Assembly (NCBI RefSeq): GCF_000234095.1
Contig: NZ_JH376799.1
Span: forward strand, 508,537 to 572,536
Origin: Centipeda infelix ATCC 43532
GTDB lineage: Bacteria > Bacillota > Negativicutes > Selenomonadales > Selenomonadaceae
Reading direction: 5' to 3'
DNA: 64,000 nucleotides
Shown piece after piece: positions 1-64,000 of this stretch. The notes beneath the pieces were generated by a model. It did not search any database. It was given only the letters and a program-made list of their open reading frames with translations, and was not told the origin of the DNA. The translations under genes were made by a program, and so were the position numbers. The stretch's first letter is position 1. Every line of letters begins with the position of its first letter.

Positions 1-16
1 TTTTTGTATGCGTTTT

Positions 17-1063
17 TCACTCCCCTATGACTCTCCCATCTGTCCCGATGAGAATGACAAGTGCGGGTGGAAAGTCCGCAAGCAGCTTCCGCCCCTCCTC
101 TGCGCCAAGGACAAAGATCGCCGTTGAAAGCATATCCGAGAGCAGCCCCATATGTCCCCGCCATGCGGGCAAATCATCACCCCTCAATGGCAGTGTCACC
201 ACCACCGAAGCGAGCCCTGTCTCTGCAGGATAGCCTGTGCGCGGGTCGATGAGGTGATGATACCGCCGCCCCTCATAGAGAAAGAACCGCTCATCATCCC
301 CCGATGCCGAGAGGACTTCATTGGAAAGGGGAAGAACAGCGAGTGCATCCCCCGCTCTCTCGCCGCGCGGATTACGAATGCCAATCTGCCAGGGCTCTCC
401 CGCCTCGTTCACCCCCATGCCGAGAATCGAACTCGTGCCGAGATCGGCGAGCGCGTTTTTGATGTCTGCATTTTGCCATGTGCTGTGGATGCCGTCAAGT
501 GCCAGCCCCTTGATGAGTGCCCCACGATCAATCTTCATCCCTGCTTTCATCAGACGTGCTTCGCATCTCGTCTGGCCGCCCTCCTCCATCGCACGCAATT
601 CGAGGGCCTCATAACCCACATGCGAACGCGCCGCAGCGACCTTCTCCGCAGACGGCGGCAATTTCTCCGTGCGCGCCCGCTCCCACAGCTCCGTCAGTGC
701 ACCTGCTGTCACATCGAACGCGCCATTCGAGCGGCGAGAGATCTCCTGCGCGAGGGTCAGCGTCTCATAGAGCGCGGGCGACACCTCCGTCCATGTCCCC
801 GTACCTGCCGCAGCCTCAAGTTCGGCAATCGCCGCCCCGTCCGCATCTCGCTCCGTCTGCGCGAGCACGGCAAGCCCGTCGCTCAGAGCCGCCTGCGACG
901 TGATCTCATCCGCGCGCACCGTGAGCCGCGCCACCGTTCCCATGACGAGCTTTGTCTCCTCTGCGGTCACCGCGCCATTTCCTCCGCATCCGCTGAGAAG
1001 CATTGAAATACAAAACATCAGTACAGCAGGAAATTTATATATCGTGAAGAATCTTTTTATCAT
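17..1063 (-). CDS. apbE: FAD:protein FMN transferase (ApbE family lipoprotein)
   Basis: Flavinyltransferase family that attaches FMN covalently to Thr/Ser residues of partner proteins such as Rnf/Nqr subunits, on the outer face of the cytoplasmic membrane. The protein starts with a short basic stretch and hydrophobic segment ending in a lipobox-like LLSGC, so it is probably a lipoprotein. ApbE landmarks visible are the early VMGTVARL motif, the central IDRGALIKGLALD segment and the late HHLIDPRTGYPA motif. The start at 1063 is chosen because AAAGGAA lies 5 nt before that ATG; the longer reading frame to 1135 has no ribosome binding site. It is divergent from the gtrA-like gene. No flavoprotein target is encoded next to it. 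Confidence 0.93.
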   Translation of the reverse strand: MIKRFFTIYKFPAVLMFCISMLLSGCGGNGAVTAEETKLVMGTVARLTVRADEITSQAALSDGLAVLAQTERDADGAAIAELEAAAGTGTWTEVSPALYETLTLAQEISRRSNGAFDVTAGALTELWERARTEKLPPSAEKVAAARSHVGYEALELRAMEEGGQTRCEARLMKAGMKIDRGALIKGLALDGIHSTWQNADIKNALADLGTSSILGMGVNEAGEPWQIGIRNPRGERAGDALAVLPLSNEVLSASGDDERFFLYEGRRYHHLIDPRTGYPAETGLASVVVTLPLRGDDLPAWRGHMGLLSDMLSTAIFVLGAEEGRKLLADFPPALVILIGTDGRVIGE

Positions 1064-1095
1064 ATCTATTCCTTTCAAAGAGGACAATGAAAGCC

Positions 1096-1124
1096 GTACC
1101 GTTCGCGTGGAATGCGTACGGTAC
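1096..1124. promoter_or_regulatory. inverted repeat between apbE and gtrA-like gene
   Basis: Arms GTACCGTTCGC (1096-1106) and GCGTACGGTAC (1114-1124) pair over 10 of 11 positions around a 7-nt spacer. It lies in the 91-bp divergent intergenic region and could be an operator or an RNA hairpin; the regulator is unknown. Confidence 0.4.
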
Positions 1125-1154
1125 AACATACACAAAAACGATGCGAGGTGCTCT

Positions 1155-1541
1155 ATGCCGCATTCCAGACTCTACGAAATCGCCCGCTTCGTCCTCGTCG
1201 GCGGCGCGTGCTTCGTGCTTGATTACGGTCTGCTCTACATCCTCACCGAGTATGGCGGACTCCACTACCTCCTCTCGGCGGGGATCTCCTTCACCGTCTC
1301 CGTCTTTGTCAACTACTGGCTCTGCCTTGTCTGCGTCTTTCGCGGGGCAAATGCACAGACGCGCCGCATGAAGATCCTCTTCTTCGGTTCAAGCATCGCG
1401 GGACTCGGGCTCAACCAATTACTCATGTGGGTACTCGTCGACATCGCAGGGATTTATTACATGATTGCAAAGCTGGTTGCTGCCGGCATCGTCATGGTGT
1501 GGAACTACATCCTCAAGCGCCGCGCTGTTCTCGGAAGATGA
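1155..1541 (+). CDS. GtrA-like family membrane protein
   Basis: Protein of about 128 residues with four predicted membrane segments, opening with the typical YEIARFVLVGGACFVLDYGL helix of the GtrA family. GtrA-like proteins are proposed to move lipid-linked sugars across the cytoplasmic membrane or to act in cell-surface polysaccharide synthesis. The conserved NY pair after the second helix and the WNYILKRR C-terminus are both present. The start at 1155 is preceded by GAGGTG at a 5-nt spacing; the longer in-frame extension to 900 overlaps apbE on the other strand and is not credible. No glycosyltransferase partner lies beside it, so the substrate is unknown. Confidence 0.85.
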   Translation: MPHSRLYEIARFVLVGGACFVLDYGLLYILTEYGGLHYLLSAGISFTVSVFVNYWLCLVCVFRGANAQTRRMKILFFGSSIAGLGLNQLLMWVLVDIAGIYYMIAKLVAAGIVMVWNYILKRRAVLGR

Positions 1542-1730
1542 ATCCATTCTAACAACTTCATACGCACGTTGCAAGCACACAGGCATTACAAAATCGATGC
1601 AAAGCAGACGAGCTCCGTCGAAAATTTCAAAAATGCTATAATTTCGGGTGCAGGGCGAAACAATTTGTATGCGATTTTTCATGTTATTTGCGTATAATTA
1701 TAATTTAATTGGCGCAAAAAGAGGATATTG

Positions 1731-1744
1731 TCTATTATAATAGA
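1731..1744. promoter_or_regulatory. perfect 14-bp palindrome in AT-rich intergenic region
   Basis: TCTATTATAATAGA is self-complementary and sits in the 364-nt AT-rich gap between the gtrA-like gene and the DeoR-family gene. It may be an operator, or simply an AT-rich coincidence. Apart from this and the promoter at 1797, nothing clear is seen in the gap. Confidence 0.3.
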
Positions 1745-1796
1745 ATATAAGGAATGAATTCACTCTTATAAATTTGCTTCAATAGATAAAATTGTC

Positions 1797-1825
1797 TTGC
1801 TATTTTTGCAATTATGCGGTACACT
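1797..1825 (+). promoter_or_regulatory. sigma-A-type promoter for DeoR-family regulator
   Basis: TTGCTA, a 17-nt spacer, then TACACT, about 80 nt before the start codon at 1906. Spacing is ideal and hexamer match is good (4 of 6 and 5 of 6). Confidence 0.5.
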
Positions 1826-1905
1826 GAAAAAAAAAGGATGGACGGCTCATTGACCGCAGATATGTGAGCATTGTCAATTTCATCTGCGTAAAGGGAGTGA
1901 ATATC

Positions 1906-2673
1906 ATGTTTCTGGAGGAGCGCCAAGAGCTCATCGTCCGCATGGTGGAGCGTGACGGCAAAGTCAAGGTCAAAGAGCTCAGCGCCAAATTCAAGGTCAC
2001 CGAGGACTGCATCCGCAAGGATCTGGGGTCACTCGAGCGGCAGGGACGACTGAAACGCACCTATGGCGGCGCCGTGAAACTGACGCAGAGTGTTCACATG
2101 ATCGAGGTCAGTCGCCATCGTCACATGGATATCGAGGCAAAACGCCGCATCGCGCAGGCCGCTGTCTCCCTCATTCAGGACAAGGACATGGTCTTCCTGG
2201 ATGTCTCGACGAGCAATCTTGCAATTGCCGAGCTTCTCATGAAGAGTGATCGCGATCTGACGGTTGTGACGAATATGGTCGATGTGCTCGGCGTACTTGC
2301 ACGCAATCCCCGCATTGAGCTGATCTTTGCAGGCGGACAGATCAATCGCGGACGCGATGGATTCTGGGGCGGCATGACGCAGGACTTCATCAGCAGACTC
2401 AAGCCCGACATTGCATTTGTCGGCGCGGTCGGCGTGGATGTCAAGGGCAACAGCGTGTCCACCTACGACATCGACGATGGTCTGAACAAGGCGCGCATCA
2501 TCGCACGCAGCAAACGTGCCTATGTTGTGGCAGAGGCACGCAAGCTCTCAACGGACGGCAACTATGACTTCACCCCGCTCAACGCGCTCGCAGGGCTCGT
2601 GACGGATACGGAACCACCTTCGGACATCCGCGCGGCTGCGGCGGAACTGGGTGTCGAGATCATACTGCCGTAA
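1906..2673 (+). CDS. DeoR/GlpR-family transcriptional regulator
   Basis: About 255 residues, the usual length for the family. The N-terminus (MFLEERQELIVRMVERDGKV) is the DeoR winged helix-turn-helix, with the family-typical VTEDCIRKDLGSLERQG recognition helix and a YGGAV wing. The C-terminal two-thirds is the DeoRC sugar-phosphate sensor domain with VTNMVDV and FAGGQINR stretches. Members usually repress sugar or polyol operons and release on binding a phosphorylated sugar. The start at 1906 has GGGAGTGA upstream; the extension to 1864 is less likely. The gene stands alone and is followed by a strong terminator, so its target cannot be read from context; the fructose operon at 58 kb is a possible but unproven target. 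Confidence 0.9.
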   Translation: MFLEERQELIVRMVERDGKVKVKELSAKFKVTEDCIRKDLGSLERQGRLKRTYGGAVKLTQSVHMIEVSRHRHMDIEAKRRIAQAAVSLIQDKDMVFLDVSTSNLAIAELLMKSDRDLTVVTNMVDVLGVLARNPRIELIFAGGQINRGRDGFWGGMTQDFISRLKPDIAFVGAVGVDVKGNSVSTYDIDDGLNKARIIARSKRAYVVAEARKLSTDGNYDFTPLNALAGLVTDTEPPSDIRAAAAELGVEIILP

Positions 2674-2713
2674 CAATGCAACGTAATCTCATCTGAATTA
2701 AATCGTCGGAAAT

Positions 2714-2755
2714 AAAAACCGAGACGGTCACTACACTTGCCGTCTCGGTTTTCTT
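2714..2755 (+). terminator. rho-independent terminator after DeoR-family gene
   Basis: A 13-bp perfect stem (AAAACCGAGACGG at 2714-2726 with CCGTCTCGGTTTT at 2740-2752), loop of 13 nt, running into a T-rich tail. Confidence 0.85.
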
Positions 2756-2770
2756 GTGCGAAAATATAAT

Positions 2771-2797
2771 GGAACCACTGATAAATTCAGCGATTCC
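2771..2797. repeat. 27-bp remnant: two element ends joined
   Basis: GGAACCACTGATAAATTCAG followed by CGATTCC. The first 20 bases match the left end of the 162-bp element at 38360 (one mismatch) and the last 11 (TCAGCGATTCC) match its right end, sharing TCAG. It looks like an internally deleted copy. It lies 12 nt before the pflX-like start codon, so it forms part of that leader. No clear target-site duplication is seen. Confidence 0.6.
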
Positions 2798-2808
2798 ATA
2801 AGGGGGGA

Positions 2809-3702
2809 ATGGATGTGGAGGATCTTCTCGCGCACTGCACGCTCTGTCCACGTCGCTGCGGTGTGAATCGGAATGCGGGCGCACGCGGATTCTGCGGCGC
2901 GGGTCGTACGGTGCGCGTAGCACGCACGATGCTGCACACATGGGAAGAACCGTGTCTCGTCGGTACACATGGGGCAGGTGCGGTCTTCTTCGCCCACTGC
3001 ACACTGCGCTGCATTTACTGTCAGAATCATGCGATCAGTCATGAAGGCAGCGGCACGGAGATAAGCGAGGACGCGCTTGCCGCACGTTTCCGTTCCCTTG
3101 AGCGGGAGGGTGCAGCGACGCTCGATCTTGTGACCCCGACGCACTATACGCCGCAGATTCTCGCCGCGCTCACACAGGCAAGGGCAGATGGGCTGACGCT
3201 CCCCGTGGTCTGGAACACGAGTGGCTATGAGACGACCGAGAACATCACACGCCTTGCGGGTGCGGTGGACATCTACCTGCCCGATCTGAAGTATGCAGCA
3301 GAGGAGAGCGGACGGCTCTATTCGTGTGCGCCCGATTATGCAGCAGTGGTATGGGATGCCCTTGCGGCAATGGTCGCGCAGGTTGGCAGCGTGCGGTTCA
3401 CGCCCGACGGACGGCTTCTCAGCGGTGTGCTCGTACGCCATCTCGTGCTGCCGGGACACCGCCACGAGAGCATCGCGCTCGTGCGGCGGCTGTGGGCGGA
3501 GTTCGGCGATGCGATTCAGCTCAGTCTGATGCGGCAGTACACACCGCTCTACCGCGCAGCCGAGTTCCCGCCGCTGCATCGGCGGCTCACAACGTTTGAG
3601 TATGAGAGTGTGGTCACGGCGGCACGTGAGCTCGGGATGGAACGCGTCTATGTGCAGGGTACGGAGGCGGTAGGGGTGCAGTATGTGCCGGATTTTGTGT
3701 AA
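2809..3702 (+). CDS. radical SAM protein, PflX / pyruvate formate-lyase activating enzyme-like
   Basis: Radical SAM iron-sulfur enzyme of the COG1313 (PflX) group. The cluster motif is CTLRCIYC (around residues 64-71) with the CxxxCxxC spacing, and an N-terminal CTLCPRRCG cysteine motif with a further FCG may hold a second cluster. The rest follows the TIM-barrel pattern of the family (VDIYLPDLKYA, VLVRHLVLPGH). Function in the family is not settled; glycyl-radical activation is assumed by homology. The ATG at 2809 sits directly against the AGGGGGG ribosome site, so a GTG at 2815, which is better spaced, may be the true start. A 27-bp element remnant lies in the leader. Confidence 0.88.
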   Translation: MDVEDLLAHCTLCPRRCGVNRNAGARGFCGAGRTVRVARTMLHTWEEPCLVGTHGAGAVFFAHCTLRCIYCQNHAISHEGSGTEISEDALAARFRSLEREGAATLDLVTPTHYTPQILAALTQARADGLTLPVVWNTSGYETTENITRLAGAVDIYLPDLKYAAEESGRLYSCAPDYAAVVWDALAAMVAQVGSVRFTPDGRLLSGVLVRHLVLPGHRHESIALVRRLWAEFGDAIQLSLMRQYTPLYRAAEFPPLHRRLTTFEYESVVTAARELGMERVYVQGTEAVGVQYVPDFV

Positions 3703-3811
3703 GTTTTGTTTAATAGCGCGGCCCCCCCTCTCGTTACACCCAAACCCCTCAAAGCCCCCGTCACCGCTTGCGCATTTCCCCGCCTCAGCAAGGGAAGGGC
3801 TATACGTACCG

Positions 3812-3990
3812 TTGCACGGAGCAATGTCCCGTAGCAAACCCTAGTGGAGCAAGCGGAACAAAGGACACGTTCTGCCCCCTGCGGATTTTGACCGTTCAAG
3901 CGAAGCGCGTTTGGAATCCGCAGGTATTTAGGCAGATAAGTGTCCGACCGCTTGCGTAACGAGGGTTCTGCGAGGGACTTGCTCCACTTT
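3812..3990. repeat. long imperfect inverted repeat (about 175 bp) between convergent genes
   Basis: The two halves pair across almost the whole stretch: GGAGCAATGTCCC with GGGACTTGCTCC, AACCCTAGTGG with AACGAGGGTT, GCAAGCGG with CCGCTTGC, GGACAC with GTGTCC, and an inner perfect arm CTGCGGATT (3879-3887) with AATCCGCAG (3915-3923). It fills the 314-bp gap between the pflX-like gene and the P-type ATPase. No gene is credible here. It could be a palindromic mobile repeat or a two-way transcript-ending structure. Confidence 0.55.
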
Positions 3991-4016
3991 TTCTTACACC
4001 ATTCCTCCCTTTTCAT

Positions 4017-6683
4017 TCACCCTCTCGCCCGCACAAGCCCCTTCCACACTGCCTTTCTCAGCAGATCCGCAGGGATCATGGTCGCGGCAAGGAGGAAGAC
4101 CAGTGCCCAGCCGCCCGCGTGAATCGGTGTGCAGCTGAACATCCCGCCGATCCATGCGCCGACATCGTGCGGGAGATAGGGCGCATTGATGATTGCCGCC
4201 ATGATGAGGACAATCATCGCCCATACTTTGACAAAGCCGATGTTCTCACTGAGCCCCCGGAAGATGCCGAAGCCCGTAGAACGCACGTTGAAGCCGTTCA
4301 TGAGCGAGGCGAGGACGAAGAGCAGGAAGTACGCCGTATAGTGCTCCGCCTTCCCGTCAAAGACGGCAGCGATGCGTGCATCCGTCAAAAAGAAGAAGCT
4401 TAGGAGGACAAGCCACGTCCCCATGCAGACAATCTGCACGCTCATCGCGGGGCTGATGATGCTCGCGTCGCGACGGCGCGGCTTCTCGTGCATATAGCTC
4501 TCATGCGCCGGCTCGTTGCCGAGCATGATCGCACCGAGGCTGTCCATGACGAGGTTGATAAAGAGGAGATGCGTCACGCGCAGCGGCTCGATGATGCCAA
4601 AGAACGGTGCAATGGCACTGACAACCACCGCCGCGATGTTGATGACGAGCTGGAAGCGGCAAAACTTCAAGATATTGTTGTAGATCGTGCGTCCGTAGAG
4701 AATCGCATCCTTGATGGAGCGGAAATTGTCGTCGAGGATGACGATATCCCCCGCATCCCGCGCCGCCTCCGTCCCGCTGCCCATCGCAAAGCCGACATCG
4801 GCGCGGCGGAGTGCCGGCGAGTCGTTCACACCATCGCCCGTCATGCCGACGACGAGGTTCATCTTCTGCGAGAGACGCACGATGCGCGACTTGTCCGTCG
4901 GCAGTGCGCGTGCAATGACGCGCAGCTGCGGCAGGACACGCTGTACCTCCTCATCCCGCATCTGGGCGAGGTCGCTGCTCGTGAGCACGAGGTCGCCGTC
5001 CGCACGCAGCAGCCCCGCGTCGCGGGCAATTGCAACGGCGGTCTCGCGGCGATCACCCGTCACCATGACGACCTGCACGCCCGCCGCCTGTACCTCCGTG
5101 ATTGCCTCACGCGCCTCGGGGCGCACATCGTCACGAATCGCAGCAAGTCCGATGAGCACGACATCCGTATTGATTGCATTCTTTTGAAAGGGCTGCTCCG
5201 AATACCCGAATGCCAAGACGCGCATCGCACGCGCGGCATAGGCGTTTATTTTTTCGTTCAGCGCATCTGCATCAAAGGGAACGATCGCCCCATCCTGTGC
5301 AAGCGCGTATTTCGCCCGTGCCAGCAGCGCCTCGGGTGCCCCCTTGTAGACGACCGTGCCGCGTGCGGGCAGCTCCGCCTGACTGAATTTATTGGTGGAG
5401 TTAAATGTCTGGCGATGTCCCACGCGGTAGTTTTCATTGATCTGCATCGCACGGTATATTTCTGCACCGAGAAAGCGCATGACCGCCTGATCGGTCGGAT
5501 TTCCGCCGACCACCGCGCCCGCCTCGTCATACATGGCGGCGGAGTTCATGCCGATCGCGAGTTTCAGCTTTTCGTGGAGCACAGGATGCTCCGTGAGCGC
5601 GCCGAGAACCTTTCCATCCGCCGTAAAGAAGTCCACCACCTCAAGCTGTCCGCCCGTGATCGTGCCTGTCTTGTCACTGAAGAGAATGTTCAGCGACCCC
5701 GCCGTCTCGATACCGACCGCGCGGCGCACGAGGACACCGCGTGCGAGCATCCGGCTCGTATTCTGCATCAGCACGAACGAGATCATGAGCGGCAACCCCT
5801 CGGGCACGGCGCAGACGATGATGAGGATCGCGAGCGAGACTGCCTGAATCAGATCCACGAGAATCTGACTCCACCCGAGCATGACATATGCCTCCAGGCC
5901 GCCCGCACGCAGGGCAAAGAACATCATGTAGAGCGAAATGATGACAAGCCCCGAGAGATAGCCGAACGCCGAGATCTGATCGGCGAGCTTCGCGAGCTTC
6001 ACCTGCAGGGGGGAGTCCGGCTCACGCGCCTGCATCTCCGCCGTCATCCGCCCCATCATCGTCTGCATGCCGACGCGGCGCACCTCCATCACGCCCTCGC
6101 CGTCAAAGACCACGCTCCCGCGAAAGAGGGTCGCATCGTCCACGAAGGTGTCGCCCGTAATCTCGGCGGGAAATACATAATGGCTGTCTGCGGGTGTCTT
6201 CGGACACTCCTCCGTCTCCCCGTTGAGTGCCGTATTATTCACGCGGAGTTCTCCCGCGACCAGCATTCCGTCCGCAGGAATCTTGTTGCCGCCCTGCAAG
6301 ATGACATGATCGCCGACCACAATCTCATCCACGGGCAGAACGACCAGCCCGCCGTCGCGACAGACCTTCGCCGTGTCCTTTGCCGTACGTGCACGCAGGG
6401 CGCGGTACTCCGTATCGCTCGCGACATTCGTCCGCGCCGTCACCGTTGCGACGATAATGACGGTCACGATCGTCCCCACCGGCTCATAGATCTCCGCATG
6501 TCCTGCAAAATACATGGCAATCATGAGCGCGACCATGGCGAGCAGGATGCGGATCATCGGATCGCGAAACGTCTCCATGAACGCCTGCCCGAACGTCGTC
6601 CACGCAGGCTCCGGAATCGTGTTCGCACCATATTTCAGACGCGACGCCTCCGCCTCCGCCGATGTCAGTCCCGCAAATTTCAA
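4017..6683 (-). CDS. calcium-translocating-type P-type ATPase (P2 class)
   Basis: 888-residue P-type cation pump. Domains in order: cation-ATPase N-terminal domain, first membrane pair, actuator domain (NGET at about 154-157 in place of the usual TGES), PEGLP in the fourth membrane helix (about 294-298), phosphorylation motif SDKTGT with Asp about 337, nucleotide domain, hinge TGDGVNDSPAL, and six C-terminal membrane helices. The PEGLP motif and layout indicate a SERCA/PMCA-like pump exporting Ca2+ or a similar ion. The start is TTG at 6683, with AAAGGGGAA upstream and no nearby ATG. It follows the PepSY protein by 18 nt and is probably co-transcribed with it. Ion specificity is inferred from family only. 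Confidence 0.93.
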   Translation of the reverse strand: MKFAGLTSAEAEASRLKYGANTIPEPAWTTFGQAFMETFRDPMIRILLAMVALMIAMYFAGHAEIYEPVGTIVTVIIVATVTARTNVASDTEYRALRARTAKDTAKVCRDGGLVVLPVDEIVVGDHVILQGGNKIPADGMLVAGELRVNNTALNGETEECPKTPADSHYVFPAEITGDTFVDDATLFRGSVVFDGEGVMEVRRVGMQTMMGRMTAEMQAREPDSPLQVKLAKLADQISAFGYLSGLVIISLYMMFFALRAGGLEAYVMLGWSQILVDLIQAVSLAILIIVCAVPEGLPLMISFVLMQNTSRMLARGVLVRRAVGIETAGSLNILFSDKTGTITGGQLEVVDFFTADGKVLGALTEHPVLHEKLKLAIGMNSAAMYDEAGAVVGGNPTDQAVMRFLGAEIYRAMQINENYRVGHRQTFNSTNKFSQAELPARGTVVYKGAPEALLARAKYALAQDGAIVPFDADALNEKINAYAARAMRVLAFGYSEQPFQKNAINTDVVLIGLAAIRDDVRPEAREAITEVQAAGVQVVMVTGDRRETAVAIARDAGLLRADGDLVLTSSDLAQMRDEEVQRVLPQLRVIARALPTDKSRIVRLSQKMNLVVGMTGDGVNDSPALRRADVGFAMGSGTEAARDAGDIVILDDNFRSIKDAILYGRTIYNNILKFCRFQLVINIAAVVVSAIAPFFGIIEPLRVTHLLFINLVMDSLGAIMLGNEPAHESYMHEKPRRRDASIISPAMSVQIVCMGTWLVLLSFFFLTDARIAAVFDGKAEHYTAYFLLFVLASLMNGFNVRSTGFGIFRGLSENIGFVKVWAMIVLIMAAIINAPYLPHDVGAWIGGMFSCTPIHAGGWALVFLLAATMIPADLLRKAVWKGLVRARG

Positions 6684-6701
6684 GAATGTTCCCCTTTCCC
6701 C

Positions 6702-7994
6702 TCAGCCACGCACTGCACGAACAAAGTAATAGACGAGATAGGCACTGACGGCGAGAGCAATCCCATCCCCGAGACTGCCATACATCGGTGCAATCAATAC
6801 GATCAAGGTGAGCACAGCGATACGTACGAGCTCCTCCCATGCAGCATTGGTCCGTCTCTTCGCCGCAGCCTCCACAGCTTTGGAGATGCGACTCTGCCAG
6901 CGCGTCAGCCAGAGTACAATTCCCGTGACGATCATCGCCGCCGTCATGAGGATGAGCAGTGCCCAGAATACTTTTTCCGCCGTCAGCTCATGGTTGTGGA
7001 TGTGCAGATTCAAAAAGAACGGCGCCATCGTCAGCCATGCGGGCACGGGCACAGAGAACGGCTCTCCGCCGCCCGCTGCAAGATAGACCTGCGTCCCCAG
7101 TGCAAAATCCGTCGCACGTACCGTCGGCTCTGCAATCTGGAACTGATAGAAATCCTGATGTGCCGTGGGCAGCCGCATGGAAATGACATCCTTTCCGGGA
7201 AACGCCTCCTCTATCCGCACAAGGGCATCCTCGGGCAGAATCCGCTCCGCACGCTGCGCCTCTGCTGCAAAATGCTCTGCCGCAAGCTCCTGCGCCGTGC
7301 GCTGATAGTCCCGCATGCCGACGGAGTAAAGAACGATAAAAACGCCGCTCACGCACATGATGGCAGCCCATGTGCCCGCAAAGACTGACGTGAGCTTATG
7401 CCAGTCCGACCAGAACAGTCGGCTGCTCCGCCTCCGCCGTGTGCCAAAAGCGAGCGTTTTCATCATCGGCAGATAGAGATAAACACCGCTCACGATAGAG
7501 ATCACGGAGAGCACGCACATCGCGGCGAGAAAGTCGCGGCCGCCCTCCTCCAGCCCCAGCCGGACGTGCAGAATATGCATTGTGTGCATGAACTCCTGCA
7601 CCGCCTCGGAACGGTAGACACGCTCCTGTCGGTTGAAGACCGTACCCGTGCGCACCTCGTACATGATCTGCTCTCCGCCCATGCGCATATGGGAGCGCCC
7701 GGCCTTTCCGCCGCGATCCTTGACGAGAAAGTAGAGTGTCCCGTCCTCTCCATCCGGTGTGACCGCCAGAATCTCCTTTGTCGGGAACGCCTGCATCACG
7801 GCTTCTGTCCCCTGCGGCAGACCCGCCCAGATCTCACGCAGAGCCATAGGCTCCCCGCGCGGCGGCAGATTCAGCGTGTTCCACGCGTTGATCTCCCCGC
7901 GAAAGAGCAGCGGCAGCCCCGTTAGGGTCAGCAGCAGCAAAAAGAGCGCGCAGACAAGGCTCACCCACTGATGAATAACATAGATTTTTCGCAT
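6702..7994 (-). CDS. PepSY-associated transmembrane helix protein
   Basis: About 430 residues with four main membrane helices, the first near the N-terminus (HQWVSLVCALFLLLLTLTG), the second and third flanking the WSDWHKLTSVFAG region, and a last pair near the C-terminus. The architecture is that of the PepSY-associated TM family, often linked to iron reduction or siderophore-metal handling at the cytoplasmic membrane. Conserved histidines (HTMHILH, DWHK, NLHIHNHE) lie near helix ends and might bind haem or metal. The start at 7994 is preceded by GGAGGGG at 6 nt; the ATG at 8015 lies before that site. It precedes the P-type ATPase in the same direction. Confidence 0.85.
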   Translation of the reverse strand: MRKIYVIHQWVSLVCALFLLLLTLTGLPLLFRGEINAWNTLNLPPRGEPMALREIWAGLPQGTEAVMQAFPTKEILAVTPDGEDGTLYFLVKDRGGKAGRSHMRMGGEQIMYEVRTGTVFNRQERVYRSEAVQEFMHTMHILHVRLGLEEGGRDFLAAMCVLSVISIVSGVYLYLPMMKTLAFGTRRRRSSRLFWSDWHKLTSVFAGTWAAIMCVSGVFIVLYSVGMRDYQRTAQELAAEHFAAEAQRAERILPEDALVRIEEAFPGKDVISMRLPTAHQDFYQFQIAEPTVRATDFALGTQVYLAAGGGEPFSVPVPAWLTMAPFFLNLHIHNHELTAEKVFWALLILMTAAMIVTGIVLWLTRWQSRISKAVEAAAKRRTNAAWEELVRIAVLTLIVLIAPMYGSLGDGIALAVSAYLVYYFVRAVRG

Positions 7995-8040
7995 TGATTG
8001 CCCCTCCATACGCAAAGATTACCGTCCCCTATCATAACAC

Positions 8041-8079
8041 AAAAGAGGACGGCTGCGCACCGTAAATGCGCAACCGTCC
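8041..8079 (-). terminator. rho-independent terminator after hpf
   Basis: Arms GGACGGCTGCGCA (8047-8059) and TGCGCAACCGTCC (8067-8079) form a 13-bp stem with one mismatch. Read on the minus strand it ends in CTCTTTTG. Confidence 0.8.
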
Positions 8080-8093
8080 CCCAATCTCTTAAA

Positions 8094-8639
8094 TCAGCCC
8101 TCTTCGACCTCGATCAGGGCATACTTTCCATCATTTCGTCCGTAAACCACATTGACCTCCTCCGTCTCCGCGTTGCGGAATACAAAGAAATGATGGTTCA
8201 GCAGATTCATCTGCATGATCGCCTCCTGCACATCCATCGGCTGCAAGGCAAAGCGCTTCGTCTTGACGACGGGGAAGACATCATCCTCCTCCGGCACGGG
8301 CTGAACAAAGGTCTCAACCGCCTCTGCCTTGAACCCGCCGTGACGGAAACGACGCTCCAGCTTCGTCTTCTGCTTGCGAATCTGCCGCTCCAGCTTCTCG
8401 ATCACGAGATCGATGGAGCTGTACATATCCTCCGAACGCTCCTCGCCGCGCAGCAGCACGCCGCGCACGATGGGAGCCGTAACCTCTACCTTGTGATGTT
8501 TCCCCTCCACCGAGAGCAGTACCGAGATCTCGCCGACATTCTCGAAGTACTTTGTAATCTTGCCGACCCGCTTCTCCACGTAGTCGCGCAGCGCCGGTGT
8601 AACCTCAACATTCTTTCCCCGAATCGTGAATGCAGCCAT
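8094..8639 (-). CDS. hpf: ribosome hibernation promoting factor, long form
   Basis: 181-residue protein of the long HPF type found in Firmicutes, which dimerises 70S ribosomes into inactive 100S particles in stationary phase. The N-terminal S30AE domain (FTIRGKNVEVTPALRDYVEK onward) binds the 30S subunit; a linker leads to the C-terminal dimerisation domain from about residue 120 (KTKRFALQPMDVQEAI, LLNHHFFVFRNAETEEVNVV). The start at 8639 has AAAGGAG upstream. A perfect 7-bp hairpin (GGGAGCG at 8664-8670 with CGCTCCC at 8680-8686) lies in the leader about 25 nt before the start and may affect message stability. The gene ends at a strong terminator and is a single-gene unit. Confidence 0.96.
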   Translation of the reverse strand: MAAFTIRGKNVEVTPALRDYVEKRVGKITKYFENVGEISVLLSVEGKHHKVEVTAPIVRGVLLRGEERSEDMYSSIDLVIEKLERQIRKQKTKLERRFRHGGFKAEAVETFVQPVPEEDDVFPVVKTKRFALQPMDVQEAIMQMNLLNHHFFVFRNAETEEVNVVYGRNDGKYALIEVEEG

Positions 8640-8783
8640 GAAACACAGCTCCTTTCTATTCACGGGAGCGTACTTTTTCCGCTCCCCCTTTGTCTATAGT
8701 ATTTCGACACAGACCGAAAAAAACCTGCAAAAGAATTGTACTTTCCCTAAATTCTGATTTTTCCATGTGTATTTGCGCAAATG

Positions 8784-8812
8784 AAAAAGCCCGCTGTGTA
8801 AGCCGGGCTTTT
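8784..8812 (-). terminator. rho-independent terminator after cold-shock gene
   Basis: AAAAAGCCCG (8784-8793) pairs with CGGGCTTTT (8804-8812) around a 10-nt loop. Read on the minus strand the stem runs into TTTTT. It may work in both directions. Confidence 0.75.
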
Positions 8813-8825
8813 CAAACCTTTACAG

Positions 8826-9026
8826 TTATTCCTTTTTGACGACGTTGTCCGCCTGGGGCCCGCGTGCGCCTTCGACAATGTCGAACTCGACTTCCTGTCC
8901 TTCGCTGAGGGTCTTGTATCCCTCGCCCTGGATCGAGGAAAAATGGACGAATACATCATCGCCGTCTGCGCGGGAGATGAAGCCATATCCTTTGTCCGCG
9001 CTGAACCATTTCACTTTGCCCGTCAT
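8826..9026 (-). CDS. cold-shock domain protein (CspA family)
   Basis: 66-residue single OB-fold RNA chaperone. RNP1 (KGYGFI) and RNP2 (VFVHFSSI) are intact, as is the N-terminal GKVKWF. Such proteins melt RNA secondary structure after cold shock or in stationary phase. AAAGGAG precedes the ATG at a good distance. It is a single-gene unit, ending at a terminator. The 136-nt upstream gap to the glycosyltransferase genes holds its leader; no cold-box was recognised with confidence. Confidence 0.96.
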
Positions 9027-9162
9027 ATCGGCTCTCCTTTCATTGAGAGAGAAATCCCGCCGCAGGCAGGATTCTCCAATCTCGCACGTATGCTTCTTCT
9101 TATTATAAGAGCCGTATGATTTACTGTCAATGGTCTATCCCCAAACGAGAGGAAAACATTTG

Positions 9163-11898
9163 TCAGCACTGCGGGAAAAACTTCTCAACGCGTTGGAGGC
9201 GTTCGCGCTCGAGCTCCTCACGCCGTGCAAACATCTCGCGATAGGCGGCGATGTAGTCATCCAGATGCTGCGCAAGGAGGCGATGTTCTGCCACATAGCG
9301 GTACGCATTCTCTGCGAGCGTGCGGCGAAGGTCGGCACGTTTGATGAGGAGATTGAGTTTCTGCGCAAACTCCTTGGGGCTGCGGAAGATCAGCCCCGTC
9401 TCTCCGTCGCGCACACTGCCCGCGTAGACGGTCGGGGAGGCAAGCACCGCAGCACCGTTGCCCGCCGCCTCGATGAACTTCAGATCGGACTTGGCACGGT
9501 TGAACTCTGTGTCGTTCAGCGGCAGGAGGGCGATGTCCGAGGCGTGCAGTTCTTCCATATATCGATCATACGGGGCAACAATGAAGCCATCCTTCATTCC
9601 TCCCGAGAACACCTTTGCCTCGGTTTGGAGCTCTTGGTAGAATCCATGATCGGAAACCACACGGAAATACAGACGGTCGCCATAGCGGCGGATCGCCTCG
9701 TTGATCGCGGGCATCAGCGGTTCCCAGTCCGGACGGCGGTTCAGCGCGCCGAAAAAGATTGTCACACGGTCGCTCGGCATATCATAGCTTCGCTGCGCGG
9801 GCAGCTCCGCAAGCTGATTCTCGAAGAGATAGACATACGGATTATACTGCCGCAGGAAGTCCGCGAGATACTTCGTTGACGTCTGCACGGCGGAAACGGC
9901 ACGGAAGGTGAAGTAGTCATCCTGCACAATTTTCTCTGAAATGATCGGGTGATCGTCAATTTCCTGCAGCAGGATATTGCCACGCCCCGTATGCGATGCT
10001 ATCGTACGGCATGTATGTTCCGTGCACGCCAGGATGGCTCGTTCCATGAGGATCATGCTGTTATGCAGAACCCCAATCTCCTCCAACCCGATCGGACCGT
10101 TTTCTTCCCATGAGCACCCGCTCACCGAGACATCTCCACGCGAAACAAGTCTTTGAATCGGAGCATCGACGCGGATCGGCGCACAGCCATTTAACCGGTT
10201 TGTCAAAAAGATATGGAGTGTGGGAATATCCGTCTCAAATTCCCGCCGCAGTTCAGGAGATACCTGAGGGAGAAGGCCAACAACCCCCGTACGGAACTCC
10301 TGCAATGCAGCCAGAGCTTCCTGATGTTCTTTCTCTTCTGTCAAAAAAACACGTTTTCGCCAGTATTCCTCAATCAGATGCTGCCACTCAATCCCGGCGC
10401 GAACAAGAGCCTCCGGGCTCTGCCCCTCCTGTTCGCCGTGCACGCGAAACAGGCTGAGCGGTCTGCCGAATACAACGGCATTCCCCTTTTCGAGGAGCTC
10501 CAGCCACATTGCACAATCCGATATGGTCAGGTATCCGCGTGACTCCGCCCGCCAATAGTGATGCACGAGATCGCGCCGCCGAAAGAGGACAGCGGAGGGC
10601 TCGCCCAAGAAATTGGTGCAGTTGGCAAGCGTCATGTAGCCGACAAACGATCCACGAAGGCATCCATGGGTACCCAAAACGGACGGCGCATTCTCCCACT
10701 GTCCAAGATACGCCCCGTCTCCGTCAATGACACCGCGTACCGACGTGACAAGCGTGACATCCGATTCCGAGAGGAATGCATCGACCATCCGCGTCGTCTT
10801 ATCCGGCAGGAGGATGTCATCGTCCATGCACCACTGCAGGTACTCGCCCTGCGCGAGGTACTCAAACGGCATAAAGTTCTCCGCCTTCGTCTTCGCCTCT
10901 TTGTTGCGGATATAGCGCACGCGCACATCGTCCCGATACGAGCGCATCAATTCCTCTGTACGGTCGTCCGTTGAGTTGTCGCAGACGATTACCTCGACGT
11001 TCGGATAGGTCTGCGTGAGCGCACTCTCAAGTGTCTCTCGAAAATAGTGCGGACGGTTGTACGTCGGAATCATGATGCTGACAAGCGGGGTCCTCAGAAG
11101 TGCCGCGCGTGCCGTCGCGCGGATGAGCGGGAGATCGTGCGCCCATGCAATCGCGCCCAGTGTATCCTGCAGGATCGTCTCGGGCAGGCCGATATCGATG
11201 CCCCAACGCTCCATGAGGAGCGGACGCGCCGCGGAGCGTGTAAGATCGTAGAGCTCGCAGTTCCCCGCTCTGCGATGTGCGAAATAGACGGGAGCACGCA
11301 GGAGATGAAAGCCCTCGTATTTGAGACGGAAGGAGAGGTCGAGATCCGCACCGCCGCCCGTAAATGCCTCGTCAAATCCCTGCACCGCCCGAAAGGCGGA
11401 GCGGCGCACGAGCAGAGCAAAGTCCTCGAGGAACAGGCTGTCCGTCGGCTGCGTCAGATGACTGCGTACCCACGCAGCCGCATCCTCGCCGTGCGATGCC
11501 ATCTCCTCCGCATTCATGTACTGCCACGAAAATTCCGTACGATTGGAGAAGGGGCCGACGGCGGCGATTGCCGCATCCAGTCGGAGCGTCTTCAGCATCT
11601 TTGCCAGCTCGTCCGCCGTAAGGATAACACCTTCCCGCAGAAAGAGCAGGGTGTTCGCTGCAGCGGATTCCGCCCCTGCATTCCACCGCTCCGCCTGCGA
11701 TTCCCCGACGCAGGACAGCACACGGCACGCAAGTCCGTGCAGCTCCTTCCGCAGGATCTCTCCCTCTTTTTCCACAGCGGGAACGAGCAGCTCGACCTCC
11801 ACGCGCAGAGCGGAGGCAGCGGATACCGCCGCCTCCGCCGTCTCGCGCAGATCCGTCCGATCCTCGCTCGCAGCGAGGATGATCGTGAGTTCACTCAT
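9163..11898 (-). CDS. large multidomain glycosyltransferase (two GT2 regions plus GT-B-like C-terminus)
   Basis: 911 residues. The first 250 residues form a GT2-like region with a degenerate start (LTIILAASEDRTDLRETAEA) and a GGGADLDLSFRLKYEGF acceptor-side motif. A second, canonical GT2 domain starts near residue 272 (VSIMIPTYNRPHYFRETLE) with metal-binding CMDDDI. The last 300 residues (from about 590) resemble a GT-B sugar-nucleotide half with late FIEAAGNGAAVLAS. It starts by a 4-nt ATGA overlap with the TPR gene and is the last gene of the glycosyltransferase run. Acceptor is probably flagellin or a glycan on it, inferred from position only. Confidence 0.85.
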   Translation of the reverse strand: MSELTIILAASEDRTDLRETAEAAVSAASALRVEVELLVPAVEKEGEILRKELHGLACRVLSCVGESQAERWNAGAESAAANTLLFLREGVILTADELAKMLKTLRLDAAIAAVGPFSNRTEFSWQYMNAEEMASHGEDAAAWVRSHLTQPTDSLFLEDFALLVRRSAFRAVQGFDEAFTGGGADLDLSFRLKYEGFHLLRAPVYFAHRRAGNCELYDLTRSAARPLLMERWGIDIGLPETILQDTLGAIAWAHDLPLIRATARAALLRTPLVSIMIPTYNRPHYFRETLESALTQTYPNVEVIVCDNSTDDRTEELMRSYRDDVRVRYIRNKEAKTKAENFMPFEYLAQGEYLQWCMDDDILLPDKTTRMVDAFLSESDVTLVTSVRGVIDGDGAYLGQWENAPSVLGTHGCLRGSFVGYMTLANCTNFLGEPSAVLFRRRDLVHHYWRAESRGYLTISDCAMWLELLEKGNAVVFGRPLSLFRVHGEQEGQSPEALVRAGIEWQHLIEEYWRKRVFLTEEKEHQEALAALQEFRTGVVGLLPQVSPELRREFETDIPTLHIFLTNRLNGCAPIRVDAPIQRLVSRGDVSVSGCSWEENGPIGLEEIGVLHNSMILMERAILACTEHTCRTIASHTGRGNILLQEIDDHPIISEKIVQDDYFTFRAVSAVQTSTKYLADFLRQYNPYVYLFENQLAELPAQRSYDMPSDRVTIFFGALNRRPDWEPLMPAINEAIRRYGDRLYFRVVSDHGFYQELQTEAKVFSGGMKDGFIVAPYDRYMEELHASDIALLPLNDTEFNRAKSDLKFIEAAGNGAAVLASPTVYAGSVRDGETGLIFRSPKEFAQKLNLLIKRADLRRTLAENAYRYVAEHRLLAQHLDDYIAAYREMFARREELERERLQRVEKFFPQC

Positions 11899-12779
11899 GA
11901 TTTCAGCACACGCAGCAGCATGAAGTCCGTCTTGCGCATCTTCGCAGCGACCTGCAGGGCCTTGTCCTTCTCCCCCATATCATGCAGGAGCAGTGCCATG
12001 TTCCGCAGCGTCACATCCGCGCCCGGGTCAAGGCGCAGCGCAGCCATCAGGAGCTCCTTTGCCCCCGCATAGTCATCCGCCACGTACGCCGCGCCCGCGA
12101 ACGCGTTCAATGCCCGCACCTTTTCTTTCGGTCGGATCGTCTGTGCAAGGATCTCCTCCGCCTGCTGCGCTGCACTGCTTGCGGCAGTTCCCGTGCTCTG
12201 CGGTGCCGTCGGCGCAGCAACGGCAAGTGCAGCAGATGTCTGCGGTGCGGGCAGCTCGCCCATACCGAGGAGTGCCGCGAGATGCGGATACGCCGTCCGC
12301 GTACGCTCGGGATTAAGGCGTGCGTCAAGCCCCGCAAGCCGTCCAATCTCCGCACGCTGCTCATAGGAAAGAGCATTGGCATGTACCTTGAGAATATTCT
12401 CAAAGAGTTTCAAAGCGTCATCACCGCGCTTTTCACGCTGACAGATCCGTGCCAGGAGGATACGCACCTCCACATTCCCCGCATCCTTGGAGAGAGTGGT
12501 CGTCACCCAGTTCGCCGCACGCGTATAGTCGCCGAGCTCGAAATAGGCGCGCGCCACATCGCCGAAGCACTCCTCGGGCGGATTGCCCTGCGCGAGCATA
12601 TCGGCAAACGTATTGATGACCCCCGCGTACTCCTTCTTCTCCATATGCCTACGGATCTGCTCCACCGTTGCAATCTTCTTCTCTGCCATTGTCATCGTCC
12701 CTTTCGCTTGTCGTTTTTCTTCCCGCCGCGCACGTTTCCTGCGCGCACGCTCGGCGCGGTTTTGCTTACGCTTCTTCAT
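11895..12779 (-). CDS. tetratricopeptide-repeat protein with very basic N-terminus
   Basis: 294 residues. The first 27 residues are almost all Lys/Arg/Glu/Ala (RRKRARREEKRQAKG), followed by helical TPR-type repeats (YFELGDYTRAANWVT and AAYVADDYAGAKELLMAALR) separated by an Ala/Thr-rich linker near 180-200. No catalytic domain is seen, so it may be an adaptor for the neighbouring GT41 enzymes, which in eukaryotic OGT carry TPRs in the same chain. The start at 12779 has GGGAG about 10 nt upstream; internal ATGs about 28 and 30 codons in, with AAAGGGA before them, are an alternative that would remove the basic tail. It overlaps both neighbours. Confidence 0.75.
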   Translation of the reverse strand: MKKRKQNRAERARRKRARREEKRQAKGTMTMAEKKIATVEQIRRHMEKKEYAGVINTFADMLAQGNPPEECFGDVARAYFELGDYTRAANWVTTTLSKDAGNVEVRILLARICQREKRGDDALKLFENILKVHANALSYEQRAEIGRLAGLDARLNPERTRTAYPHLAALLGMGELPAPQTSAALAVAAPTAPQSTGTAASSAAQQAEEILAQTIRPKEKVRALNAFAGAAYVADDYAGAKELLMAALRLDPGADVTLRNMALLLHDMGEKDKALQVAAKMRKTDFMLLRVLKS

Positions 12780-14259
12780 TGAGGTACCGCTCCCATATCA
12801 TCTTGTATGCCGTCTCCACGGCGCGAACATAACCTCTGCCATCCATCAGCGGGGAGGCACGCATCATGTGTGGAATCGCCGTGTGCAGTGCCGTCAGCAG
12901 TTCCCTGTCGGACGCAAGCCCCACCGCACATGCCGTATATGCTGCAGAATCCTCTGTGACCAGCTCGGCAAGGCCCACATTGTGCAGGAGCCCCGCACCA
13001 AAGCGTGCCCCATGACGCGTCCCTGCCATTGTCACTACGGGCAGCCCCATAAAGAGCGCCTCGCAGGTTGTCCCGCCGCCCTGATAGGGATAGGTGTCGA
13101 GGATGATGTCCACCTCCAGATAGTCCCTGAGATACTCCCGCGTCCCGGGACGCAGATCCAGCCGCTCCATGTCAATGCCTGCACGCTCTGCACGCGTGCG
13201 CATGCGGCACAATGCTTCCCTGCTCGGATGAACATTCTTGAGCAGAAGGCGTGCACGGGGCACGGCTGCCAGAATCTCCCCCCAGAGGCGAAGCATCTCG
13301 TCTGTGATCTTCGAGAAGTTGTTAAAGCTCCCGAACACAGGCGGGTCGTGCGGTACGCGGTGCAGGTTCTCATAGTCCCGAAACCGCTCCGACGGCGTAA
13401 AGCAGAGATGCGTGTGCGGCAGACGCAGGATGCGCTCGGTAAAGAGAGCATCCATCGACGGCGGATCGACGATGGGATCGCCGAGAACATAGTCCATCGC
13501 GGGCAGCCCCGTCGTATTGAAGTAGCCAATGCCCGAGATCTGCACGGGTGCGGGCTTATATGCCGCGATCTGCAGCGTCTTTCCGCCCGCCGTATGCCCC
13601 GCGAGATCAAAGAGGATGTCGATCCCGTCCGCATAAATGCGGCGTGCTGCATCCTCAGCGGCAGCTTGTGCGAAGCAGTGGTAGTGATCGGTCATCCCTG
13701 CCACCCACTCCATCACATCACTCTGCTGCCTGCCGAGATCATAGAGGTACACCTCGAAGCACGAACGGTCATACGCAGCAAAGAGCTGGATTGCAAAGTT
13801 CAGCACAATGTGATCTGTGAGGCTCGGCGTGAGATACCCGATGCGCAGCTTCTCCCGCCGCCGCTTTGCGTGTGTAAACGGCTCCACACTGCCAAGCAGC
13901 ACGGCATATGTCAGATGCGCCGCGCACAGCTCCTCATCCGAGAGGCCGTCGACATAGTGAAGATCCATCAGATAGTTGCTCAGCGCGGCAAGCCGCGCCG
14001 CGTGATCCGAACGCGGCAGTTCCCATGCCAGCTGCAGGTGCGGCAGTGCCGCCTTCAGATCGGAGAGGGAGAAGAGAATCTGCCCCATGAACTCGTGCAG
14101 CTCCCATTGACGTTCGGCAGGAAACAGCCCCTTTTGCTCCATCGCACGAAGCTGACTGAGCGCACATTCCGGATGCTCTGCCACGAGCTCCGCACGCACA
14201 GCATCAAAAGCATGTTCAAACGCTCCCTTCACGTGCTTCCCATGCTGCCCAGATTGCAC
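12766..14259 (-). CDS. GT41 (O-GlcNAc transferase/SPINDLY-like) glycosyltransferase
   Basis: About 497 residues. A helical N-terminal part of about 130 residues leads into the full GT41 catalytic region: KLRIGYLTPSLTDH, ILFDLAGHTAGGKTL with the GHT motif, PAPVQISGIGYFNTTG, FGSFNNFSK, RLLLKN and DTYPYQGGGTTCEALFMGLP for UDP-sugar binding. Enzymes of this family transfer a sugar from UDP to Ser/Thr of proteins, here probably flagellin. The start is uncertain: only GTG codons are available and the frame overlaps the upstream gene; the GTG at 14259 with GGAGG upstream is preferred. It is in one run with two other GT41 genes. Confidence 0.88.
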   Translation of the reverse strand: MQSGQHGKHVKGAFEHAFDAVRAELVAEHPECALSQLRAMEQKGLFPAERQWELHEFMGQILFSLSDLKAALPHLQLAWELPRSDHAARLAALSNYLMDLHYVDGLSDEELCAAHLTYAVLLGSVEPFTHAKRRREKLRIGYLTPSLTDHIVLNFAIQLFAAYDRSCFEVYLYDLGRQQSDVMEWVAGMTDHYHCFAQAAAEDAARRIYADGIDILFDLAGHTAGGKTLQIAAYKPAPVQISGIGYFNTTGLPAMDYVLGDPIVDPPSMDALFTERILRLPHTHLCFTPSERFRDYENLHRVPHDPPVFGSFNNFSKITDEMLRLWGEILAAVPRARLLLKNVHPSREALCRMRTRAERAGIDMERLDLRPGTREYLRDYLEVDIILDTYPYQGGGTTCEALFMGLPVVTMAGTRHGARFGAGLLHNVGLAELVTEDSAAYTACAVGLASDRELLTALHTAIPHMMRASPLMDGRGYVRAVETAYKMIWERYLNEEA

Positions 14260-16936
14260 GATAGCAGTCCTCCATCTCACGAATATAGCGTTCCTGATCC
14301 ATGACGGGTGATGCCTTCATGCGGGTGCGCAGTTCCCTGTGCAGGGCATCCAACAGGTCGATATCGCCCGCAAGTGCTACTGCCGTCGCGATATAGTCCT
14401 CCAATTTTGTGGAGGCAAGGTCGGCAAGCCCCATGTTCGCGAGCAGACTGTAAGTAAAGCGCGTACTGTGGCGCTCCGTGTAGTAGGAGACAACAGGCAC
14501 GCCCATGTAGAGTGCATCGCAGCTCGTCCCACCGCCCGGCCACGGGAAGGTGTCGAGCGCGATGTCCACATCGAGATAGCGCTGCATATAGTCACGCGTC
14601 GCAACCTCGAACATGACGCGGTTCATGTCAAAGCCGAGCCGCCGCAGACGTTCCTGCAGCGCTGCGACCACACCGCGCCGCCCGTATGCCTTGTTTTTCA
14701 GCAACAGCCACGCGTTCGGCACACGCTCCATGATCTCCCGCCACGCCAGCAGCATATCGTCCCGCAGCTTTGCATGCTGATTGAATGAGGCAAACTGTAT
14801 GTACCCCTTCATGCGTGCAGGCGTTCCGGTAGAGACGGGCAGATTCGTATATCCATTATAGCAGAATTGGCTCGTCAGGCGCAGTAATTTTTCGACGTAG
14901 ATGGATTCACTTCCGCTGCCCTCGGGATCACAGTAACGGTCGGTCACGAAGTAATCCACAGCGGGCAGCCCCGTCGTTGCCATGTAGCCAAGCCCCGAGA
15001 TCTGCACGGGAGCGGGCTTCCACGCGAATGCCGCTAGCCCCGAGTCCGCCGTATGTCCCGCGAGGTCGAAGAGAATATCGACCTCGTCCGCATGGATCTC
15101 GCGTGCAATCCGTTCCATGTCACGCGCATGATCTGAAAGATTGCGCCACTCCGTGACAAGACTTTGCAAAAATGTCGAATATTGATCGTGCTTTCCAAGG
15201 TTGTAGACATAGACCTCGAATTGATCGCTGTCGAAGCCCGCGAGGAACGGCCAAACGAAGTACAGCATCACATGCTCGCAGAAGTCGCCGGAGATATAGC
15301 CGATGCGGATCTTGTCCTTTTTCCGCCGCCCATGATGGGTATACGGCTGCACGTCGCGGAACAGCTCCGCGTAGCCGAGGCTCGTTTCATAGACCTCCCG
15401 CGCCGGCAGGTCGAGTGCATTGAGTTTGAAAAGAGCTGCACCATAGTAGGCACGCTGCATAAACGGCGTACCCGCTTCTCGTGCGTACGCCAGTGCATAA
15501 CGCCAAGACTCTTCCGGCTCCGAGGAAAACGTCCCATTGTCCGCACAGATCTTAAGCAGTACGGCATGTACCTCCGGATTGACAGGCAGACCGTCCTCGA
15601 TCTGTGAAAGCCCATGGCGGGCGCGGGCATAGCACTCCATCGGCGTTCCGGGCGGTGTCGGACTGACGAAGGAGAGATAGAGCCGTGCCCCCTCCCGCTC
15701 ACGCGGCAGCCCCTCAGCCGCCAGTGCCCAACGCCCCGCAAGGGTCGGCGCGTCGCAGAAGAAATATGCCCAAGCAAGCGTCATGCGCTGCTCCGGCAGC
15801 AGCTTCTCCCACCCGTCCAGCCGATGTGCCGCAGCGATAACCGCGCTCCAATGCTCACGCGCGGCAGCCTGTGCGAGCTGCTCCGCAACTGCCTGAGCGG
15901 ACTCTGATGAATCGCCCACAAGAGCACGCTCATAGGCACGCTCCACGGAGAACATAATGTTCCCTGCGTCGGAGAGATCAAAGAGCCGCCAGTGCAGGAG
16001 CTGATGATATTCCGCGAGACGGGGGGGATCGGCGCACAGTGCACAAATCTGTGTGGCGGTCTCCTGTACCGTTCCTGCCGCAGACAGACCGAGCTGTTCC
16101 AACAGGTGCGCCGCATAGTGCGAGACAAAGGGCAGTGCAGTGAGAAGCGGCACGCCGTGATCTGCCGCACCGCAGACATCCACGAGATCCACATGAATGC
16201 CCAACAATACATCAATTTCATCGTAGGGAAGCGCATCCACAAGGTCGAGGGAAGATGCCTCCGACCCAAGTGCCGCAATGCGCTCAACATCCTCGGACGA
16301 AAGCCCTGCTGACACCGTCGCCGGCAGGATCAGCCGCACGGCGGGCAGCTGTGGCAGCAGATGTGAAAGAGCCTCCAACAGTGCATTGGTCCCGCCGTTT
16401 GGCAGTATTCCCGCCACACCGATCGTCGGCACGCCCGTATCGAGCAGCGGCGTTCGATAGGTATAGGACGTTGACGCGCCTTGATGTGGACTCCAACAGC
16501 AGGGGAAAATTTCCACGCCCTCAACGCATGGAAGTCCACTGGCCCCCGCCGTTGGGCATGTCTCGGCAAGCGAGATGATGTGCTCCGCAGGGCGCAGCGC
16601 CATGATGGCGCACACCGTTTCATCCTGTGCGCAGAGCGAGAGATCAACAAGCAGATCGATGCGGTCTCGTCGGATCTGCTCTGCTGCCGCCTCCGCCGTA
16701 CATCCTCCGATGTCCCGCAGCACCGCCTCCTGCGAGAAGATTTCGACACCGCTCACGTCGCCTGTATGATAAACATAGAGTTCATAGCGCAGCCGATCAT
16801 ATGCGGCAAAGAACATCGGGAGCAGGTCCCGCGTGTAAGCCGCACTGAAATCTGAGACAATGTAGCCGAGCCGGATTTTTTGCTGTTGTCCGTCCTGTTG
16901 CACCATGCGTTTGTGTTTTGTTTTCTTTTTCTTCAT
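14216..16936 (-). CDS. double GT41 glycosyltransferase: degenerate N-terminal copy plus intact C-terminal copy
   Basis: 906 residues. After a basic N-terminus (MKKKKTKHKRM) an OGT-like module runs from about 20 to 340, opening with KIRLGYIVSDF, but its catalytic-site region reads LLVDLSLCAQ (about 95-104) where family members have LFDLAGHTA, so the GHT motif is lost. TPR-like helices follow (340-530), then a complete GT41 module: KIRIGYISGDF (542-552), LFDLAGHTA (622-630), PAPVQISGLGYMATTG, FASFNQHAK, LLLKNKAYG and DTFPWPGGGTSCDALYMGVP. The N-terminal copy is probably a non-catalytic binding module. GGGAGAG precedes the ATG. It lies 32 nt after the upstream GT41 gene. Confidence 0.88.
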   Translation of the reverse strand: MKKKKTKHKRMVQQDGQQQKIRLGYIVSDFSAAYTRDLLPMFFAAYDRLRYELYVYHTGDVSGVEIFSQEAVLRDIGGCTAEAAAEQIRRDRIDLLVDLSLCAQDETVCAIMALRPAEHIISLAETCPTAGASGLPCVEGVEIFPCCWSPHQGASTSYTYRTPLLDTGVPTIGVAGILPNGGTNALLEALSHLLPQLPAVRLILPATVSAGLSSEDVERIAALGSEASSLDLVDALPYDEIDVLLGIHVDLVDVCGAADHGVPLLTALPFVSHYAAHLLEQLGLSAAGTVQETATQICALCADPPRLAEYHQLLHWRLFDLSDAGNIMFSVERAYERALVGDSSESAQAVAEQLAQAAAREHWSAVIAAAHRLDGWEKLLPEQRMTLAWAYFFCDAPTLAGRWALAAEGLPREREGARLYLSFVSPTPPGTPMECYARARHGLSQIEDGLPVNPEVHAVLLKICADNGTFSSEPEESWRYALAYAREAGTPFMQRAYYGAALFKLNALDLPAREVYETSLGYAELFRDVQPYTHHGRRKKDKIRIGYISGDFCEHVMLYFVWPFLAGFDSDQFEVYVYNLGKHDQYSTFLQSLVTEWRNLSDHARDMERIAREIHADEVDILFDLAGHTADSGLAAFAWKPAPVQISGLGYMATTGLPAVDYFVTDRYCDPEGSGSESIYVEKLLRLTSQFCYNGYTNLPVSTGTPARMKGYIQFASFNQHAKLRDDMLLAWREIMERVPNAWLLLKNKAYGRRGVVAALQERLRRLGFDMNRVMFEVATRDYMQRYLDVDIALDTFPWPGGGTSCDALYMGVPVVSYYTERHSTRFTYSLLANMGLADLASTKLEDYIATAVALAGDIDLLDALHRELRTRMKASPVMDQERYIREMEDCYRAIWAAWEAREGSV

Positions 16937-16968
16937 CGTCTCTCCCTTGACAGAATTCCCTATTGAGA

Positions 16969-18654
16969 TTATCGTGATCCGCCTGCCGTCTCTTTAGTCA
17001 TATAGAAAGTCCAAACCGCCTCATATGCGGCGCCCACATCGCTGCCGTAGCCCGCAGCATCCATCACAGGCGAGTTCTCCATCATCCCCCGCAGCCCCGC
17101 ATGGAGTGCGTCGATCGTGGCGGGATCTCCCGCCAAAGCAGCGGCAAGCGCGGTATACTCCTCCTCTGTATGCGCGATGAGCGCCCCTGCCCCGATGTTC
17201 TCCAAAAGAGATGCGCCAAAGCGGCTGCCAAGGCTCTCGCCCGCCAGCGTTACAACGGGCACGCCCATATAGAGCGCGTCGCAGGTTGTACCGCCGCCGG
17301 GGTACGGAAACGGGTCGAGCGCAATATCCACGCGATTGTACGCGGCGAGATAGCCCTGCGAGGTGCCCTCTGTTTCCACACGCTCAGAGGGAATCCCCGC
17401 CGCCATGATCCGGCGCAGTGCCTCCTCCCGTGCATCGGGACAGGAGAACACATCGGTCTTGAGCAGGAGGCGGCTCTCCGGCACACGGCGTAAAATCTCC
17501 GCCCATGTGCGGAGTACCGTATCGCTGAGCTTGGTAAAGTTGTTAAAGCTGCCAAAGACAACGACGCGTCCTTCTGCAGGTTCGTGTGCAGGCGCAGGGG
17601 CCGCATGGAGCGGCTGCCAGCAAAAATGCGAGTGCGGCAGGACGAGCAGCTCCTCCGTGAAGCCCTCCTCCGCCGTTCCCGCCGCAAGTACGGGGTCGGC
17701 GAGAAAATAATCCACCGTCCGCAGCCCCGTCGAGGCAAAGTAGCCAATGCCCGAGATCTGCACGGGTGCGGGTCGGTACGCAAGGATCGGAAGTGTCCTG
17801 CCCGCCGTATGTCCCGCAAGATCGACGAGGATATCAATGCCGTCGCGAAAAATCGCGTGCGCCGCCTCCTCCGCCGAGCAGCACATGAGATTGCGGAAGT
17901 GTTCGGTCGCGTGCTTCACGCGCTCGGTATAGGCATCCTCGGCGTTCAGTGCGTAGACTGTGACCTCGAAGCGTGCCGGGTCGAGTACGGTCATCAGGGC
18001 ATACGAAAAGGAGAGGACGACGTGCTCCCTCACATCGGGGGAGATGTATCCGATGCGCAGGCGCCGCTCTCCCATCTCGTGCGCCGTGTGGTCGAAGGTA
18101 TGCACATCCGCGAAGAGCGCACCGTACTCCTCCGCCGCGCTCTTATCCTCTGCGAGACTTGTGGACAGATAGTGACGGTTAAAGAGCACATTGCTCGCGT
18201 TGAGCGCACGCAGGACGCGATCCGGCGCGGCATCACGCGCCCGCTCATAGAAGCGCACCGCCTCTGCCGCACGCCCGAGGAAACGCGCACACTGCCCTGC
18301 GATATTATACACCTTTTCCGTAATCGCAGGCGGCAGCTGCGCATCGAGGAGCGGCGTAAGAAGGTTCAGCGCGGCAGTACGCTCCCCCGCAAGGAAGTGA
18401 ATGCGGGCACGCAGGAAGATCGTGTAGGGATCACGGGGCACAAGCCGCGCACATTCCCGCCATGCCGCCAGTGCCTCCCGTGTACGCCCCGCCTCGATGT
18501 GGAGCGCCGTGAGCAGCCCCGCCGCCTCGGCGGGTACTGCACGATGCAGCTGCTTGATTCCCTTGCGGGCCGCATTTTCATCTCCCCGCGCAAGTGCCGC
18601 AAAGATGCGGTCGCGCAGTGCTTCCACGCGCATTTCGTGATTCAGCCCACTCAT
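16969..18654 (-). CDS. GT41 glycosyltransferase with N-terminal TPR
   Basis: 561 residues with TPR-like helices over the first 190 (AARKGIKQLHRAVP, YTIFLRARIHFLAGERTAAL), then a full GT41 catalytic region: RLRIGYISPDVREHVV, ILVDLAGHTAGRTL, PAPVQISGIGYFASTG, FGSFNNFTK, SRLLLKTDVF and DPFPYPGGGTTCDALYMGVP. All motifs expected for UDP-sugar:protein O-glycosyl transfer are present. The start at 18654 is fixed by a 4-nt ATGA overlap with the upstream GT2 gene; the longer frame to 18789 is not needed. A cytosolic role acting on flagellin before export is inferred from the neighbourhood. Confidence 0.9.
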   Translation of the reverse strand: MSGLNHEMRVEALRDRIFAALARGDENAARKGIKQLHRAVPAEAAGLLTALHIEAGRTREALAAWRECARLVPRDPYTIFLRARIHFLAGERTAALNLLTPLLDAQLPPAITEKVYNIAGQCARFLGRAAEAVRFYERARDAAPDRVLRALNASNVLFNRHYLSTSLAEDKSAAEEYGALFADVHTFDHTAHEMGERRLRIGYISPDVREHVVLSFSYALMTVLDPARFEVTVYALNAEDAYTERVKHATEHFRNLMCCSAEEAAHAIFRDGIDILVDLAGHTAGRTLPILAYRPAPVQISGIGYFASTGLRTVDYFLADPVLAAGTAEEGFTEELLVLPHSHFCWQPLHAAPAPAHEPAEGRVVVFGSFNNFTKLSDTVLRTWAEILRRVPESRLLLKTDVFSCPDAREEALRRIMAAGIPSERVETEGTSQGYLAAYNRVDIALDPFPYPGGGTTCDALYMGVPVVTLAGESLGSRFGASLLENIGAGALIAHTEEEYTALAAALAGDPATIDALHAGLRGMMENSPVMDAAGYGSDVGAAYEAVWTFYMTKETAGGSR

Positions 18655-20129
18655 CTGTGCCCCTCCGCGAGTCGCCCAATCCGCCGCAGCATACGCGCAT
18701 CCTCGGGCGCAGCGGAGCGTTCCCTGCAGGAGCGCGGCAGAAGGAGCGCAAGTGCGCCCTGCTGTTCCGGTGCAAACTCCGCACCGCATGCCGCCGCCAC
18801 AGCCGCCGTACGCTCCACCTCCTCGATCAGAGATGCTGCCGCAGAGCTCACATCACCCGCCAGCAGAAATTGTCGTCGCTGCGAAAATTGCAGCGCACTC
18901 TTCCGATCGTAGTAGAGTGCGGCAAGGCGAAAGGGAGAGCCTGCGAGCACGGCGGCGAGGAACGCGGGATCGGCCGCCTCCCGGTAAAAGGCATTCAGTG
19001 TCTCAATGACAGCAGCATCATCCGCCCCGACCGCATGGAGCATGCGGATAAAACGTATGAGCACAGGAGCCGAATGCGGGCTGAGCCGCAGCGCGTGTTC
19101 ATGCAGCCGCAGGGCCTCCTCCGCATCTCCTCGGAGGCGTGCCGCCTCCCCGAGCCGCGCGTATGCAGTCGGCGCAAGGATGCCCGAGAAATCACCCGCG
19201 CGGTAGTACTCCTCATGCAGACGGATGCCATCGCGATACGCTGCACATGCTGTGGCAAGAAAGCCGTGATCCCACGCATATGTTCCGTAGATCAGCGGAA
19301 AATCCGCCTTCTCCGGGAGCGCCGCCCGTGCCGTCTCGTACGCCGCGCGGATCTCGTTATCCGCCGCGCCCATCAGAATGAGTGATTGGAGCAGTACGGC
19401 GTGCGGGCGATTCTCCGAGCCGACGGGACGATCAGTGCTGTCCCGCGCCAGCCGCGCATAGTGTGCCGCCTGTGGATAGTCCTCGAGCGAGTAGTAGCAG
19501 TCCATCAGATGATAGTCGTCGAGCTTCTTGTGTTCCCCACGCGCCCGACGCGCGAGCAGGAGCTCCAGGTCACGCCGCGACTTTCCCTTGATGATGCGCG
19601 GTGAGTAGCCTGTATGGTAGAGCGTCAGCCCCGGTGCCAGAGCCATTTCACGCCCTGTATCACCGCTGAGGTTCTCCACATGCTCGTGAATGCTGCCCAC
19701 AAAGCGGATGTGCGGCGCACGGCGGAAGATGCGCTGCACCTCTGCCGACGTACCGAGCAGCTCGCCTGTATCCATGTCGATATTGACAAGATGGACGATG
19801 AATCCATCGAATTTCCTGCGCCCATCGTACTCTTCGATCAGGGGACGCACGCGCGGCGCACTCTCCTCCGTAAAATACTCGTCCGCATCGGTAAAGACCA
19901 CCCAGTCCCCCTGTGCCTGGTCGAGTGCAAAATTCTTCGCCGCCGCAAAGTCATTGATCCAGTCGAAATGGCAGACCCGCGCCCCACCTGCACGCGCTAT
20001 TTCCACCGTCGCATCGGTTGATCCCGTATCGACCACGATCATCTCATCGGCAAAGACGCGCATGGACGCGAGCCAGCGCGGCAGATTCTCCGCCTCGTTC
20101 TTGGCAATGACACATGCCGAGATCTTCAT
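18651..20129 (-). CDS. GT2 glycosyltransferase with TPR tail
   Basis: 492 residues. The N-terminal 250 residues form a GT2 (WaaE/KdtX-like) domain: [50 protein letters not shown] metal-binding motif near residue 80, and [10 protein letters not shown]. The remainder is helical with TPR-like repeats. The domain is closely similar to each of the three modules in the next gene upstream, suggesting duplication. It is joined to both neighbours by 4-nt ATGA overlaps, so translation is probably coupled. Confidence 0.9.
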
Positions 20130-23100
20130 CGTATCAACTCCATTAGTTCCGTTGATGTTCTGTGCGCGGGGTCGCGTGTCAACGCCCGTGCGAGATACCC
20201 CTCCGCCTCCGTCCGCATACCGAGCTGCAGCGCGGCGTGCGCCATTGCCGCGAGATCATCCGGCGTTTCCCCCGTCATTTCGATGAGAAGAGTATGCCCG
20301 AGGAGCACGCCCTCCCACCGTTCATGCGCCGTGAAGGCCTCCACAAGTGCACGCAGAACGGGAATGCCGTAGTTCCCCGCCACGTGCAGAATACGTTCCG
20401 CCTGTTCCGCATTTGCATGGAGAACGAATGCCTCGCGCACAAGCTCATAGCCCTCCGCGCTCTCCGGCAGGGGCACTGCATCCGGCTCGTCGTAATGCCG
20501 CCAGAACGCCTGCATCGGCGCGGGAAGCAGTCCACGCAAGCGATGGTAGAGTACAAGACTCTCCGCCTTGCGCTCATGTTCCAGATGCAGGAGGATCTCG
20601 GGCATCGCGCGTACGGACGCAGAGAGTCCACCGACGGTATACATCCCAAGAGCAGCGAGCTCTTCCGTGCGCATCTTCCGATAGATTTCAGGCTCCTCTG
20701 CAGCGTCCTCCGTCATACGGGAGAACTCCACGCGTGCCGCGTGTGACAGATTCAGCCAGCCGTAACTGTCTGCAAAGCGCACAAGATAGGAGAGCGTATT
20801 CGCATCCACGCCGAGCATTTCTCGCAGCGCGGCAAGAAGCTGCACCGCATCGTCGCGGCGACGCAGCTCTGTATAGACATCGAGAGCCTCCTCACGTGCC
20901 GTATCAAATGTAAACGCGCGCGCGAGCTCCTCCTCCGCTGCCGAAGTCTCCCCCGCCTCCATCAGAAGACGGGCGCACGCGGCAGAGACCGCCCCCGCCC
21001 ACGCGGGGAATGCTGATGCCTCGCCGCTCTCATCCACAGGATGACCATGCAAGTTGAGTGCATGTGTCAGCTCGTCAAGCGCAGCAGCGTCCTCATCGGC
21101 CGCCAGCAGCAGCCCGAGCCGCCCATGAAAGTCCGGCAGCGCAGAGAAGAGCTTACATGCCGTACGCGCCGCCGCGATCTGCTCTGCGAGTGGAACGCGC
21201 TCCTTTTCCATCACATCTAGCAAGAGGTGATGGAGATGGCTCTGCCCGCCGACCGAGGTCACATTTTCCGCCAGTGCTGCGCGTACATAGATGTGTGCAG
21301 CCGCATACTTTCCAAGCCCATAATACGTATCGGCAAGATAGCGGCAGTCTCCTGCCTGCAGCCCCTCCTCTGCTATATGCCGTTCCATCAGCGCAAGGTT
21401 GCGCTCATGCTTGGCGCGGATGCGCCCCGTGGAATAGCCCACATGTCGAATGGGTAGGGCAGTGGGTTCGTGGTAGAGAACAGGTTCGCCCCCCTGTTTT
21501 TTCAGTGTCTCATGCACGCGCCCCTCATAGCAGAGCCCGCGCCCCATCCGTAGAAGACGGACATGCGGGGCACGTCCCATCTCACGTTCGCCCGCATCCT
21601 CATCCACATGAACAATCGGCAGGAGAACGGCATCCACAGAGGGCATCGTCACATCCACCATGGCGAGATAGGCACGCACCTCCGACGGGTCAAAGAAGGA
21701 TTCATCCGCATCCAATACTGCCGCCCAGTCCCCGTGCACCGCACCGATGGCAGCATTGCGTGCAGCGGCAAAGTCGTCCCGCCATCCAAAGTCGATCATG
21801 TGCGCCTCTGCCGCCTCCGCAAGCGCGCGCGTCCCGTCGGACGATCCCGTATCGACGACAATGCGCTCATCCGCATAGACGGCAGTATTTGCAAGCCACA
21901 TCTCCATATCCCGCGCATCATCACGCACAAAGACAGCCGCCGAGATGCGCATTGCCTCTGCACGCGCAGCGATGCGCTCCCAGATCGCCGCACGCCGCTC
22001 AAGTCCCGCACGCATTTCATCTGTAAAGAAGGAACGCTCTGTTCCCGCCGTCGGCGGCTCTGTCCGCAGGGCCGTATGCGCCGCCGCAATCGCCTCCGGA
22101 TACCGATGCAGTGACGCAAGTGCCTCTGCATATTCGGCGTGCATCTCGGGCAGTTCCGGGAATGCGTGTGCTGCCTGTGCCGCAATGCCAAGGCGCTCCT
22201 CCCTGCGTGCGGGCAGCGCTCCGTAGATCCGCAGGAGAATACGCCAGCAAAGGCTCGCATAGACGACACTCTGTCGTCCCAATCCGATATTGAGGAGAGC
22301 GTAGCGCTCCGCCATGCGCTCATCCCCGAGATTGTCATACGTCTCTGCGAGATAGCGCCAACAGCGCTCGGGATGCTCTGAATTCCGGACCTCATCCAAC
22401 AGGAGGCGTAGGTTGCGCTCCCCCTTTGCCCGCGTCAGCGCCTTCGAGTAGCCCGTATGCACAAGCGTTAGGAGTGTGGGTGCGACTAGGCGGGAGAGAG
22501 GTATCGTACCATCCGCATCACGCAGTTCCTCATGAATCTGTCCCACATAACACCGCCCCGTACGGCGGCGAAAAATGCGCGGGACGTAGCTGTCCAGAAG
22601 GATCTCGCCTGACTCCTCATCAATATTACGTAACGGAATAAGAAGTACCTCATCCCCTCCTGCATCCGCTTGTTCGATCACCGCACGGATGCGCTCTCGG
22701 TTTTCCTCTGAAAAATATTCGTCCGCGTCGATAAATACAATCCACTCCCCCGTCGCACGAGCAAGGACGGCATTCCGTGCCGCCGCAAAATCATCTGTCC
22801 ACGGAACAGAACAGACCGCTGCACCAAGTGCTGCTGCAACCGTGGCAGAGTCATCCCGTGAGCCCGTATCTCCGACAACGATCTCATCCACCTGACCGCA
22901 CAGACTTTCGATGGATTTCCTCAGATGAACCGCATCATCCCGCACAATATAGCACGCCGTAATCCGCAGCTTCGTTTCCTGCCCTCTCTCCACGTCTTCC
23001 CCCCGATAGCTCTGTGCGCGTTTCGCCCAGAAACGTGCCTGCTCTGCATCACCAAGGTGCAGGTAGATGCCCTCCAGTCGATCTGCCACCATCGCAGCGA

Positions 23101-24058
23101 CAGCATCATTGAAAAAGGAAGAGTTCTCCGTACGCGCTCCCCCCGCATCATATTGTGCAAGAGCCTTCTGCAGACTTTCCGCTGCCTCTCCATACCGAAC
23201 AAGCCCGCAGAGGATCATGCCGCGCTGTCCGTAGAAATCAGGCAGGACAGGGTATTTTGCGAGAGCTTCATCGGCAAGTGACAGCATCTCCTCATCCGGA
23301 TAATGCAGTGCTCGCATGGACTCAATCATCTGATGATAGACCCTGCTTTCCTCCCCGATAAAGATTGTCTCCCCACACAGCACCTCATGTGACAGTGCAA
23401 GCACCCGCGCATAATCCTTCAGTCCAAAATAGCAGTCCGCCAGATAAAACGCGTGCAGCGGTCTTCGTCCATGGAGAGATGCGTCACGTTCGAGCAGCGC
23501 AATGTTGCGCCGAATTTTTTCCTCTCCGCGCTCCGCAAGATATCCCGTATGCCCCGCGCTCAGGGGTTCATCCGCATACACAAGCACGCGTTCCATATCA
23601 TCGTCGCGCATGAGCTGCTCATGGATCATGCCCACATAGTGAATCCCCTCTCCGCGAAAGATGCGGGGGCTTCGCATATAGAGCGCATCACGCAGAGAGC
23701 CCTTCGTGATAAAGTTGCAGAGCGGGATCATAATGATATCGAAGTCGGGGTGCTCGCGTATAATATCCTCTATCCCCGCCCTCAGCCCCTCGGGGTGAAA
23801 GAAATACTCGTCGGCATCCAAGAAGATGATGACATCGCCCGTCGCCTGAGCAAGCGCATGATTGCGTGCTGCAGCAAAGTCATCCTGCCATACATAATCG
23901 TAGAGCTGCGCACCAACAGCAGCAGCAAGTTCTTCTACCCGCACATTCCCCGCCGTCGAGACAAGTACAATCTCATCGACCGCCGCCCGCAGAGAGCAAA
24001 TCGAACGGCGCAGCTCCTCGACTTCATCCTTTACGATATAGCAGGCAGAAATCTTCAT
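20126..24058 (-). CDS. triple-module GT2 glycosyltransferase
   Basis: About 1310 residues holding three GT2-TPR modules in a row. Module starts and metal-binding motifs: [12 protein letters not shown] at 1 with DADEYF near 81; [12 protein letters not shown] near 364 with DADEYF near 444; [12 protein letters not shown] near 703 with DADESF near 783. Each keeps the [10 protein letters not shown] signature and a helical TPR-like stretch, and the C-terminal 300 residues are further helices. All three active sites look intact, so the protein could add several sugars in turn. The start at 24058 has AAAGGG upstream. First gene of the glycosyltransferase run, behind its own promoter at 24092-24120. 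Confidence 0.9.
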
Positions 24059-24091
24059 GCGGCACACCCTTTCATCTGTCTTCAATGAATT

Positions 24092-24120
24092 ATTATACGC
24101 GATTCCCGTCATTTACGCAA
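24092..24120 (-). promoter_or_regulatory. sigma-A-type promoter for glycosyltransferase operon
   Basis: On the minus strand: TTGCGT (24115-24120), exactly 17 nt, then TATAAT (24092-24097), 34 nt before the start codon. The -35 box begins directly after the T-run of the flagellin terminator. Confidence 0.75.
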
Positions 24121-24150
24121 AGAAAAAGAACCCCTCCCCGAAGGGAGGGA
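24121..24150 (-). terminator. rho-independent terminator after flagellin
   Basis: CCCTCCC-TTCG-GGGAGGG hairpin (24132-24149, minus-strand reading) with a UUCG tetraloop, followed by GTTCTTTTTCTTT. Confidence 0.85.
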
Positions 24151-24183
24151 TTCCTATCATCCAAATGTAACAGCCGAAGCGAA

Positions 24184-25512
24184 TTACTGGAGGAGCGAGA
24201 GGACAGCGGAGCTGTTCTGGTTCGCCTGCGCGAGCATGGACTGCGCAGCCTGGAGCAGCACGTTGTTCTTCGTGTAGTTCGTCATCTCCTTCGCCATATC
24301 CGCATCGCGAATCGTGGACTCGGAGTTCTGAACGTTCTCGGAAGCCGTCGTGAGGTTCGAGCTCGTGTAGCTGAGACGCGTCTGAACTGCACCGATGTTC
24401 GCCTGCTCATCGAGAGCCTTCTGGAGTGCCGTCTCGATCGTGTTGATCGCAGCATTTGCCTTGTCCTGCGTCTGAACGCTGAGGACAGAGCCGTCCGTGC
24501 CCTTGAGGCCAAGAGCAAGCGAACGCATATCGGTCATGCTGACCTTGATCGCCTGGTTTGCCTTGACACCCGTCTGGAGGACGAGAGCATTGTCCTCAGA
24601 CTTGTTCTCTGCACGGATGCGCTCGTTGAAACCATCGAGAGCCGTGTTCGCCGTCTTGCGGATCGCGCCCGTGTTGTCCGTGATCGACATCGTGAACGAG
24701 GAGATCTGGAACGTCGTGCCGTCGCCCTTCGCCTCGATCGAGAGAGCCGTCTTGTTGTCCGCCGTGTAGACGCTGTTCTTCGCCTTGTCGTAGCCGATCA
24801 GAGCATCGTTACGCGTCATGCCCATGAGCGACGTGCCCGTATAGGACTCAGTGCCGTTGAATGCAGCGCTTTCCAGGATGCTCGCGAGCGTGTTGTTCGT
24901 GCTGACCTGGAACGTCGTCGTATAGGTACGACCCTGACGGACGTAAGAAACCGTGATGTTATCCGTCGACTGGATGTTGAGGCTCTCGTCCGTGCGGCTC
25001 AGGAGGCTCGTCAGTGCGGAAGCCCACTTCGTGCTCGTGCTCATCGCACCGTTCGAGAGGGTCGTGCAGGTCGCAATGCCCTTGCTGTTGCGCGAGCCAT
25101 CGACGAGGTACTTGCCGTTGTATGTCGCAAGCGCGTTGTCGTCGATCTGATCAACCATCTGGTTGATCTCTTTCTGGATCGTACGGCGATCCTCGTCCGT
25201 GTTCGTGTCGTTCGCCGCGTTGATTGCCTTCTCCTTCAGGGTCTTGAGGATCTCGACCGTGCTGGAGACAGCGCCCTCAGCGGTACGCATCATGCTGTTG
25301 CCGTTCTGCGTGTTCTGGTTGTCCTGATCGAGCGAACGGATCTGGACGCGCATACGCTCAGAGATGGCATAGCCCGAAGCATCGTCGCCGGCCGTGTTGA
25401 TCTTCATGCCCGAGGAGACCTTCTGAAGGCTCTTCGCGAGTGCCGACTGGTTCTTGTTCAGGATGTTGAGCGTGTTGACCGCCGACATGTTGTTCTTGAC
25501 TACCATTGCCAT
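24184..25512 (-). CDS. fliC: flagellin
   Basis: 442-residue filament subunit. The N-terminal D0/D1 helices (VNTLNILNKNQSALAKSLQK, then SSGMKINTAGDDASGYAISE) and C-terminal D1/D0 helices (NVQNSESTIRDADMAKEM to AQANQNSSAVLSLLQ) are conserved. The central region, about 140-300, is rich in Ser and Thr and is the likely surface-exposed target of O-glycosylation by the adjacent GT41/GT2 genes. One internal Cys (ATCTTLS) is unusual for a flagellin. GGGAGGA lies 8 nt before the ATG. Two promoters and two CsrA-type hairpins lie upstream, and a terminator follows. Confidence 0.98.
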   Translation of the reverse strand: MAMVVKNNMSAVNTLNILNKNQSALAKSLQKVSSGMKINTAGDDASGYAISERMRVQIRSLDQDNQNTQNGNSMMRTAEGAVSSTVEILKTLKEKAINAANDTNTDEDRRTIQKEINQMVDQIDDNALATYNGKYLVDGSRNSKGIATCTTLSNGAMSTSTKWASALTSLLSRTDESLNIQSTDNITVSYVRQGRTYTTTFQVSTNNTLASILESAAFNGTESYTGTSLMGMTRNDALIGYDKAKNSVYTADNKTALSIEAKGDGTTFQISSFTMSITDNTGAIRKTANTALDGFNERIRAENKSEDNALVLQTGVKANQAIKVSMTDMRSLALGLKGTDGSVLSVQTQDKANAAINTIETALQKALDEQANIGAVQTRLSYTSSNLTTASENVQNSESTIRDADMAKEMTNYTKNNVLLQAAQSMLAQANQNSSAVLSLLQ

Positions 25513-25535
25513 GTGTAAATTCCTCCCTGGTGTGG

Positions 25536-25552
25536 TTCCGGTCCTGCCGGAA
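25536..25552 (-). promoter_or_regulatory. candidate CsrA site 1 in flagellin leader
   Basis: Minus-strand reading TTCCGG-CAGGA-CCGGAA: perfect 6-bp stem with GGA in the 5-nt loop, 24 nt before the start codon and about 8 nt before the GGGAGGA ribosome site. This is the classic arrangement of a CsrA-bound hairpin. Confidence 0.7.
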
Positions 25553-25566
25553 TATTGAATGTATGT

Positions 25567-25584
25567 GCGGACATCCGTGCCCGC
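25567..25584 (-). promoter_or_regulatory. candidate CsrA site 2 in flagellin leader
   Basis: Minus-strand reading GCGGGCA-CGGA-TGTCCGC: 7-bp stem (one G-U pair), GGA in the loop. The core GCACGGATGT matches 8 of 10 positions of the CsrA consensus ACARGGAUGU. Confidence 0.7.
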
Positions 25585-25679
25585 TGTATAATAGGCAAGT
25601 GACGCGTCTATCCTGACCGGCTGCTAGCTAGCCGTCCATGGCAGCCGCCCCGCTTGCTTATTATCGCCTTACATATAGT

Positions 25680-25706
25680 ATATCGACGTAATGAAGACAT
25701 ACTTAA
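25680..25706 (-). promoter_or_regulatory. sigma-28-type flagellin promoter
   Basis: Minus-strand reading TTAA (25703-25706), 15 nt, GTCGATAT (25680-25687), against the Bacillus-type consensus TAAA-N15-GCCGATAT. One mismatch in each box. Confidence 0.65.
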
Positions 25707-25722
25707 GTAATGGACTGTAAAT

Positions 25723-25751
25723 ATTTTACTTTTTTTAGAGCCGTTTGTCAA
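25723..25751 (-). promoter_or_regulatory. sigma-A-type promoter upstream of flagellin
   Basis: Minus-strand reading TTGACA (25746-25751), 17 nt, TAAAAT (25723-25728), upstream of the sigma-28-type promoter. The -35 box starts where the fliT terminator T-run ends. Confidence 0.55.
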
Positions 25752-25776
25752 GAAAAAGTACCGTTCTCAGAGAACG
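25752..25776 (-). terminator. terminator after fliT
   Basis: CGTTCTC and GAGAACG (25762-25776) form a short hairpin; the minus-strand tail is GTACTTTTTCTT. Confidence 0.6.
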
Positions 25777-25784
25777 ACTCCTCC

Positions 25785-26129
25785 TCAGTAGCGGCGATTG
25801 AGGTGGCTGCCGAGCGGATTCGCCCCCCTAAGATCGTAGCTGTGGACGGCGGCATTCTGTCGGCGTGACCGGTTCAGCCACGCGCGCGCCTTGTACTGAA
25901 TCTGCATTTCAAGCGGACGCAGTTCCGCCTCCAGTGCCGCCCACTCCGCACCCATACGGTAGGGATCCGAGGGAAGTTCCTTCAAGAGGCCGACAATGTG
26001 CTCGCGCTGGTCGACGAGGTCGATGAACATATCGATTTCATCCGCATCGACGAATTTGAGCAGTTCGTGTGTGAGAACGCGATACTTCTCCCAGAGGTCG
26101 TGTGCAGCCTCGTACATCTCATCCGGCAT
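25785..26129 (-). CDS. fliT: FliT-like flagellar protein
   Basis: About 114 residues, largely helical (YEAAHDLWEKYRVLTHELLK), at the position after fliS where Firmicutes carry fliT, the export chaperone for FliD. Sequence similarity to FliT is weak by eye, so the name rests mainly on size, helical make-up and place. The start at 26129 overlaps the end of fliS by 11 nt and has GGAGGGGAG upstream; the longer frame to 26171 lies inside fliS. A terminator follows. Confidence 0.65.
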   Translation of the reverse strand: MPDEMYEAAHDLWEKYRVLTHELLKFVDADEIDMFIDLVDQREHIVGLLKELPSDPYRMGAEWAALEAELRPLEMQIQYKARAWLNRSRRQNAAVHSYDLRGANPLGSHLNRRY

Positions 26130-26535
26130 AGACACCGCTCCCCTCCATTCCCTGCACACCCTTTTCCTCACGCGCCTTCTTCATTGCCTGTGCCCACGCG
26201 TCGCGGAGCTCAGTCATAATGTCGGTCGCCTCTTGGATGAGCGCAGGATCGCTCTTCATATTGCCCTCGACCAGGCGATCGTAGGCGTAGTTGTAGAGCG
26301 GCAGCAGCTGGTGGGAAATCTCGTAATCCATATTGAGGGTGATGCGGAACTCAGAGATGATGTTCTGTGCCTTCTGAAAGGAGGTGTTCGATGCCTCGTA
26401 GTTCTTCTCTGCAAGCTGCTCGACGCCCTCCTTGATAAACTTGAGGCAGCCGTTATAGAGCATAAGGGTCAGTGCCTCGGGTGTCGCCGTCATCACCTGC
26501 TGCTTCTTATATGCCTCCGCAGCACTGTTTACCAT
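26119..26535 (-). CDS. fliS: flagellar export chaperone FliS
   Basis: 138 residues. Family marks are the N-terminal AAEAYKKQQVMTATPEALTL, the helix with LMLYNGCLKFI, and the C-terminal LRDAWAQAMKKA. FliS binds the C-terminal D0 helix of unexported flagellin and delivers it to FlhA. In Bacillus, FliS-flagellin levels also set how much FliW is free to inhibit CsrA, relevant because fliW, csrA and candidate CsrA sites are all in this locus. Follows fliD by 18 nt. Confidence 0.96.
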   Translation of the reverse strand: MVNSAAEAYKKQQVMTATPEALTLMLYNGCLKFIKEGVEQLAEKNYEASNTSFQKAQNIISEFRITLNMDYEISHQLLPLYNYAYDRLVEGNMKSDPALIQEATDIMTELRDAWAQAMKKAREEKGVQGMEGSGVYAG

Positions 26536-26553
26536 GCGGGAACCCCCCTTGCA

Positions 26554-28197
26554 TTACTGTCCATTGAAGAAGTTGAACTGTGTCGAGAGGCGCGAGATCG
26601 CAACCTCCATTGCATTGTACTTCTTGTAGAGTTTGCTTTCAAATGAGGACATGAGCTGCTTGAAGTCACTCATCTGCTTCTCATAGTTCTGAATAAGTTT
26701 GCCCAGTTCGCTGAGATCCGTCTTGTCCGCCGCAACACCGGAATGTTTCTCGAGTTCCTTGAGACGGCCGTTCAACCTGTTATAGAGGCGGGTTGCGACC
26801 CCGCTGTTGCCATAATCGTTGTTCTCATCGTCATGTGAGATGAGACTGTTCACCGCATCCGGTTCCTCTGCGATCGCCTTCTTGAGCTTTGTCTCGTCGA
26901 TCTGCAGATGTCCCTTCTGATCCTTCGCCGTGATGCCGATGGACGAAAGCGTCCGATAACGCCCCGGGGCGGACTGGACAGGGTTGATGACCGCATCGCG
27001 CATATCGCTGATGATGGAGCGCAGGTAATTGTCACGATAGAGAAGCCCTTCCTTCGCCTTCGCGTTCCACTTCTCGACCTGCTCCTTCGTCATCCCTTCT
27101 TCCTGCGACTTCGTGAGAACACCGTAGTCCTTATTCCCCTTGTTGCCGTACTGTTTGTTGAGCTCATCGATCAGGGCATTGTACTCCTCGACAAATTTCT
27201 TGACATTCTCGATGAGCTTGTCCTGATCCTGTGCGACATTGACCGTCGCCGGCGTTCCCCCCGTTGTCTTTTTGAAGGTATAGGTGACACCGCCCACCTC
27301 GAGCTTATTGTCCTGCAGGTTGTTGTAGTCGCGCCCGTCGATCTTGACGTTCGCGTTTGTGCCCGCCGCCACCATCGAGGTGGTTGTCGGACTGCTCGTC
27401 GTAAGCGTCATGGGTGCGCCGATGGTGCCGCCGCTCACGACACCGAGCTTCAGATTGTTCAGAAGGGTTGTCGTGTGCCCTGCCGAGGAGCTCGTCGTAT
27501 CGACGGTGAGGTTGATCTTGTTGCTGTCCCCCGTCTTGCTGTTGGCAAGGGAGAAGCCCTCCGATACAGAGTCATAGTTTGCGCGGATATCGAGCGAGGT
27601 CTTCTTGCCGTCCGAGCCGGTATAGCGCGCGTTGTTGATGCGATTCGCGAGGTCGTTCAGCGTAAGTTTCTTTGTAAAGACTTCCTCCGCTGTGAACGCC
27701 ACCTCGGTCGTTCCCTTACCATTTGATATTTTGAACTTGAGTGCTATATCCCCGTCCAGCATGCCGGGCGGACGCGTGCCGGACGCAAACGCAACATCCT
27801 TGAGCATTGTGCTCGTGGAGGCACCGCTGTTGGCACGCGCGACTTTCTGCCCCGACGCCGTCATGAGATAGGCGTTCGTCGCAGCCTGCGTGACCTCGAC
27901 GGAGTGTGCCATAACGCCCGCATTCGCGTTCGCCGTCGCCGTAACGGCATCGGCGTTCGAGCTCGTCGTCGTCATGGGCTTGGTCTGTGCGCTCAGACGG
28001 TAGTCCGACATACGGCTTTTGAACGTATTCGTCTTGTCATAGATGTTCGCATACGCTTCTTTGCGCCACTCAGTCTCGACTTCCTTCTTATAGATGCGGT
28101 CGTATTTCTTCTGATGGGACATCATTCCGACCTTGACCAGCGACTCGACATCGAGCCCCGAGCCGGAAAGCCCATAAATACCTTTTGCTCCTGCCAT
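26554..28197 (-). CDS. fliD: flagellar filament cap protein FliD
   Basis: 547 residues, normal for the hook-associated protein 2 family. N-terminal coil region (GIYGLSGSGLDVESLVKVGM), variable middle of repeated beta domains (130-370), and C-terminal coiled region with YNRLNGRLKELEKHSG and the final ISRLSTQFNFFNGQ. Forms the cap under which flagellin folds onto the filament tip. GGGAGGAA lies before the ATG. Part of flaG-fliD-fliS-fliT. Confidence 0.97.
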   Translation of the reverse strand: MAGAKGIYGLSGSGLDVESLVKVGMMSHQKKYDRIYKKEVETEWRKEAYANIYDKTNTFKSRMSDYRLSAQTKPMTTTSSNADAVTATANANAGVMAHSVEVTQAATNAYLMTASGQKVARANSGASTSTMLKDVAFASGTRPPGMLDGDIALKFKISNGKGTTEVAFTAEEVFTKKLTLNDLANRINNARYTGSDGKKTSLDIRANYDSVSEGFSLANSKTGDSNKINLTVDTTSSSAGHTTTLLNNLKLGVVSGGTIGAPMTLTTSSPTTTSMVAAGTNANVKIDGRDYNNLQDNKLEVGGVTYTFKKTTGGTPATVNVAQDQDKLIENVKKFVEEYNALIDELNKQYGNKGNKDYGVLTKSQEEGMTKEQVEKWNAKAKEGLLYRDNYLRSIISDMRDAVINPVQSAPGRYRTLSSIGITAKDQKGHLQIDETKLKKAIAEEPDAVNSLISHDDENNDYGNSGVATRLYNRLNGRLKELEKHSGVAADKTDLSELGKLIQNYEKQMSDFKQLMSSFESKLYKKYNAMEVAISRLSTQFNFFNGQ

Positions 28198-28218
28198 ATC
28201 TATTCCTCCCTTGCGTGC

Positions 28219-28650
28219 CTATGCGGTCTTGTCCAAGAATGCGCCGATCCAGTCGTGCACCTTTATCATGTGCTCCACCATCGCCTCGGGCGGAACCTCG
28301 CGCAGCACCTCACCCGTCTTCTTGTCGAGCATGCGCACGGACATGAAATTGACTTCCTTGTGATACTGAAACTGGAGATCGACATTGATGTTGCGCATGA
28401 TCTCGTTGAGCTGCTCCGTAATATATGCGGTCTGCTCCTCGGTGAGCGGCTCGTGATGTGCCGGCTCCTCCTGTGCGGACACCCCCCGTTCCTGATCGGT
28501 GCGGGCGGCGGAGACATCTGCCGTCTGCGGGGTGTCAGCCTCCTGCACAAATGCCTCGGGAGCACTCTGCACGGGCGTATCATACTCACCCTTCATTCCG
28601 CTGACGGCGACTGCCGCCAGCATGACATCTTGAACACTTCTTACTGCCAT
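28219..28650 (-). CDS. flaG: FlaG family flagellar protein
   Basis: About 143 residues. The N-terminal half is low-complexity and acidic; the C-terminal half carries the FlaG domain (NVDLQFQYHKEVNFMSVRML, then DKKTGEVLREVPPEAM). FlaG family members affect filament length. The start at 28650 has GGAGGG upstream; the in-frame ATG at 28665 is less well placed. A GGA-loop hairpin lies in the 71-nt gap to csrA. Confidence 0.92.
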   Translation of the reverse strand: MAVRSVQDVMLAAVAVSGMKGEYDTPVQSAPEAFVQEADTPQTADVSAARTDQERGVSAQEEPAHHEPLTEEQTAYITEQLNEIMRNINVDLQFQYHKEVNFMSVRMLDKKTGEVLREVPPEAMVEHMIKVHDWIGAFLDKTA

Positions 28651-28673
28651 AAGGCAACCCTCCATGTGTCACA

Positions 28674-28694
28674 GGGCGCACATCCGGTGCTCCC
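28674..28694 (-). promoter_or_regulatory. candidate CsrA site in flaG leader
   Basis: Minus-strand reading GGGAGCAC-CGGAT-GTGCGCCC: stem of 4 plus 3 bp around one mismatch, with GGA in a 5-nt loop; CGGATGTG resembles the CsrA core. It lies 24-44 nt before the flaG start and just upstream of the GGAGGG ribosome site. Confidence 0.6.
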
Positions 28695-28721
28695 TTTTGA
28701 TTCTTCCTTGATGATTCATTA

Positions 28722-28940
28722 TCAGCTCTTTGGCAAGCTGCTGAGATCAAAGGACGCAGGTGCTGCCGCACGCTGGTTCTCCTCCTGAATCGCCCGATAT
28801 ATCTCACCGCGGTAGATCTTGACACTGCGCGGCGCATCGATCGCGATGCGCACGTTGTCGCCCTGCACCTCCACGATGTTGACGACGACATTGTCGCCGA
28901 TCATGATCTGCTGTCTGGGTTTGCGAGTTAATACGAGCAT
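28722..28940 (-). CDS. csrA: carbon storage/translational regulator CsrA
   Basis: 72-residue RNA-binding dimer. The N-terminus MLVLTRKPRQQIMIGDNV and the RNA-contact segment NVRIAIDAPRSVKIYRGEIY are intact; the C-terminal tail is slightly long. CsrA represses translation by binding GGA motifs in message leaders, notably flagellin in Bacillus. It overlaps the end of fliW (TAATG) and so is translated with its own antagonist. Candidate targets lie in the same locus. Confidence 0.97.
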   Translation of the reverse strand: MLVLTRKPRQQIMIGDNVVVNIVEVQGDNVRIAIDAPRSVKIYRGEIYRAIQEENQRAAAPASFDLSSLPKS

Positions 28941-29389
28941 TACCGGTCCTCCTTCTCTGCGGGGAACAGGCGGTGCTTCGTTGTATAGGAGCTGCGGTCG
29001 AGAACGATCTGCTTGCCCCTGCGTGTCCTTGCATTGATGACAATCGGCGCCATGAGGTTCGCTGTCAGATCGCGGATCTCATTGCCGGAAAGTGTGAGGA
29101 TCGCGTAGATCACGACCTCTTCGGGCGAGGTCAGATCGAGCTCCGCTTCGACCTCGTCATCAATCGTGAATTCGTAGTCCGGGAAGAACGTGAGCGGCAT
29201 CGCCATCAAAAAGGCGAGCTCGGGGGTCCGAACCGACTGCAAGAATACATACGGACTGTCCTCCTCGTACGGGATAAGGATGAACTCCCGCTCCTCCTCA
29301 AAGGCGGGAATGCCCGCCGCAAAATGGATGATGGATTCCTCTGCCGCCTCGATCTCACCGAAGCGGCTCGTCATAATCTTCTTCATCAA
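28940..29389 (-). CDS. fliW: flagellar assembly factor FliW
   Basis: 149 residues with the family features TSRFGEIEAAEESIIHFAAG, GIPAFEEEREFILIPYEEDS, a FLMAMPLTFFPDYEF block and C-terminal APIVINARTRRGKQIVLD. FliW binds CsrA allosterically and releases it when free of flagellin, coupling flagellin export to synthesis. It is translationally coupled to csrA through a TAATG overlap. Confidence 0.97.
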   Translation of the reverse strand: MMKKIMTSRFGEIEAAEESIIHFAAGIPAFEEEREFILIPYEEDSPYVFLQSVRTPELAFLMAMPLTFFPDYEFTIDDEVEAELDLTSPEEVVIYAILTLSGNEIRDLTANLMAPIVINARTRRGKQIVLDRSSYTTKHRLFPAEKEDR

Positions 29390-29398
29390 TGGCTCCTG

Positions 29399-29983
29399 TT
29401 ATGCACGTATATCATATTTCCCCTCAGTGACCCAGCGATCAATATTGCCCTTCTGCTGCAGGTAGGTCTCGACGCTGCCGCGGTTGTAATGCAGACGCGG
29501 GCGGTAGTCCGTATGCCAGTGCGGGGTTGTGTGTCCGACCGTCGGCTCGCCGACCGCACGTCCAACATCGAAGTGGATCTCAGGATCCGGAATGGCAGCG
29601 GCGACAAGCTGTCTCTGCTGCGTCATGCGGTTTTCCATATCGTTCTTGGCGAACTCAATGCCAATCTGCCGTCCCGGTTTGGCCCCGTTTTCAGCGAATG
29701 CCCATGCCATCTGGGTGTGCTTTGAGGTTCCCTTGCGCACTTCGCTCATGCCGCGCTCAAGATTCTCACGGGCAAAGTCCGTATGATTCGTATAGCCGTA
29801 GCTATGACGGCTCGGGTAGCTGTCGATCGTGAGCTTCGGCTGGGTCACACCGCGGTTCGAGCGTGCCTGCTGCGTCTCCTGCTCGTAGCGGGGCTGCCGG
29901 ATTCCGGATTCCAACGAATTGTACTGTATGCGCATACCGATGACCGGCAGCGTAGATCGTATATTGAGATAACGCATGGGCAT
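29399..29983 (-). CDS. yviE: YviE-like protein (DUF6470)
   Basis: About 194 residues, sitting between flgL and fliW exactly as yviE does in Bacillus subtilis. It opens with a small beta-rich part (MRYLNIRSTLPVIGMRIQYN) and has many Gln/Arg/Tyr residues. No catalytic motif is seen and the function is unknown. The ATG at 29983 has AAAGGA 8 nt upstream; ATGs at 29992 and 29977 are alternatives. Confidence 0.8.
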   Translation of the reverse strand: MPMRYLNIRSTLPVIGMRIQYNSLESGIRQPRYEQETQQARSNRGVTQPKLTIDSYPSRHSYGYTNHTDFARENLERGMSEVRKGTSKHTQMAWAFAENGAKPGRQIGIEFAKNDMENRMTQQRQLVAAAIPDPEIHFDVGRAVGEPTVGHTTPHWHTDYRPRLHYNRGSVETYLQQKGNIDRWVTEGKYDIRA

Positions 29984-30022
29984 AAAGGGCATCCTTTCCC
30001 GTTTATGAACTGCCGTTTTGGC

Positions 30023-31357
30023 TTACCGCAGATAATCCACGAGTGAGAGCGGCAGGATGCGTGACCCCATCGCGAGCGACATGCTCATGATGGTCTGCTG
30101 CTGCATCATCTTCGTCGCAAGCTCCGCCACATCCGTACCTGTAGCATTCGTGATATCGCGCGTGATATTCTCCTTGTGGTCCGTGAGTATACTCTTCATA
30201 TCCGTATAGAGACTGCTGCGCGAGCCCGTCCCCGTATGCGCCTGCAGCGTCACCTGATTGGCGGCATCCGCGAGGCTCACGCCATCCGAACTCAGCCAGT
30301 GTGCGTCGCATGCCTTCGTCTTGGCATGGACGGTCAACATATTGTTGACCATCGCCGTCCCCGACGGCTCGTTGCCGGAGTTCTTGTCATCGAAGAGATC
30401 GCGTCCGAAGATATCCACCCCTGTCTTGTTGACCGTATCTGCCGACGGCTCCGTCGATCCATTTTGCTTGACCATGGAGATGTAGCGCATATCGCCCTGA
30501 TACGTGACAATCTGCTGGCGCACGGTGGAGAATTTCATTGTCGTTCCGTTTGCCGATACCGACCATCCGGGGTTCTTTACTTCGCCGGTATTCTTAAAGT
30601 TGTTTTTGATAAAGTTGGGACCCGCACCGCCATTCCCGACGGATGTTGTCTCACCGGCGGCGATTGCCTCTGCCTCGGTCTTGTACCCTTTGGCAATCAG
30701 ATCCTTGTAGCCTTCCTGCACGAATTCCTTCGTGTAGATCTTGCCGTTCAAGGTGTTCATATAATAGGTATTGCCATCAGCGCCATCGAGCGAGAGCATT
30801 TGGTGCAGAAAGTCGGCACTGTTGTTGTTGCTCGCATCTGTAAAGAACGCAGACTGACGATCATCGAGCGTCTTCGTCACACCGCGCATCTTCAGATCAG
30901 CCTCACTCGACATCGTAAAGGGCTGCTTGAGATCTGCCTGTCCCGAGAAGATATAACGGTCGCCGAGCTGCGTGTTGGCAAGTGAGACAATCTGTTCAAT
31001 GTTCGACTTCATCTCACGCGCAATCGCGGGCCAGTCACTGCTTTTCTCATCCTTATCGTCGTTCGCGCCTTGAATGGTTTTCGCCTTGAACGTCTTTTGG
31101 ATGTCCTCCATCGCAGAGAGCGAGGTCTGCGTCGAGTTCATCCACGAAAGCCCTGCCTGAACACTGGCCTGATAACGGTCGTTCTCTCCCTCTGAGACAT
31201 CGTAGCGCAGGAAGCGCGAGTAGTCCACGGAGTTGTCAGAGGGACGATGCAGCTTGCTGCCGTCGCCCTGTTCCATGAGTTTCGACTTTGTGTAGTCGAG
31301 TGCGTTCAGGTCGCGCTGATAACGCCGCACCATATAGTTACTGCTAATGCGTACCAT
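30023..31357 (-). CDS. flgL: flagellar hook-filament junction protein FlgL
   Basis: 444 residues. N-terminal flagellin-like helix (VRISSNYMVRRYQRDLNALD), then LMEQGDGSKLHRPSDNSVDY typical of FlgL, LGDRYIFSGQADLKQPF, and a C-terminal helix ending ATKMMQQQTIMSMSLAMGSR. A Ser/Gly/Asn-rich insert fills the middle. With FlgK it joins hook to filament. Follows flgK by 11 nt. Confidence 0.95.
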   Translation of the reverse strand: MVRISSNYMVRRYQRDLNALDYTKSKLMEQGDGSKLHRPSDNSVDYSRFLRYDVSEGENDRYQASVQAGLSWMNSTQTSLSAMEDIQKTFKAKTIQGANDDKDEKSSDWPAIAREMKSNIEQIVSLANTQLGDRYIFSGQADLKQPFTMSSEADLKMRGVTKTLDDRQSAFFTDASNNNSADFLHQMLSLDGADGNTYYMNTLNGKIYTKEFVQEGYKDLIAKGYKTEAEAIAAGETTSVGNGGAGPNFIKNNFKNTGEVKNPGWSVSANGTTMKFSTVRQQIVTYQGDMRYISMVKQNGSTEPSADTVNKTGVDIFGRDLFDDKNSGNEPSGTAMVNNMLTVHAKTKACDAHWLSSDGVSLADAANQVTLQAHTGTGSRSSLYTDMKSILTDHKENITRDITNATGTDVAELATKMMQQQTIMSMSLAMGSRILPLSLVDYLR

Positions 31358-31368
31358 TTTGTCACCTC

Positions 31369-33099
31369 TTACCTTCCGACCATGCCGGTACCGTTGATGA
31401 GCTTGTCCAGCATCTCATCCATCGACGTGAGCACGCGTGAGCACGCACCGTAGCCTGTCTGGAACTTGAGCATATTCGTCAGCTCCTCGTTCCAGTCGAC
31501 CCCCGACGTAGACTGCCGCCACTGCTCGATCTGTGTCATGAGATCGTCCTGCTGCTTGAGCGTCTTGTCGAGGTTCTCTGCATTCGCGCCGAGCTTGCTC
31601 ATCATGCTGTTGTAGTACTGGTTGATCGAGACATCGCTGACTGCACGCTCCGTGCCACGCGGGTTCATCGTGCCCGCCTGGTCGATGTTGAAGAGCTTGC
31701 TCAACTCCACCGCCATTGTGCCGTCAGCCGTTCCGTTGACCCATGCATCCTGATATGTGTAGGTTGAGCCTGCTCCACTCAGCGTCGGTACAAGCTTCTT
31801 CCCCGTTCCCGGGTCGATGATCTGACGTGCGGCGACAAGATTCTGCCCACCCGGTGCCGTCAGCTCATCCGCGATCTTGAGCGCGTTGATGATCTGCATG
31901 GACCTCAGCCGGTCCTCCGGGGTTGCCGCCGTTGCCGACGTGGTCACCGACGTCTGTGGGGGTGGTCCCGCTGTCTTTGTGCGCGTCACGGTTGCACCGA
32001 CCGCCTCCATCCAACGGTCGCCCGTCGTTGGGTCTACATGCCATGTATACTGCATCTGATTGTAAGTGGTGCCTGTCGGTGCAGTGTATTTGTTGTTTCC
32101 GAAGAAATTCAGCCACGAAGTCTCCGCCTTGTCGATGCCAACCCCCAGTTTATGTACATCGTTGAAGGTCGTGAGGAGTGTCGCAGAGATGTCCGCGAGC
32201 TGATCGATGTGCCCCTTGTCCTGTACAATCGTATCCTGCAGTGCCTTTAGGATACCGCTCTGCGGGACATAGCCGATGCCGCCCGCCTCCTTGATGCGCA
32301 TCGTGTAGTCCGTGATCCCGTACTGCTTGTTGTGGAGCGGAGGGCTCATCTCGATGGTCAGAGAACTTTCGCGCTGAACAAGCGACATACCGTTCGAGAC
32401 AACCGTGTACTGCCCGTTTGCCTCCTCGTAAACATTGACGTTCGTGATCTCCGAGAGCTTGTCGACAAGGAGGTCGCGCTGGTCGCGCAGATCGTTCGCC
32501 TTGCCGCCGTTCGCCTCGGCAAACATGATATTCTTGTTCAGGCGTGCAATCTCCTTTGTGAGCCCGTTGAGCTTGCTGACCTGCGTTTTCATCTCTTCAT
32601 ACTGCGACTCGATCTGAACCTGCATCTGCTTCGCTGCTGTCTTGATGCGGTCAACGAGGTTATTCCCCTTCGTAATGACCGACGTGCGCGAAGCCGAGTC
32701 GCTTGCATAGTTGGAGAGGTTGACCCACGAGGAATAGAACTGTTGCATCGCGTTCAGGATGCCCGTCTTCTTCGAGTCGTTGAATACCGTCTCCACCTTG
32801 TCGTAGTTTGTCTTGTACGTCTGATAGAGGTTCTGTGCCGAGTTCTCCGACCAGTACTGCTTGTCCGCATAGATGTTGCGTGCGCGGTTGAGCGCGACGA
32901 CATCCACGCCGCCGCCGACGTAGACTCCGCCATAGAGTGACGGGCGCTCCTGATAGTTCGTCGCCGCAGAATCCACACGCTGACGTGAGTACCCCTCCGT
33001 CGAGGCATTCGTGATGTTATGTCCCGTGGTGTCGAGCGAGAGCTGATTGTTCTGAATGCCCCGCACCATCGTATTGAGTCCGGCAAATGTTGACCGCAT
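31369..33099 (-). CDS. flgK: flagellar hook-associated protein FlgK
   Basis: 576 residues. The N-terminus (TFAGLNTMVRGIQNNQLSLD, then TTGHNITNASTEGYSRQRVD) carries the rod-hook-protein signature; the middle has LRDQRDLLVDKLSEITNV, and the C-terminus ends with GVDWNEELTNMLKFQTGYGA, typical of FlgK. First hook-filament junction protein. GAGTGAGGGA lies before the ATG. Chaperone genes flgN lie just upstream. Confidence 0.97.
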   Translation of the reverse strand: MRSTFAGLNTMVRGIQNNQLSLDTTGHNITNASTEGYSRQRVDSAATNYQERPSLYGGVYVGGGVDVVALNRARNIYADKQYWSENSAQNLYQTYKTNYDKVETVFNDSKKTGILNAMQQFYSSWVNLSNYASDSASRTSVITKGNNLVDRIKTAAKQMQVQIESQYEEMKTQVSKLNGLTKEIARLNKNIMFAEANGGKANDLRDQRDLLVDKLSEITNVNVYEEANGQYTVVSNGMSLVQRESSLTIEMSPPLHNKQYGITDYTMRIKEAGGIGYVPQSGILKALQDTIVQDKGHIDQLADISATLLTTFNDVHKLGVGIDKAETSWLNFFGNNKYTAPTGTTYNQMQYTWHVDPTTGDRWMEAVGATVTRTKTAGPPPQTSVTTSATAATPEDRLRSMQIINALKIADELTAPGGQNLVAARQIIDPGTGKKLVPTLSGAGSTYTYQDAWVNGTADGTMAVELSKLFNIDQAGTMNPRGTERAVSDVSINQYYNSMMSKLGANAENLDKTLKQQDDLMTQIEQWRQSTSGVDWNEELTNMLKFQTGYGACSRVLTSMDEMLDKLINGTGMVGR

Positions 33100-33133
33100 A
33101 GATCCCTCACTCTTTCCCTATAAATCCGTTCTT

Positions 33134-33625
33134 CTATACATCCGCATCAAACATTGCGACCGCGCGGTTCACCCCCGGTGCGGGCCCCGCCACGGGCTGT
33201 GATCTGCCGTAGGTGTCATCGGCGACCGTACCTGAGATGACATTGAGCTGATAGTTTACAAAATCTGCGCTCTTTTGCAGGAGTTCGGCGCAGCTCCGAA
33301 CGAGCGTCTGCAGTTCTTCCTGCCGCACAGTGACAGCACGCAGAACACGCTCTACAGCAATGCGCTCACGCAGATTCGGCTCACGTCCGACGATCTCCGC
33401 AAGGCTTGTCCCCTGCATCTGTGTCAAAAGTGCAGTCTGCCGCTGTGTGAGCGCACGCACCTCGGAGAGGCTGCGCTCTGCCGCCGTTGCCGGCTCTGCG
33501 ACTCCGCCCCCTGACGCACTCGCTGTGAGTGCATCCCGCAGCACACCAAAGCGAAATGCCGCCTCCTCGGAAGCACTGAGCTGTGCCTTCAGGAGGACAA
33601 GTGCCTCACGGGTCTCATTCGTCAT
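33134..33625 (-). CDS. FlgN-like flagellar protein (second paralogue)
   Basis: 163-residue helical protein. Its C-terminus (FVNYQLNVISGTVADDTYG) matches the FlgN-family pattern and resembles that of the adjacent flgN (AVNRQLGKIGGAVVDPVYG). It lies 7 nt after flgN and before flgK, so it is probably a second export chaperone of the flgM-flgN-flgK-flgL unit. It may have split duties with its neighbour, one serving FlgK and one FlgL; this is inference. Confidence 0.75.
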   Translation of the reverse strand: MTNETREALVLLKAQLSASEEAAFRFGVLRDALTASASGGGVAEPATAAERSLSEVRALTQRQTALLTQMQGTSLAEIVGREPNLRERIAVERVLRAVTVRQEELQTLVRSCAELLQKSADFVNYQLNVISGTVADDTYGRSQPVAGPAPGVNRAVAMFDADV

Positions 33626-33631
33626 CGTCGC

Positions 33632-34120
33632 TCACGCCTTATAATCCAGATTTTTCTTCAGATGGCGTACCTGCTCACCGCCGCCGCTCCCGTAAACGGG
33701 ATCGACAACCGCACCGCCGATCTTGCCGAGCTGCCGATTCACCGCGATGAGCAGCCCCTCCATGAGGAGGGCATTTTCCTCACTGCGTTCCTGCACCTCC
33801 TTGACAAGGAGACTGAGCTTTCGGCTCGCCCCAAGGACGGACCGATGAGCCTCATCGGTCGGCGCGAGCAGCGCAAGTTCTTCCATCGTCGTCTCGGATG
33901 TTACGCCCGGCGTCTCCTGCGCAATCTGAGCGAGCTGCGTGAGACGCTGTTTTTCAAGAGTCTGCACCGCCTTTGCGAGGAAGTCCTCCTCCGCGGTCAG
34001 CTTCTCAAGTGCCGCCATATCGAGCGCAACAAGAATACCGCGCTTCTTTTCCTGAAGTGCACGAATCTTTTCGTACTGCTGATGGAGCTGTTCCAATGTC
34101 GCGGCGAACCTATTCCACAT
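33632..34120 (-). CDS. flgN: flagellar export chaperone FlgN
   Basis: 162-residue coiled-coil protein directly after flgM. N-terminal helix with LEQLHQQYEKIRALQEKKR, second helix with LEKLTAEEDFLAKAVQTLEK and the C-terminal LLIAVNRQLGKIGGAVVDPV pattern of FlgN. Binds FlgK and FlgL before export. Position between flgM and flgK matches Firmicutes. Confidence 0.85.
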   Translation of the reverse strand: MWNRFAATLEQLHQQYEKIRALQEKKRGILVALDMAALEKLTAEEDFLAKAVQTLEKQRLTQLAQIAQETPGVTSETTMEELALLAPTDEAHRSVLGASRKLSLLVKEVQERSEENALLMEGLLIAVNRQLGKIGGAVVDPVYGSGGGEQVRHLKKNLDYKA

Positions 34121-34135
34121 AAGTCTGCCCCTATA

Positions 34136-34417
34136 TCAATAGCGCATCGCGAGCATCTTCGCCGCAATATCCGAGGAGGAAGGCGCATAGCTGCCGTCCG
34201 CCGTATGTGCTGCGAGCGCCTCGACGCGCTCCGAGCGCACATCGTCCATGCCGCGCAGCTTTTGCAGGATATCGCCAAAACTCTGCGCCTCACCCGAGAG
34301 CTCAAGCGCATCCGGATGCTGCACAGAGCCCGCCGCATCCACGCGGCGTGATCCCGTAATCTGGCTGCCCGCATAGAGACGGCTCACCGCCGAGACTGCA
34401 TGATTGCTGATCCACAT
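34136..34417 (-). CDS. flgM: anti-sigma-28 factor FlgM
   Basis: About 93 residues. The C-terminal half carries the FlgM domain: DALELSGEAQSFGDIL, KLRGMDDVRSERVEALAAH, and a final YAPSSSDIAAKMLAMRY. FlgM holds sigma-28 inactive until exported through the finished hook. AGGTGG lies 8 nt before the ATG at 34417, preferred over tandem GTGs at 34426-34429. A sigma-28-type promoter lies just upstream. Confidence 0.9.
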   Translation of the reverse strand: MWISNHAVSAVSRLYAGSQITGSRRVDAAGSVQHPDALELSGEAQSFGDILQKLRGMDDVRSERVEALAAHTADGSYAPSSSDIAAKMLAMRY

Positions 34418-34453
34418 ATTCTTCACCACCTAATAGTTTCCTCCGAAAATTGG

Positions 34454-34476
34454 TCGGAGTGCTTTCACATTCTTTA
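34454..34476 (-). promoter_or_regulatory. sigma-28-type promoter for flgM operon
   Basis: Minus-strand reading TAAA (34473-34476), 15 nt, CCGA (34454-34457), close to TAAA-N15-GCCGATAA. It lies between the yvyF terminator and flgM, so flgM onward can be sigma-28 dependent. Confidence 0.55.
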
Positions 34477-34479
34477 TCG

Positions 34480-34524
34480 AAAAAAAAAGACGCGTACTTA
34501 AGAGTATTTTCTCAAGCACGTGTC
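34480..34524 (-). terminator. terminator after yvyF
   Basis: Minus-strand arms GACACGTGCTTGAG (34511-34524) and CTCTTAAGTACGCGTC (34489-34504) pair with a few G-U pairs and a small bulge, followed by eight Ts. It separates yvyF from flgM. Confidence 0.75.
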
Positions 34525-34536
34525 CTGTAATCTTCC

Positions 34537-34950
34537 TCAATCACCGAGCGTAACATATCCGCGTCGACCGCTGCCGTCACTCACCGTGCGCATCCCCGAG
34601 GCAGATTTCTTGGCAACCGCCGCCGTCAGTTCGTCACGCATCTCCTTCTGGCACTTGTCGCAGTACTGGCCCTTCTGGATGGGTGATCCGCACTTCTCAC
34701 AGGGGTAGAAGAGATCCGCCCCCGACGAAATGAAGCGGCCCTCTCGGATCATACGGCGAACCACGGGCTCCTGTACGCCCGTTGCCTCAACGATCTCACC
34801 GATCTGGCACTTCGGATGCTCGCGCACATATTCGACAATCGCCTTCTCCCACTGCTCTTCCTTTTCGCGGCAGTCCATACAGATGCGCGCATTATTGATG
34901 GCAACAAACACCTTCCCGCAGCTTGAGCAGTTCTTCATCTTTCCTGCCAT
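34537..34950 (-). CDS. yvyF: YvyF-like flagellar operon protein (TIGR03826 type)
   Basis: About 137 residues with two zinc-ribbon pairs: CSSCGKVF with CMDC at the N-terminus, and CEKCGSP with CDKC toward the middle, enclosing a winged-helix-like part (GEIVEATGVQEPVVRRMIRE). It lies just upstream of flgM, as yvyF does in Bacillus, and may be a regulator; its role is not established. The ATG at 34950 has GGGAGGAG upstream; a TTG six bases earlier is possible. Confidence 0.88.
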   Translation of the reverse strand: MAGKMKNCSSCGKVFVAINNARICMDCREKEEQWEKAIVEYVREHPKCQIGEIVEATGVQEPVVRRMIREGRFISSGADLFYPCEKCGSPIQKGQYCDKCQKEMRDELTAAVAKKSASGMRTVSDGSGRRGYVTLGD

Positions 34951-35080
34951 TGGCAAAACTCTCCTCCCAAATAGCGGATCGGTATAAGAATGATCCGAGC
35001 CTATCTACGTATTCTCTCGTATTTTACAACAGGTTGCAGGAAAAATCAATACTTCGACATAGGAGCACACATCGCCCCTG

Positions 35081-37192
35081 TCAACGCAGCCGTCGTTGTG
35101 CGAAGATCCCGCCCTCCGGCGTAAGGATGCGGCAGCTGTTCAGCACCACCGCGAGCGTTGCCGTGTTGTGAATCGCCGCCGCCGCAAGCGGGCTGATCGT
35201 GCCAAGCGCACCGAGCAGCATCGCCGACGAGTTGACGAGCAGTGTTGCCTTGAAGTTCTGGTGCACAAGGTGCATTGCCCGCTGACCGATGCGCAGAGCC
35301 TCCACGAGGCGCGTCGGATCCTCCGAGTGGATCGTCACTGCCGAGGATTCCGCTGCGATGTCCGTCTGCCGTCCGCCGAGCGAAACGCCCACATCAGCAA
35401 ACGCGAGTGCAGGAGCATCGTTGATCCCGTCGCCGACCATCATGACCGTGCCGCGCTGGCGCAGCTGGTTGACGTAGCGCGACTTGTCCTCGGGCAGGAT
35501 CTCCGCATGATAGGAGTCCACGTCCATCTCGCGTGCCACATCCGCAGCGACCGCCTTCGCATCCCCTGTCAGCATGACAATCTCGTCCACGCCGCAGCGG
35601 CGCAGCTGGTTCAGCGTCTTTTTCATCTTCGGACGGATCGGATCGTCAATGCCGATAACGCCGATGAGCTTCGTGTCACGCGCCACATAGAGAAGATTCT
35701 TCCCCGTGACTGATGCGATAAGATTTTCCTCGTCCACAACGCCGTTTTCCTGCAAAAAGCGACGGCTGCCGACGCGAATCGTTCCGCCCGCAAATCCCTC
35801 GAAATCCGGCACCTCGGCGAGCATGCCGCGCGCGACAATCGTCTTGGAGGAGCGGTGCTGCGGAGCTTTCCATGCCTGTTCCTCCACATATTTCTGAATC
35901 GCGACCGCAAGCGGATGCACAGAGTGCTCCTCTGCCGATGCCGCAAGCAGGATCACTTCCTTTTCCTCTACGCCTTCCGCCGTACGGATGAACGTGATCT
36001 CGGGCACGCCGACCGTCAGCGTCCCCGTCTTGTCGAGCACTACCGTATCCGTACGTGCGAGTGCCTCCACATAGTTGCCGCCCTTGACGAGAATGCCGCG
36101 CTTTGCCGCCGCCGCAATGGATGCCGACATCGCCGTCGCGGTGGAGAGCTTGAGCCCGCAGGAGAAGTCGATAAAGAGCAGGTTCAGCACCCGTCCCCAG
36201 TCGCGCGTCGCCCCGTAGACAATCGCCGCACCGAGGAAGGACACGGGCACGAGATAGTTCGCCATCTGGTCGGCAAAATTCTGCACAGGCGCACGGCGCG
36301 TCTGCGCCTCCTCGACGAGGTGGACAATATGTGCAAGAGACGTGTCGCCGCCCACCTTCTCCACCGCAATGACGAGCTCACCCGCCTCGACCACGCTGCC
36401 CGCATAGACCGGTGTCCCCTCGTGCTTCATCGCAGGCGCAGATTCACCCGTAATGGATGCCTGCGTCACCGCCGCATCGCCCCGTAGGACACGCCCGTCG
36501 ATCACAATCTTCTCGCCCGCATGTACCGCGACGATATCGCCGGGGCGCACCTCCTCGACGGGCACCTTGCGCTCAACCTCGCCGTCCGGTGTTTCCTCAA
36601 CGAGCCACACATCGCGCTGCCCGAGCGAGAGCAGCCCCGAGATATGTGTGCGTGCCTTCTCCGCGGCATAGCTCGTCAGCATCTCCGCACCGTTGCTGAG
36701 TGCGAGGAGCATGAGACTCGACTCCGGCTTGCCCGCGAGCACCGAGGCGATCACCGCCGTCGTCGTCAGCGTATCTGCATTCGGCTGCCGATCCTTGATC
36801 AGTCCGCCGATCCCCGTCTTGATGAAGTTGCGCGAAATACCGAGGACAAGCAGGGAGCGCAGTACCGTCATCGAGGCAAAGAGCTCGGGGGCACCGCGCC
36901 TGAGCAGCTCCATCGCTGCAAAGCTCGCCAGCGAGATCACCGCATCACGCCGAAACTCCGCCATCTGCTCCGTCGGGGTCACCGACTTCTCCGCCGCCTC
37001 GCGTACAGCACGCTCCGCCGCCGCCAGCATACGGGCGGCAGGAATCGCCCCCTCATGCCAGACATCGACATGAGAGTCGCGTACCGAGGCCGCCGTTACC
37101 GCAGGGAAGCGGCGCATCCGCACCGCCAGACGCAGCGCATCCTCACGCGGGAGTGCCGTGCGCAAGCGGATGCGTGTATGTATGAGCTTCAT
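35081..37192 (-). CDS. P1B-type metal ATPase, FezB-like
   Basis: 703-residue heavy-metal P-type ATPase. A short N-terminal ferredoxin-like domain begins with an Arg-rich HTRIRLR. Then come membrane helices, the actuator motif ITGES (247-251), a membrane metal motif reading SCG (344-346) where most family members have CPC or SPC, the phosphorylation motif DKTGT with Asp 387, and GDGINDAPAL in the hinge. Loss of the proline and the R-x-R N-terminus recall P1B-6 ATPases such as FezB of ferrosome clusters. It is the last gene of a four-gene operon and overlaps the preceding gene by ATGA at 37189-37192; the longer frame to 37351 lies inside that gene. Iron as substrate is inference. Confidence 0.88.
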   Translation of the reverse strand: MKLIHTRIRLRTALPREDALRLAVRMRRFPAVTAASVRDSHVDVWHEGAIPAARMLAAAERAVREAAEKSVTPTEQMAEFRRDAVISLASFAAMELLRRGAPELFASMTVLRSLLVLGISRNFIKTGIGGLIKDRQPNADTLTTTAVIASVLAGKPESSLMLLALSNGAEMLTSYAAEKARTHISGLLSLGQRDVWLVEETPDGEVERKVPVEEVRPGDIVAVHAGEKIVIDGRVLRGDAAVTQASITGESAPAMKHEGTPVYAGSVVEAGELVIAVEKVGGDTSLAHIVHLVEEAQTRRAPVQNFADQMANYLVPVSFLGAAIVYGATRDWGRVLNLLFIDFSCGLKLSTATAMSASIAAAAKRGILVKGGNYVEALARTDTVVLDKTGTLTVGVPEITFIRTAEGVEEKEVILLAASAEEHSVHPLAVAIQKYVEEQAWKAPQHRSSKTIVARGMLAEVPDFEGFAGGTIRVGSRRFLQENGVVDEENLIASVTGKNLLYVARDTKLIGVIGIDDPIRPKMKKTLNQLRRCGVDEIVMLTGDAKAVAADVAREMDVDSYHAEILPEDKSRYVNQLRQRGTVMMVGDGINDAPALAFADVGVSLGGRQTDIAAESSAVTIHSEDPTRLVEALRIGQRAMHLVHQNFKATLLVNSSAMLLGALGTISPLAAAAIHNTATLAVVLNSCRILTPEGGIFAQRRLR

Positions 37193-37908
37193 ACCTTCCA
37201 CCCTCTCATCAGCGTCAGTGCCCACCAGAGCATCTGCGAGCCCGACGGCGTATTGTTCGAGAGCACGAGCTGGCGTATGCCGCGCAGGACGAATACGCCC
37301 GCGACCACCGAGCTCAGATCGAGCGCACCGCCCGTATTTCGCTGAATCCATCCGCTGAAATCGTGCACCGAGCGGCGCACACTCTGCGCGAGTGTCGCGG
37401 GCGGCGGAGCCGTGCGCCCCTCCGCAAAGATCGCCTCCAACCCCTCTGCAAGGACGAGGATATGCGCCTCATCCTCCGGCGCATAGACGAGCAGGATGCT
37501 CCCCGCGAGCGCGTTGGCACGCACCGCCGTCACAAACGGAAGACGCGCAAGCTCCGCCTCAAGCACCTTTGCGAATTCCGCAGTCAGATACGGTGTCCGA
37601 TAGCGCCGCCGTCCGCACGATGCGTGCACACAGATAAAGGGCTTCTCTGCGCTCTCCTGTGTCCGCACCTGTGCAGCCGTTGCCCCGGTCCCACCCGTCC
37701 GACCACCGCCAAAGAGCCCGGCAAGTGCCGAAGCTCCACCGGCAAGACCGCTCGGATCGGACGAGAACATATTCCCCTGCATGAAGCGTCCGCGGCCGCC
37801 GCCCATGCCCTGTGCAAAGGACGCGCCGCCGCTTCCCGAACCACCGAGTGTCTGGCGCAGCATATTTGCGATCGACGCGCCAAGCATCAGCCCTGAAACA
37901 TAGTTCAT
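37189..37908 (-). CDS. Gly-rich membrane protein with HMA-like domain
   Basis: 239 residues. A Gly/Ala/Leu-rich N-terminal third (LGGSGSGGASFAQGMGGG, then LAGGASALAGLFGGG), then an HMA2-like ferredoxin-fold domain from about 90 opening with CGRRRYRTPYL, and a C-terminal hydrophobic stretch (SSVVAGVFVLRGIRQLVL). Lies between the small HMA2 protein and the ATPase, joined to both by 4-nt ATGA overlaps. Gly/Leu-rich repeats also occur in magnetosome proteins, but that similarity may be superficial. Function unknown; probably metal binding or organelle-membrane structure in the same system. Confidence 0.75.
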   Translation of the reverse strand: MNYVSGLMLGASIANMLRQTLGGSGSGGASFAQGMGGGRGRFMQGNMFSSDPSGLAGGASALAGLFGGGRTGGTGATAAQVRTQESAEKPFICVHASCGRRRYRTPYLTAEFAKVLEAELARLPFVTAVRANALAGSILLVYAPEDEAHILVLAEGLEAIFAEGRTAPPPATLAQSVRRSVHDFSGWIQRNTGGALDLSSVVAGVFVLRGIRQLVLSNNTPSGSQMLWWALTLMRGWKV

Positions 37909-38216
37909 GACGCCTTCCTCCTCGCATGGGTACGCATATAGTCCTCCACGCGGCGCAGCTGGGCGTTCGCGCGCAGACGCTCCGGCTCATATGTGATGAG
38001 AATTGACCCCGTCTCGATATTCGTCTCCACGCGCTCAATCTCCGCAAGCTTTCCGAGACGTGCCTGTACCTCCGCCTCGAGCGCCGCATTGTTCACGAGC
38101 TGCTTGCTGTAGAGGCGCACGCGCCCCGGCATATAAGATGCAATGTCCGTCGTGCGGACGAATACATCCATCGCCGACTGCGGTATCGCATTTTTGATCG
38201 TATCGAAAATATTCAT
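37905..38216 (-). CDS. HMA2-type domain protein
   Basis: 103 residues with one ferredoxin-like domain. The first strand carries MPGRVRLYSKQL, the R-x-R motif that the next two proteins also have in the form GRRRYR and TRIRLR. The classic CxxC metal site of HMA domains is absent. Overlaps the next gene by ATGA. Similar small proteins accompany P1B ATPases in fez-type clusters (FezC-like), so a role in the same metal-handling system is likely. Confidence 0.78.
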   Translation of the reverse strand: MNIFDTIKNAIPQSAMDVFVRTTDIASYMPGRVRLYSKQLVNNAALEAEVQARLGKLAEIERVETNIETGSILITYEPERLRANAQLRRVEDYMRTHARRKAS

Positions 38217-38298
38217 GGGAAACTCGTTTCCTCCCTTTCTTTTTATGTCTATTTACGTCTATGATGTTCTGCAGCACCTGTACTGCAGTATGGTTTTT

Positions 38299-38334
38299 GA
38301 AAAAAGGGCTGTGCGCAATGCCGCGCAACAGCCC
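38299..38334 (-). terminator. strong hairpin with T-run inside the operon
   Basis: GGGCTGTGCGC (38306-38316) pairs with GCGCAACAGCCC (38323-38334) with one bulged base; the minus-strand tail is TTTTTT. It follows the small membrane protein gene and the 162-bp element, ahead of the HMA2 gene, so it would attenuate the three downstream genes. Confidence 0.75.
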
Positions 38335-38359
38335 CGAGCCCAGTGGAACCCTCGCTTAC

Positions 38360-38521
38360 GGAAGCACTGATAAATTCAGCCACGCCATCTTAGCGCATCT
38401 TTTTTGCCCGCTTTTCGTTAGCAAATCCTCCACATAGCTTTGGCTATGCGTCCGGTTTGCTGCCTCAATCGGACAGAAAAACCTGTGCCAATCTGACGGA
38501 CTTCATTTTATCAGCGATTCC
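38360..38521. repeat. 162-bp MITE-like element with TTAC target duplication
   Basis: Ends GGAAGCACTGATAAA (left) and the complement of TTTATCAGCGATTCC (right) match at 13 of 15 positions as terminal inverted repeats. TTAC flanks both sides (38356-38359 and 38522-38525). The inside has no credible gene and contains a small hairpin (CATAGC-TTT-GGCTATG). A non-autonomous element mobilised by an unseen transposase is likely. The right-hand TTAC contains the stop codon of the next gene. Confidence 0.8.
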
Positions 38522-38722
38522 TTACTTCTCCGATGCAGACTGCGCCGCAATCAGATCCTCAAGCTCCTCCTTCTGACGCTGGAGCTCCGCCAGCGAAAGA
38601 TCCGCCTGACCTGCCTCAAGAGCTGCAAGCTGCTGCGTGCGCTCCTGCATGAAGCGGTAGCCAAAAATACCGGCAACCGCACCAACGGCAAGACCAATCC
38701 AGAAATCTGTCTTCGAGAACAT
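38522..38722 (-). CDS. small single-span membrane protein, first gene of metal operon
   Basis: 66 residues. A glycine-rich membrane helix (DFWIGLAVGAVAGIFGYRF) lies near the N-terminus, followed by a charged helical tail (LAELQRQKEELEDLIAAQSA). GAGGAGGAATT precedes the ATG. Small hydrophobic proteins open fez-type clusters (FezA), and DUF6110-like proteins sit beside metal ATPases in Clostridia; this protein fits either by shape only. The stop codon is within the target duplication of the 162-bp element, so the original C-terminus may have been as it is now. Confidence 0.75.
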   Translation of the reverse strand: MFSKTDFWIGLAVGAVAGIFGYRFMQERTQQLAALEAGQADLSLAELQRQKEELEDLIAAQSASEK

Positions 38723-38752
38723 GATAATTCCTCCTCTGTTCTATTGCCCGAA

Positions 38753-38911
38753 TCAGGGCATTTTCGCTTCTTGGCGCTTTGCCTCATATCGAGTGAACGT
38801 CTCCTCATCCCCCAAAGGCAGGCTTGCGGCTTCCCTGAGCAGATTCGTTCGACGATGATAATTCCTGCGCCATGAAAACAGCGACAATGTCGCTGTCCTC
38901 TCTGGAACCAT
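38753..38911 (-). CDS. possible 52-residue protein, doubtful
   Basis: ATG at 38911 begins a frame with plausible composition (LLREAASLPLGDEETFTRYE). The predicted transcription start lies only about 6 nt upstream, leaving no room for a ribosome site, so it would be leaderless. It may instead be an untranslated leader of about 190 nt for the small membrane protein gene. Confidence 0.25.
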   Translation of the reverse strand: MVPERTATLSLFSWRRNYHRRTNLLREAASLPLGDEETFTRYEAKRQEAKMP

Positions 38912-38914
38912 CGT

Positions 38915-38941
38915 GTTATTCTCAGTATATGTGAGAATAAC
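38915..38941. promoter_or_regulatory. operator-like perfect dyad over minus-strand -10 box
   Basis: GTTATTCTCA, 7 nt, TGAGAATAAC: a perfect 10-bp inverted repeat. It covers the -10 box of the promoter at 38924-38952. A repressor bound here would block transcription of the metal operon. Confidence 0.7.
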
Positions 38942-38952
38942 GAACATGTCAA
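38924..38952 (-). promoter_or_regulatory. sigma-A-type promoter for metal-ATPase operon
   Basis: Minus-strand reading TTGACA (38947-38952), exactly 17 nt, TATACT (38924-38929). Near-consensus. Confidence 0.8.
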
Positions 38953-38979
38953 TAGCCCCGCGATAATCAGGAATAACTA

Positions 38980-39009
38980 TTGACATCATACTCATCTAAA
39001 TATCATTAT
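38980..39009 (+). promoter_or_regulatory. divergent promoter for YibE/F gene
   Basis: TTGACA (38980-38985), 18 nt, CATTAT (39004-39009). Its TTGACA and that of the opposite promoter form a 10-bp inverted repeat (38946-38955 with 38977-38986). Confidence 0.5.
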
Positions 39010-39025
39010 CACTGTGTATGATAAT
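39005..39025. promoter_or_regulatory. operator-like dyad over plus-strand -10 box
   Basis: ATTATCA, 7 nt, TGATAAT: perfect 7-bp inverted repeat with the same spacer length and near-identical half-sites as the dyad at 38915. TGATAAT is also a Fur-type half-site. Confidence 0.6.
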
Positions 39026-39062
39026 TCCATCCATCAAAGCATTCCACGAAAGGCTGACCATC

Positions 39063-40208
39063 ATGAAGATTCATCCGCGGCGCTTCGTCCGCTTCCTTTC
39101 CATATGTCTTATCCTTGGCGTAGTCCTCTATGTCCTCACGCATTTACCCGCCGGCGAGACCGGCGATCCGCCGACGTACAAGGCAGAGGTTCTGAGCGTC
39201 ATGGAGACAGAGAACGAGATCAAGGCATTCGCTCCCGGCAGCATCCAGTACGAGGTGCACCTGCGCATAGATTCAGGACCTGCGGAGGGCACAGAGGCGA
39301 CGATCATACATCGGACACTGAACAATCCCGCCTTTGACATCCATCCGCAGGAGGGCGAGAACATCATCATCCGTGCGGAGAACGACAGCTATGCCATCGT
39401 CGACTATGACCGCCTCCCCGCAATGTTTGCACTATTCCTCGGCTTTGCCGCGCTTCTCATATGCTTTGGCGGCATGACGGGTGCAAAGGCACTCCTCGTT
39501 CTCCTCTTTGCCGTCCTGCTCATTGCAAAGGGTCTCATCGCTCTCATTCTCTTTGCGCCCTCACACATTCTCCTGTGGACCATCCTCATCGGTGCAGCCA
39601 TCACGCTCGCGACCCAGCTCATCGTCAACGGCCGCAACGTCAAATCAGCGGGAGCCATCATCGGAACGATCGGCGGTATCCTCATCGCAAGTCTCGTCGC
39701 CGTACTTGCCATCCACTGCACCTATCTCACAGGTGTCTCCGAGGAACAGGCGGGCATGCTCAAAGTGCTCTATTTCAAGGACGTAGACTTTCGTGAGCTG
39801 CTGTTCTCCGGCATTGTGCTCGGTGCGCTTGGCGCGGTTATGGACGTAGCGGTATCGATTGCCTCCGCCCAGTACGAGATGAAGCAGCTCGCCCCCAAGA
39901 CGAAATTTCAGGCACTCGTCACCTCGGGGCTGAATGTCGGCCGCGATGTCATGGGCACCATGGCGAACACCCTTGTCCTTGCCTACATCGGCGGTGCACT
40001 GCCCCTCATCCTCCTCATCTCCGCACAGCCTGACCTCCCGCTGCTGCACGTCATGAACCTCAACATGATCGCAACCGAAGTCGTACGCTCCCTCATCGGC
40101 AGCATCGGCCTCCTCTGTGCCATTCCCATCACCGCCTACGCCACCGCCTTTCTCATCACCATCCGCCCGCGGCGCAAAAAAAGGGAGCAGCTGCACGAAA
40201 GCACATAA
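39063..40208 (+). CDS. YibE/F family membrane protein
   Basis: About 381 residues. An N-terminal membrane anchor, an extracytoplasmic beta-rich part (60-125), then seven or so membrane helices from PAMFALFLGFAALLICFGGM onward, including the family motif GALGAVMDVAVSIASA and NVGRDVMGTMANTLVLAYIG. Function is unknown; the family is widespread in Firmicutes. The ATG at 39063 has AAAGG upstream; an in-frame ATG at 39018 lies inside the dyad and is unlikely. Divergent from the metal-ATPase operon, with matching dyads at both promoters, so the two may share regulation. Confidence 0.88.
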   Translation: MKIHPRRFVRFLSICLILGVVLYVLTHLPAGETGDPPTYKAEVLSVMETENEIKAFAPGSIQYEVHLRIDSGPAEGTEATIIHRTLNNPAFDIHPQEGENIIIRAENDSYAIVDYDRLPAMFALFLGFAALLICFGGMTGAKALLVLLFAVLLIAKGLIALILFAPSHILLWTILIGAAITLATQLIVNGRNVKSAGAIIGTIGGILIASLVAVLAIHCTYLTGVSEEQAGMLKVLYFKDVDFRELLFSGIVLGALGAVMDVAVSIASAQYEMKQLAPKTKFQALVTSGLNVGRDVMGTMANTLVLAYIGGALPLILLISAQPDLPLLHVMNLNMIATEVVRSLIGSIGLLCAIPITAYATAFLITIRPRRKKREQLHEST

Positions 40209-40243
40209 TTTCATGCAGTATCCCCTTATCCATATCGAATACC

Positions 40244-40268
40244 GCCCCCCACAAACGGGGGCTTTTTA
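40244..40268 (+). terminator. rho-independent terminator after YibE/F gene
   Basis: GCCCCC and GGGGGC (40244-40249 with 40257-40262) followed by TTTTTAT on the plus strand. Confidence 0.8.
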
Positions 40269-40275
40269 TATGCGT

Positions 40276-42099
40276 CTATGCTTCCTTAAAAACACCAAGA
40301 AAAAACATGCGGGCAGACAGATCCAACGTTGCATCGGACGACATATTTCCATCGCGGGACAGCAGTTGTTTCATATGCTCGATCACAGGTGCATCCTCAT
40401 GATATACCATGGAGTGAACCTTATACCGATGCAGATACGGATGGACGTCGATCGCACGCAAAAGAGGCCGATAGGGAATGGCTCGCCATGGCTTCACCTC
40501 ATTTCCGCTACAATAGATATCGCGACCTCCGGTATCCATGATATAAGTCAGCTCATAGGCACTGCCCGGATTCCGCACGGGAAGAAGCAGCATCCCCCCC
40601 GGTGCAAGACGCTCATAGAGCCGTTCCAGATCGGCAAAAACATCGCCGAGCGGCAATTCATCCAGATAGCACCCCGCCGAGATAATATCGTACCGCCCCT
40701 GCACCGGAATGTCACCGATATGCTGCGCAGCAGCTGTCTCATCAAACAGATAGTCCGTATCCGGCAGGTAGCGTTTATCAAAGACTGCCGCCGTCATATG
40801 CGGTGTATACCCACTGCGCCGATAGGCGTTAAAGAGATCACAAGCAAGGTGTCCAAACCGCGGTTCGAGTACCAATACCCGCTCATCCACACGAAATTCG
40901 TGCCACTTCCACACATCCTCCGCGCCAATAAAAACTCCTCGCGAATCCCATGCATCTACCCTCCATTTTTTGTAGTAAACACTCCGCATCTCCACAATCG
41001 AATTATTTACAGCGTTGCATCGATCCGTACCGAGCGTCACCCCGCCAAAGTGGTGCATAAAGGTATCCTTCAAGAGCAGCTGCCGCCATCCCGTGCGCCG
41101 CAGGAGCGTAGACAGATCATCGTCCACGAACTCCGCACGCGTATAGATGGGATCAACCAGCCCCATTCGATAGACATCCGTACGCGTTATGGCAAGAAAC
41201 GGCATCAGCAGACTGCGCTCCTCCCAGAGTGTCGGATTCAGATGATTGTGTGCAGCGGCAAATTCCTGCATCCGTTCAAGCCCCGCAAAGGTATTCGGAT
41301 AGGGAACGGGAACCCCCTGATCGTTCGACACGCCCTCCTCATTGCACGTCGGGACTGCCTGCGCAATATGCGCATCCGACTCCATTGCCGCATAGAGCTG
41401 ATCGAGCCAGTGCGGCGTTGCAATGACATCGTTCGAATAACCGACGTAGTACCGTCCCTCCGCAATATACTGCACCGCATTGAAGCCGAGAATATTGTAT
41501 TTCAAATTGATCTTCTTTGCATGCGGCAGGCTCTCAAAATACTCGCGCGTGCCATCGTCTGAGCCGTTGTTGATGGTGATGAGCTCCACCCGCCCGCTCG
41601 AAAAATCCGTGTGGGCAAAGATACTCTCGACCGCAGCCTTTGTGTACTCCAACTTATTATAGGCGCACAGTACAATCGTCACGTCGTATGGATATTCCGA
41701 TTGTGGCGCAGTGTGCAGGTCGCGCATCGCCTGCATCAATGCCGCTTGCTGTTGCGCCCTGCGTCCTTCGTCTGAAAGAACCTCTGCCGCTAGATGCCAT
41801 AGGCGCTGTATTTCGAGGATGAACGGACGGATCTCACAGGAAAACACGCGTGCAAACAGAGATGAATCATGCTGCAGCTCCTCCATCGATGCCTGAATAT
41901 TACGTGCGTACAGATATACCTTTTGCAGGAGGCCGTCCGCCCCCTGCATCTCTGCTTCGACAGCCGCCGCGATCCTGCGCAGATTATCCATCAGCTCCGA
42001 AACGGCGGGATCGTCTGTCCCGTGCTCGATCACGGCTGCGATATAGTCCACCGCCTCAACGGATACCTCCAGCAGAGACCGCATCTGTTCCTTATCCAT
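40276..42099 (-). CDS. GT2 glycosyltransferase fused to methyltransferase-like domain
   Basis: 607 residues. An N-terminal helical stretch of about 135 residues precedes a GT2 domain (YDVTIVLCAYNKLEYTKAA, INNGSDDGTREYFESL) whose usual DxD is replaced by YSNDVIA. From about 430 the chain resembles a class I SAM methyltransferase (LFNAYRRSGY, then YDIISAGCYLDELPLGD, then LAPGGMLLLPVRNPGS). Similar GT-MT fusions occur in surface-glycan clusters. The ATG at 42099 follows GGAGGAG; a GTG directly before it is possible. Last gene of the pse/rfb run, 22 nt after rfbH. Confidence 0.8.
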   Translation of the reverse strand: MDKEQMRSLLEVSVEAVDYIAAVIEHGTDDPAVSELMDNLRRIAAAVEAEMQGADGLLQKVYLYARNIQASMEELQHDSSLFARVFSCEIRPFILEIQRLWHLAAEVLSDEGRRAQQQAALMQAMRDLHTAPQSEYPYDVTIVLCAYNKLEYTKAAVESIFAHTDFSSGRVELITINNGSDDGTREYFESLPHAKKINLKYNILGFNAVQYIAEGRYYVGYSNDVIATPHWLDQLYAAMESDAHIAQAVPTCNEEGVSNDQGVPVPYPNTFAGLERMQEFAAAHNHLNPTLWEERSLLMPFLAITRTDVYRMGLVDPIYTRAEFVDDDLSTLLRRTGWRQLLLKDTFMHHFGGVTLGTDRCNAVNNSIVEMRSVYYKKWRVDAWDSRGVFIGAEDVWKWHEFRVDERVLVLEPRFGHLACDLFNAYRRSGYTPHMTAAVFDKRYLPDTDYLFDETAAAQHIGDIPVQGRYDIISAGCYLDELPLGDVFADLERLYERLAPGGMLLLPVRNPGSAYELTYIMDTGGRDIYCSGNEVKPWRAIPYRPLLRAIDVHPYLHRYKVHSMVYHEDAPVIEHMKQLLSRDGNMSSDATLDLSARMFFLGVFKEA

Positions 42100-42124
42100 C
42101 ACTACTCCTCCTCAACCGCAGCGC

Positions 42125-43456
42125 TTACTGTACGAGCACCGCATCCTTTACGATCTGCGCCATATAGTCGATCTTCTCATCCGTCAGCCCCGGGTAGACA
42201 CCAAGCCAGAACGTATCGTTCATAATGTGGTCGGTCTGTGTGAGTTCTCCCGCAATACGGTAGCCCTCGCCGGTACGCCGCATCTCGTCAAAGCAGGGAT
42301 GCTTCGTCAGATTCCCCGCAAAGAGCATCCGCGTCTGGATGCCATGCTCCTCAATATAGCGTACAATCTTTGCGCGTTCGATACCTTCGCGGCAGGTCAG
42401 CAGGAAGCCAAACCAGCTCGGAGCGGTGTTCTCTGTTGCCTCGGGCAGAACGAAAAAGGCCTCCATATCCGCAAGTGCCGCACGCAGACGAGCGAAGTTG
42501 TGCCGCCGCCCCTCCACGAAGGACGGCAGCTTCTTCAGCTGCGCCACGCCGATTGCCGCCTGCAGATCCGTCGCCTTCAGATTATAGCCGAAATGCGAAT
42601 AGACGTATTTGTGATCGTAGCCGCGCGGCAGCTCTCCGTCCTGTCGGTCGAAACGGCGACCGCAGAGATTGTCCTGGCCCGATGCACAGATGCAGTCACG
42701 CCCCCAGTCGCGCAGGGAGCGTACGATGCGGTGCAGCAGCGCATCATTCGTATAGACCGCACCGCCCTCGCCCATCGTCATATGATGCGGCGGATAGAAG
42801 CTCGACGTACCGATGTCGCCGATCGTCCCCGTATAGTGTGTCTCTCCATGCAGCGTGTACTGCGATCCGAGCGCGTCGCAGTTGTCCTCGACCAGCCACA
42901 GATTGTGCGCGTCACAGAACGACTTCACCGCCGCAAGATCGAACGGATTGCCGAGCGTATGTGCGATCATCACCGCCTTTGTCCGCTCTGAGCGTGCCCC
43001 CTCTAGGAGACTTACATCCACATTGTACGTCGGCAGCATCACATCCACAAAAACGGGTACCGCGCCGTACTGAATGATCGGAGCAACCGTTGTCGGAAAC
43101 CCCGCCGCGACCGTGATAACCTCATCGCCGCGCCGCACAGCCCTCTCTCCGAGGAGTGGGGAGGTGAGTGCCATAAAGGCAAGGAGATTCGCCGACGACC
43201 CCGAATTGACAAGCGAGCAATGCTTCACGCCCAAGAATGCCGCAAGACCGCGCTCGAACTCCTCCGTATAGTGCCCCGCCGTCAGCCAGAATTCCAGCGC
43301 ACTCTCTACAAGACTCTCCATTTCCTCGTGATCGTAGACACGCGCCGCATACGGCAGCCGATCCCCCGGCACAAAGGTCTCCTTCGGCGCATGATATTTT
43401 TCGCAGTATTCCCGCACCAAGGCAAGAATCTCCCCACGCATCTCCTGCTCAGTCAT
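42125..43456 (-). CDS. rfbH: CDP-4-keto-6-deoxy-D-glucose 3-dehydrase
   Basis: About 443 residues, DegT/DnrJ aminotransferase fold but using PMP and an iron-sulfur cluster for C-3 deoxygenation (E1 type). The diagnostic change is a histidine (PPHHMTMGEGGAV) where aminotransferases have the PLP-binding lysine; the cysteine-rich RDWGRDCICASGQDNLCGRR region supplies cluster ligands. It makes the 3,6-dideoxy intermediate from the product of RfbG (53381-54436). The E3 reductase partner (RfbI) is not in the window. The ATG at 43456 has GGAGAG upstream. Confidence 0.93.
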   Translation of the reverse strand: MTEQEMRGEILALVREYCEKYHAPKETFVPGDRLPYAARVYDHEEMESLVESALEFWLTAGHYTEEFERGLAAFLGVKHCSLVNSGSSANLLAFMALTSPLLGERAVRRGDEVITVAAGFPTTVAPIIQYGAVPVFVDVMLPTYNVDVSLLEGARSERTKAVMIAHTLGNPFDLAAVKSFCDAHNLWLVEDNCDALGSQYTLHGETHYTGTIGDIGTSSFYPPHHMTMGEGGAVYTNDALLHRIVRSLRDWGRDCICASGQDNLCGRRFDRQDGELPRGYDHKYVYSHFGYNLKATDLQAAIGVAQLKKLPSFVEGRRHNFARLRAALADMEAFFVLPEATENTAPSWFGFLLTCREGIERAKIVRYIEEHGIQTRMLFAGNLTKHPCFDEMRRTGEGYRIAGELTQTDHIMNDTFWLGVYPGLTDEKIDYMAQIVKDAVLVQ

Positions 43457-43488
43457 GTTGCTCTCCATCCATCAACATTGATTCCTTC

Positions 43489-44382
43489 TCAAGATAAAAG
43501 CCCATACCCGCACCGCAGCCCGTCAACAAAATCCGTCATGGGCTGCCACCCCGTATCACGGCAAATCTTCTCCACAGACGGTTGAAGGGAAAATACATCC
43601 GCATTCGTCGCTCCATAGACGACATCACACTGCGGAGCAATCACCGCCCGCGCCGCCTCGATAAACTCCCGCAAGTGTCTGTATTCGCCATGCGCGATGT
43701 TGTAGATCTCGCCCGTGCGCCCCCGTTCGGCAAGTGCAAAGAGCGCATCCGCAGCATCTGTGGCATAGAGATAGTCCCAATTCTGCGTACCCGAAGAGGA
43801 AAGCGCAAAGGTCTGTTCTGAACGCAGGGATTTCACAAGTGCGGGCAGCATCCGTCCCTCCTGCTCATACTTCCCATAGAGGCTGAACACACGCCCCCAG
43901 ATCCACACGACACCGAGATCTGCCGCACACTGCCGCGAGAGCACACACGCGGCGAGCTTTGCAGCCCCATAGGCGCAAACGGGATGCGGACACGTCTCCT
44001 CCGTGATGACGGCGGTCTGCCGCCCGTACTCCGCCTGTGAGCCCGTACAGATAAAGCGATGGCAGCCAAGGCGCGCCGCCGCCTCCAGTGCCCCAAGCGT
44101 ATCCGCGATGTTCCCGTACTGCGCGGCAAAGTCATAGCGCGTGCCCTGCCATGCGAGATGAAAGAACACATCGCACGGTGTGCCAATCATCTCATCAAGA
44201 CGCGCATAGTCCGACAGGTCGGCTGGTACGATGGTCAGCTGCTCCGACGGAGTAAGGCGTGCATTATGCGGTGAGTTCGGACGCACAACGGCATAGATAT
44301 GTGCATTCTCTTCCTGCATCAGCCGCTCTGTAAGATTGCAGCCGAGAAATCCCGCCGCGCCTGTGATGATATATTTCTTCAT
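43489..44382 (-). CDS. NAD(P)-dependent sugar-nucleotide epimerase/reductase
   Basis: 297 residues, short-chain dehydrogenase fold of the extended type. N-terminal ITGAAGFLGCNL binds NAD(P); the catalytic pair appears as TGSQAEYG and YGAAK. It lies directly before rfbH and most resembles the reductases that finish CDP-dideoxyhexoses (RfbJ, abequose synthase) or branched ones (YerF). The exact product cannot be told by eye. GGGGGA precedes the ATG at 44382; the longer frame to 44454 overlaps pseI. Confidence 0.82.
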   Translation of the reverse strand: MKKYIITGAAGFLGCNLTERLMQEENAHIYAVVRPNSPHNARLTPSEQLTIVPADLSDYARLDEMIGTPCDVFFHLAWQGTRYDFAAQYGNIADTLGALEAAARLGCHRFICTGSQAEYGRQTAVITEETCPHPVCAYGAAKLAACVLSRQCAADLGVVWIWGRVFSLYGKYEQEGRMLPALVKSLRSEQTFALSSSGTQNWDYLYATDAADALFALAERGRTGEIYNIAHGEYRHLREFIEAARAVIAPQCDVVYGATNADVFSLQPSVEKICRDTGWQPMTDFVDGLRCGYGLLS

Positions 44383-44405
44383 GGATCCCCCGTAAATTCC
44401 ATCCT

Positions 44406-45443
44406 CTACCCCAGCAGCTCCCACGACAGCGGCGTACCACGCCGCACATTGCATCCGACCCGTCTGCCGAGCAGGACATCATAGTAGCGCGGCGAGAGTC
44501 CATAGCCGGGACGAATCGCGCGCATATTCCCTTCCGTAATCACATCGCCCGCCTTCATATCCTCGACAATATAGAGACTGCGCCGAAAGACAAGTGACTT
44601 CTCCTCTTGCGGCTGTACCGCGTAGCTGATCTCACCGAGAGCCTCCCACGCTGCACGGCATTCACGCACAAGCAGTGTCATCTCCTCCGGTTCCATCGAG
44701 AACGCGCTGTCCACTCCTCCGTCCGCACGCGCGAGGGTAAAGTGCTTTTCGATCACAGTCGCACCGAGCGCAATGCTCGCCACGGCCGCCCCGATGCCGA
44801 GCGTATGATCCGACAACCCGACATTGCAGCCAAACAACGCCTTCATGTGCGGGATTGTTAGGATATTTGAACCTGCGGGTGTTGCAGGATAACTGCTTGT
44901 GCATTTGAGTAGTGTGATGTCGCTGCATCCGTTTTCACGTGCCGTCCGCACCAGCTCATCCAGATCTGCGACGGTCGCCATCCCCGTCGAGACAATGAGA
45001 GGCTTCCCCGTCCGCGCCACCTTGCGGATGAGCGGCAGATCGGTATTCTCGAACGATGCAATCTTATAGCACGGTGCGCCCAGTTCTTCGAGAAAATCAA
45101 CTGCCGTCACGTCAAACGGGGTGCTAAAACAGATAAGGCCGTGCTCCCGCGCACGGGCAAAGATCTTCTCCTGCCACGCCCACGGTGTATGCGCCTTCTG
45201 ATAGAGCTCGTAGAGTGATGATCCGCACCACGGGCTTTGAGGGTTGGAGATAAAAAAATCCCCTTCATTGAGATCAAGGGTCATCGTATCCGCCGTATAG
45301 GTTTGGAGTTTGATCGCATCAACGCCCGCCTCTGCCGCAGCGTCAACAATGCGGAGCGCACGCTCCAATGATTGATTGTGATTGCCGCTCATCTCTGCAA
45401 TGATGAAGGGCTTCGTCAACGCATTAAATCTCAGATTTTCCAC
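44406..45443 (-). CDS. pseI: pseudaminic acid synthase
   Basis: 345 residues, NeuB family. Condenses 2,4-diacylamino-trideoxy-L-altrose with phosphoenolpyruvate to pseudaminic acid. IIAEMSGNHNQSLERAL is the PseI version of the family motif; metal and PEP contacts KLQTYTADTMT, STGMAT and HFTLAR are present; the last 60 residues form the SAF antifreeze-like domain (EDMKAGDVITEGNMRAIRPG). Start is probably GTG at 45443 with GGAGAG 8 nt upstream; TTG at 45449 is the alternative. Overlaps the pseG fusion by 20 nt. Confidence 0.93.
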   Translation of the reverse strand: MENLRFNALTKPFIIAEMSGNHNQSLERALRIVDAAAEAGVDAIKLQTYTADTMTLDLNEGDFFISNPQSPWCGSSLYELYQKAHTPWAWQEKIFARAREHGLICFSTPFDVTAVDFLEELGAPCYKIASFENTDLPLIRKVARTGKPLIVSTGMATVADLDELVRTARENGCSDITLLKCTSSYPATPAGSNILTIPHMKALFGCNVGLSDHTLGIGAAVASIALGATVIEKHFTLARADGGVDSAFSMEPEEMTLLVRECRAAWEALGEISYAVQPQEEKSLVFRRSLYIVEDMKAGDVITEGNMRAIRPGYGLSPRYYDVLLGRRVGCNVRRGTPLSWELLG

Positions 45444-47037
45444 GGACAAATCTCTCCTTGAACTCTGTGATTGTCATCTCCCACGTAAGCCGTCGCCCCG
45501 CAAGAAACGTCTCCAAATCTTTCTTCGTATGGTAAGTGCCTTTTCCTCGCTGAGGCGTTGTGTTGTAATTTCCGCTCAAAATACGGTCCCAATGTTCCTT
45601 GAACAGGCCAATGATTACATCGATCAATTTTTGATACGATGTAGCAAGGGTGTCCTCTCTCTCATCAAAATCTACAACACGCTGTGCAATGACTGCGCCG
45701 GTATCAAGTCCCTGATCAAGCACATGAATGGTCACACCTTTGGGGGTATCCTCAATAAAGCTCCAAATATTCGGCGATGAACCACGATTCCATGGCAGAT
45801 AGGAGATATGCAGATTGACAATACGTCCCGCAAGCAGTTGAAGAATATCTTCTTTGATGAGATGCACATAGTTGAAGCTGACGACAAGCTGCGGCTTCAG
45901 ACGGTGCAGCATCGCAGGAGTCAGCACACCAGTATAGTGACAGACATTCGCCCGCTCTCCAATCCACGCAAGGAGCGGCAGCGTATTGCTGTTGTTCGTC
46001 AGGAAGAGAACACCGCCTTCCGGCGCTGCATCAAGGAGTGTGCGAGAGGCTGCCCCCCGTCCCTCACGAAAGGCGGTGACTGCGCGGACGAGATCCCCCT
46101 CTGTCACCGCCTCAGCGCATCCGAGGTAGTCGATCAATCCTGCATGTACACAGTTCTCGCAGATCTCGATCTGGTTGTCGGCGATCGCGGTCACAATGGA
46201 GGGCAGCCCGAGAGCAAGACGTTCCCACGTCGTCGTCCCCCCCGCACCGAGGGCGAGATCTGCGGCATTCATCAGCTCCGCCATATTCTCGACCTGACAG
46301 TGATAGCGGATGTTCTTATGATCTGCACATCGTTTGCGAACGCTCTCCATTTGCGGATTCGTTTTTCCCACAACAACGTCGACTTCAACACCATGCATAT
46401 TCATTGAAAACAGTGCACGAAGAGCTTTGCTCGTCTCATCGGTCAGATCGCTGCCGCCGTAAAAGATAAGGATATTGTACAGTTCTCCCGTCCGTCTGCG
46501 CGGCTTTATTTCATAGAATTCATCACGCAAAAGCGCGTGCTGCGGTCCGAGGAGGAGGCGGCATTCATGAGGGACAAGTCCCACGTAACGCTCTGCCGCA
46601 TTTTCATAGAAATTCTGATCGAGCAGGATGTCCGCATCGTGCTGCCGATTCGCAAGATCGTCGATCACCATAATCTCACGCGCGTACGGACGGCAGACAG
46701 TCTCCCATGCAGCATCCAGTGCGTAGTGATCGACAATAAGACGGTCGACCTGCCCCATCGTGCGCAACACAGCTGTCGTCTCCTGTGCGTCCTGCTCCTG
46801 CGTGACGGACAGCCACGCAAGATATCCCGTAAGCATCTGCCGTGATTTCACATACGGCAAAGAGTAAACGGAAAAGCCCGCCTCCTCGACGAAGGTAATG
46901 AGGTTCGACGGGAGCGCCCGCATCACGAAGGAGACCGTATGCCCTTCCCTGCGATATCGCTTGGCGAGCGTCAGACAGCGCATGACGTGACCGCTGCCGA
47001 TCTGTGCCGAAGCATCAACACGGAATACGATGTTCAT
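45424..47037 (-). CDS. pseG: PseG UDP-sugar hydrolase fused to formyltransferase
   Basis: 537 residues with two domains. Residues 1 to about 325 are PseG (VFRVDASAQIGSGHVMRCL, IDDLANRQHDADILLDQNFY, GAGGTTTWERLALGLPSI), which removes UDP from the diacylamino-altrose intermediate. Residues about 335-520 are a formyltransferase: NLHISYLPWNRG with the catalytic Asn/His and LDTGAVI with the catalytic Asp. The usual PseH acetyltransferase is not in the window, so the second domain may N-formylate the 4-amino group, giving a 7-formamido pseudaminic acid. Gene fusion and pathway position are direct; product is inference. Confidence 0.9.
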   Translation of the reverse strand: MNIVFRVDASAQIGSGHVMRCLTLAKRYRREGHTVSFVMRALPSNLITFVEEAGFSVYSLPYVKSRQMLTGYLAWLSVTQEQDAQETTAVLRTMGQVDRLIVDHYALDAAWETVCRPYAREIMVIDDLANRQHDADILLDQNFYENAAERYVGLVPHECRLLLGPQHALLRDEFYEIKPRRRTGELYNILIFYGGSDLTDETSKALRALFSMNMHGVEVDVVVGKTNPQMESVRKRCADHKNIRYHCQVENMAELMNAADLALGAGGTTTWERLALGLPSIVTAIADNQIEICENCVHAGLIDYLGCAEAVTEGDLVRAVTAFREGRGAASRTLLDAAPEGGVLFLTNNSNTLPLLAWIGERANVCHYTGVLTPAMLHRLKPQLVVSFNYVHLIKEDILQLLAGRIVNLHISYLPWNRGSSPNIWSFIEDTPKGVTIHVLDQGLDTGAVIAQRVVDFDEREDTLATSYQKLIDVIIGLFKEHWDRILSGNYNTTPQRGKGTYHTKKDLETFLAGRRLTWEMTITEFKERFVRGKSEI

Positions 47038-47046
47038 TCGGCTCTC

Positions 47047-48846
47047 CTATCGGGCAGATTCTGTCATCTTCCTGCAGCGTTCCATATTTCTCCGCTGCTC
47101 TTCCTCTGGAAGGAACGGGTAGAGATCCTCAAGCTTCGACGAGATCATCTTGCCGTCCGCACCGATGCGGCTCTTGATGATGGGAACGAACTCCACGGCG
47201 GGCGAGCTGACCATATTGATGATGGCAGGCACATCGTCCGCAAGTGCGCGGCGCACGATCTCCTCTGTCTCGTCAGCACACACGATCTCGTAGTAGTCCA
47301 GCCCATATGCCTCAGCAATACTGCAGAGGTTCGGCATGCCGACGCCCGACTCCGGCGTGCAGCCCGCGAACCGTCCCGCAAAATGCATCTGCTGCATGGT
47401 GTAGATCTGCCGATAGCCGTTGTTGCTGTCGATGAAGATCTTGATCGGCAAATCGTACTGGCGCAGGAGGGCAAGCTCCTGTATGTTGTGCTGCAGGCTG
47501 CCGTCCCCCTCGCCGAGGATCGTGCGCTTTTTTCCCGAGGCGATGCACGCGCCGATGGCGCACGGCAGCCCTGTCCCCATGCTCCCGAGCCCGACGGGGC
47601 AGATGTACTCCTGCCCATCGTGCAGCTCGTAGACGTTATAGCCATAGGCAAATGCAGAAGGGGACGCAACATACACGTCATCCGTGCCTGCATACTGATT
47701 GATGTACTTCGTGACCATGTAGCCGTCCGTCAACCCGTCCACGTGGGGAATAACCTCAGAGAGCGCGGGGTACTTCTCCCGCATCTCGTCAGCATAGGCG
47801 ATCCATCCCTGCCAATCGGGCATCTTGCGCATACGGCAAAGATCCGAAAATGCCGCAATAAATGCTACCGCATCCATAACAACCGCCTTGTCGACCGTCA
47901 TGCCGAGCTTTTCGATTTCAGACGGATGGATGTTGACAATCGCCTTGCGTGCATGCGGAGCGAAATTCGCATCGTTGTATGCTGTGAGATAATAGCGCAG
48001 CCCGCTCCCAATGACGAGCAGAAAGTCCGCATTCTGGAGAACATAGTTTGCATAACGCGGCGCAACCATGCCCGCACTTCCATAAAAATAGCGGTCACCG
48101 CCACGATGGAAGAGCCGACGTGCACGGCGCGAGGTTACCGTCGGAATCTGCAATTCGTTCACCATCTGTACGAACGCCTCGCGTGCGCCAGCGAGCATAA
48201 CGCCTGTTCCGGCGAGGATCACGGGACGCTTTGCTGCGGCAAGCATCGCCGCGATTTCCCTCAAGTCCTCCGCATTCGCCGCAGCAGCCTTTTCCTCAGG
48301 CTTGTACCCGCGCAGGGAGCTTGGGTCAATCTCTGCCGCCTGCACGTCGAGCGGGATGTCAACCCAGACCGTGCCCGGTCGATTATGGAGCGCAGTATAT
48401 ACAGCACGCTCCAGAACGTAACGAATATCCGCAGGATCCATCACTGTGACGGCATATTTTGTCACAGATTCAACAATCGGAATGATGCCAACTTCCTGTG
48501 CCCCTGTCTGACGCACACCCGCAAGTGTAGTGATTGTGTCACGCCGCACCTGTCCCGAGATAACAAGCAGCGGCGTCGAGTCGATGTACGCCGAAGCGAG
48601 CGAAGTCACGACATTCGTCGCCCCAGGTCCCGTTGTCGCAAAGACGACACCGAGCTTGTTCGCATACTGCGCGTAGCCGTCAGCGGCAAAACCCGATGCC
48701 TGCTCGTGCAGATTGTAGTATTTGTGGATGCGGTCTTCCTTGGCAAGCGAGTCGAGCAGATGCATAATGCCCCCACCCGAGAGCAGAAACACATCCTGTA
48801 CCTCCCGCCGCCGTAGGAACTCGACAACATAGTCCGACAGTTTCAT
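47047..48846 (-). CDS. ThDP-dependent acetolactate-synthase-like enzyme (YerE-like)
   Basis: 599 residues with the three-part ThDP enzyme fold. The catalytic glutamate lies in NLHEQASGFAADGYAQ, GTGV near the centre belongs to the middle domain, and the ThDP/Mg motif is GEGDGSLQHN to SNNGY. It sits among sugar genes, not with leucine/valine genes, so it is unlikely to be the housekeeping acetolactate synthase. In Yersinia, YerE is such an enzyme and adds an acetyl unit from pyruvate to a CDP-3,6-dideoxy-4-ketohexose. With rfbG and rfbH present, that role fits here. GAGGAGG precedes the ATG. Confidence 0.85.
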   Translation of the reverse strand: MKLSDYVVEFLRRREVQDVFLLSGGGIMHLLDSLAKEDRIHKYYNLHEQASGFAADGYAQYANKLGVVFATTGPGATNVVTSLASAYIDSTPLLVISGQVRRDTITTLAGVRQTGAQEVGIIPIVESVTKYAVTVMDPADIRYVLERAVYTALHNRPGTVWVDIPLDVQAAEIDPSSLRGYKPEEKAAAANAEDLREIAAMLAAAKRPVILAGTGVMLAGAREAFVQMVNELQIPTVTSRRARRLFHRGGDRYFYGSAGMVAPRYANYVLQNADFLLVIGSGLRYYLTAYNDANFAPHARKAIVNIHPSEIEKLGMTVDKAVVMDAVAFIAAFSDLCRMRKMPDWQGWIAYADEMREKYPALSEVIPHVDGLTDGYMVTKYINQYAGTDDVYVASPSAFAYGYNVYELHDGQEYICPVGLGSMGTGLPCAIGACIASGKKRTILGEGDGSLQHNIQELALLRQYDLPIKIFIDSNNGYRQIYTMQQMHFAGRFAGCTPESGVGMPNLCSIAEAYGLDYYEIVCADETEEIVRRALADDVPAIINMVSSPAVEFVPIIKSRIGADGKMISSKLEDLYPFLPEEEQRRNMERCRKMTESAR

Positions 48847-48858
48847 GGCATACCTCCT

Positions 48859-50007
48859 CTATGCAAGCACATCGCGCAATGCCGCAATGATCTCATCCTG
48901 CTGCGCGTCGGTCAGATCATAGTAAAGCGGCAGCGTCAGTGCCTCACGATAGTACTGCTCACTCACGGGGAAATCTCCGTCCCCGAATCCAAGGTCCCGA
49001 TAATACGGCTGCAGATGCACGGGGATGTAGTGGAGGTTCAGCATAACACCGTGCTCCTTCATCCCGGCAAAGATCTCCTGCTTGCTCTTTTTTACACGAT
49101 CAAGATCAAGCCGCACGATATAGAGGTGCCATGACGGATTGGCTTCCGGCAGACAGTAGGGCGTACGAATCGGCAGCCCGTTCAGTTTCTCATGATAACG
49201 CTGGACGAGCTGTCTGCGCCGTGCAACAAACGCATCCAGCTTCGTCATCTGGCTCGCGCCAAGCGCCGCTTGCAGATCCGTCATGCGGTAGTTGCAGCCG
49301 AGCGCAATCTGCTCATAGTACCACGGTTCATCCGCCCCGCGTGTCATACGGGAAGGATCCCGCGTAATGCCGTGACTGCGATAGAGCTGCAATGCGTCGC
49401 AAAGCTCCTGCCGATTCGTCAGAACCATCCCGCCCTCCCCCGTCGTGATGATCTTCACCGGATGAAAGCTGAATACCGTCATATCCGAATATGTGCAGGA
49501 GCCGACTTGATCATTCTGATAAGAGCCACCGATGGCATGAGAAGCATCCTCGATCACGGTGAAACCATACTCCCGCGACAGCTCCCAAATGCGCTGCATC
49601 GCACAGGACTGTCCTGCAAGATGAACAGGAACAACAACCTTCGGCAGCTTCTTTGCCGTCTTGAGTTTCTTCTCAAGTGGCGCGACACTCATATTATAGG
49701 TCTTATCGTCGATATCGACAAAGTCCACGTCTGCACCGCAGTAGCGGGCACAGTTCGCAGACGCAACGAAGGTGACGGGGCTTGTCCAGAGCACATCCCC
49801 TTTCCCCAGCCCTGCCGCCTGACAGGCGATATGCAGTGCCGCTGTCGCATTCGTTACTGCCACGGCGTACGCCGCACCACAATACCCTGCCACCGATCGT
49901 TCAAAACGCTCAATCGCAGGTCCCTGTGTCAGAAAATCGGAGGTCAGAACCTCCCGTACCGCCTCGATATCCTCATTTGTGATATGCTGATGTCCGTAGT
50001 AGATCAT
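48859..50007 (-). CDS. pseC: UDP-4-amino-4,6-dideoxy-N-acetyl-L-altrosamine transaminase
   Basis: About 382 residues, DegT/DnrJ aminotransferase. The PLP lysine lies in SFHPVKIITTGEGG, with VTFVASANCARYCGADVDFV and EDASHAIGG for cofactor binding and the late LNLHYIPVHLQPYYRD block typical of PseC. Acts right after PseB. The start at 50007 has GAGGTG upstream; a TTG at 50019 is less likely. pseB ends 9 nt upstream. Confidence 0.93.
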   Translation of the reverse strand: MIYYGHQHITNEDIEAVREVLTSDFLTQGPAIERFERSVAGYCGAAYAVAVTNATAALHIACQAAGLGKGDVLWTSPVTFVASANCARYCGADVDFVDIDDKTYNMSVAPLEKKLKTAKKLPKVVVPVHLAGQSCAMQRIWELSREYGFTVIEDASHAIGGSYQNDQVGSCTYSDMTVFSFHPVKIITTGEGGMVLTNRQELCDALQLYRSHGITRDPSRMTRGADEPWYYEQIALGCNYRMTDLQAALGASQMTKLDAFVARRRQLVQRYHEKLNGLPIRTPYCLPEANPSWHLYIVRLDLDRVKKSKQEIFAGMKEHGVMLNLHYIPVHLQPYYRDLGFGDGDFPVSEQYYREALTLPLYYDLTDAQQDEIIAALRDVLA

Positions 50008-50015
50008 ACCGCACC

Positions 50016-51011
50016 TCAATATGCCTTCAGCAGTTCGCGCAGATCATCAACGGACAGCCATTCCGTATTCTGCCCCGAGTCGTATTCAAAGCCATCCGGC
50101 ACACGTTTGCCCGTAATGTGGAGGCGGTCCTTGAGTTCTTTATTCCACCAGTAGTCGTTGGGATAGATGATGTAGTGCTTCTCGTATTCAAACGTATGCT
50201 TTGCATCCGCCTTTGTAATCATGCATTCATCGATCTTTTCCCCATCACGGATGCCGACCTCCTTGAGCCCGATCTCATCGCCGCCCATCGCCTTCGCCAG
50301 ATCCACAATCTTAAACGAGGGTATTTTAGAAATGTACGTCTCACCGCCAACACTTTCCTCAAACGCTTTGACAACGAGCTGAACTCCTTCGTCAAGGCTG
50401 ATCCAGAACCGTGTCATGCGGAAGTCCGTGATGGGAAGTTCCTTGGCCCCCTGTTCCAGTTGCGTGCGGAAAAATGGAATCACCGAGCCTCGGCTGCCTG
50501 CGACATTGCCGTAACGCACGACGGAAAACGAGGTTGAGCGCCCACGTGCATAAGCATTTGCCGCAATGAAGAGCTTATCCGATGCCATCTTCGTCGCACC
50601 GTAGAGGTTGACGGGGTTGACGGCCTTATCCGTCGAGAGTGCAATCACCTTCTTCACCTTGCAGTCAAGCGCAGCATCAATGACATTCTGCGCGCCATTG
50701 ATGTTCGTCTGGATCGCCTCGCTCGGATTGTACTCGCAGACGGGCACCTGTTTGAGCGCCGCCGCGTGGATCACGTAGTCAATCTCATGAAATGCACGGC
50801 GCAGACGATCCTTGTCGCGTACATCACCGATGTAGAAGCGCAGCTTGTCCGCATGGTCGCGCAGACGGTCCGCCATCTGCCACTGCTTAAACTCATCCCG
50901 TGAGTATATGACAATCTTTCGCACATCATAATGTTCCAAAAGATATTTTGTCATCACATTCCCAAAGGAGCCCGTACCGCCCGTAATCAATATCGCCTTT
51001 TTATTAAACAT
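50016..51011 (-). CDS. pseB: UDP-N-acetylglucosamine 4,6-dehydratase (inverting)
   Basis: 331 residues. N-terminal ILITGGTGSFGNVMTKYLL binds NADP; HAAALKQVPVCEYNP, STDKAVNPVNLYGATK with the catalytic YxxxK, and RYGNVAGSRGSVIPFF are signatures of the PseB/FlaA1 group. It performs 4,6-dehydration with C-5 inversion, the first step to pseudaminic acid. First gene of the run that continues to 40276. Confidence 0.96.
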   Translation of the reverse strand: MFNKKAILITGGTGSFGNVMTKYLLEHYDVRKIVIYSRDEFKQWQMADRLRDHADKLRFYIGDVRDKDRLRRAFHEIDYVIHAAALKQVPVCEYNPSEAIQTNINGAQNVIDAALDCKVKKVIALSTDKAVNPVNLYGATKMASDKLFIAANAYARGRSTSFSVVRYGNVAGSRGSVIPFFRTQLEQGAKELPITDFRMTRFWISLDEGVQLVVKAFEESVGGETYISKIPSFKIVDLAKAMGGDEIGLKEVGIRDGEKIDECMITKADAKHTFEYEKHYIIYPNDYWWNKELKDRLHITGKRVPDGFEYDSGQNTEWLSVDDLRELLKAY

Positions 51012-51075
51012 TTCATCGCCTCGTTATCTTCTAAATGCCATTTTACGACATCCCAGTCCCATAACCATTACATAA

Positions 51076-51104
51076 ATTATATACCATTTTGTATTCCGGA
51101 AGGA
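51076..51104 (-). promoter_or_regulatory. weak promoter candidate before pseB
   Basis: A perfect TATAAT (51076-51081) on the minus strand in the 95-nt AT-rich gap, but the -35 region (TCCTTC at 17 nt) is poor. Confidence 0.4.
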
Positions 51105-51106
51105 GT

Positions 51107-52255
51107 TCATTGATAGAGCATCACAACCTCATGCGGTAATTTCATATCTTCTTTAATCTGTTGCCATATCGCCTTTTGGGCATGCTGCGAGGAAATCACA
51201 ATCGGTCGAACGGGATGCTGCGACAATTCGTTTGGCGCAATCACAGGAATATCATAAATGCGCTTTCCTTGATAATTTGCATTCGAGTCGATGATCGCCC
51301 CGATCTGCAGATCATCCAGAAGGCCAAGTTGATAAAGCATCGCCGTATGAGTTCCGGCCCCCCACAGGTAAACCGACTGTCCGCGATATGGTTCAAGCGA
51401 TGCCTGTATCGCATCTGCAAGATGCTGCGAATTGTGCAGATATGCCTCCATGACGGCCTGTCCCTCACCATCGTTTTGAAATACCGGCCGTTCCCCCAAC
51501 GCAGCTGTCCAAAGAGAGTAGATACTGCAGCCCTCATTTGCATGTGCAACACAGACCATGCCGAATCCCTGCATCAGATTCTTCAATGATGCGAGACTAA
51601 AGAAGTTTACGTGTTCCACGCTGAACTGCTGGTAGAGATCGTGGCAGGAGGGGAATGTTCCGATATCAGGCACTTGCAGGTAGAGGAAACCTCCATCCGC
51701 GAGGTAACGAAGTGCATGCGCTACATTCTCCCGCACATCCAAAAGATGTTCAAGGACACCAACCAGCAGAACGGCATCAAATGTTTCGCCGGAGAGGGCA
51801 GGAACATCTTCTCCCAAGGCTCCCGGAACAGCGCGGACTCCCCAACACTCCTCAATCGCATGACAGTTCATTGCCGATGGTTCAAGCCCAGTGAGTTTTT
51901 TGAACCCCTGCTCCTGAAGCATATGGAGCAAGGCACCATTTCCACAGCCCAAGTCGAGGACAGAATGTGTCGGTATAAGTTTTTTCCGCAGAAGACGGAT
52001 GGCAAATTCATATTCAATACGCGCAGCCTCAGAGAGTGCAAATGCCTTTGTTTCGTATTTTGAAAGTTTCTCATAATACAAAACAAGAGGCATGGTTTCG
52101 ACCATATGATTTGCAAAATAAGCTCCACAGCGTGTGCACCTAACTACGTCATAATATGAAAACGGTACGATATCCTTCATACCGCTAAAATCACGATGAA
52201 AAACTTTTGTTGAATCCTCGCCCGAGCAAATAGGGCACACGCGTTCTATCATCAT
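51107..52255 (-). CDS. zinc-binding class I methyltransferase (C-methyltransferase type)
   Basis: 382 residues. N-terminal zinc site CPIC and CTRCG (residues 7-43), SAM domain from about 90 (VLDLGCGNGALLHML, then LEPSAMN), and a C-terminal domain (YLWGAGTHTAMLYQLGL) typical of the Methyltransf_13/14 arrangement of deoxysugar C-methyltransferases. Such enzymes methylate C-3 of nucleotide keto-sugars. It shares a 4-nt ATGA overlap with the radical SAM gene. Whether it acts on the CDP- or UDP-sugar here is unknown. Confidence 0.82.
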   Translation of the reverse strand: MMIERVCPICSGEDSTKVFHRDFSGMKDIVPFSYYDVVRCTRCGAYFANHMVETMPLVLYYEKLSKYETKAFALSEAARIEYEFAIRLLRKKLIPTHSVLDLGCGNGALLHMLQEQGFKKLTGLEPSAMNCHAIEECWGVRAVPGALGEDVPALSGETFDAVLLVGVLEHLLDVRENVAHALRYLADGGFLYLQVPDIGTFPSCHDLYQQFSVEHVNFFSLASLKNLMQGFGMVCVAHANEGCSIYSLWTAALGERPVFQNDGEGQAVMEAYLHNSQHLADAIQASLEPYRGQSVYLWGAGTHTAMLYQLGLLDDLQIGAIIDSNANYQGKRIYDIPVIAPNELSQHPVRPIVISSQHAQKAIWQQIKEDMKLPHEVVMLYQ

Positions 52256-53292
52256 TTTCCCTTTCGAAGCTCCTGTACTCGTTGAAGCACCTCATCACGA
52301 TGCTCATCCAGATTATCCATGGGATGACACGTATACTGCATAGAGGAACAGTTGCTGCAATGCGGGATCTCCCGATATTTCCCCTGCAGGTGGCGCATCA
52401 TATACGTTGTGTGCTGCGCGCCATTCCAAATATCCTTCAATCGCGCTGTATTCATGTTTCCAATGGGAAGTGAGGGATATCGGCATCCGCAGCAACTCAC
52501 ATCCCCATTGGACTCTATATTGAGCATAGAGAACAAAGAGTCACAGACAAGCCGCTCTTTATACTCATATGAATATCGCATGACCTCTCCTGCGGAGAGC
52601 AGATCACTGTAATCGACGCAATCTGCAGCGTTGATAATGTGCTCGATATTCATTTCATCGCAGATATTGCCAAACATTTTATAGAAGAGATCATGTTCCT
52701 CCGGACTGTCCAGTGCAGCATCTACGATCTTGACATATAGCTTGCATTTACCTCGATGCTCATAGAAGTACGACAGTTCTTCCAAGAATTCAGGGTAGTT
52801 GATGGAAAACCCGCAAACGGATTTATATTTTTCTTCCGTAATCCCTTGTACAGAAACGAGCAGACGTGTCAGCCCCGCATCGATCAGTGTATCCGAGAGT
52901 TCATGCGTAAGCATACTGGCATTCGTGGTAATCTCTATCCGATCCGAAAGCATATGCGCACGAGCATGGGCAACAATACGTGTCACATCCTTATTCATAA
53001 GGGGTTCCCCATACCCACATATACGAAGATTTTTGGTTCGCAGCCCCCCGTTTGCATAATAAAACTCTTCAATTTGATCTGCAATCTCAAGATATTCATC
53101 ATATGACATCATATGTGGTCCCTTAAAACCACCAGGAACCGAGTGATAACAATAGATGCATTTGAAATTACAGAAATCGTTGATACTCAATCCAATGGAA
53201 AACGGGACGGCGAGTGGAACCACCTTATAGAGATGTGTGCGATTTTCATCACGTCCCGAACCGATTTTCTCCCGGTAATCTTCCTTCGACAT
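52252..53292 (-). CDS. radical SAM/SPASM-like protein
   Basis: About 346 residues. Cluster motif CNFKCIYC near residue 40, GYGEPLMNKD and TTNASML typical of the barrel, and a C-terminal cysteine set (CCGCRY, CSNCSSMQYTC) resembling a SPASM domain for extra clusters. Joined to the methyltransferase gene by overlap. A role in modifying the sugar or the glycan is likely by context; the substrate is unknown. The start at 53292 has GGAGG about 12 nt upstream; a TTG at 53334 is the alternative. Confidence 0.8.
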   Translation of the reverse strand: MSKEDYREKIGSGRDENRTHLYKVVPLAVPFSIGLSINDFCNFKCIYCYHSVPGGFKGPHMMSYDEYLEIADQIEEFYYANGGLRTKNLRICGYGEPLMNKDVTRIVAHARAHMLSDRIEITTNASMLTHELSDTLIDAGLTRLLVSVQGITEEKYKSVCGFSINYPEFLEELSYFYEHRGKCKLYVKIVDAALDSPEEHDLFYKMFGNICDEMNIEHIINAADCVDYSDLLSAGEVMRYSYEYKERLVCDSLFSMLNIESNGDVSCCGCRYPSLPIGNMNTARLKDIWNGAQHTTYMMRHLQGKYREIPHCSNCSSMQYTCHPMDNLDEHRDEVLQRVQELRKGK

Positions 53293-53380
53293 TCTGCTTG
53301 TATTTCCTCCATGATTGAATATATCCCTAAACAAGACAGCTCATGACTGGCTCTATATAAGCTATCGTATACAATGGCAT

Positions 53381-54436
53381 TTACATAAGAAACTCCTGGA
53401 TCTGTTCCTCACTCACCGCACGCATATCCGCGCCCGCTTTCCATGCCTTTGCCCATTCCACAGTTTTCTCGACTGCTTCAGTGATGTGCCAGCGCGGTTT
53501 CCACCCGAGTTCGCTCTTTATTTTCGAGCAGTCGAGTTTCAAAAAATGCGCCTCGTGCGGACCGCCGTCCGCCTGCGTCTGCCACCGCACACCATCGCCC
53601 CACGCGCGGCAGAAGATGTCCGCAAGCTCGCCCGTCGTCACGCAGTCCGCATCGTCGGGGCCGACGTTCCACGCACCAACGAGGGATGCGTTCGCCGTCT
53701 GCCGCGCTGCAATCGTGAGATAGACGGAGAGCGGTTCAAGGACGTGCTGATAGGGACGTGTCGAGTGCGGATTGCGGATGTCAATGGTCTGCCCGCGCAC
53801 GGCAGCGCGAATGCAGTCGGGGATGATGCGGTCGGGGGCAAAGTCGCCGCCGCCAATCACGTTGCCCGCACGCGCCGTTGAGACACGCACGTCCTGCGCC
53901 GCAAGGAAGCTCTGCCGATAGCTGTAGACGGCGATCTCGGCGCAACTCTTGCTCGCCGAATACGGGTCGTACCCCATCAGCGGCTCGTTCTCGCGGTAGC
54001 CCCATGCCCACTCCTTGTTTTCGTAGACCTTGTCCGTCGTCACAATGAGCGCAGAACGAACGGTGTCCGATGTGCGGATACATTCAAGGATATTGACTGT
54101 CCCCATCACATTCGCCGCAAAGGTGTCCACGGGCTGACGATAGCTCGTGCGTACAATCGGCTGTGCCGCGAGGTGGAACACGACCGCGGGACGCGCTTCA
54201 CGGAAGGCGTGCTGTAAGACAGCAAGGTCGCGCACATCGCCCCGCACATCCCGCATTTCCTTCAATACGCCGATTTGTTCGAGTGCCTCACGCCCGCCCT
54301 CGGTCGGCGCATCGAGAGAGAATCCCGTGACCTCCGCGCCTGCCCTCAGAAGCAGCAATGTGAGCCACATCCCCTTAAATCCCGTATGTCCTGTGAGGAG
54401 GACACGCTTCCCCTTGTAAAAACTCAGATCGTCCAT
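53381..54436 (-). CDS. rfbG: CDP-glucose 4,6-dehydratase
   Basis: About 351 residues, short-chain dehydrogenase fold. LLTGHTGFKGMWLTLLLLRA is the RfbG form of the NAD-binding motif; HLAAQPIVRTSYRQPVDTF, TTDKVYENKEW, YDPYSASKSCAE with YxxxK and the GNVIGGGDFAPDRIIPD block are also typical. Opens the CDP-3,6-dideoxyhexose pathway continued by rfbH. Glucose-1-phosphate cytidylyltransferase (rfbF) is not in the window. Start at 54436 chosen over GTG at 54445; neither has a strong ribosome site. Confidence 0.94.
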   Translation of the reverse strand: MDDLSFYKGKRVLLTGHTGFKGMWLTLLLLRAGAEVTGFSLDAPTEGGREALEQIGVLKEMRDVRGDVRDLAVLQHAFREARPAVVFHLAAQPIVRTSYRQPVDTFAANVMGTVNILECIRTSDTVRSALIVTTDKVYENKEWAWGYRENEPLMGYDPYSASKSCAEIAVYSYRQSFLAAQDVRVSTARAGNVIGGGDFAPDRIIPDCIRAAVRGQTIDIRNPHSTRPYQHVLEPLSVYLTIAARQTANASLVGAWNVGPDDADCVTTGELADIFCRAWGDGVRWQTQADGGPHEAHFLKLDCSKIKSELGWKPRWHITEAVEKTVEWAKAWKAGADMRAVSEEQIQEFLM

Positions 54437-54476
54437 CTCGCCCACTTCTCACTTTCCATCGGTGTCCCGCACATGC

Positions 54477-56786
54477 TCAGAGGTTCAAAATCTGCGCCTC
54501 AAGGCGTACCGCATCCGCCACATTCCTGCAGCCGAACGCTGTCGGATCCAGAGTAATCGTATGATTTTGCGTGGAATACCCTCGCTCCCCCGTATGAAGG
54601 ATCCTTGCGCTTGGATCATCAATGTATTGTGGATGATCACAGATTTGTTCATAGACTTCACAGCAGTTTTCATGCACATCACTCGTACATAGAGTTCCGC
54701 CATAACATACGAGCCCCCAATAGCGTTCAAAGCGCAGATCTGTCAGAAAGATACGATTTGCGAGTTCCCGATACGTCTGCTCAGGGCGAAACTCCATGGA
54801 GATACCGAATTCCCCTAAACGACTCATGCTCATATAAAAGATAAAAGTATCTGCCATGACAACGTAAGGGATCACCATTTCCCCATGACGCGGGATATAC
54901 TCTCCCATCCGTATACAAACGGAGCCGTTCGAGGACACTGATGGAATATCCTCAACATCAGAAACAAACTGCCCGGAGGCATAGCCTTGGGACTGCCCCG
55001 ACATCCCAGCAATCGTGAGCGGGCATTGAATTTCAATGTCCCTCTCCTGCAAAAGGAGGTTGACAGCGCCCATATAGACATCCTGGCACATTCCATCCAG
55101 TATGCGTCCGGTCTGCCGCAGCACATCTCTCAGATAACCGCGCCGGAAACCTGAATTGATATAGAGGAGCGGGAGAGAATAAAGACATCCCTTGACCTTC
55201 GAAATAATATTTGCATGATCGCCGCATAGAGCGTATTCTGCATAGCGTTCCGTTTGCTCCGAGTCAACGAGCTGAACAATTTGTTCATCCTGTCCCTCGG
55301 GCATAAACCCCGGCCATGTATAAAAGCCGCGTTTCCACGAAATAACGGCTGCTGGCGGGTAGTCCTCCATCGCCTGTCTGATGTATTTCAGTGCCCACGG
55401 GAGCACTCCGTCATCCGCCCCCAGTGAAAAGATGAACGCACCGCGTGCGTGGAGATAGGCATATTCGAAGCTCTTCGCAAGGGGGAGCACAAACGGTGCC
55501 TTATAGTAACGAATGCTCGGATCATTCAGTTCCTCAACGAGGCGGCGCACCTCGCTGCAGTCCTCGTCCGAGTTGTCGCTGAGCACGATCTCATAGCTGC
55601 CGTCATAGTCCATCGAAAGACACGTCTCCAACGTATACCGTAACGTTTCGACAGAGTTTCGCACAGGAATGACGATGGAGAAGTCACACGTCGCAGGTGC
55701 GTCGAGCAGCGGCTCAATGTTCTCTCCATAAAAATAGCTGATATACGTTAGATAGTCCCCTGCCCACGCAAAGGAAAAGCCATGGGAAAACTGCGGCGGC
55801 AGGCAGTAGGAAAGGCGCTGGATATCGCCCGCAAGTGCGTCCTTTGCGTGCAGTTCATCCATACGGTCATCGCGTGCAATGACGATCAGCGGGGCCGTCT
55901 GTGCCGTGCTCCGCGCAAGGAGACGGATAACGGCGGGTATCGCGGGCTCCTCTCTGCCGTCCGCATGGCGATATCGCCCCACGTCGAGTACAATCCGCTC
56001 CCCATCGGCATGCGCCCCCTGAATGCAGTGCAGCGCATAGGCATTCAGGTTCTCCGCCTGCTCCGTCGCCGCGGTCTCGCACACGAGCATCGCCTGCTGT
56101 CCGAGGAGGCCGAGTGCATATGCGAGCACCTGCCGATCGGAACGATCCTCTTCCGTGCCGACGAGCAGAAAGAGGTTGCTGTTCCCGTCCGTAAACATCC
56201 GCAGCAGAAATCCGAAGTTTCCCCGAAAGATCGGCTCCGGATATGGAATTCCTGTATCCTCAAGGAGGAGGTCATCGTAGTCTTCCCGCCCCGTTACACG
56301 GCAGTATGCCATCATCAGGATGAAATAGGCGGTCATATTGCGCGTGACATAGTATTCCTCGGCAAGCATACGCAGAAGGTCGGCATCAAGCGATCCTGTC
56401 AAAAACTTTTCCTTCAGCGCAGCCAAGCGTGCAAAAGCGTCCTGCGAAAGAACACCGTTTGCATAAAAGTCATGTGCAAACCTCGTCTGCCGCCACTCCG
56501 GAGATTCCTCGGGAAAGGTGCGGCTCTTGAGTTCAAACACGTCCGCAAGTGCCGGCATCGGATAGAATTCCTGCGCCGTATAGTCAAGGATATTGCGGCA
56601 TTTTGCCCCGTCCTCCCCCCGTGCGAGCATGAGTGCGACCTCGGCGCAGATGTATTCGAGCCGCTTCGGGAAGACACGCCGCAGAGAGGCAAGCTCCGCC
56701 TCTGCCGCCGCCAAACCCTCCGCCGTTCCGCGTTCGATGTACGCACGCGCACGCCGTACCACGTCTTGATATGCTGCTCCGTTCAT
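54477..56786 (-). CDS. large GT2 glycosyltransferase
   Basis: 769 residues. The N-terminal half (1-360) is helical with a SIR2-like or unknown alpha/beta part (LFLLVGTEEDRSDRQVLAYA); a GT2 domain starts near 372 (FSIVIPVRNSVETLRYTLE, then VLSDNSDEDCSEVRR) with GADDG as the metal motif. The last 200 residues are of unknown type. GGAGAG lies 7 nt before the ATG at 56786. Precedes rfbG in the same direction and probably uses a sugar made here. Confidence 0.82.
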   Translation of the reverse strand: MNGAAYQDVVRRARAYIERGTAEGLAAAEAELASLRRVFPKRLEYICAEVALMLARGEDGAKCRNILDYTAQEFYPMPALADVFELKSRTFPEESPEWRQTRFAHDFYANGVLSQDAFARLAALKEKFLTGSLDADLLRMLAEEYYVTRNMTAYFILMMAYCRVTGREDYDDLLLEDTGIPYPEPIFRGNFGFLLRMFTDGNSNLFLLVGTEEDRSDRQVLAYALGLLGQQAMLVCETAATEQAENLNAYALHCIQGAHADGERIVLDVGRYRHADGREEPAIPAVIRLLARSTAQTAPLIVIARDDRMDELHAKDALAGDIQRLSYCLPPQFSHGFSFAWAGDYLTYISYFYGENIEPLLDAPATCDFSIVIPVRNSVETLRYTLETCLSMDYDGSYEIVLSDNSDEDCSEVRRLVEELNDPSIRYYKAPFVLPLAKSFEYAYLHARGAFIFSLGADDGVLPWALKYIRQAMEDYPPAAVISWKRGFYTWPGFMPEGQDEQIVQLVDSEQTERYAEYALCGDHANIISKVKGCLYSLPLLYINSGFRRGYLRDVLRQTGRILDGMCQDVYMGAVNLLLQERDIEIQCPLTIAGMSGQSQGYASGQFVSDVEDIPSVSSNGSVCIRMGEYIPRHGEMVIPYVVMADTFIFYMSMSRLGEFGISMEFRPEQTYRELANRIFLTDLRFERYWGLVCYGGTLCTSDVHENCCEVYEQICDHPQYIDDPSARILHTGERGYSTQNHTITLDPTAFGCRNVADAVRLEAQILNL

Positions 56787-56866
56787 ATTCGATCTCTCCA
56801 ATTCTTCGTCCTATTTCCCATGGGAGCAACCTGCCGCTTTTCCCGAGAAGCTCATATTTCTATGCT

Positions 56867-57790
56867 CTAGTGAATCGCTTTTTTCTTGAATCGTCCGCCC
56901 ACGATGTCATGCACGGCGTTGATCGTGACGAAGGCACGCTCATCCTTGTCGAGGACGATTTCCTTGAGTTTGTCGAGCTCCAAGCGTGTGACGACGCAGT
57001 AGAGGACCTCCTTCGGCTCGCCCGTGTAGCCGCCTGCGCCGTGCAGCAGCGTCACACCGCGCCCAAGGCGTTCGTTGAGTGCCTCGGTCATCTCCTCGTG
57101 CTCACTCGTGACGATCATGACGGCGTACGATTCGTCGAGCCCCTTGAGCACCACGTCGATCATCTTGGCGATGACGAAGTAGGCAAAGAGCGAGTACATC
57201 GCCTTGTCCCAGCCGTAGAGCAGCCCCGCCGACGAGAGGATAAAGAGGTTGATGAACATGACGACCTCGCCGACGGAGAACTGCGTCCGCGCATCCATGA
57301 TGATCGCGACGATCTCCGTGCCGTCGAAGCAGCCGCCCGTACGCATGACAATGCCGACCCCGAGCCCCGTCACCACGCCGCCGAAGATCGCCGCGAGGAA
57401 GGGATCGTTCGTCACCTGCGGCACATCGTGGAGGACCCCCGACCAGATCGAGAGCATGATGATCGCAAAGACGGTCGAGAGCGCAAAACTCTTGCCGATC
57501 TGCTTGTAACCCATATAGACGAATGGGATGTTAAAGAGAACAAGGAACACACCGAGCCCCATCCCCGTAATTGTCTGCGCCATGATCGAGAGACCAACCA
57601 CGCCGCCGTCGATAACGTTGTTCGGGATCAGAAAGAGATCCAGCCCGGCTGCGGTGATAAGCGCACCGAGAATCAACATCGCTGCTTTTTTTATGTAGAA
57701 GATCGCCCCCTTGGGCGGCGTTTTATGCGGCTTCCCCTGCTTCGACACAGTTGATGTCTGAACGATTTGCGTATCCATTTCTGCGGTCAT
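56867..57790 (-). CDS. YitT family membrane protein
   Basis: 307 residues. Five or six membrane helices (AAMLILGALITAAGLDLFLI, GLGVGIVMRTGGCFDGTEIV) followed by a C-terminal DUF2179 domain (SYAVMIVTSEHEEMTEALNE, GAGGYTGEPKEVLYCVV). The family is widespread in Firmicutes and of unknown function. The start at 57790 has GGGGAG upstream. Divergent from fruK; 80 nt from the glycosyltransferase gene downstream. Confidence 0.92.
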   Translation of the reverse strand: MTAEMDTQIVQTSTVSKQGKPHKTPPKGAIFYIKKAAMLILGALITAAGLDLFLIPNNVIDGGVVGLSIMAQTITGMGLGVFLVLFNIPFVYMGYKQIGKSFALSTVFAIIMLSIWSGVLHDVPQVTNDPFLAAIFGGVVTGLGVGIVMRTGGCFDGTEIVAIIMDARTQFSVGEVVMFINLFILSSAGLLYGWDKAMYSLFAYFVIAKMIDVVLKGLDESYAVMIVTSEHEEMTEALNERLGRGVTLLHGAGGYTGEPKEVLYCVVTRLELDKLKEIVLDKDERAFVTINAVHDIVGGRFKKKAIH

Positions 57791-57877
57791 AACACTCCCC
57801 TGTTCCACTCCATTTTACCATCTCATTATAGAGGAAAGAAAAAGCGCTGACAACCCCACCGTATGAGAATGGTTTTC

Positions 57878-57906
57878 TTGACTTTGGTATGGCTACGCTA
57901 TATGAT
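57878..57906 (+). promoter_or_regulatory. sigma-A-type promoter for fruK-fruA
   Basis: TTGACT, 17 nt, TATGAT, 49 nt before the fruK start. A small inverted repeat ATACT/AGTAT (57905-57923) covers the start of the transcript and could be an operator. Confidence 0.75.
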
Positions 57907-57955
57907 ACTTTTAATGGGAGTATTTTTTGAATCATAGTTAGGGAGGGATCGTTGC

Positions 57956-58864
57956 ATGATTTACACCGTCACCTTCAACCCGTCGATCGACTACATCGTG
58001 CGGTTGGAGCAGTTCACAGCGGGCGAGATCAACCGTGTGAACTATGAGCAGATCCTGCCGGGGGGCAAGGGGATCAACGTCTCCATCGTACTGAAAAATC
58101 TCGGACACGACTCGACAGCACTCGGCTTCCTCGCGGGATTCACGGGCACTGCGATGCAGCAGATGCTGCACACCTTCGGCGTTGCGGACGATTTTGTGCG
58201 TCTGGACGAGGGCTTCTCACGCATCAACGTCAAGATCAAGGCAGAGCGCGAGACCGAGATCAACGGGCAGGGTCCCGTCATCACGGAGGAGGCGCAGCGT
58301 GCCCTCTTTGCAAAGCTCGACCGTCTGACGAGCAGCGACACGCTCGTCCTTGCGGGTTCGATTCCGAACACGCTGCCCGATGACATCTACGAGCGTATCA
58401 TGGAACACCTCGAGGGGCGCGGCATCCGCATCGTCGTGGACGCGACGAAGAATCTCCTGCGGCGCGTGCTGAAGTATCGCCCATTCCTCATCAAGCCGAA
58501 CAATCATGAGCTTGGCGAGATGTTCGGGGTCGAACTCAAGACCGACGATGAGATCGTCTACCACGCGAAGAAACTGCAGGAGGAGGGCGCGACGAACGTT
58601 CTCATCTCGATGGCAGGCGACGGCGCGATCCTGCTGACGGCAGAGGGTGTATTCTACCGCTCCGCCGCACCGAAGGGCACCCTCGTCAACTCCGTGGGCG
58701 CGGGCGACTCGATGGTCGCAGGCTTCCTCGCGGGCTTTATGGAGTCGGACGGCAGCTATGAGCGTGCCTTTTACATGGGCGTTGCGACCGGCTCCGCCTC
58801 CGCATTCTCGCCGAATCTCGCCACGCGTGAGGAGGCACTTGCGCTGCTGAAAACTATCGTCTAG
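57956..58864 (+). CDS. fruK: 1-phosphofructokinase
   Basis: 302 residues, PfkB family. MIYTVTFNPSIDYIVRL start, PGGKGINVSIVLKNLG substrate loop and the C-terminal VNSVGAGDSMVAGFLAG anion-hole/catalytic motif. Phosphorylates fructose 1-phosphate from the PTS to fructose 1,6-bisphosphate. GGGAGGG precedes the ATG. Forms an operon with fruA 21 nt downstream; no fruR lies beside it. Confidence 0.96.
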   Translation: MIYTVTFNPSIDYIVRLEQFTAGEINRVNYEQILPGGKGINVSIVLKNLGHDSTALGFLAGFTGTAMQQMLHTFGVADDFVRLDEGFSRINVKIKAERETEINGQGPVITEEAQRALFAKLDRLTSSDTLVLAGSIPNTLPDDIYERIMEHLEGRGIRIVVDATKNLLRRVLKYRPFLIKPNNHELGEMFGVELKTDDEIVYHAKKLQEEGATNVLISMAGDGAILLTAEGVFYRSAAPKGTLVNSVGAGDSMVAGFLAGFMESDGSYERAFYMGVATGSASAFSPNLATREEALALLKTIV

Positions 58865-58885
58865 TTAAAAAGGAGGGGTTTTCCC

Positions 58886-60787
58886 TTGCATATCAACGAT
58901 CTTCTGAAACCTGAGAGCATCGCCCTCGGCGTTTCCGCTCCCGCCTCGAAGGAGGAGGCAATCCGCCTCCTCGCCGACTACATGGAGAAGGGCGGCAACC
59001 TCAGCGATAAAGAACAGTACGTCAAGGACGTACTCACCCGCGAGGAGAGCGGCACCACGGGGCTCGGCGACGGCATCGCAACACCACACGCCAAGAGCGA
59101 CGGCGTAAAGGCGGCGGGACTTGCCGCGATGACCATTCCCGACGGCATGGACTTTGCCGCCATGGACGGCAACCCGAGCCGCCTCTTCTTCATGATCGCC
59201 GCACCGAACGGTGCGAACGACGAACACCTCGCCATCCTCTCGAAGCTCGCAACCATGATTATGGATCCCGACTTCAAAGAGGCACTCATCGCCGCCAAGA
59301 CCGTCGAGGAGTTCCGTCAGCTCATCGACGATAAGGAGAACGACCGCTTTGTTGCACCGAGTACAGAGGCGGCGGCGGAAGAAGCAAAGCCCACCGCCGA
59401 CCATATCCAGATTCTCGCCGTCACCGCCTGCCCCACAGGCATCGCGCACACCTTTATGGCGGCGGAAAGCATCGAACAGCACGCGAAGAAGCGCGGCCTC
59501 ACGGTCAAGGTCGAGACGAACGGCTCGGCGGGCGTGAAGAACGTTCTCACCCCCGAAGAAATCGCCGCCGCCGACGGTATCATCGTCGCAGCGGACAAAA
59601 ACGTCGCCATGTCCCGCTTTGACGGCCGCCGCGTCGTTATCACGAAGGTCGCCGACGGCATCAACAAGGCGGACGAACTCATCGACCGCGCCCTCTCGGG
59701 CAGTGCTCCCGTCTACCACGCGAGCGGCGCAGACACGTCGGAGGGCGCAGACGACGTGGAAAACGAAAGCCTTGCCCGCCAGATCTACAAGCACCTCATG
59801 AACGGTGTCTCGCACATGCTTCCGTTCGTTGTCGGCGGCGGTATCCTCATTGCCCTTGCCTTCCTCTTCGACGACTACAGCATCGATCCGTCAAAATTCG
59901 GCTCGAATACCCCCCTTGCCAAGTTCTTCATGCAGGTTGGTGGTGCATCCTTCGGCTTCATGCTCCCCGTCCTCGCGGGCTTCATCGGTATGTCGATCGC
60001 CGACCGCCCGGGACTTGCCGTTGGCTTCGTCGGCGGCTCACTCGCGGGTGCAACGGGTACGGGCTTCCTCGGCGCACTCCTCGCGGGCTTCGTCGGCGGC
60101 TACGCCGTCAACTTTCTCAAGAAAGTATTCGCGGGACTGCCCGCCTCCCTTGATGGCATCAAGCCAATCCTGCTCTACCCATTCTTCGGCATCCTCATCA
60201 TGGGGCTCATCTCGCTCTACATCATCGCCCCGCCCGTCTCCGCGATCAACAACTGGATGATCGCGACGCTCGGCGGCATGGATCCCTCGGCACGCATCCT
60301 CATGGGGCTGATCGTCGGCGGCATGATGGCTGTCGACATGGGCGGTCCGATCAACAAGGCGGCGTATGTCACGGGCACGGGGCTCCTCGCCTCGGGTGAG
60401 TATCACGTCATGGCGGCAGTCATGGCGGGCGGCATGGTGCCCCCGCTGGCGATCGCCCTTGCGACCACACTCTTTAAGAACCGCTTCACCGAGAGCCAGT
60501 GCAAGGCGGGCATCACGAACTACGTCATGGGGCTCTCCTTCATCACCGAGGGCGCGATCCCGTTCGCGGCGGCCGATCCCGTTCGCGTCATCCCCTCGAT
60601 GGTCGTCGGCTCTGCACTCGCGGGCGCACTCACCATGTTCTTTGACTGCACCCTGCGCGCGCCGCACGGCGGCATTTTCGTCGTTCCGACCATCGGCAAC
60701 CCGCTCATGTACCTCGTGAGCATCCTCGTCGGTGCCATCGTCGGCGCGATCATCCTCTCACTGCTGAAAAAGCCGATCAAGGAGTAA
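58886..60787 (+). CDS. fruA: fructose PTS transporter subunit IIABC
   Basis: 633 residues. EIIA first (1-150; active histidine in GDGIATPHAKSDG), EIIB next (about 170-270; phosphocysteine in VTACPTGIAHTFMAAE), and EIIC last (about 290-630; VVGGGILIALAFLF, MAVDMGGPINKAAY, FITEGAIPFAAADP). Imports fructose as fructose 1-phosphate for FruK. Start is TTG at 58886 with AGGAGGGG upstream; no ATG fits. Ends at a terminator. Confidence 0.96.
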   Translation: MHINDLLKPESIALGVSAPASKEEAIRLLADYMEKGGNLSDKEQYVKDVLTREESGTTGLGDGIATPHAKSDGVKAAGLAAMTIPDGMDFAAMDGNPSRLFFMIAAPNGANDEHLAILSKLATMIMDPDFKEALIAAKTVEEFRQLIDDKENDRFVAPSTEAAAEEAKPTADHIQILAVTACPTGIAHTFMAAESIEQHAKKRGLTVKVETNGSAGVKNVLTPEEIAAADGIIVAADKNVAMSRFDGRRVVITKVADGINKADELIDRALSGSAPVYHASGADTSEGADDVENESLARQIYKHLMNGVSHMLPFVVGGGILIALAFLFDDYSIDPSKFGSNTPLAKFFMQVGGASFGFMLPVLAGFIGMSIADRPGLAVGFVGGSLAGATGTGFLGALLAGFVGGYAVNFLKKVFAGLPASLDGIKPILLYPFFGILIMGLISLYIIAPPVSAINNWMIATLGGMDPSARILMGLIVGGMMAVDMGGPINKAAYVTGTGLLASGEYHVMAAVMAGGMVPPLAIALATTLFKNRFTESQCKAGITNYVMGLSFITEGAIPFAAADPVRVIPSMVVGSALAGALTMFFDCTLRAPHGGIFVVPTIGNPLMYLVSILVGAIVGAIILSLLKKPIKE

Positions 60788-60812
60788 CACATTCGGCATA
60801 AACAACATACAA

Positions 60813-60850
60813 AAATCCCGCCGTACCGGCAGAATGGTACAGCGGGATTT
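60813..60850. terminator. bidirectional terminator between fruA and chemoreceptor-like gene
   Basis: AAATCCCGCCGTACC (60813-60827) pairs with GGTACAGCGGGATTT (60836-60850) with one mismatch, loop 8 nt, flanked by A-run and T-run. Confidence 0.85.
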
Positions 60851-60872
60851 TCTTATCTCTGAGGGAAATCGG

Positions 60873-62075
60873 TTACACCTTGAACTTACCCACAAGCGCA
60901 TCAAGCTCTGCGGCGAGCCCCTTGAGGTGCTCAGCGGTTGCGGCGAAGGCATCGAGGGAGGCAGTTTCCTGCTCGATGGCGGCTGCCGCATCCGTCGTGT
61001 GCCCCGTGATCTCATGCGATGCTTTGGCGACCTCCTCCGATGCCGCTGCTGCGACCTGTGCACAGGCGCGTACCGCCTCGATGGAGGTGAGGAGTGCCGT
61101 GCGATTGACGTTCTCCGATTGCGAGAGTGCCTGCATCTCCTCCAGATGCGCAGAGATGCCGTTCACACTCGTTGCAAGCATCTGGACATTCTCATCCTGC
61201 TCATTTGTGTGCTCGGCGATATGCGTGACGGCGATTGCATTGTACTCGACCGCCTTACTGTTCTCGACGCTTGCCCGCCACATCGTATCCGACAGCCCCG
61301 CGACCTCGGTCGCGCACGCCTGTGCACGCCGCATAATCCGGCGCAGTTCACTGACAAATGCGTTGAATGACTGCACAATGCGTCCGATCTCGTCAAACTG
61401 TTTCGCGGTGAGCTGCTGCGTGAGATCCGCCTCCTTGCCCGCCACCTCAAGGAATGATGCCGTCAGTGTCTCTATCGGGCGCAGCACCTCCATAATGACG
61501 CAGTAGGAGGAAGCGACAAAGACGAGGAAGGCAAGGACAATGACACCGACGCCGATTTTTTGAGATACACGGATCTTTGCCTGACTGGCGGCATCGTACG
61601 CCGTGACGAGATTGTCCACTGCGCTCACATAGCCGACAACCTCAGCGGCGACAACGGCATTTGCATCGTACTTCTCCTCCGGACCCACAGCACCCGCGAC
61701 GGCAAACACATGCGTCCGGTACTCCTCCCAGAGGGGCTGCAGTGTGCGGAGCTGCTCCTTGACCGCCTCGTCTGACGCCGGGCGGAGATTCAGCTCCGCA
61801 TCGCCCCGGCGGAGTCCCGTAAGAATGCGGTCATATTGCTCAATCTGTGCGAGCATCGTCCGCCGAAGATCTGCCGCCTCATCCGCATCGGCAGGAACCA
61901 AACGCGCCGAGAGCCACGCGAGCTGATAGGCACGCATCCGCAAGGAGCCGGACGCATTGACGGCAGTAGCATCTCCATCCAGTTGTGCAAAGGTGGCAAA
62001 GTTCAGCCCGACCAAACCGACGATGAAAGCAAAGAGGGCAACGAGCGTGATTCGTAGTTTATTTTGGATTGTCAT
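60873..62075 (-). CDS. chemoreceptor-like protein with PilJ/NarX-type sensor and HAMP, lacking signalling tip
   Basis: About 400 residues. Membrane helix 1 (LVALFAFIVGLVGLNFATFA), a periplasmic four-helix sensor of the type IV pili methyl-accepting kind (SLRMRAYQLAWLSARLV), helix 2 (KIGVGVIVLAFLVFVASSY), a HAMP region (PIETLTASFLEVAGKEADLT), then a coiled coil of only about 150 residues. The conserved hairpin tip that binds CheA/CheW (core NLLALNAAIEAARAGE) is absent. It may be a modified receptor or a partner for another system. Ends at the terminator shared with fruA. Confidence 0.82.
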   Translation of the reverse strand: MTIQNKLRITLVALFAFIVGLVGLNFATFAQLDGDATAVNASGSLRMRAYQLAWLSARLVPADADEAADLRRTMLAQIEQYDRILTGLRRGDAELNLRPASDEAVKEQLRTLQPLWEEYRTHVFAVAGAVGPEEKYDANAVVAAEVVGYVSAVDNLVTAYDAASQAKIRVSQKIGVGVIVLAFLVFVASSYCVIMEVLRPIETLTASFLEVAGKEADLTQQLTAKQFDEIGRIVQSFNAFVSELRRIMRRAQACATEVAGLSDTMWRASVENSKAVEYNAIAVTHIAEHTNEQDENVQMLATSVNGISAHLEEMQALSQSENVNRTALLTSIEAVRACAQVAAAASEEVAKASHEITGHTTDAAAAIEQETASLDAFAATAEHLKGLAAELDALVGKFKV

Positions 62076-62150
62076 GTTTCTCTCTCGCCTCAATAGAAAA
62101 AATTCTCTCTATTATTATATCGCAGAAAGAAGGCTGTGCAATACCCCTAT

Positions 62151-62196
62151 CAAAAAAAGGTCTGCTGCACGAAGTTTTTCGCTTCATGCAGCAGAC
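62151..62196 (-). terminator. terminator after msrA-like gene
   Basis: GTCTGCTGCACGAAG (62160-62174) and CTTCATGCAGCAGAC (62182-62196) form a 15-bp stem with one wobble; minus-strand tail CTTTTTTT. Confidence 0.85.
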
Positions 62197-62200
62197 GCAT

Positions 62201-62758
62201 TCACAGTTTCACAAGTTCGCGCAGACGCGCGAGGTCGATGTAGGTCTCCGTCTCGGGATGCCGCGTGAGATAGCCCTGATGCTCGTCCTCCGCCGCTTGA
62301 AATGAGGTGAGGCGTTCCATCGTCGCATGCAGGACGCGCCGTGCCGCCGCGCTGCTGTTCGGGTCGTTGAGCGTCAGGTGCTCCCCCGTCGCGGGACAGC
62401 GTCCCTTCCCCGCGAGGAAGGTGAGATAGAGCTGGATCTGAGGCTCATCCTCCACGCTCTCGTAGAAGACACCTGCGCGGTACATCGCGCCGCGCACATA
62501 GCCCTGCCCGTCGATGCTGTACGGGGTCACAACGGCAAAGTGCAGGTCGAGGAGCTGTGAGATGTCGATCTTCTTCGGATCGTAGCAGATCTCGACGCCC
62601 ATGCGCCCGCCTGCCGCACCTGTCGCCACATCCTCATGGCGGGCATTGGGCGCGGCATTGATATAGCCCGTACGAACGCTCGCGATGCCGCGCCGTCCCG
62701 TAAAGACCTCCTCAAGCTCGTACATATCCGCGCCCGAGAGGCAGATGCGTTTGTGCAA
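62201..62758 (-). CDS. MsrA-fold protein without the catalytic cysteine
   Basis: About 185 residues similar along the length to peptide-methionine (S)-S-oxide reductase: TGYINAAPNARHEDVATG, VEICYDPKKIDISQLLDLHF, YVRGAMYRAGVFY and the late FQAAEDEHQGYL. The active-site motif GCFWG is replaced by ADMYE, putting Asp where the catalytic Cys should be; the codon is GAT, so it is not a selenocysteine. A Cys lies five residues upstream. It may be inactive as a reductase or have a new role. Start is probably TTG at 62758 with AAGGGGGA upstream; the frame upstream runs through a GC-rich repeat. Confidence 0.8.
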   Translation of the reverse strand: MHKRICLSGADMYELEEVFTGRRGIASVRTGYINAAPNARHEDVATGAAGGRMGVEICYDPKKIDISQLLDLHFAVVTPYSIDGQGYVRGAMYRAGVFYESVEDEPQIQLYLTFLAGKGRCPATGEHLTLNDPNSSAAARRVLHATMERLTSFQAAEDEHQGYLTRHPETETYIDLARLRELVKL

Positions 62759-62763
62759 TCTAA

Positions 62764-62816
62764 GTCCCCCTTCCACCACGCTGCGCGCGGTCCCCCTCCC
62801 CCGTAAACGGGGGAGG
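62764..62816. repeat. GC-rich intergenic hairpin repeat
   Basis: CCTCCCCC and GGGGGAGG (62795-62802 with 62809-62816) around GTAAAC, followed by GGTGGAAGGGGGA-type sequence on the minus strand. It resembles dispersed GC-rich hairpin repeats common in Firmicutes, and lies between meaB and the msrA-like gene. No T-run, so terminator activity is doubtful. Confidence 0.45.
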
Positions 62817-62822
62817 CTGTTC

Positions 62823-64000
62823 TCAATTCGTAAAGAGGTCAACCTGCCGCCCCGCTGCCTGTCGTACGTCGAACACGCTGAGGAGCTCGGCGACCGCCTG
62901 CGTCGGCGAGATGCCGCCCGAGAGAATCGCCTCCTTCACCTCAGGCATCCGTCCACGCACGATGGCATCGTCGAAGAACAGGTTGTGCAGATGCTCGTCG
63001 ATCATGCTGTTCATCCAGTCGAGCAGCTGACCGTCGCGCCGTTTCTTCCAGATGCCCGTCTCAGTTGTTTTGTCGCGGAAGATGCGGATGACTTCCCATA
63101 GTTCGGCAAGTCCTGTCTTTTCAATGGCAGAGGCGAGGTAGGCGTGCGTCTCCCAGCCCGGCGTCGCGGGACGGATGAATTCGATCATGCGCTCATACTG
63201 TCCGCGCGCAACCTTTGCCTTAATCAGATTATCGCCGTCCGCCTTGTTGATGACGATCGCATCGGCAAGCTCCATGATGCCCTTCTTGATGCCCTGCAGC
63301 TCGTCCCCCGCGCCCGTCAGCACGACGAGCAGGAAGAAGTCGACCATCGAGCGTACGGTCGTCTCGGACTGTCCGACACCGACCGTCTCGATGATGATGA
63401 CATCGTAGCCCGCCGCCTCGCAGAGCAGCATCGTCTCACGGCTCTTGCGCGCGACGCCGCCGAGCGTTCCGCCCGCAGGTGACGGACGGATGAACGCCTC
63501 GGGACGGCGTGAGAGTGTGCCCATGCGCGTCTTATCGCCGAGGATCGAGCCCTTTGTCACGGAACTCGTCGGGTCAACGGTGAGTACGGCGACGCGATGC
63601 CCCGCATCGCAGAGCATATTACCAAACGCCTCAATCATCGTGGACTTGCCCGCGCCGGGAACACCCGTGATACCGATGCGCAGGGCATTGCCTGTCCTTG
63701 GCAGGAGCCGCTGCAAGACTCGCTGTGCAAGCTTAAAGTGTTTGCTGCTGTTGCTCTCGATAAGCGTGATTGCACGCGAGAGTGTCATGCGGTCGCCGCG
63801 CGCAACGCCTTCCACATAGTCGTCCTCATTGAGGACGAGCTTTCTGCGCGGCATTCCCTTACCGTTCAGCAGTTTCGGATTGATATTTCCAACGGTCAAA
63901 TCCTTGATGCCTTCGATGCCGCCCATGACGCTTGTCGTGAACTTGCAGTCGGCATCCTCGGGTACCCAGTCGGGCCGTTCTGTGGTATATTTTTCGCTCA
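62823..64000 (-). CDS. meaB: methylmalonyl-CoA mutase-associated GTPase MeaB (start at or beyond window edge)
   Basis: G3E-family GTPase that protects and reloads the B12-dependent methylmalonyl-CoA mutase. Walker A is GITGVPGAGKST, switch regions PTSSVTKGSILGDKTRM and ETVGVGQSE, base motif INKADGDN. An ATG at 63926 has no ribosome site and the frame stays open to the window edge, reading SEKYTTERPDWVPEDAD after a partial codon TG; the start is therefore most likely an ATG split by the edge or lies further out. Points to succinate-propionate metabolism, as in Selenomonas and Veillonella. Confidence 0.93.
   Translation of the reverse strand, partial: SEKYTTERPDWVPEDADCKFTTSVMGGIEGIKDLTVGNINPKLLNGKGMPRRKLVLNEDDYVEGVARGDRMTLSRAITLIESNSSKHFKLAQRVLQRLLPRTGNALRIGITGVPGAGKSTMIEAFGNMLCDAGHRVAVLTVDPTSSVTKGSILGDKTRMGTLSRRPEAFIRPSPAGGTLGGVARKSRETMLLCEAAGYDVIIIETVGVGQSETTVRSMVDFFLLVVLTGAGDELQGIKKGIMELADAIVINKADGDNLIKAKVARGQYERMIEFIRPATPGWETHAYLASAIEKTGLAELWEVIRIFRDKTTETGIWKKRRDGQLLDWMNSMIDEHLHNLFFDDAIVRGRMPEVKEAILSGGISPTQAVAELLSVFDVRQAAGRQVDLFTN

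Follow-up and report, generated by a model that had tools for sequence, protein, structure and literature searches.

A candidate fez-type operon for iron storage, representing a distinct SCG class, in Centipeda infelix ATCC 43532

In Clostridioides difficile, FezA and FezB are reported to be needed for ferrosomes and to be repressed by Fur (PMC12574912), and the fezAB genes are listed under the locus tags CD630_05910-05920 (PMC11651100, PMC6311696), as far as the available text of these sources goes. Some fez clusters also encode FezC, which the accessible part of one report describes as a DUF4405-like haem-b cytochrome (PMC11334425). However, a DUF4405-like FezC was not seen beside Clostridioides fezAB in the ORF list of locus L321, and FezC is therefore not universal in fez clusters. 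An R-x-R/K at the N-terminus of the ATPase is a further feature of fez gene clusters. Here we compare with these systems a four-gene operon from a 64,000-nucleotide stretch of C. infelix DNA (the window), which is probably a fez-type operon for iron storage, in a class of its own marked by SCG in the ATPase.

A first-pass annotation had placed four genes at 35081-38722, in the order small membrane protein, R-x-R protein of the HMA_2 type, Gly-rich protein with the same domain, and ATPase. Both the place and the order were borne out, with all genes on the minus strand:

38522..38722, minus strand: small membrane protein, 66 aa, whose family shows a remote relation to FezA (DUF6110) by profile comparison
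37905..38216, minus strand: HMA_2 protein, 103 aa, with PGRVR in place of CxxC
37189..37908, minus strand: HMA_2 protein, 239 aa, with CGRRR and a glycine-rich N-terminus
35081..37192, minus strand: P1B-type ATPase, 703 aa, of the SCG class, placed by the best tree next to the clade that holds Clostridioides FezB
36163-36155, minus strand: codons of the SCG membrane motif of the ATPase (FIDFSCGLKL)

The two HMA_2 proteins matched PF19991 above the cut-off (E 1.2e-14 for the 103-aa protein and 8.9e-20 for the 239-aa protein), and both contain the R-x-R attributed to them, within PGRVR and CGRRR, respectively. Metal-binding HMA domains have CxxC where these proteins have GRxR, which is present in 26/26 homologues of the 103-aa protein and 25/26 of the 239-aa protein. 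The larger protein is indeed glycine-rich in the window, but the stretch varies, with 19-32% Gly in 7/26 and 3-14% in 19/26. One single-sequence structure prediction of the 103-aa protein was of low confidence (pLDDT 66), and although HMA domains made up many of the top Foldseek matches to this model, the best E was only 0.056.

The start of the ATPase was taken as the ATG at 37192, overlapping the stop of the upstream gene, while the longest ORF begins at 37351. The protein matches E1-E2_ATPase and HAD hydrolase domains and TIGR01525, 'heavy metal translocating P-type ATPase', and its membrane motif contains SCG as first described; we take SCG to be the signature membrane motif of P1B-6 ATPases. 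It also scores 393 against TIGR01512, the 'cadmium family' (cut-off 313.5), which would fit an exporter of Zn/Cd or Cu that has acquired unusual helpers, although Clostridioides FezB passes the same cut-off. With SCG in place of CPC, we regard such an exporter as extremely improbable. The R-x-R proposed for the ATPase N-terminus occurs in the window (RIRLR) and in 12/12 same-genus loci, but it is not conserved in sister genera. Among the 40 aligned relatives kept for the count (9 others lacked the anchor motif and were set aside), R-x-R/K is retained in 25, comprising 13/13 loci of the genus, 2/16 other loci of the family and class and, except for L079, 10/10 more distant loci.

In a careful tree (43 rows, no outgroup, and without FezB of D. 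magneticus, R. palustris and S. putrefaciens), a 100/98 branch divides the SCG (14 rows) and SCA (13 rows) ATPases, as one group, from the Cu, Zn and RxR-CPC pumps. Nine long or odd rows (L244, L149, L157, L245, L094, L327, L203, L154, and L093) were left out of this tree and two were added; in a first tree of 50 rows (without L042 and L043), L244, which has another motif, joined the SCA side. The window ATPase lies beside, not within, the SCA clade that holds the Clostridioides ATPase assigned in this analysis as FezB; in this best tree, the affinity to FezB that had been anticipated takes the form of a sister relationship of SCG to SCA. A union of SCG and Zn-type pumps as one clade was rejected (AU p 0.0007), and with SCG where P1B-2 pumps have CPC, we reject a Zn/Cd exporter of that type. 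The placement among Zn exporters that the first-pass annotation had named as counter-evidence therefore did not occur, in a tree that included no Mn or Co exporter with a characterised function.

The union of SCG and RxR-CPC pumps as one clade was not rejected (p 0.076), so that the ATPase might be a pump for another metal (Mn, Co, or Ni) that is iron-regulated by chance, like the RxR-CPC pumps. Nevertheless, the best tree joins SCG to the FezB clade (100/98), the operator described below is common to the Fe(II) uptake genes feoAB, and feoB adjoins the cluster of a relative. Further, a review table gives Fe(II) for P1B-6 (PMC7558416), a class to which the window ATPase belongs putatively. A pump for Mn, Co or Ni is therefore quite unlikely.

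A FezA profile built from SCA loci only detected 15 of 54 small proteins from SCG loci at E<1e-3 (some genes being counted twice via overlapping loci), with the best other of 2355 ORFs at E 0.82, and a profile-profile comparison of the small-protein family with FezA gave 95.2% (E 2.7e-8). A near-identical relative of the window's 66-aa protein scored 0.0018 with the FezA profile, and Pfam DUF6110 found no match in the window protein itself. These comparisons point to a remote relation at the family level; the earlier reading of the small membrane protein as FezA thus holds for its family, but through a remote link that DUF6110 misses in the window. DUF4405 (FezC-type) matched none of the four operon proteins, and the FezA/FezC/FezB naming fails, since there is no DUF4405-type FezC and the ATPase assigned as Clostridioides FezB has SCA, not SCG.

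The four-gene order was found in 12/12 same-genus loci (L059-L070) and 16 further loci among the 40 searched, which suggests more than chance. In the same search, these genes stood in another arrangement in L079 and L082, and no second HMA_2 gene turned up in L080 or L040. Clusters built of the same modules are also present in Priestia, Fusobacterium, a Bacteroidales MAG and Peptostreptococcaceae, and feoB immediately precedes the SCG cluster of genome G509. The identity of G509 as C. difficile was ruled out, its RpoB being clearly unlike chain 7l7b_C, which we take to be from C. difficile. A contig scan with a generic pattern returned 584 relatives, swamped by ordinary P-type ATPases, of which 80 were kept, and L146 was the only SCG-class locus among the 31 examined for the motif. 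A literature search, beyond whose reach the founding ferrosome reports lay, found no experiments on any SCG member.

The region between the operon and its divergent neighbour contains the following:

38924..38952, minus strand: promoter-like TTGACA-17-TATACT, 11/12 matches (4 promoter-like sites in the scan vs 1.5 expected in shuffles)
38915..38941, no strand assigned: perfect 27-bp palindrome over the -10 box, containing a Fur-type operator at 38918-38938
39005..39025, no strand assigned: another Fur-type operator site, next to the divergent YibE/F-like gene, its TGATAATGATAT part kept in 8/12 aligned upstream regions

Across the 2.4-Mb genome, three sites match the Fur-type operator ATTNTCA-N7-TGANAAT perfectly. 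One is at feoAB and two lie between the operon and its divergent neighbour, one of these two covering the operon's -10 box. With at most one mismatch there are 15 sites in the genome vs 1 for the reversed control, and one-mismatch sites precede the genes for a TonB-dependent receptor and a Fur-family protein. The operon is apparently switched by the cell's iron regulator, of the Fur type. A box scan found neither the operator nor a clear Fur box before the SCG clusters of Priestia, Fusobacterium, G461, G349, G235 and G007, but the same scan overlooked an evident box at one locus of Clostridioides (G452).

Alternatively, the pump might be a plasma-membrane Fe(II) exporter that, assisted by HMA_2 helpers, moves iron to the periplasm or the outside, with no organelle involved. 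The sequence is that of a P1B-type pump, no part of it proves a compartment, and the small helper proteins are of just two to three kinds. However, an operator over the -10 box that is common to feoAB predicts that the genes are made when iron is scarce, as has been reported for C. difficile fez. Export would be of little use under such conditions, and the pattern speaks for starvation rather than for an exporter for iron excess, and a FezA-like partner is conserved alongside the pump. We therefore consider a plasma-membrane exporter rather unlikely.

Two further elements stand in the window between the first gene and the other three:

38306..38335, minus strand: terminator-like hairpin located after the small gene and before the HMA_2 gene, outside the list of the consensus scan
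38360..38521, no strand assigned: dispersed repeat of ~0.16 kb inserted in the operon, with imperfect terminal inverted repeats (13/15)

A repeat search in plasmids gave no match. As the insertion adjoins the hairpin, the two might prevent transcription from the promoter from reaching the three downstream genes, leaving the operon broken in this strain. This is very doubtful, given that all four frames are open, the hairpin is kept in relatives lacking the insertion, and the ATPase is 98% identical to that of its nearest relative.

Taken together, we favor a fez-type iron-storage operon because the gene order is conserved and the modules recur from Priestia to Peptostreptococcaceae, SCG and SCA rows share one side of the 100/98 branch, the FezA profile matches, and the operator is common to feoAB, the TonB-dependent receptor gene and the Fur-family gene, with feoB before the G509 cluster. 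Against this reading are SCG vs SCA, the missing FezC, the RxR-CPC union that was not rejected, the remote FezA link, the loss of the ATPase R-x-R in 14/16 other loci of the family and class, the several SCG clusters before which the box scan saw neither the operator nor a clear Fur box, and the repeat and hairpin. The fez-like character first proposed thus persists in the FezB-side ATPase, the FezA-related family and the Fur-type operator, but not as FezA/FezC/FezB.

Somewhat more tentatively, SCG clusters could represent a second class of ferrosome-building machinery, with a FezA-like protein, a FezB-like pump, and dedicated GRxR HMA_2 adaptors replacing the cytochrome FezC. This class would occur in the window's class, in Fusobacteriota, Bacteroidota and other Bacillota, and on plasmids of Priestia; iron storage in organelles might then extend to many anaerobes in which it is not known. 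We infer organelle formation by the four genes as follows. In iron starvation, Fur would leave the operator and the genes would be made; the FezA-like protein and the ATPase would form a patch or vesicle from the inner membrane, and the HMA_2 proteins might use their arginines to dock either to the ATPase or to the supply of iron. Once iron is available again, the ATPase would pump Fe(II) from the cytosol into membrane-bound granules and so store it together with phosphate, as has been reported for the ferrosomes of C. difficile. If true, iron-storage organelles would extend to the window's group and several others, the core (pump and FezA) would be separable from accessory proteins, and a function would be gained for genes whose annotation goes no further than 'HMA2 domain-containing protein' or 'cation-translocating P-type ATPase'.

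Like C. difficile fezAB, the operon has a FezA-like small membrane protein alongside a P1B-type ATPase with R-x-R, and the available text on that system reports repression by Fur, as the window operator predicts (PMC12574912, PMC11651100). By contrast, the ATPases differ in motif (SCG in the window, SCA in C. difficile) and form separate clades, and the Clostridioides fezAB locus L321 is without two adjoining HMA_2 genes. Clusters of the D. magneticus or Desulfurispirillum type similarly combine a putative Fe(II) pump with small membrane proteins, according to the accessible part of the source (PMC11334425), but theirs include a DUF4405-like cytochrome FezC that no window protein matches. The Priestia megaterium pBM400 cluster (BMQ_RS25875-25895), annotated as 'HMA2 domain-containing' proteins and a 'cation-translocating P-type ATPase', has the same modules, an ATPase of the same clade and a small gene of the same family, but differs in that a third HMA_2 gene and the small gene both follow the ATPase, and in an ATPase identity of 40%. 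Finally, exporters of the ZntA/CopA type share the P-type ATPase core, whereas they carry CPC and belong to a different clade from the SCG ATPase of the window.

The four genes that the first-pass annotation proposed as a candidate fez-like operon are all found, in the order it gave, on the minus strand.

Features of the operon and its surroundings
38522-38722, minus strand: 66-amino-acid small membrane protein
37905-38216, minus strand: 103-amino-acid HMA_2 protein
37189-37908, minus strand: 239-amino-acid HMA_2 protein
35081-37192, minus strand: 703-amino-acid ATPase with the membrane motif SCG
38360-38521: dispersed MITE-like repeat, about 0.16 kb long, whose terminal inverted repeats are imperfect; inserted in the hairpin gap of the operon
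38915-38941: promoter palindrome
39005-39025: second operator site
39005-40208, divergent: YibE/F-like gene (PF07907); a perfect operator site of its own covers a promoter-like match

The 103- and 239-amino-acid proteins both exceed the Pfam HMA_2 cut-off, and are the only two genes matched at E up to 0.001 in a genome-wide HMA_2 search, while Pfam and NCBIfam agree with the annotation in placing the ATPase among P1B-type pumps. The ATPase begins at 37192 with an ATG that shares bases with the stop codon of the preceding gene, and the two HMA_2 genes overlap in the same manner.

The reference for comparison is fezAB of C. difficile, given as CD630_05910-05920 in PMC11651100 and tabulated as 'ATPase' and 'Hypothetical protein' in an iron-regulation paper (PMC6311696). 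Six genomes of the Clostridioides mangenotii family have one HMA_2 match each, inside a 707-amino-acid frame, and stretches of all six encode a 699-amino-acid ATPase that carries GRIRF and a DFSCALKLS motif (SCA class). At one locus (L321) this ATPase adjoins a 131-amino-acid DUF6110 protein, with CotJB and a manganese catalase a few genes away. Since these neighbors agree with CD0597 (cotF) and CD0598 (cotCB, manganese catalase), as listed in PMC3789822, we infer that L321 holds fezBA, from C. difficile or a near relative.

In an unrooted tree of 43 pumps, with class names that are our own and derived from motifs, the SCG class (14 rows, support 100/99) includes the window ATPase and the SCA class (13 rows, 100/100) includes the presumed Clostridioides FezB. 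A 100/98 branch separates these two classes from the RxR-CPC, Zn-type and Cu-type pumps; because the tree has no outgroup, calling them sisters assumes a root among the remaining pumps. Grouping SCG with Zn-type pumps was rejected (p 0.0007), and grouping it with RxR-CPC pumps did not reach rejection (p 0.076). RxR pumps with a CPCAT motif also occur in the Desulfovibrio family (L260, L261, L263-L265, L267, L268, L270, L278), at several loci accompanied by a second P1B pump at a distance of about 4 kb; they are a further RxR class that has no clear name.

With class membership set at E below 1e-100 (best other P1B pump among the matches listed, 5e-87), the window ATPase class was counted from the match table in 97/151 family genomes, among them all 14 of the genus; in a phylum sample, an ATPase match better than 1e-150 was present in 13/299 genomes, of which ten belong to the same taxonomic class as the window. 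Its clade extends to Fusobacterium vincentii and to Priestia megaterium plasmid pBM400, where the cluster is annotated as three 'HMA2 domain-containing protein' genes, a 'cation-translocating P-type ATPase' and a 'hypothetical protein'. Gene order (small protein, HMA_2, HMA_2, ATPase) is conserved in 12/12 same-genus loci and 16 further ones (40 loci searched). Elsewhere the small gene stands at the end of the cluster (G048), or the order is HMA_2, HMA_2, ATPase, HMA_2, small protein (G349). In the C. mangenotii family, SCG occurs in 14/71 genomes (L246-L259), SCA in 6/71 (L321-L326) and both together in none, numbers that are too small, and too dependent on relatedness, to prove the two classes exchangeable.

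In metal-binding HMA domains, CxxC occupies the place that corresponds to the arginine motif of these proteins. GRxR is found in 26/26 aligned homologs of the 103-amino-acid protein and in 25/26 of the 239-amino-acid protein, the remaining one having NRIR. The R-x-R N-terminus noted for the ATPase holds in the genus (13/13) and is missing from most other loci of the family and taxonomic class (2/16 with R-x-R/K; 10/11 in more distant ones). Since only 25/40 aligned ATPases carry R-x-R/K, the arginine motif here characterizes chiefly the helper proteins.

The family of the small protein is remotely related to FezA. Pfam DUF6110 gave no match to the window protein. A FezA profile built only from relatives at SCA loci and searched against 2355 ORFs matched 15 of 54 SCG-locus small proteins at E<1e-3 (best other ORF, E 0.82), and a same-genus protein of the same length as the window's (L059) reached only E 0.0018. 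The reverse profile matched SCA-locus members at 7.5e-5 and 0.0013, profile-profile comparison gave 95.2% (E 2.7e-8) locally and 85.0% globally, and a glycine-rich membrane segment is common to the two families, as is an acidic C-terminal helix (KEELEDLIA; QENVEDILAEA).

In the 12 gaps covered between the small gene and the other three (that of L066 being truncated) there is a hairpin with a T-run, which folds better than shuffles in 3/3 gaps tested; a consensus scan did not list it. Because the hairpin splits off the small gene, the small protein may be made in excess. The repeat inserted here has copies of 80-91% identity in at least five other stretches of the genome, of which one (L144) lies between the operator site and the Fur-family gene; relatives L061, L065 and, partly, L085 have copies too.

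The best promoter match is TTGACA-17-TATACT, with a perfect 27-bp palindrome overlapping the -10 box. Among 12 aligned upstream regions (L069 left out), 11 keep the promoter and palindrome core, usually differing by a single base in the right arm; that of L070 is degenerate. The pattern ATTNTCA-N7-TGANAAT has three perfect genome sites: before feoAB, at the operon promoter, and at the divergent YibE/F-like gene, 87 bp from the operon site. With one mismatch allowed there were 15 sites, compared with a single one for the reversed control. One of the 12 imperfect sites is 62 bp ahead of the gene for a TonB-dependent receptor, and another stands about 0.2 kb ahead of a Fur-family gene. The remaining ten fall within reading frames and appear to be chance matches; the Fur-gene and operon sites, too, are covered by mechanically called ORFs on one strand. 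In another genus of the family (G005, G034), 7-1-7 Fur boxes with 13/14 matches precede the cluster, a score reached by 0/500 shuffles in each; elsewhere boxes were weaker or absent, Clostridioides fez itself scoring 10 to 12/14. In G509, feoB directly precedes the SCG cluster.

We read the operator pattern and the feoAB link as predicted Fur binding and control of the operon. An ordinary exporter would act under iron excess; predicted Fur control argues against such a pump and for genes that are expressed when iron is scarce, which is what PMC12574912 reports for fez in C. difficile. The YibE/F-like gene faces the operon in 11/12 same-genus loci and in none of the others in the 40-locus search, and its protein may be part of the iron response in this genus. 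At the level of sequence, both cluster and operator are established.

Two further arrangements were observed. At SCA-class loci L183 (4949-5215) and L279 (4136-4417), the FezA-like gene is closely preceded by a fragment of a Fur-family gene and by a FeoA gene. At a Peptostreptococcaceae locus (L285, 3244-9431), feoB leads a same-strand series of two HMA_2 genes, an SCG ATPase, a third RxR gene and a small gene, a putative uptake-and-storage operon.

Most likely, the ATPase would fill membrane-bound stores with Fe(II); the FezA-like protein would be required for this compartment, and the HMA_2 proteins would serve as adaptors. Metal, direction, compartment and roles we infer from C. difficile and D. 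magneticus, as described in PMC11334425, PMC12574912, PMC11533511 and PMC12748827. In the literature, the papers listed for ferrosomes together with Negativicutes, Selenomonas, Fusobacterium and Megamonas (8 of 1,925) did not contain the word ferrosome, and of those listed for ferrosomes in general (20 of 30) none dealt with these groups, judging by title; other papers may mention them. Formal membership among fez systems is less certain, because the window ATPase lies in the clade neighboring that of the presumed Clostridioides FezB and we found no tested SCG-class member; there is nonetheless a good probability that the operon works like a fez system.
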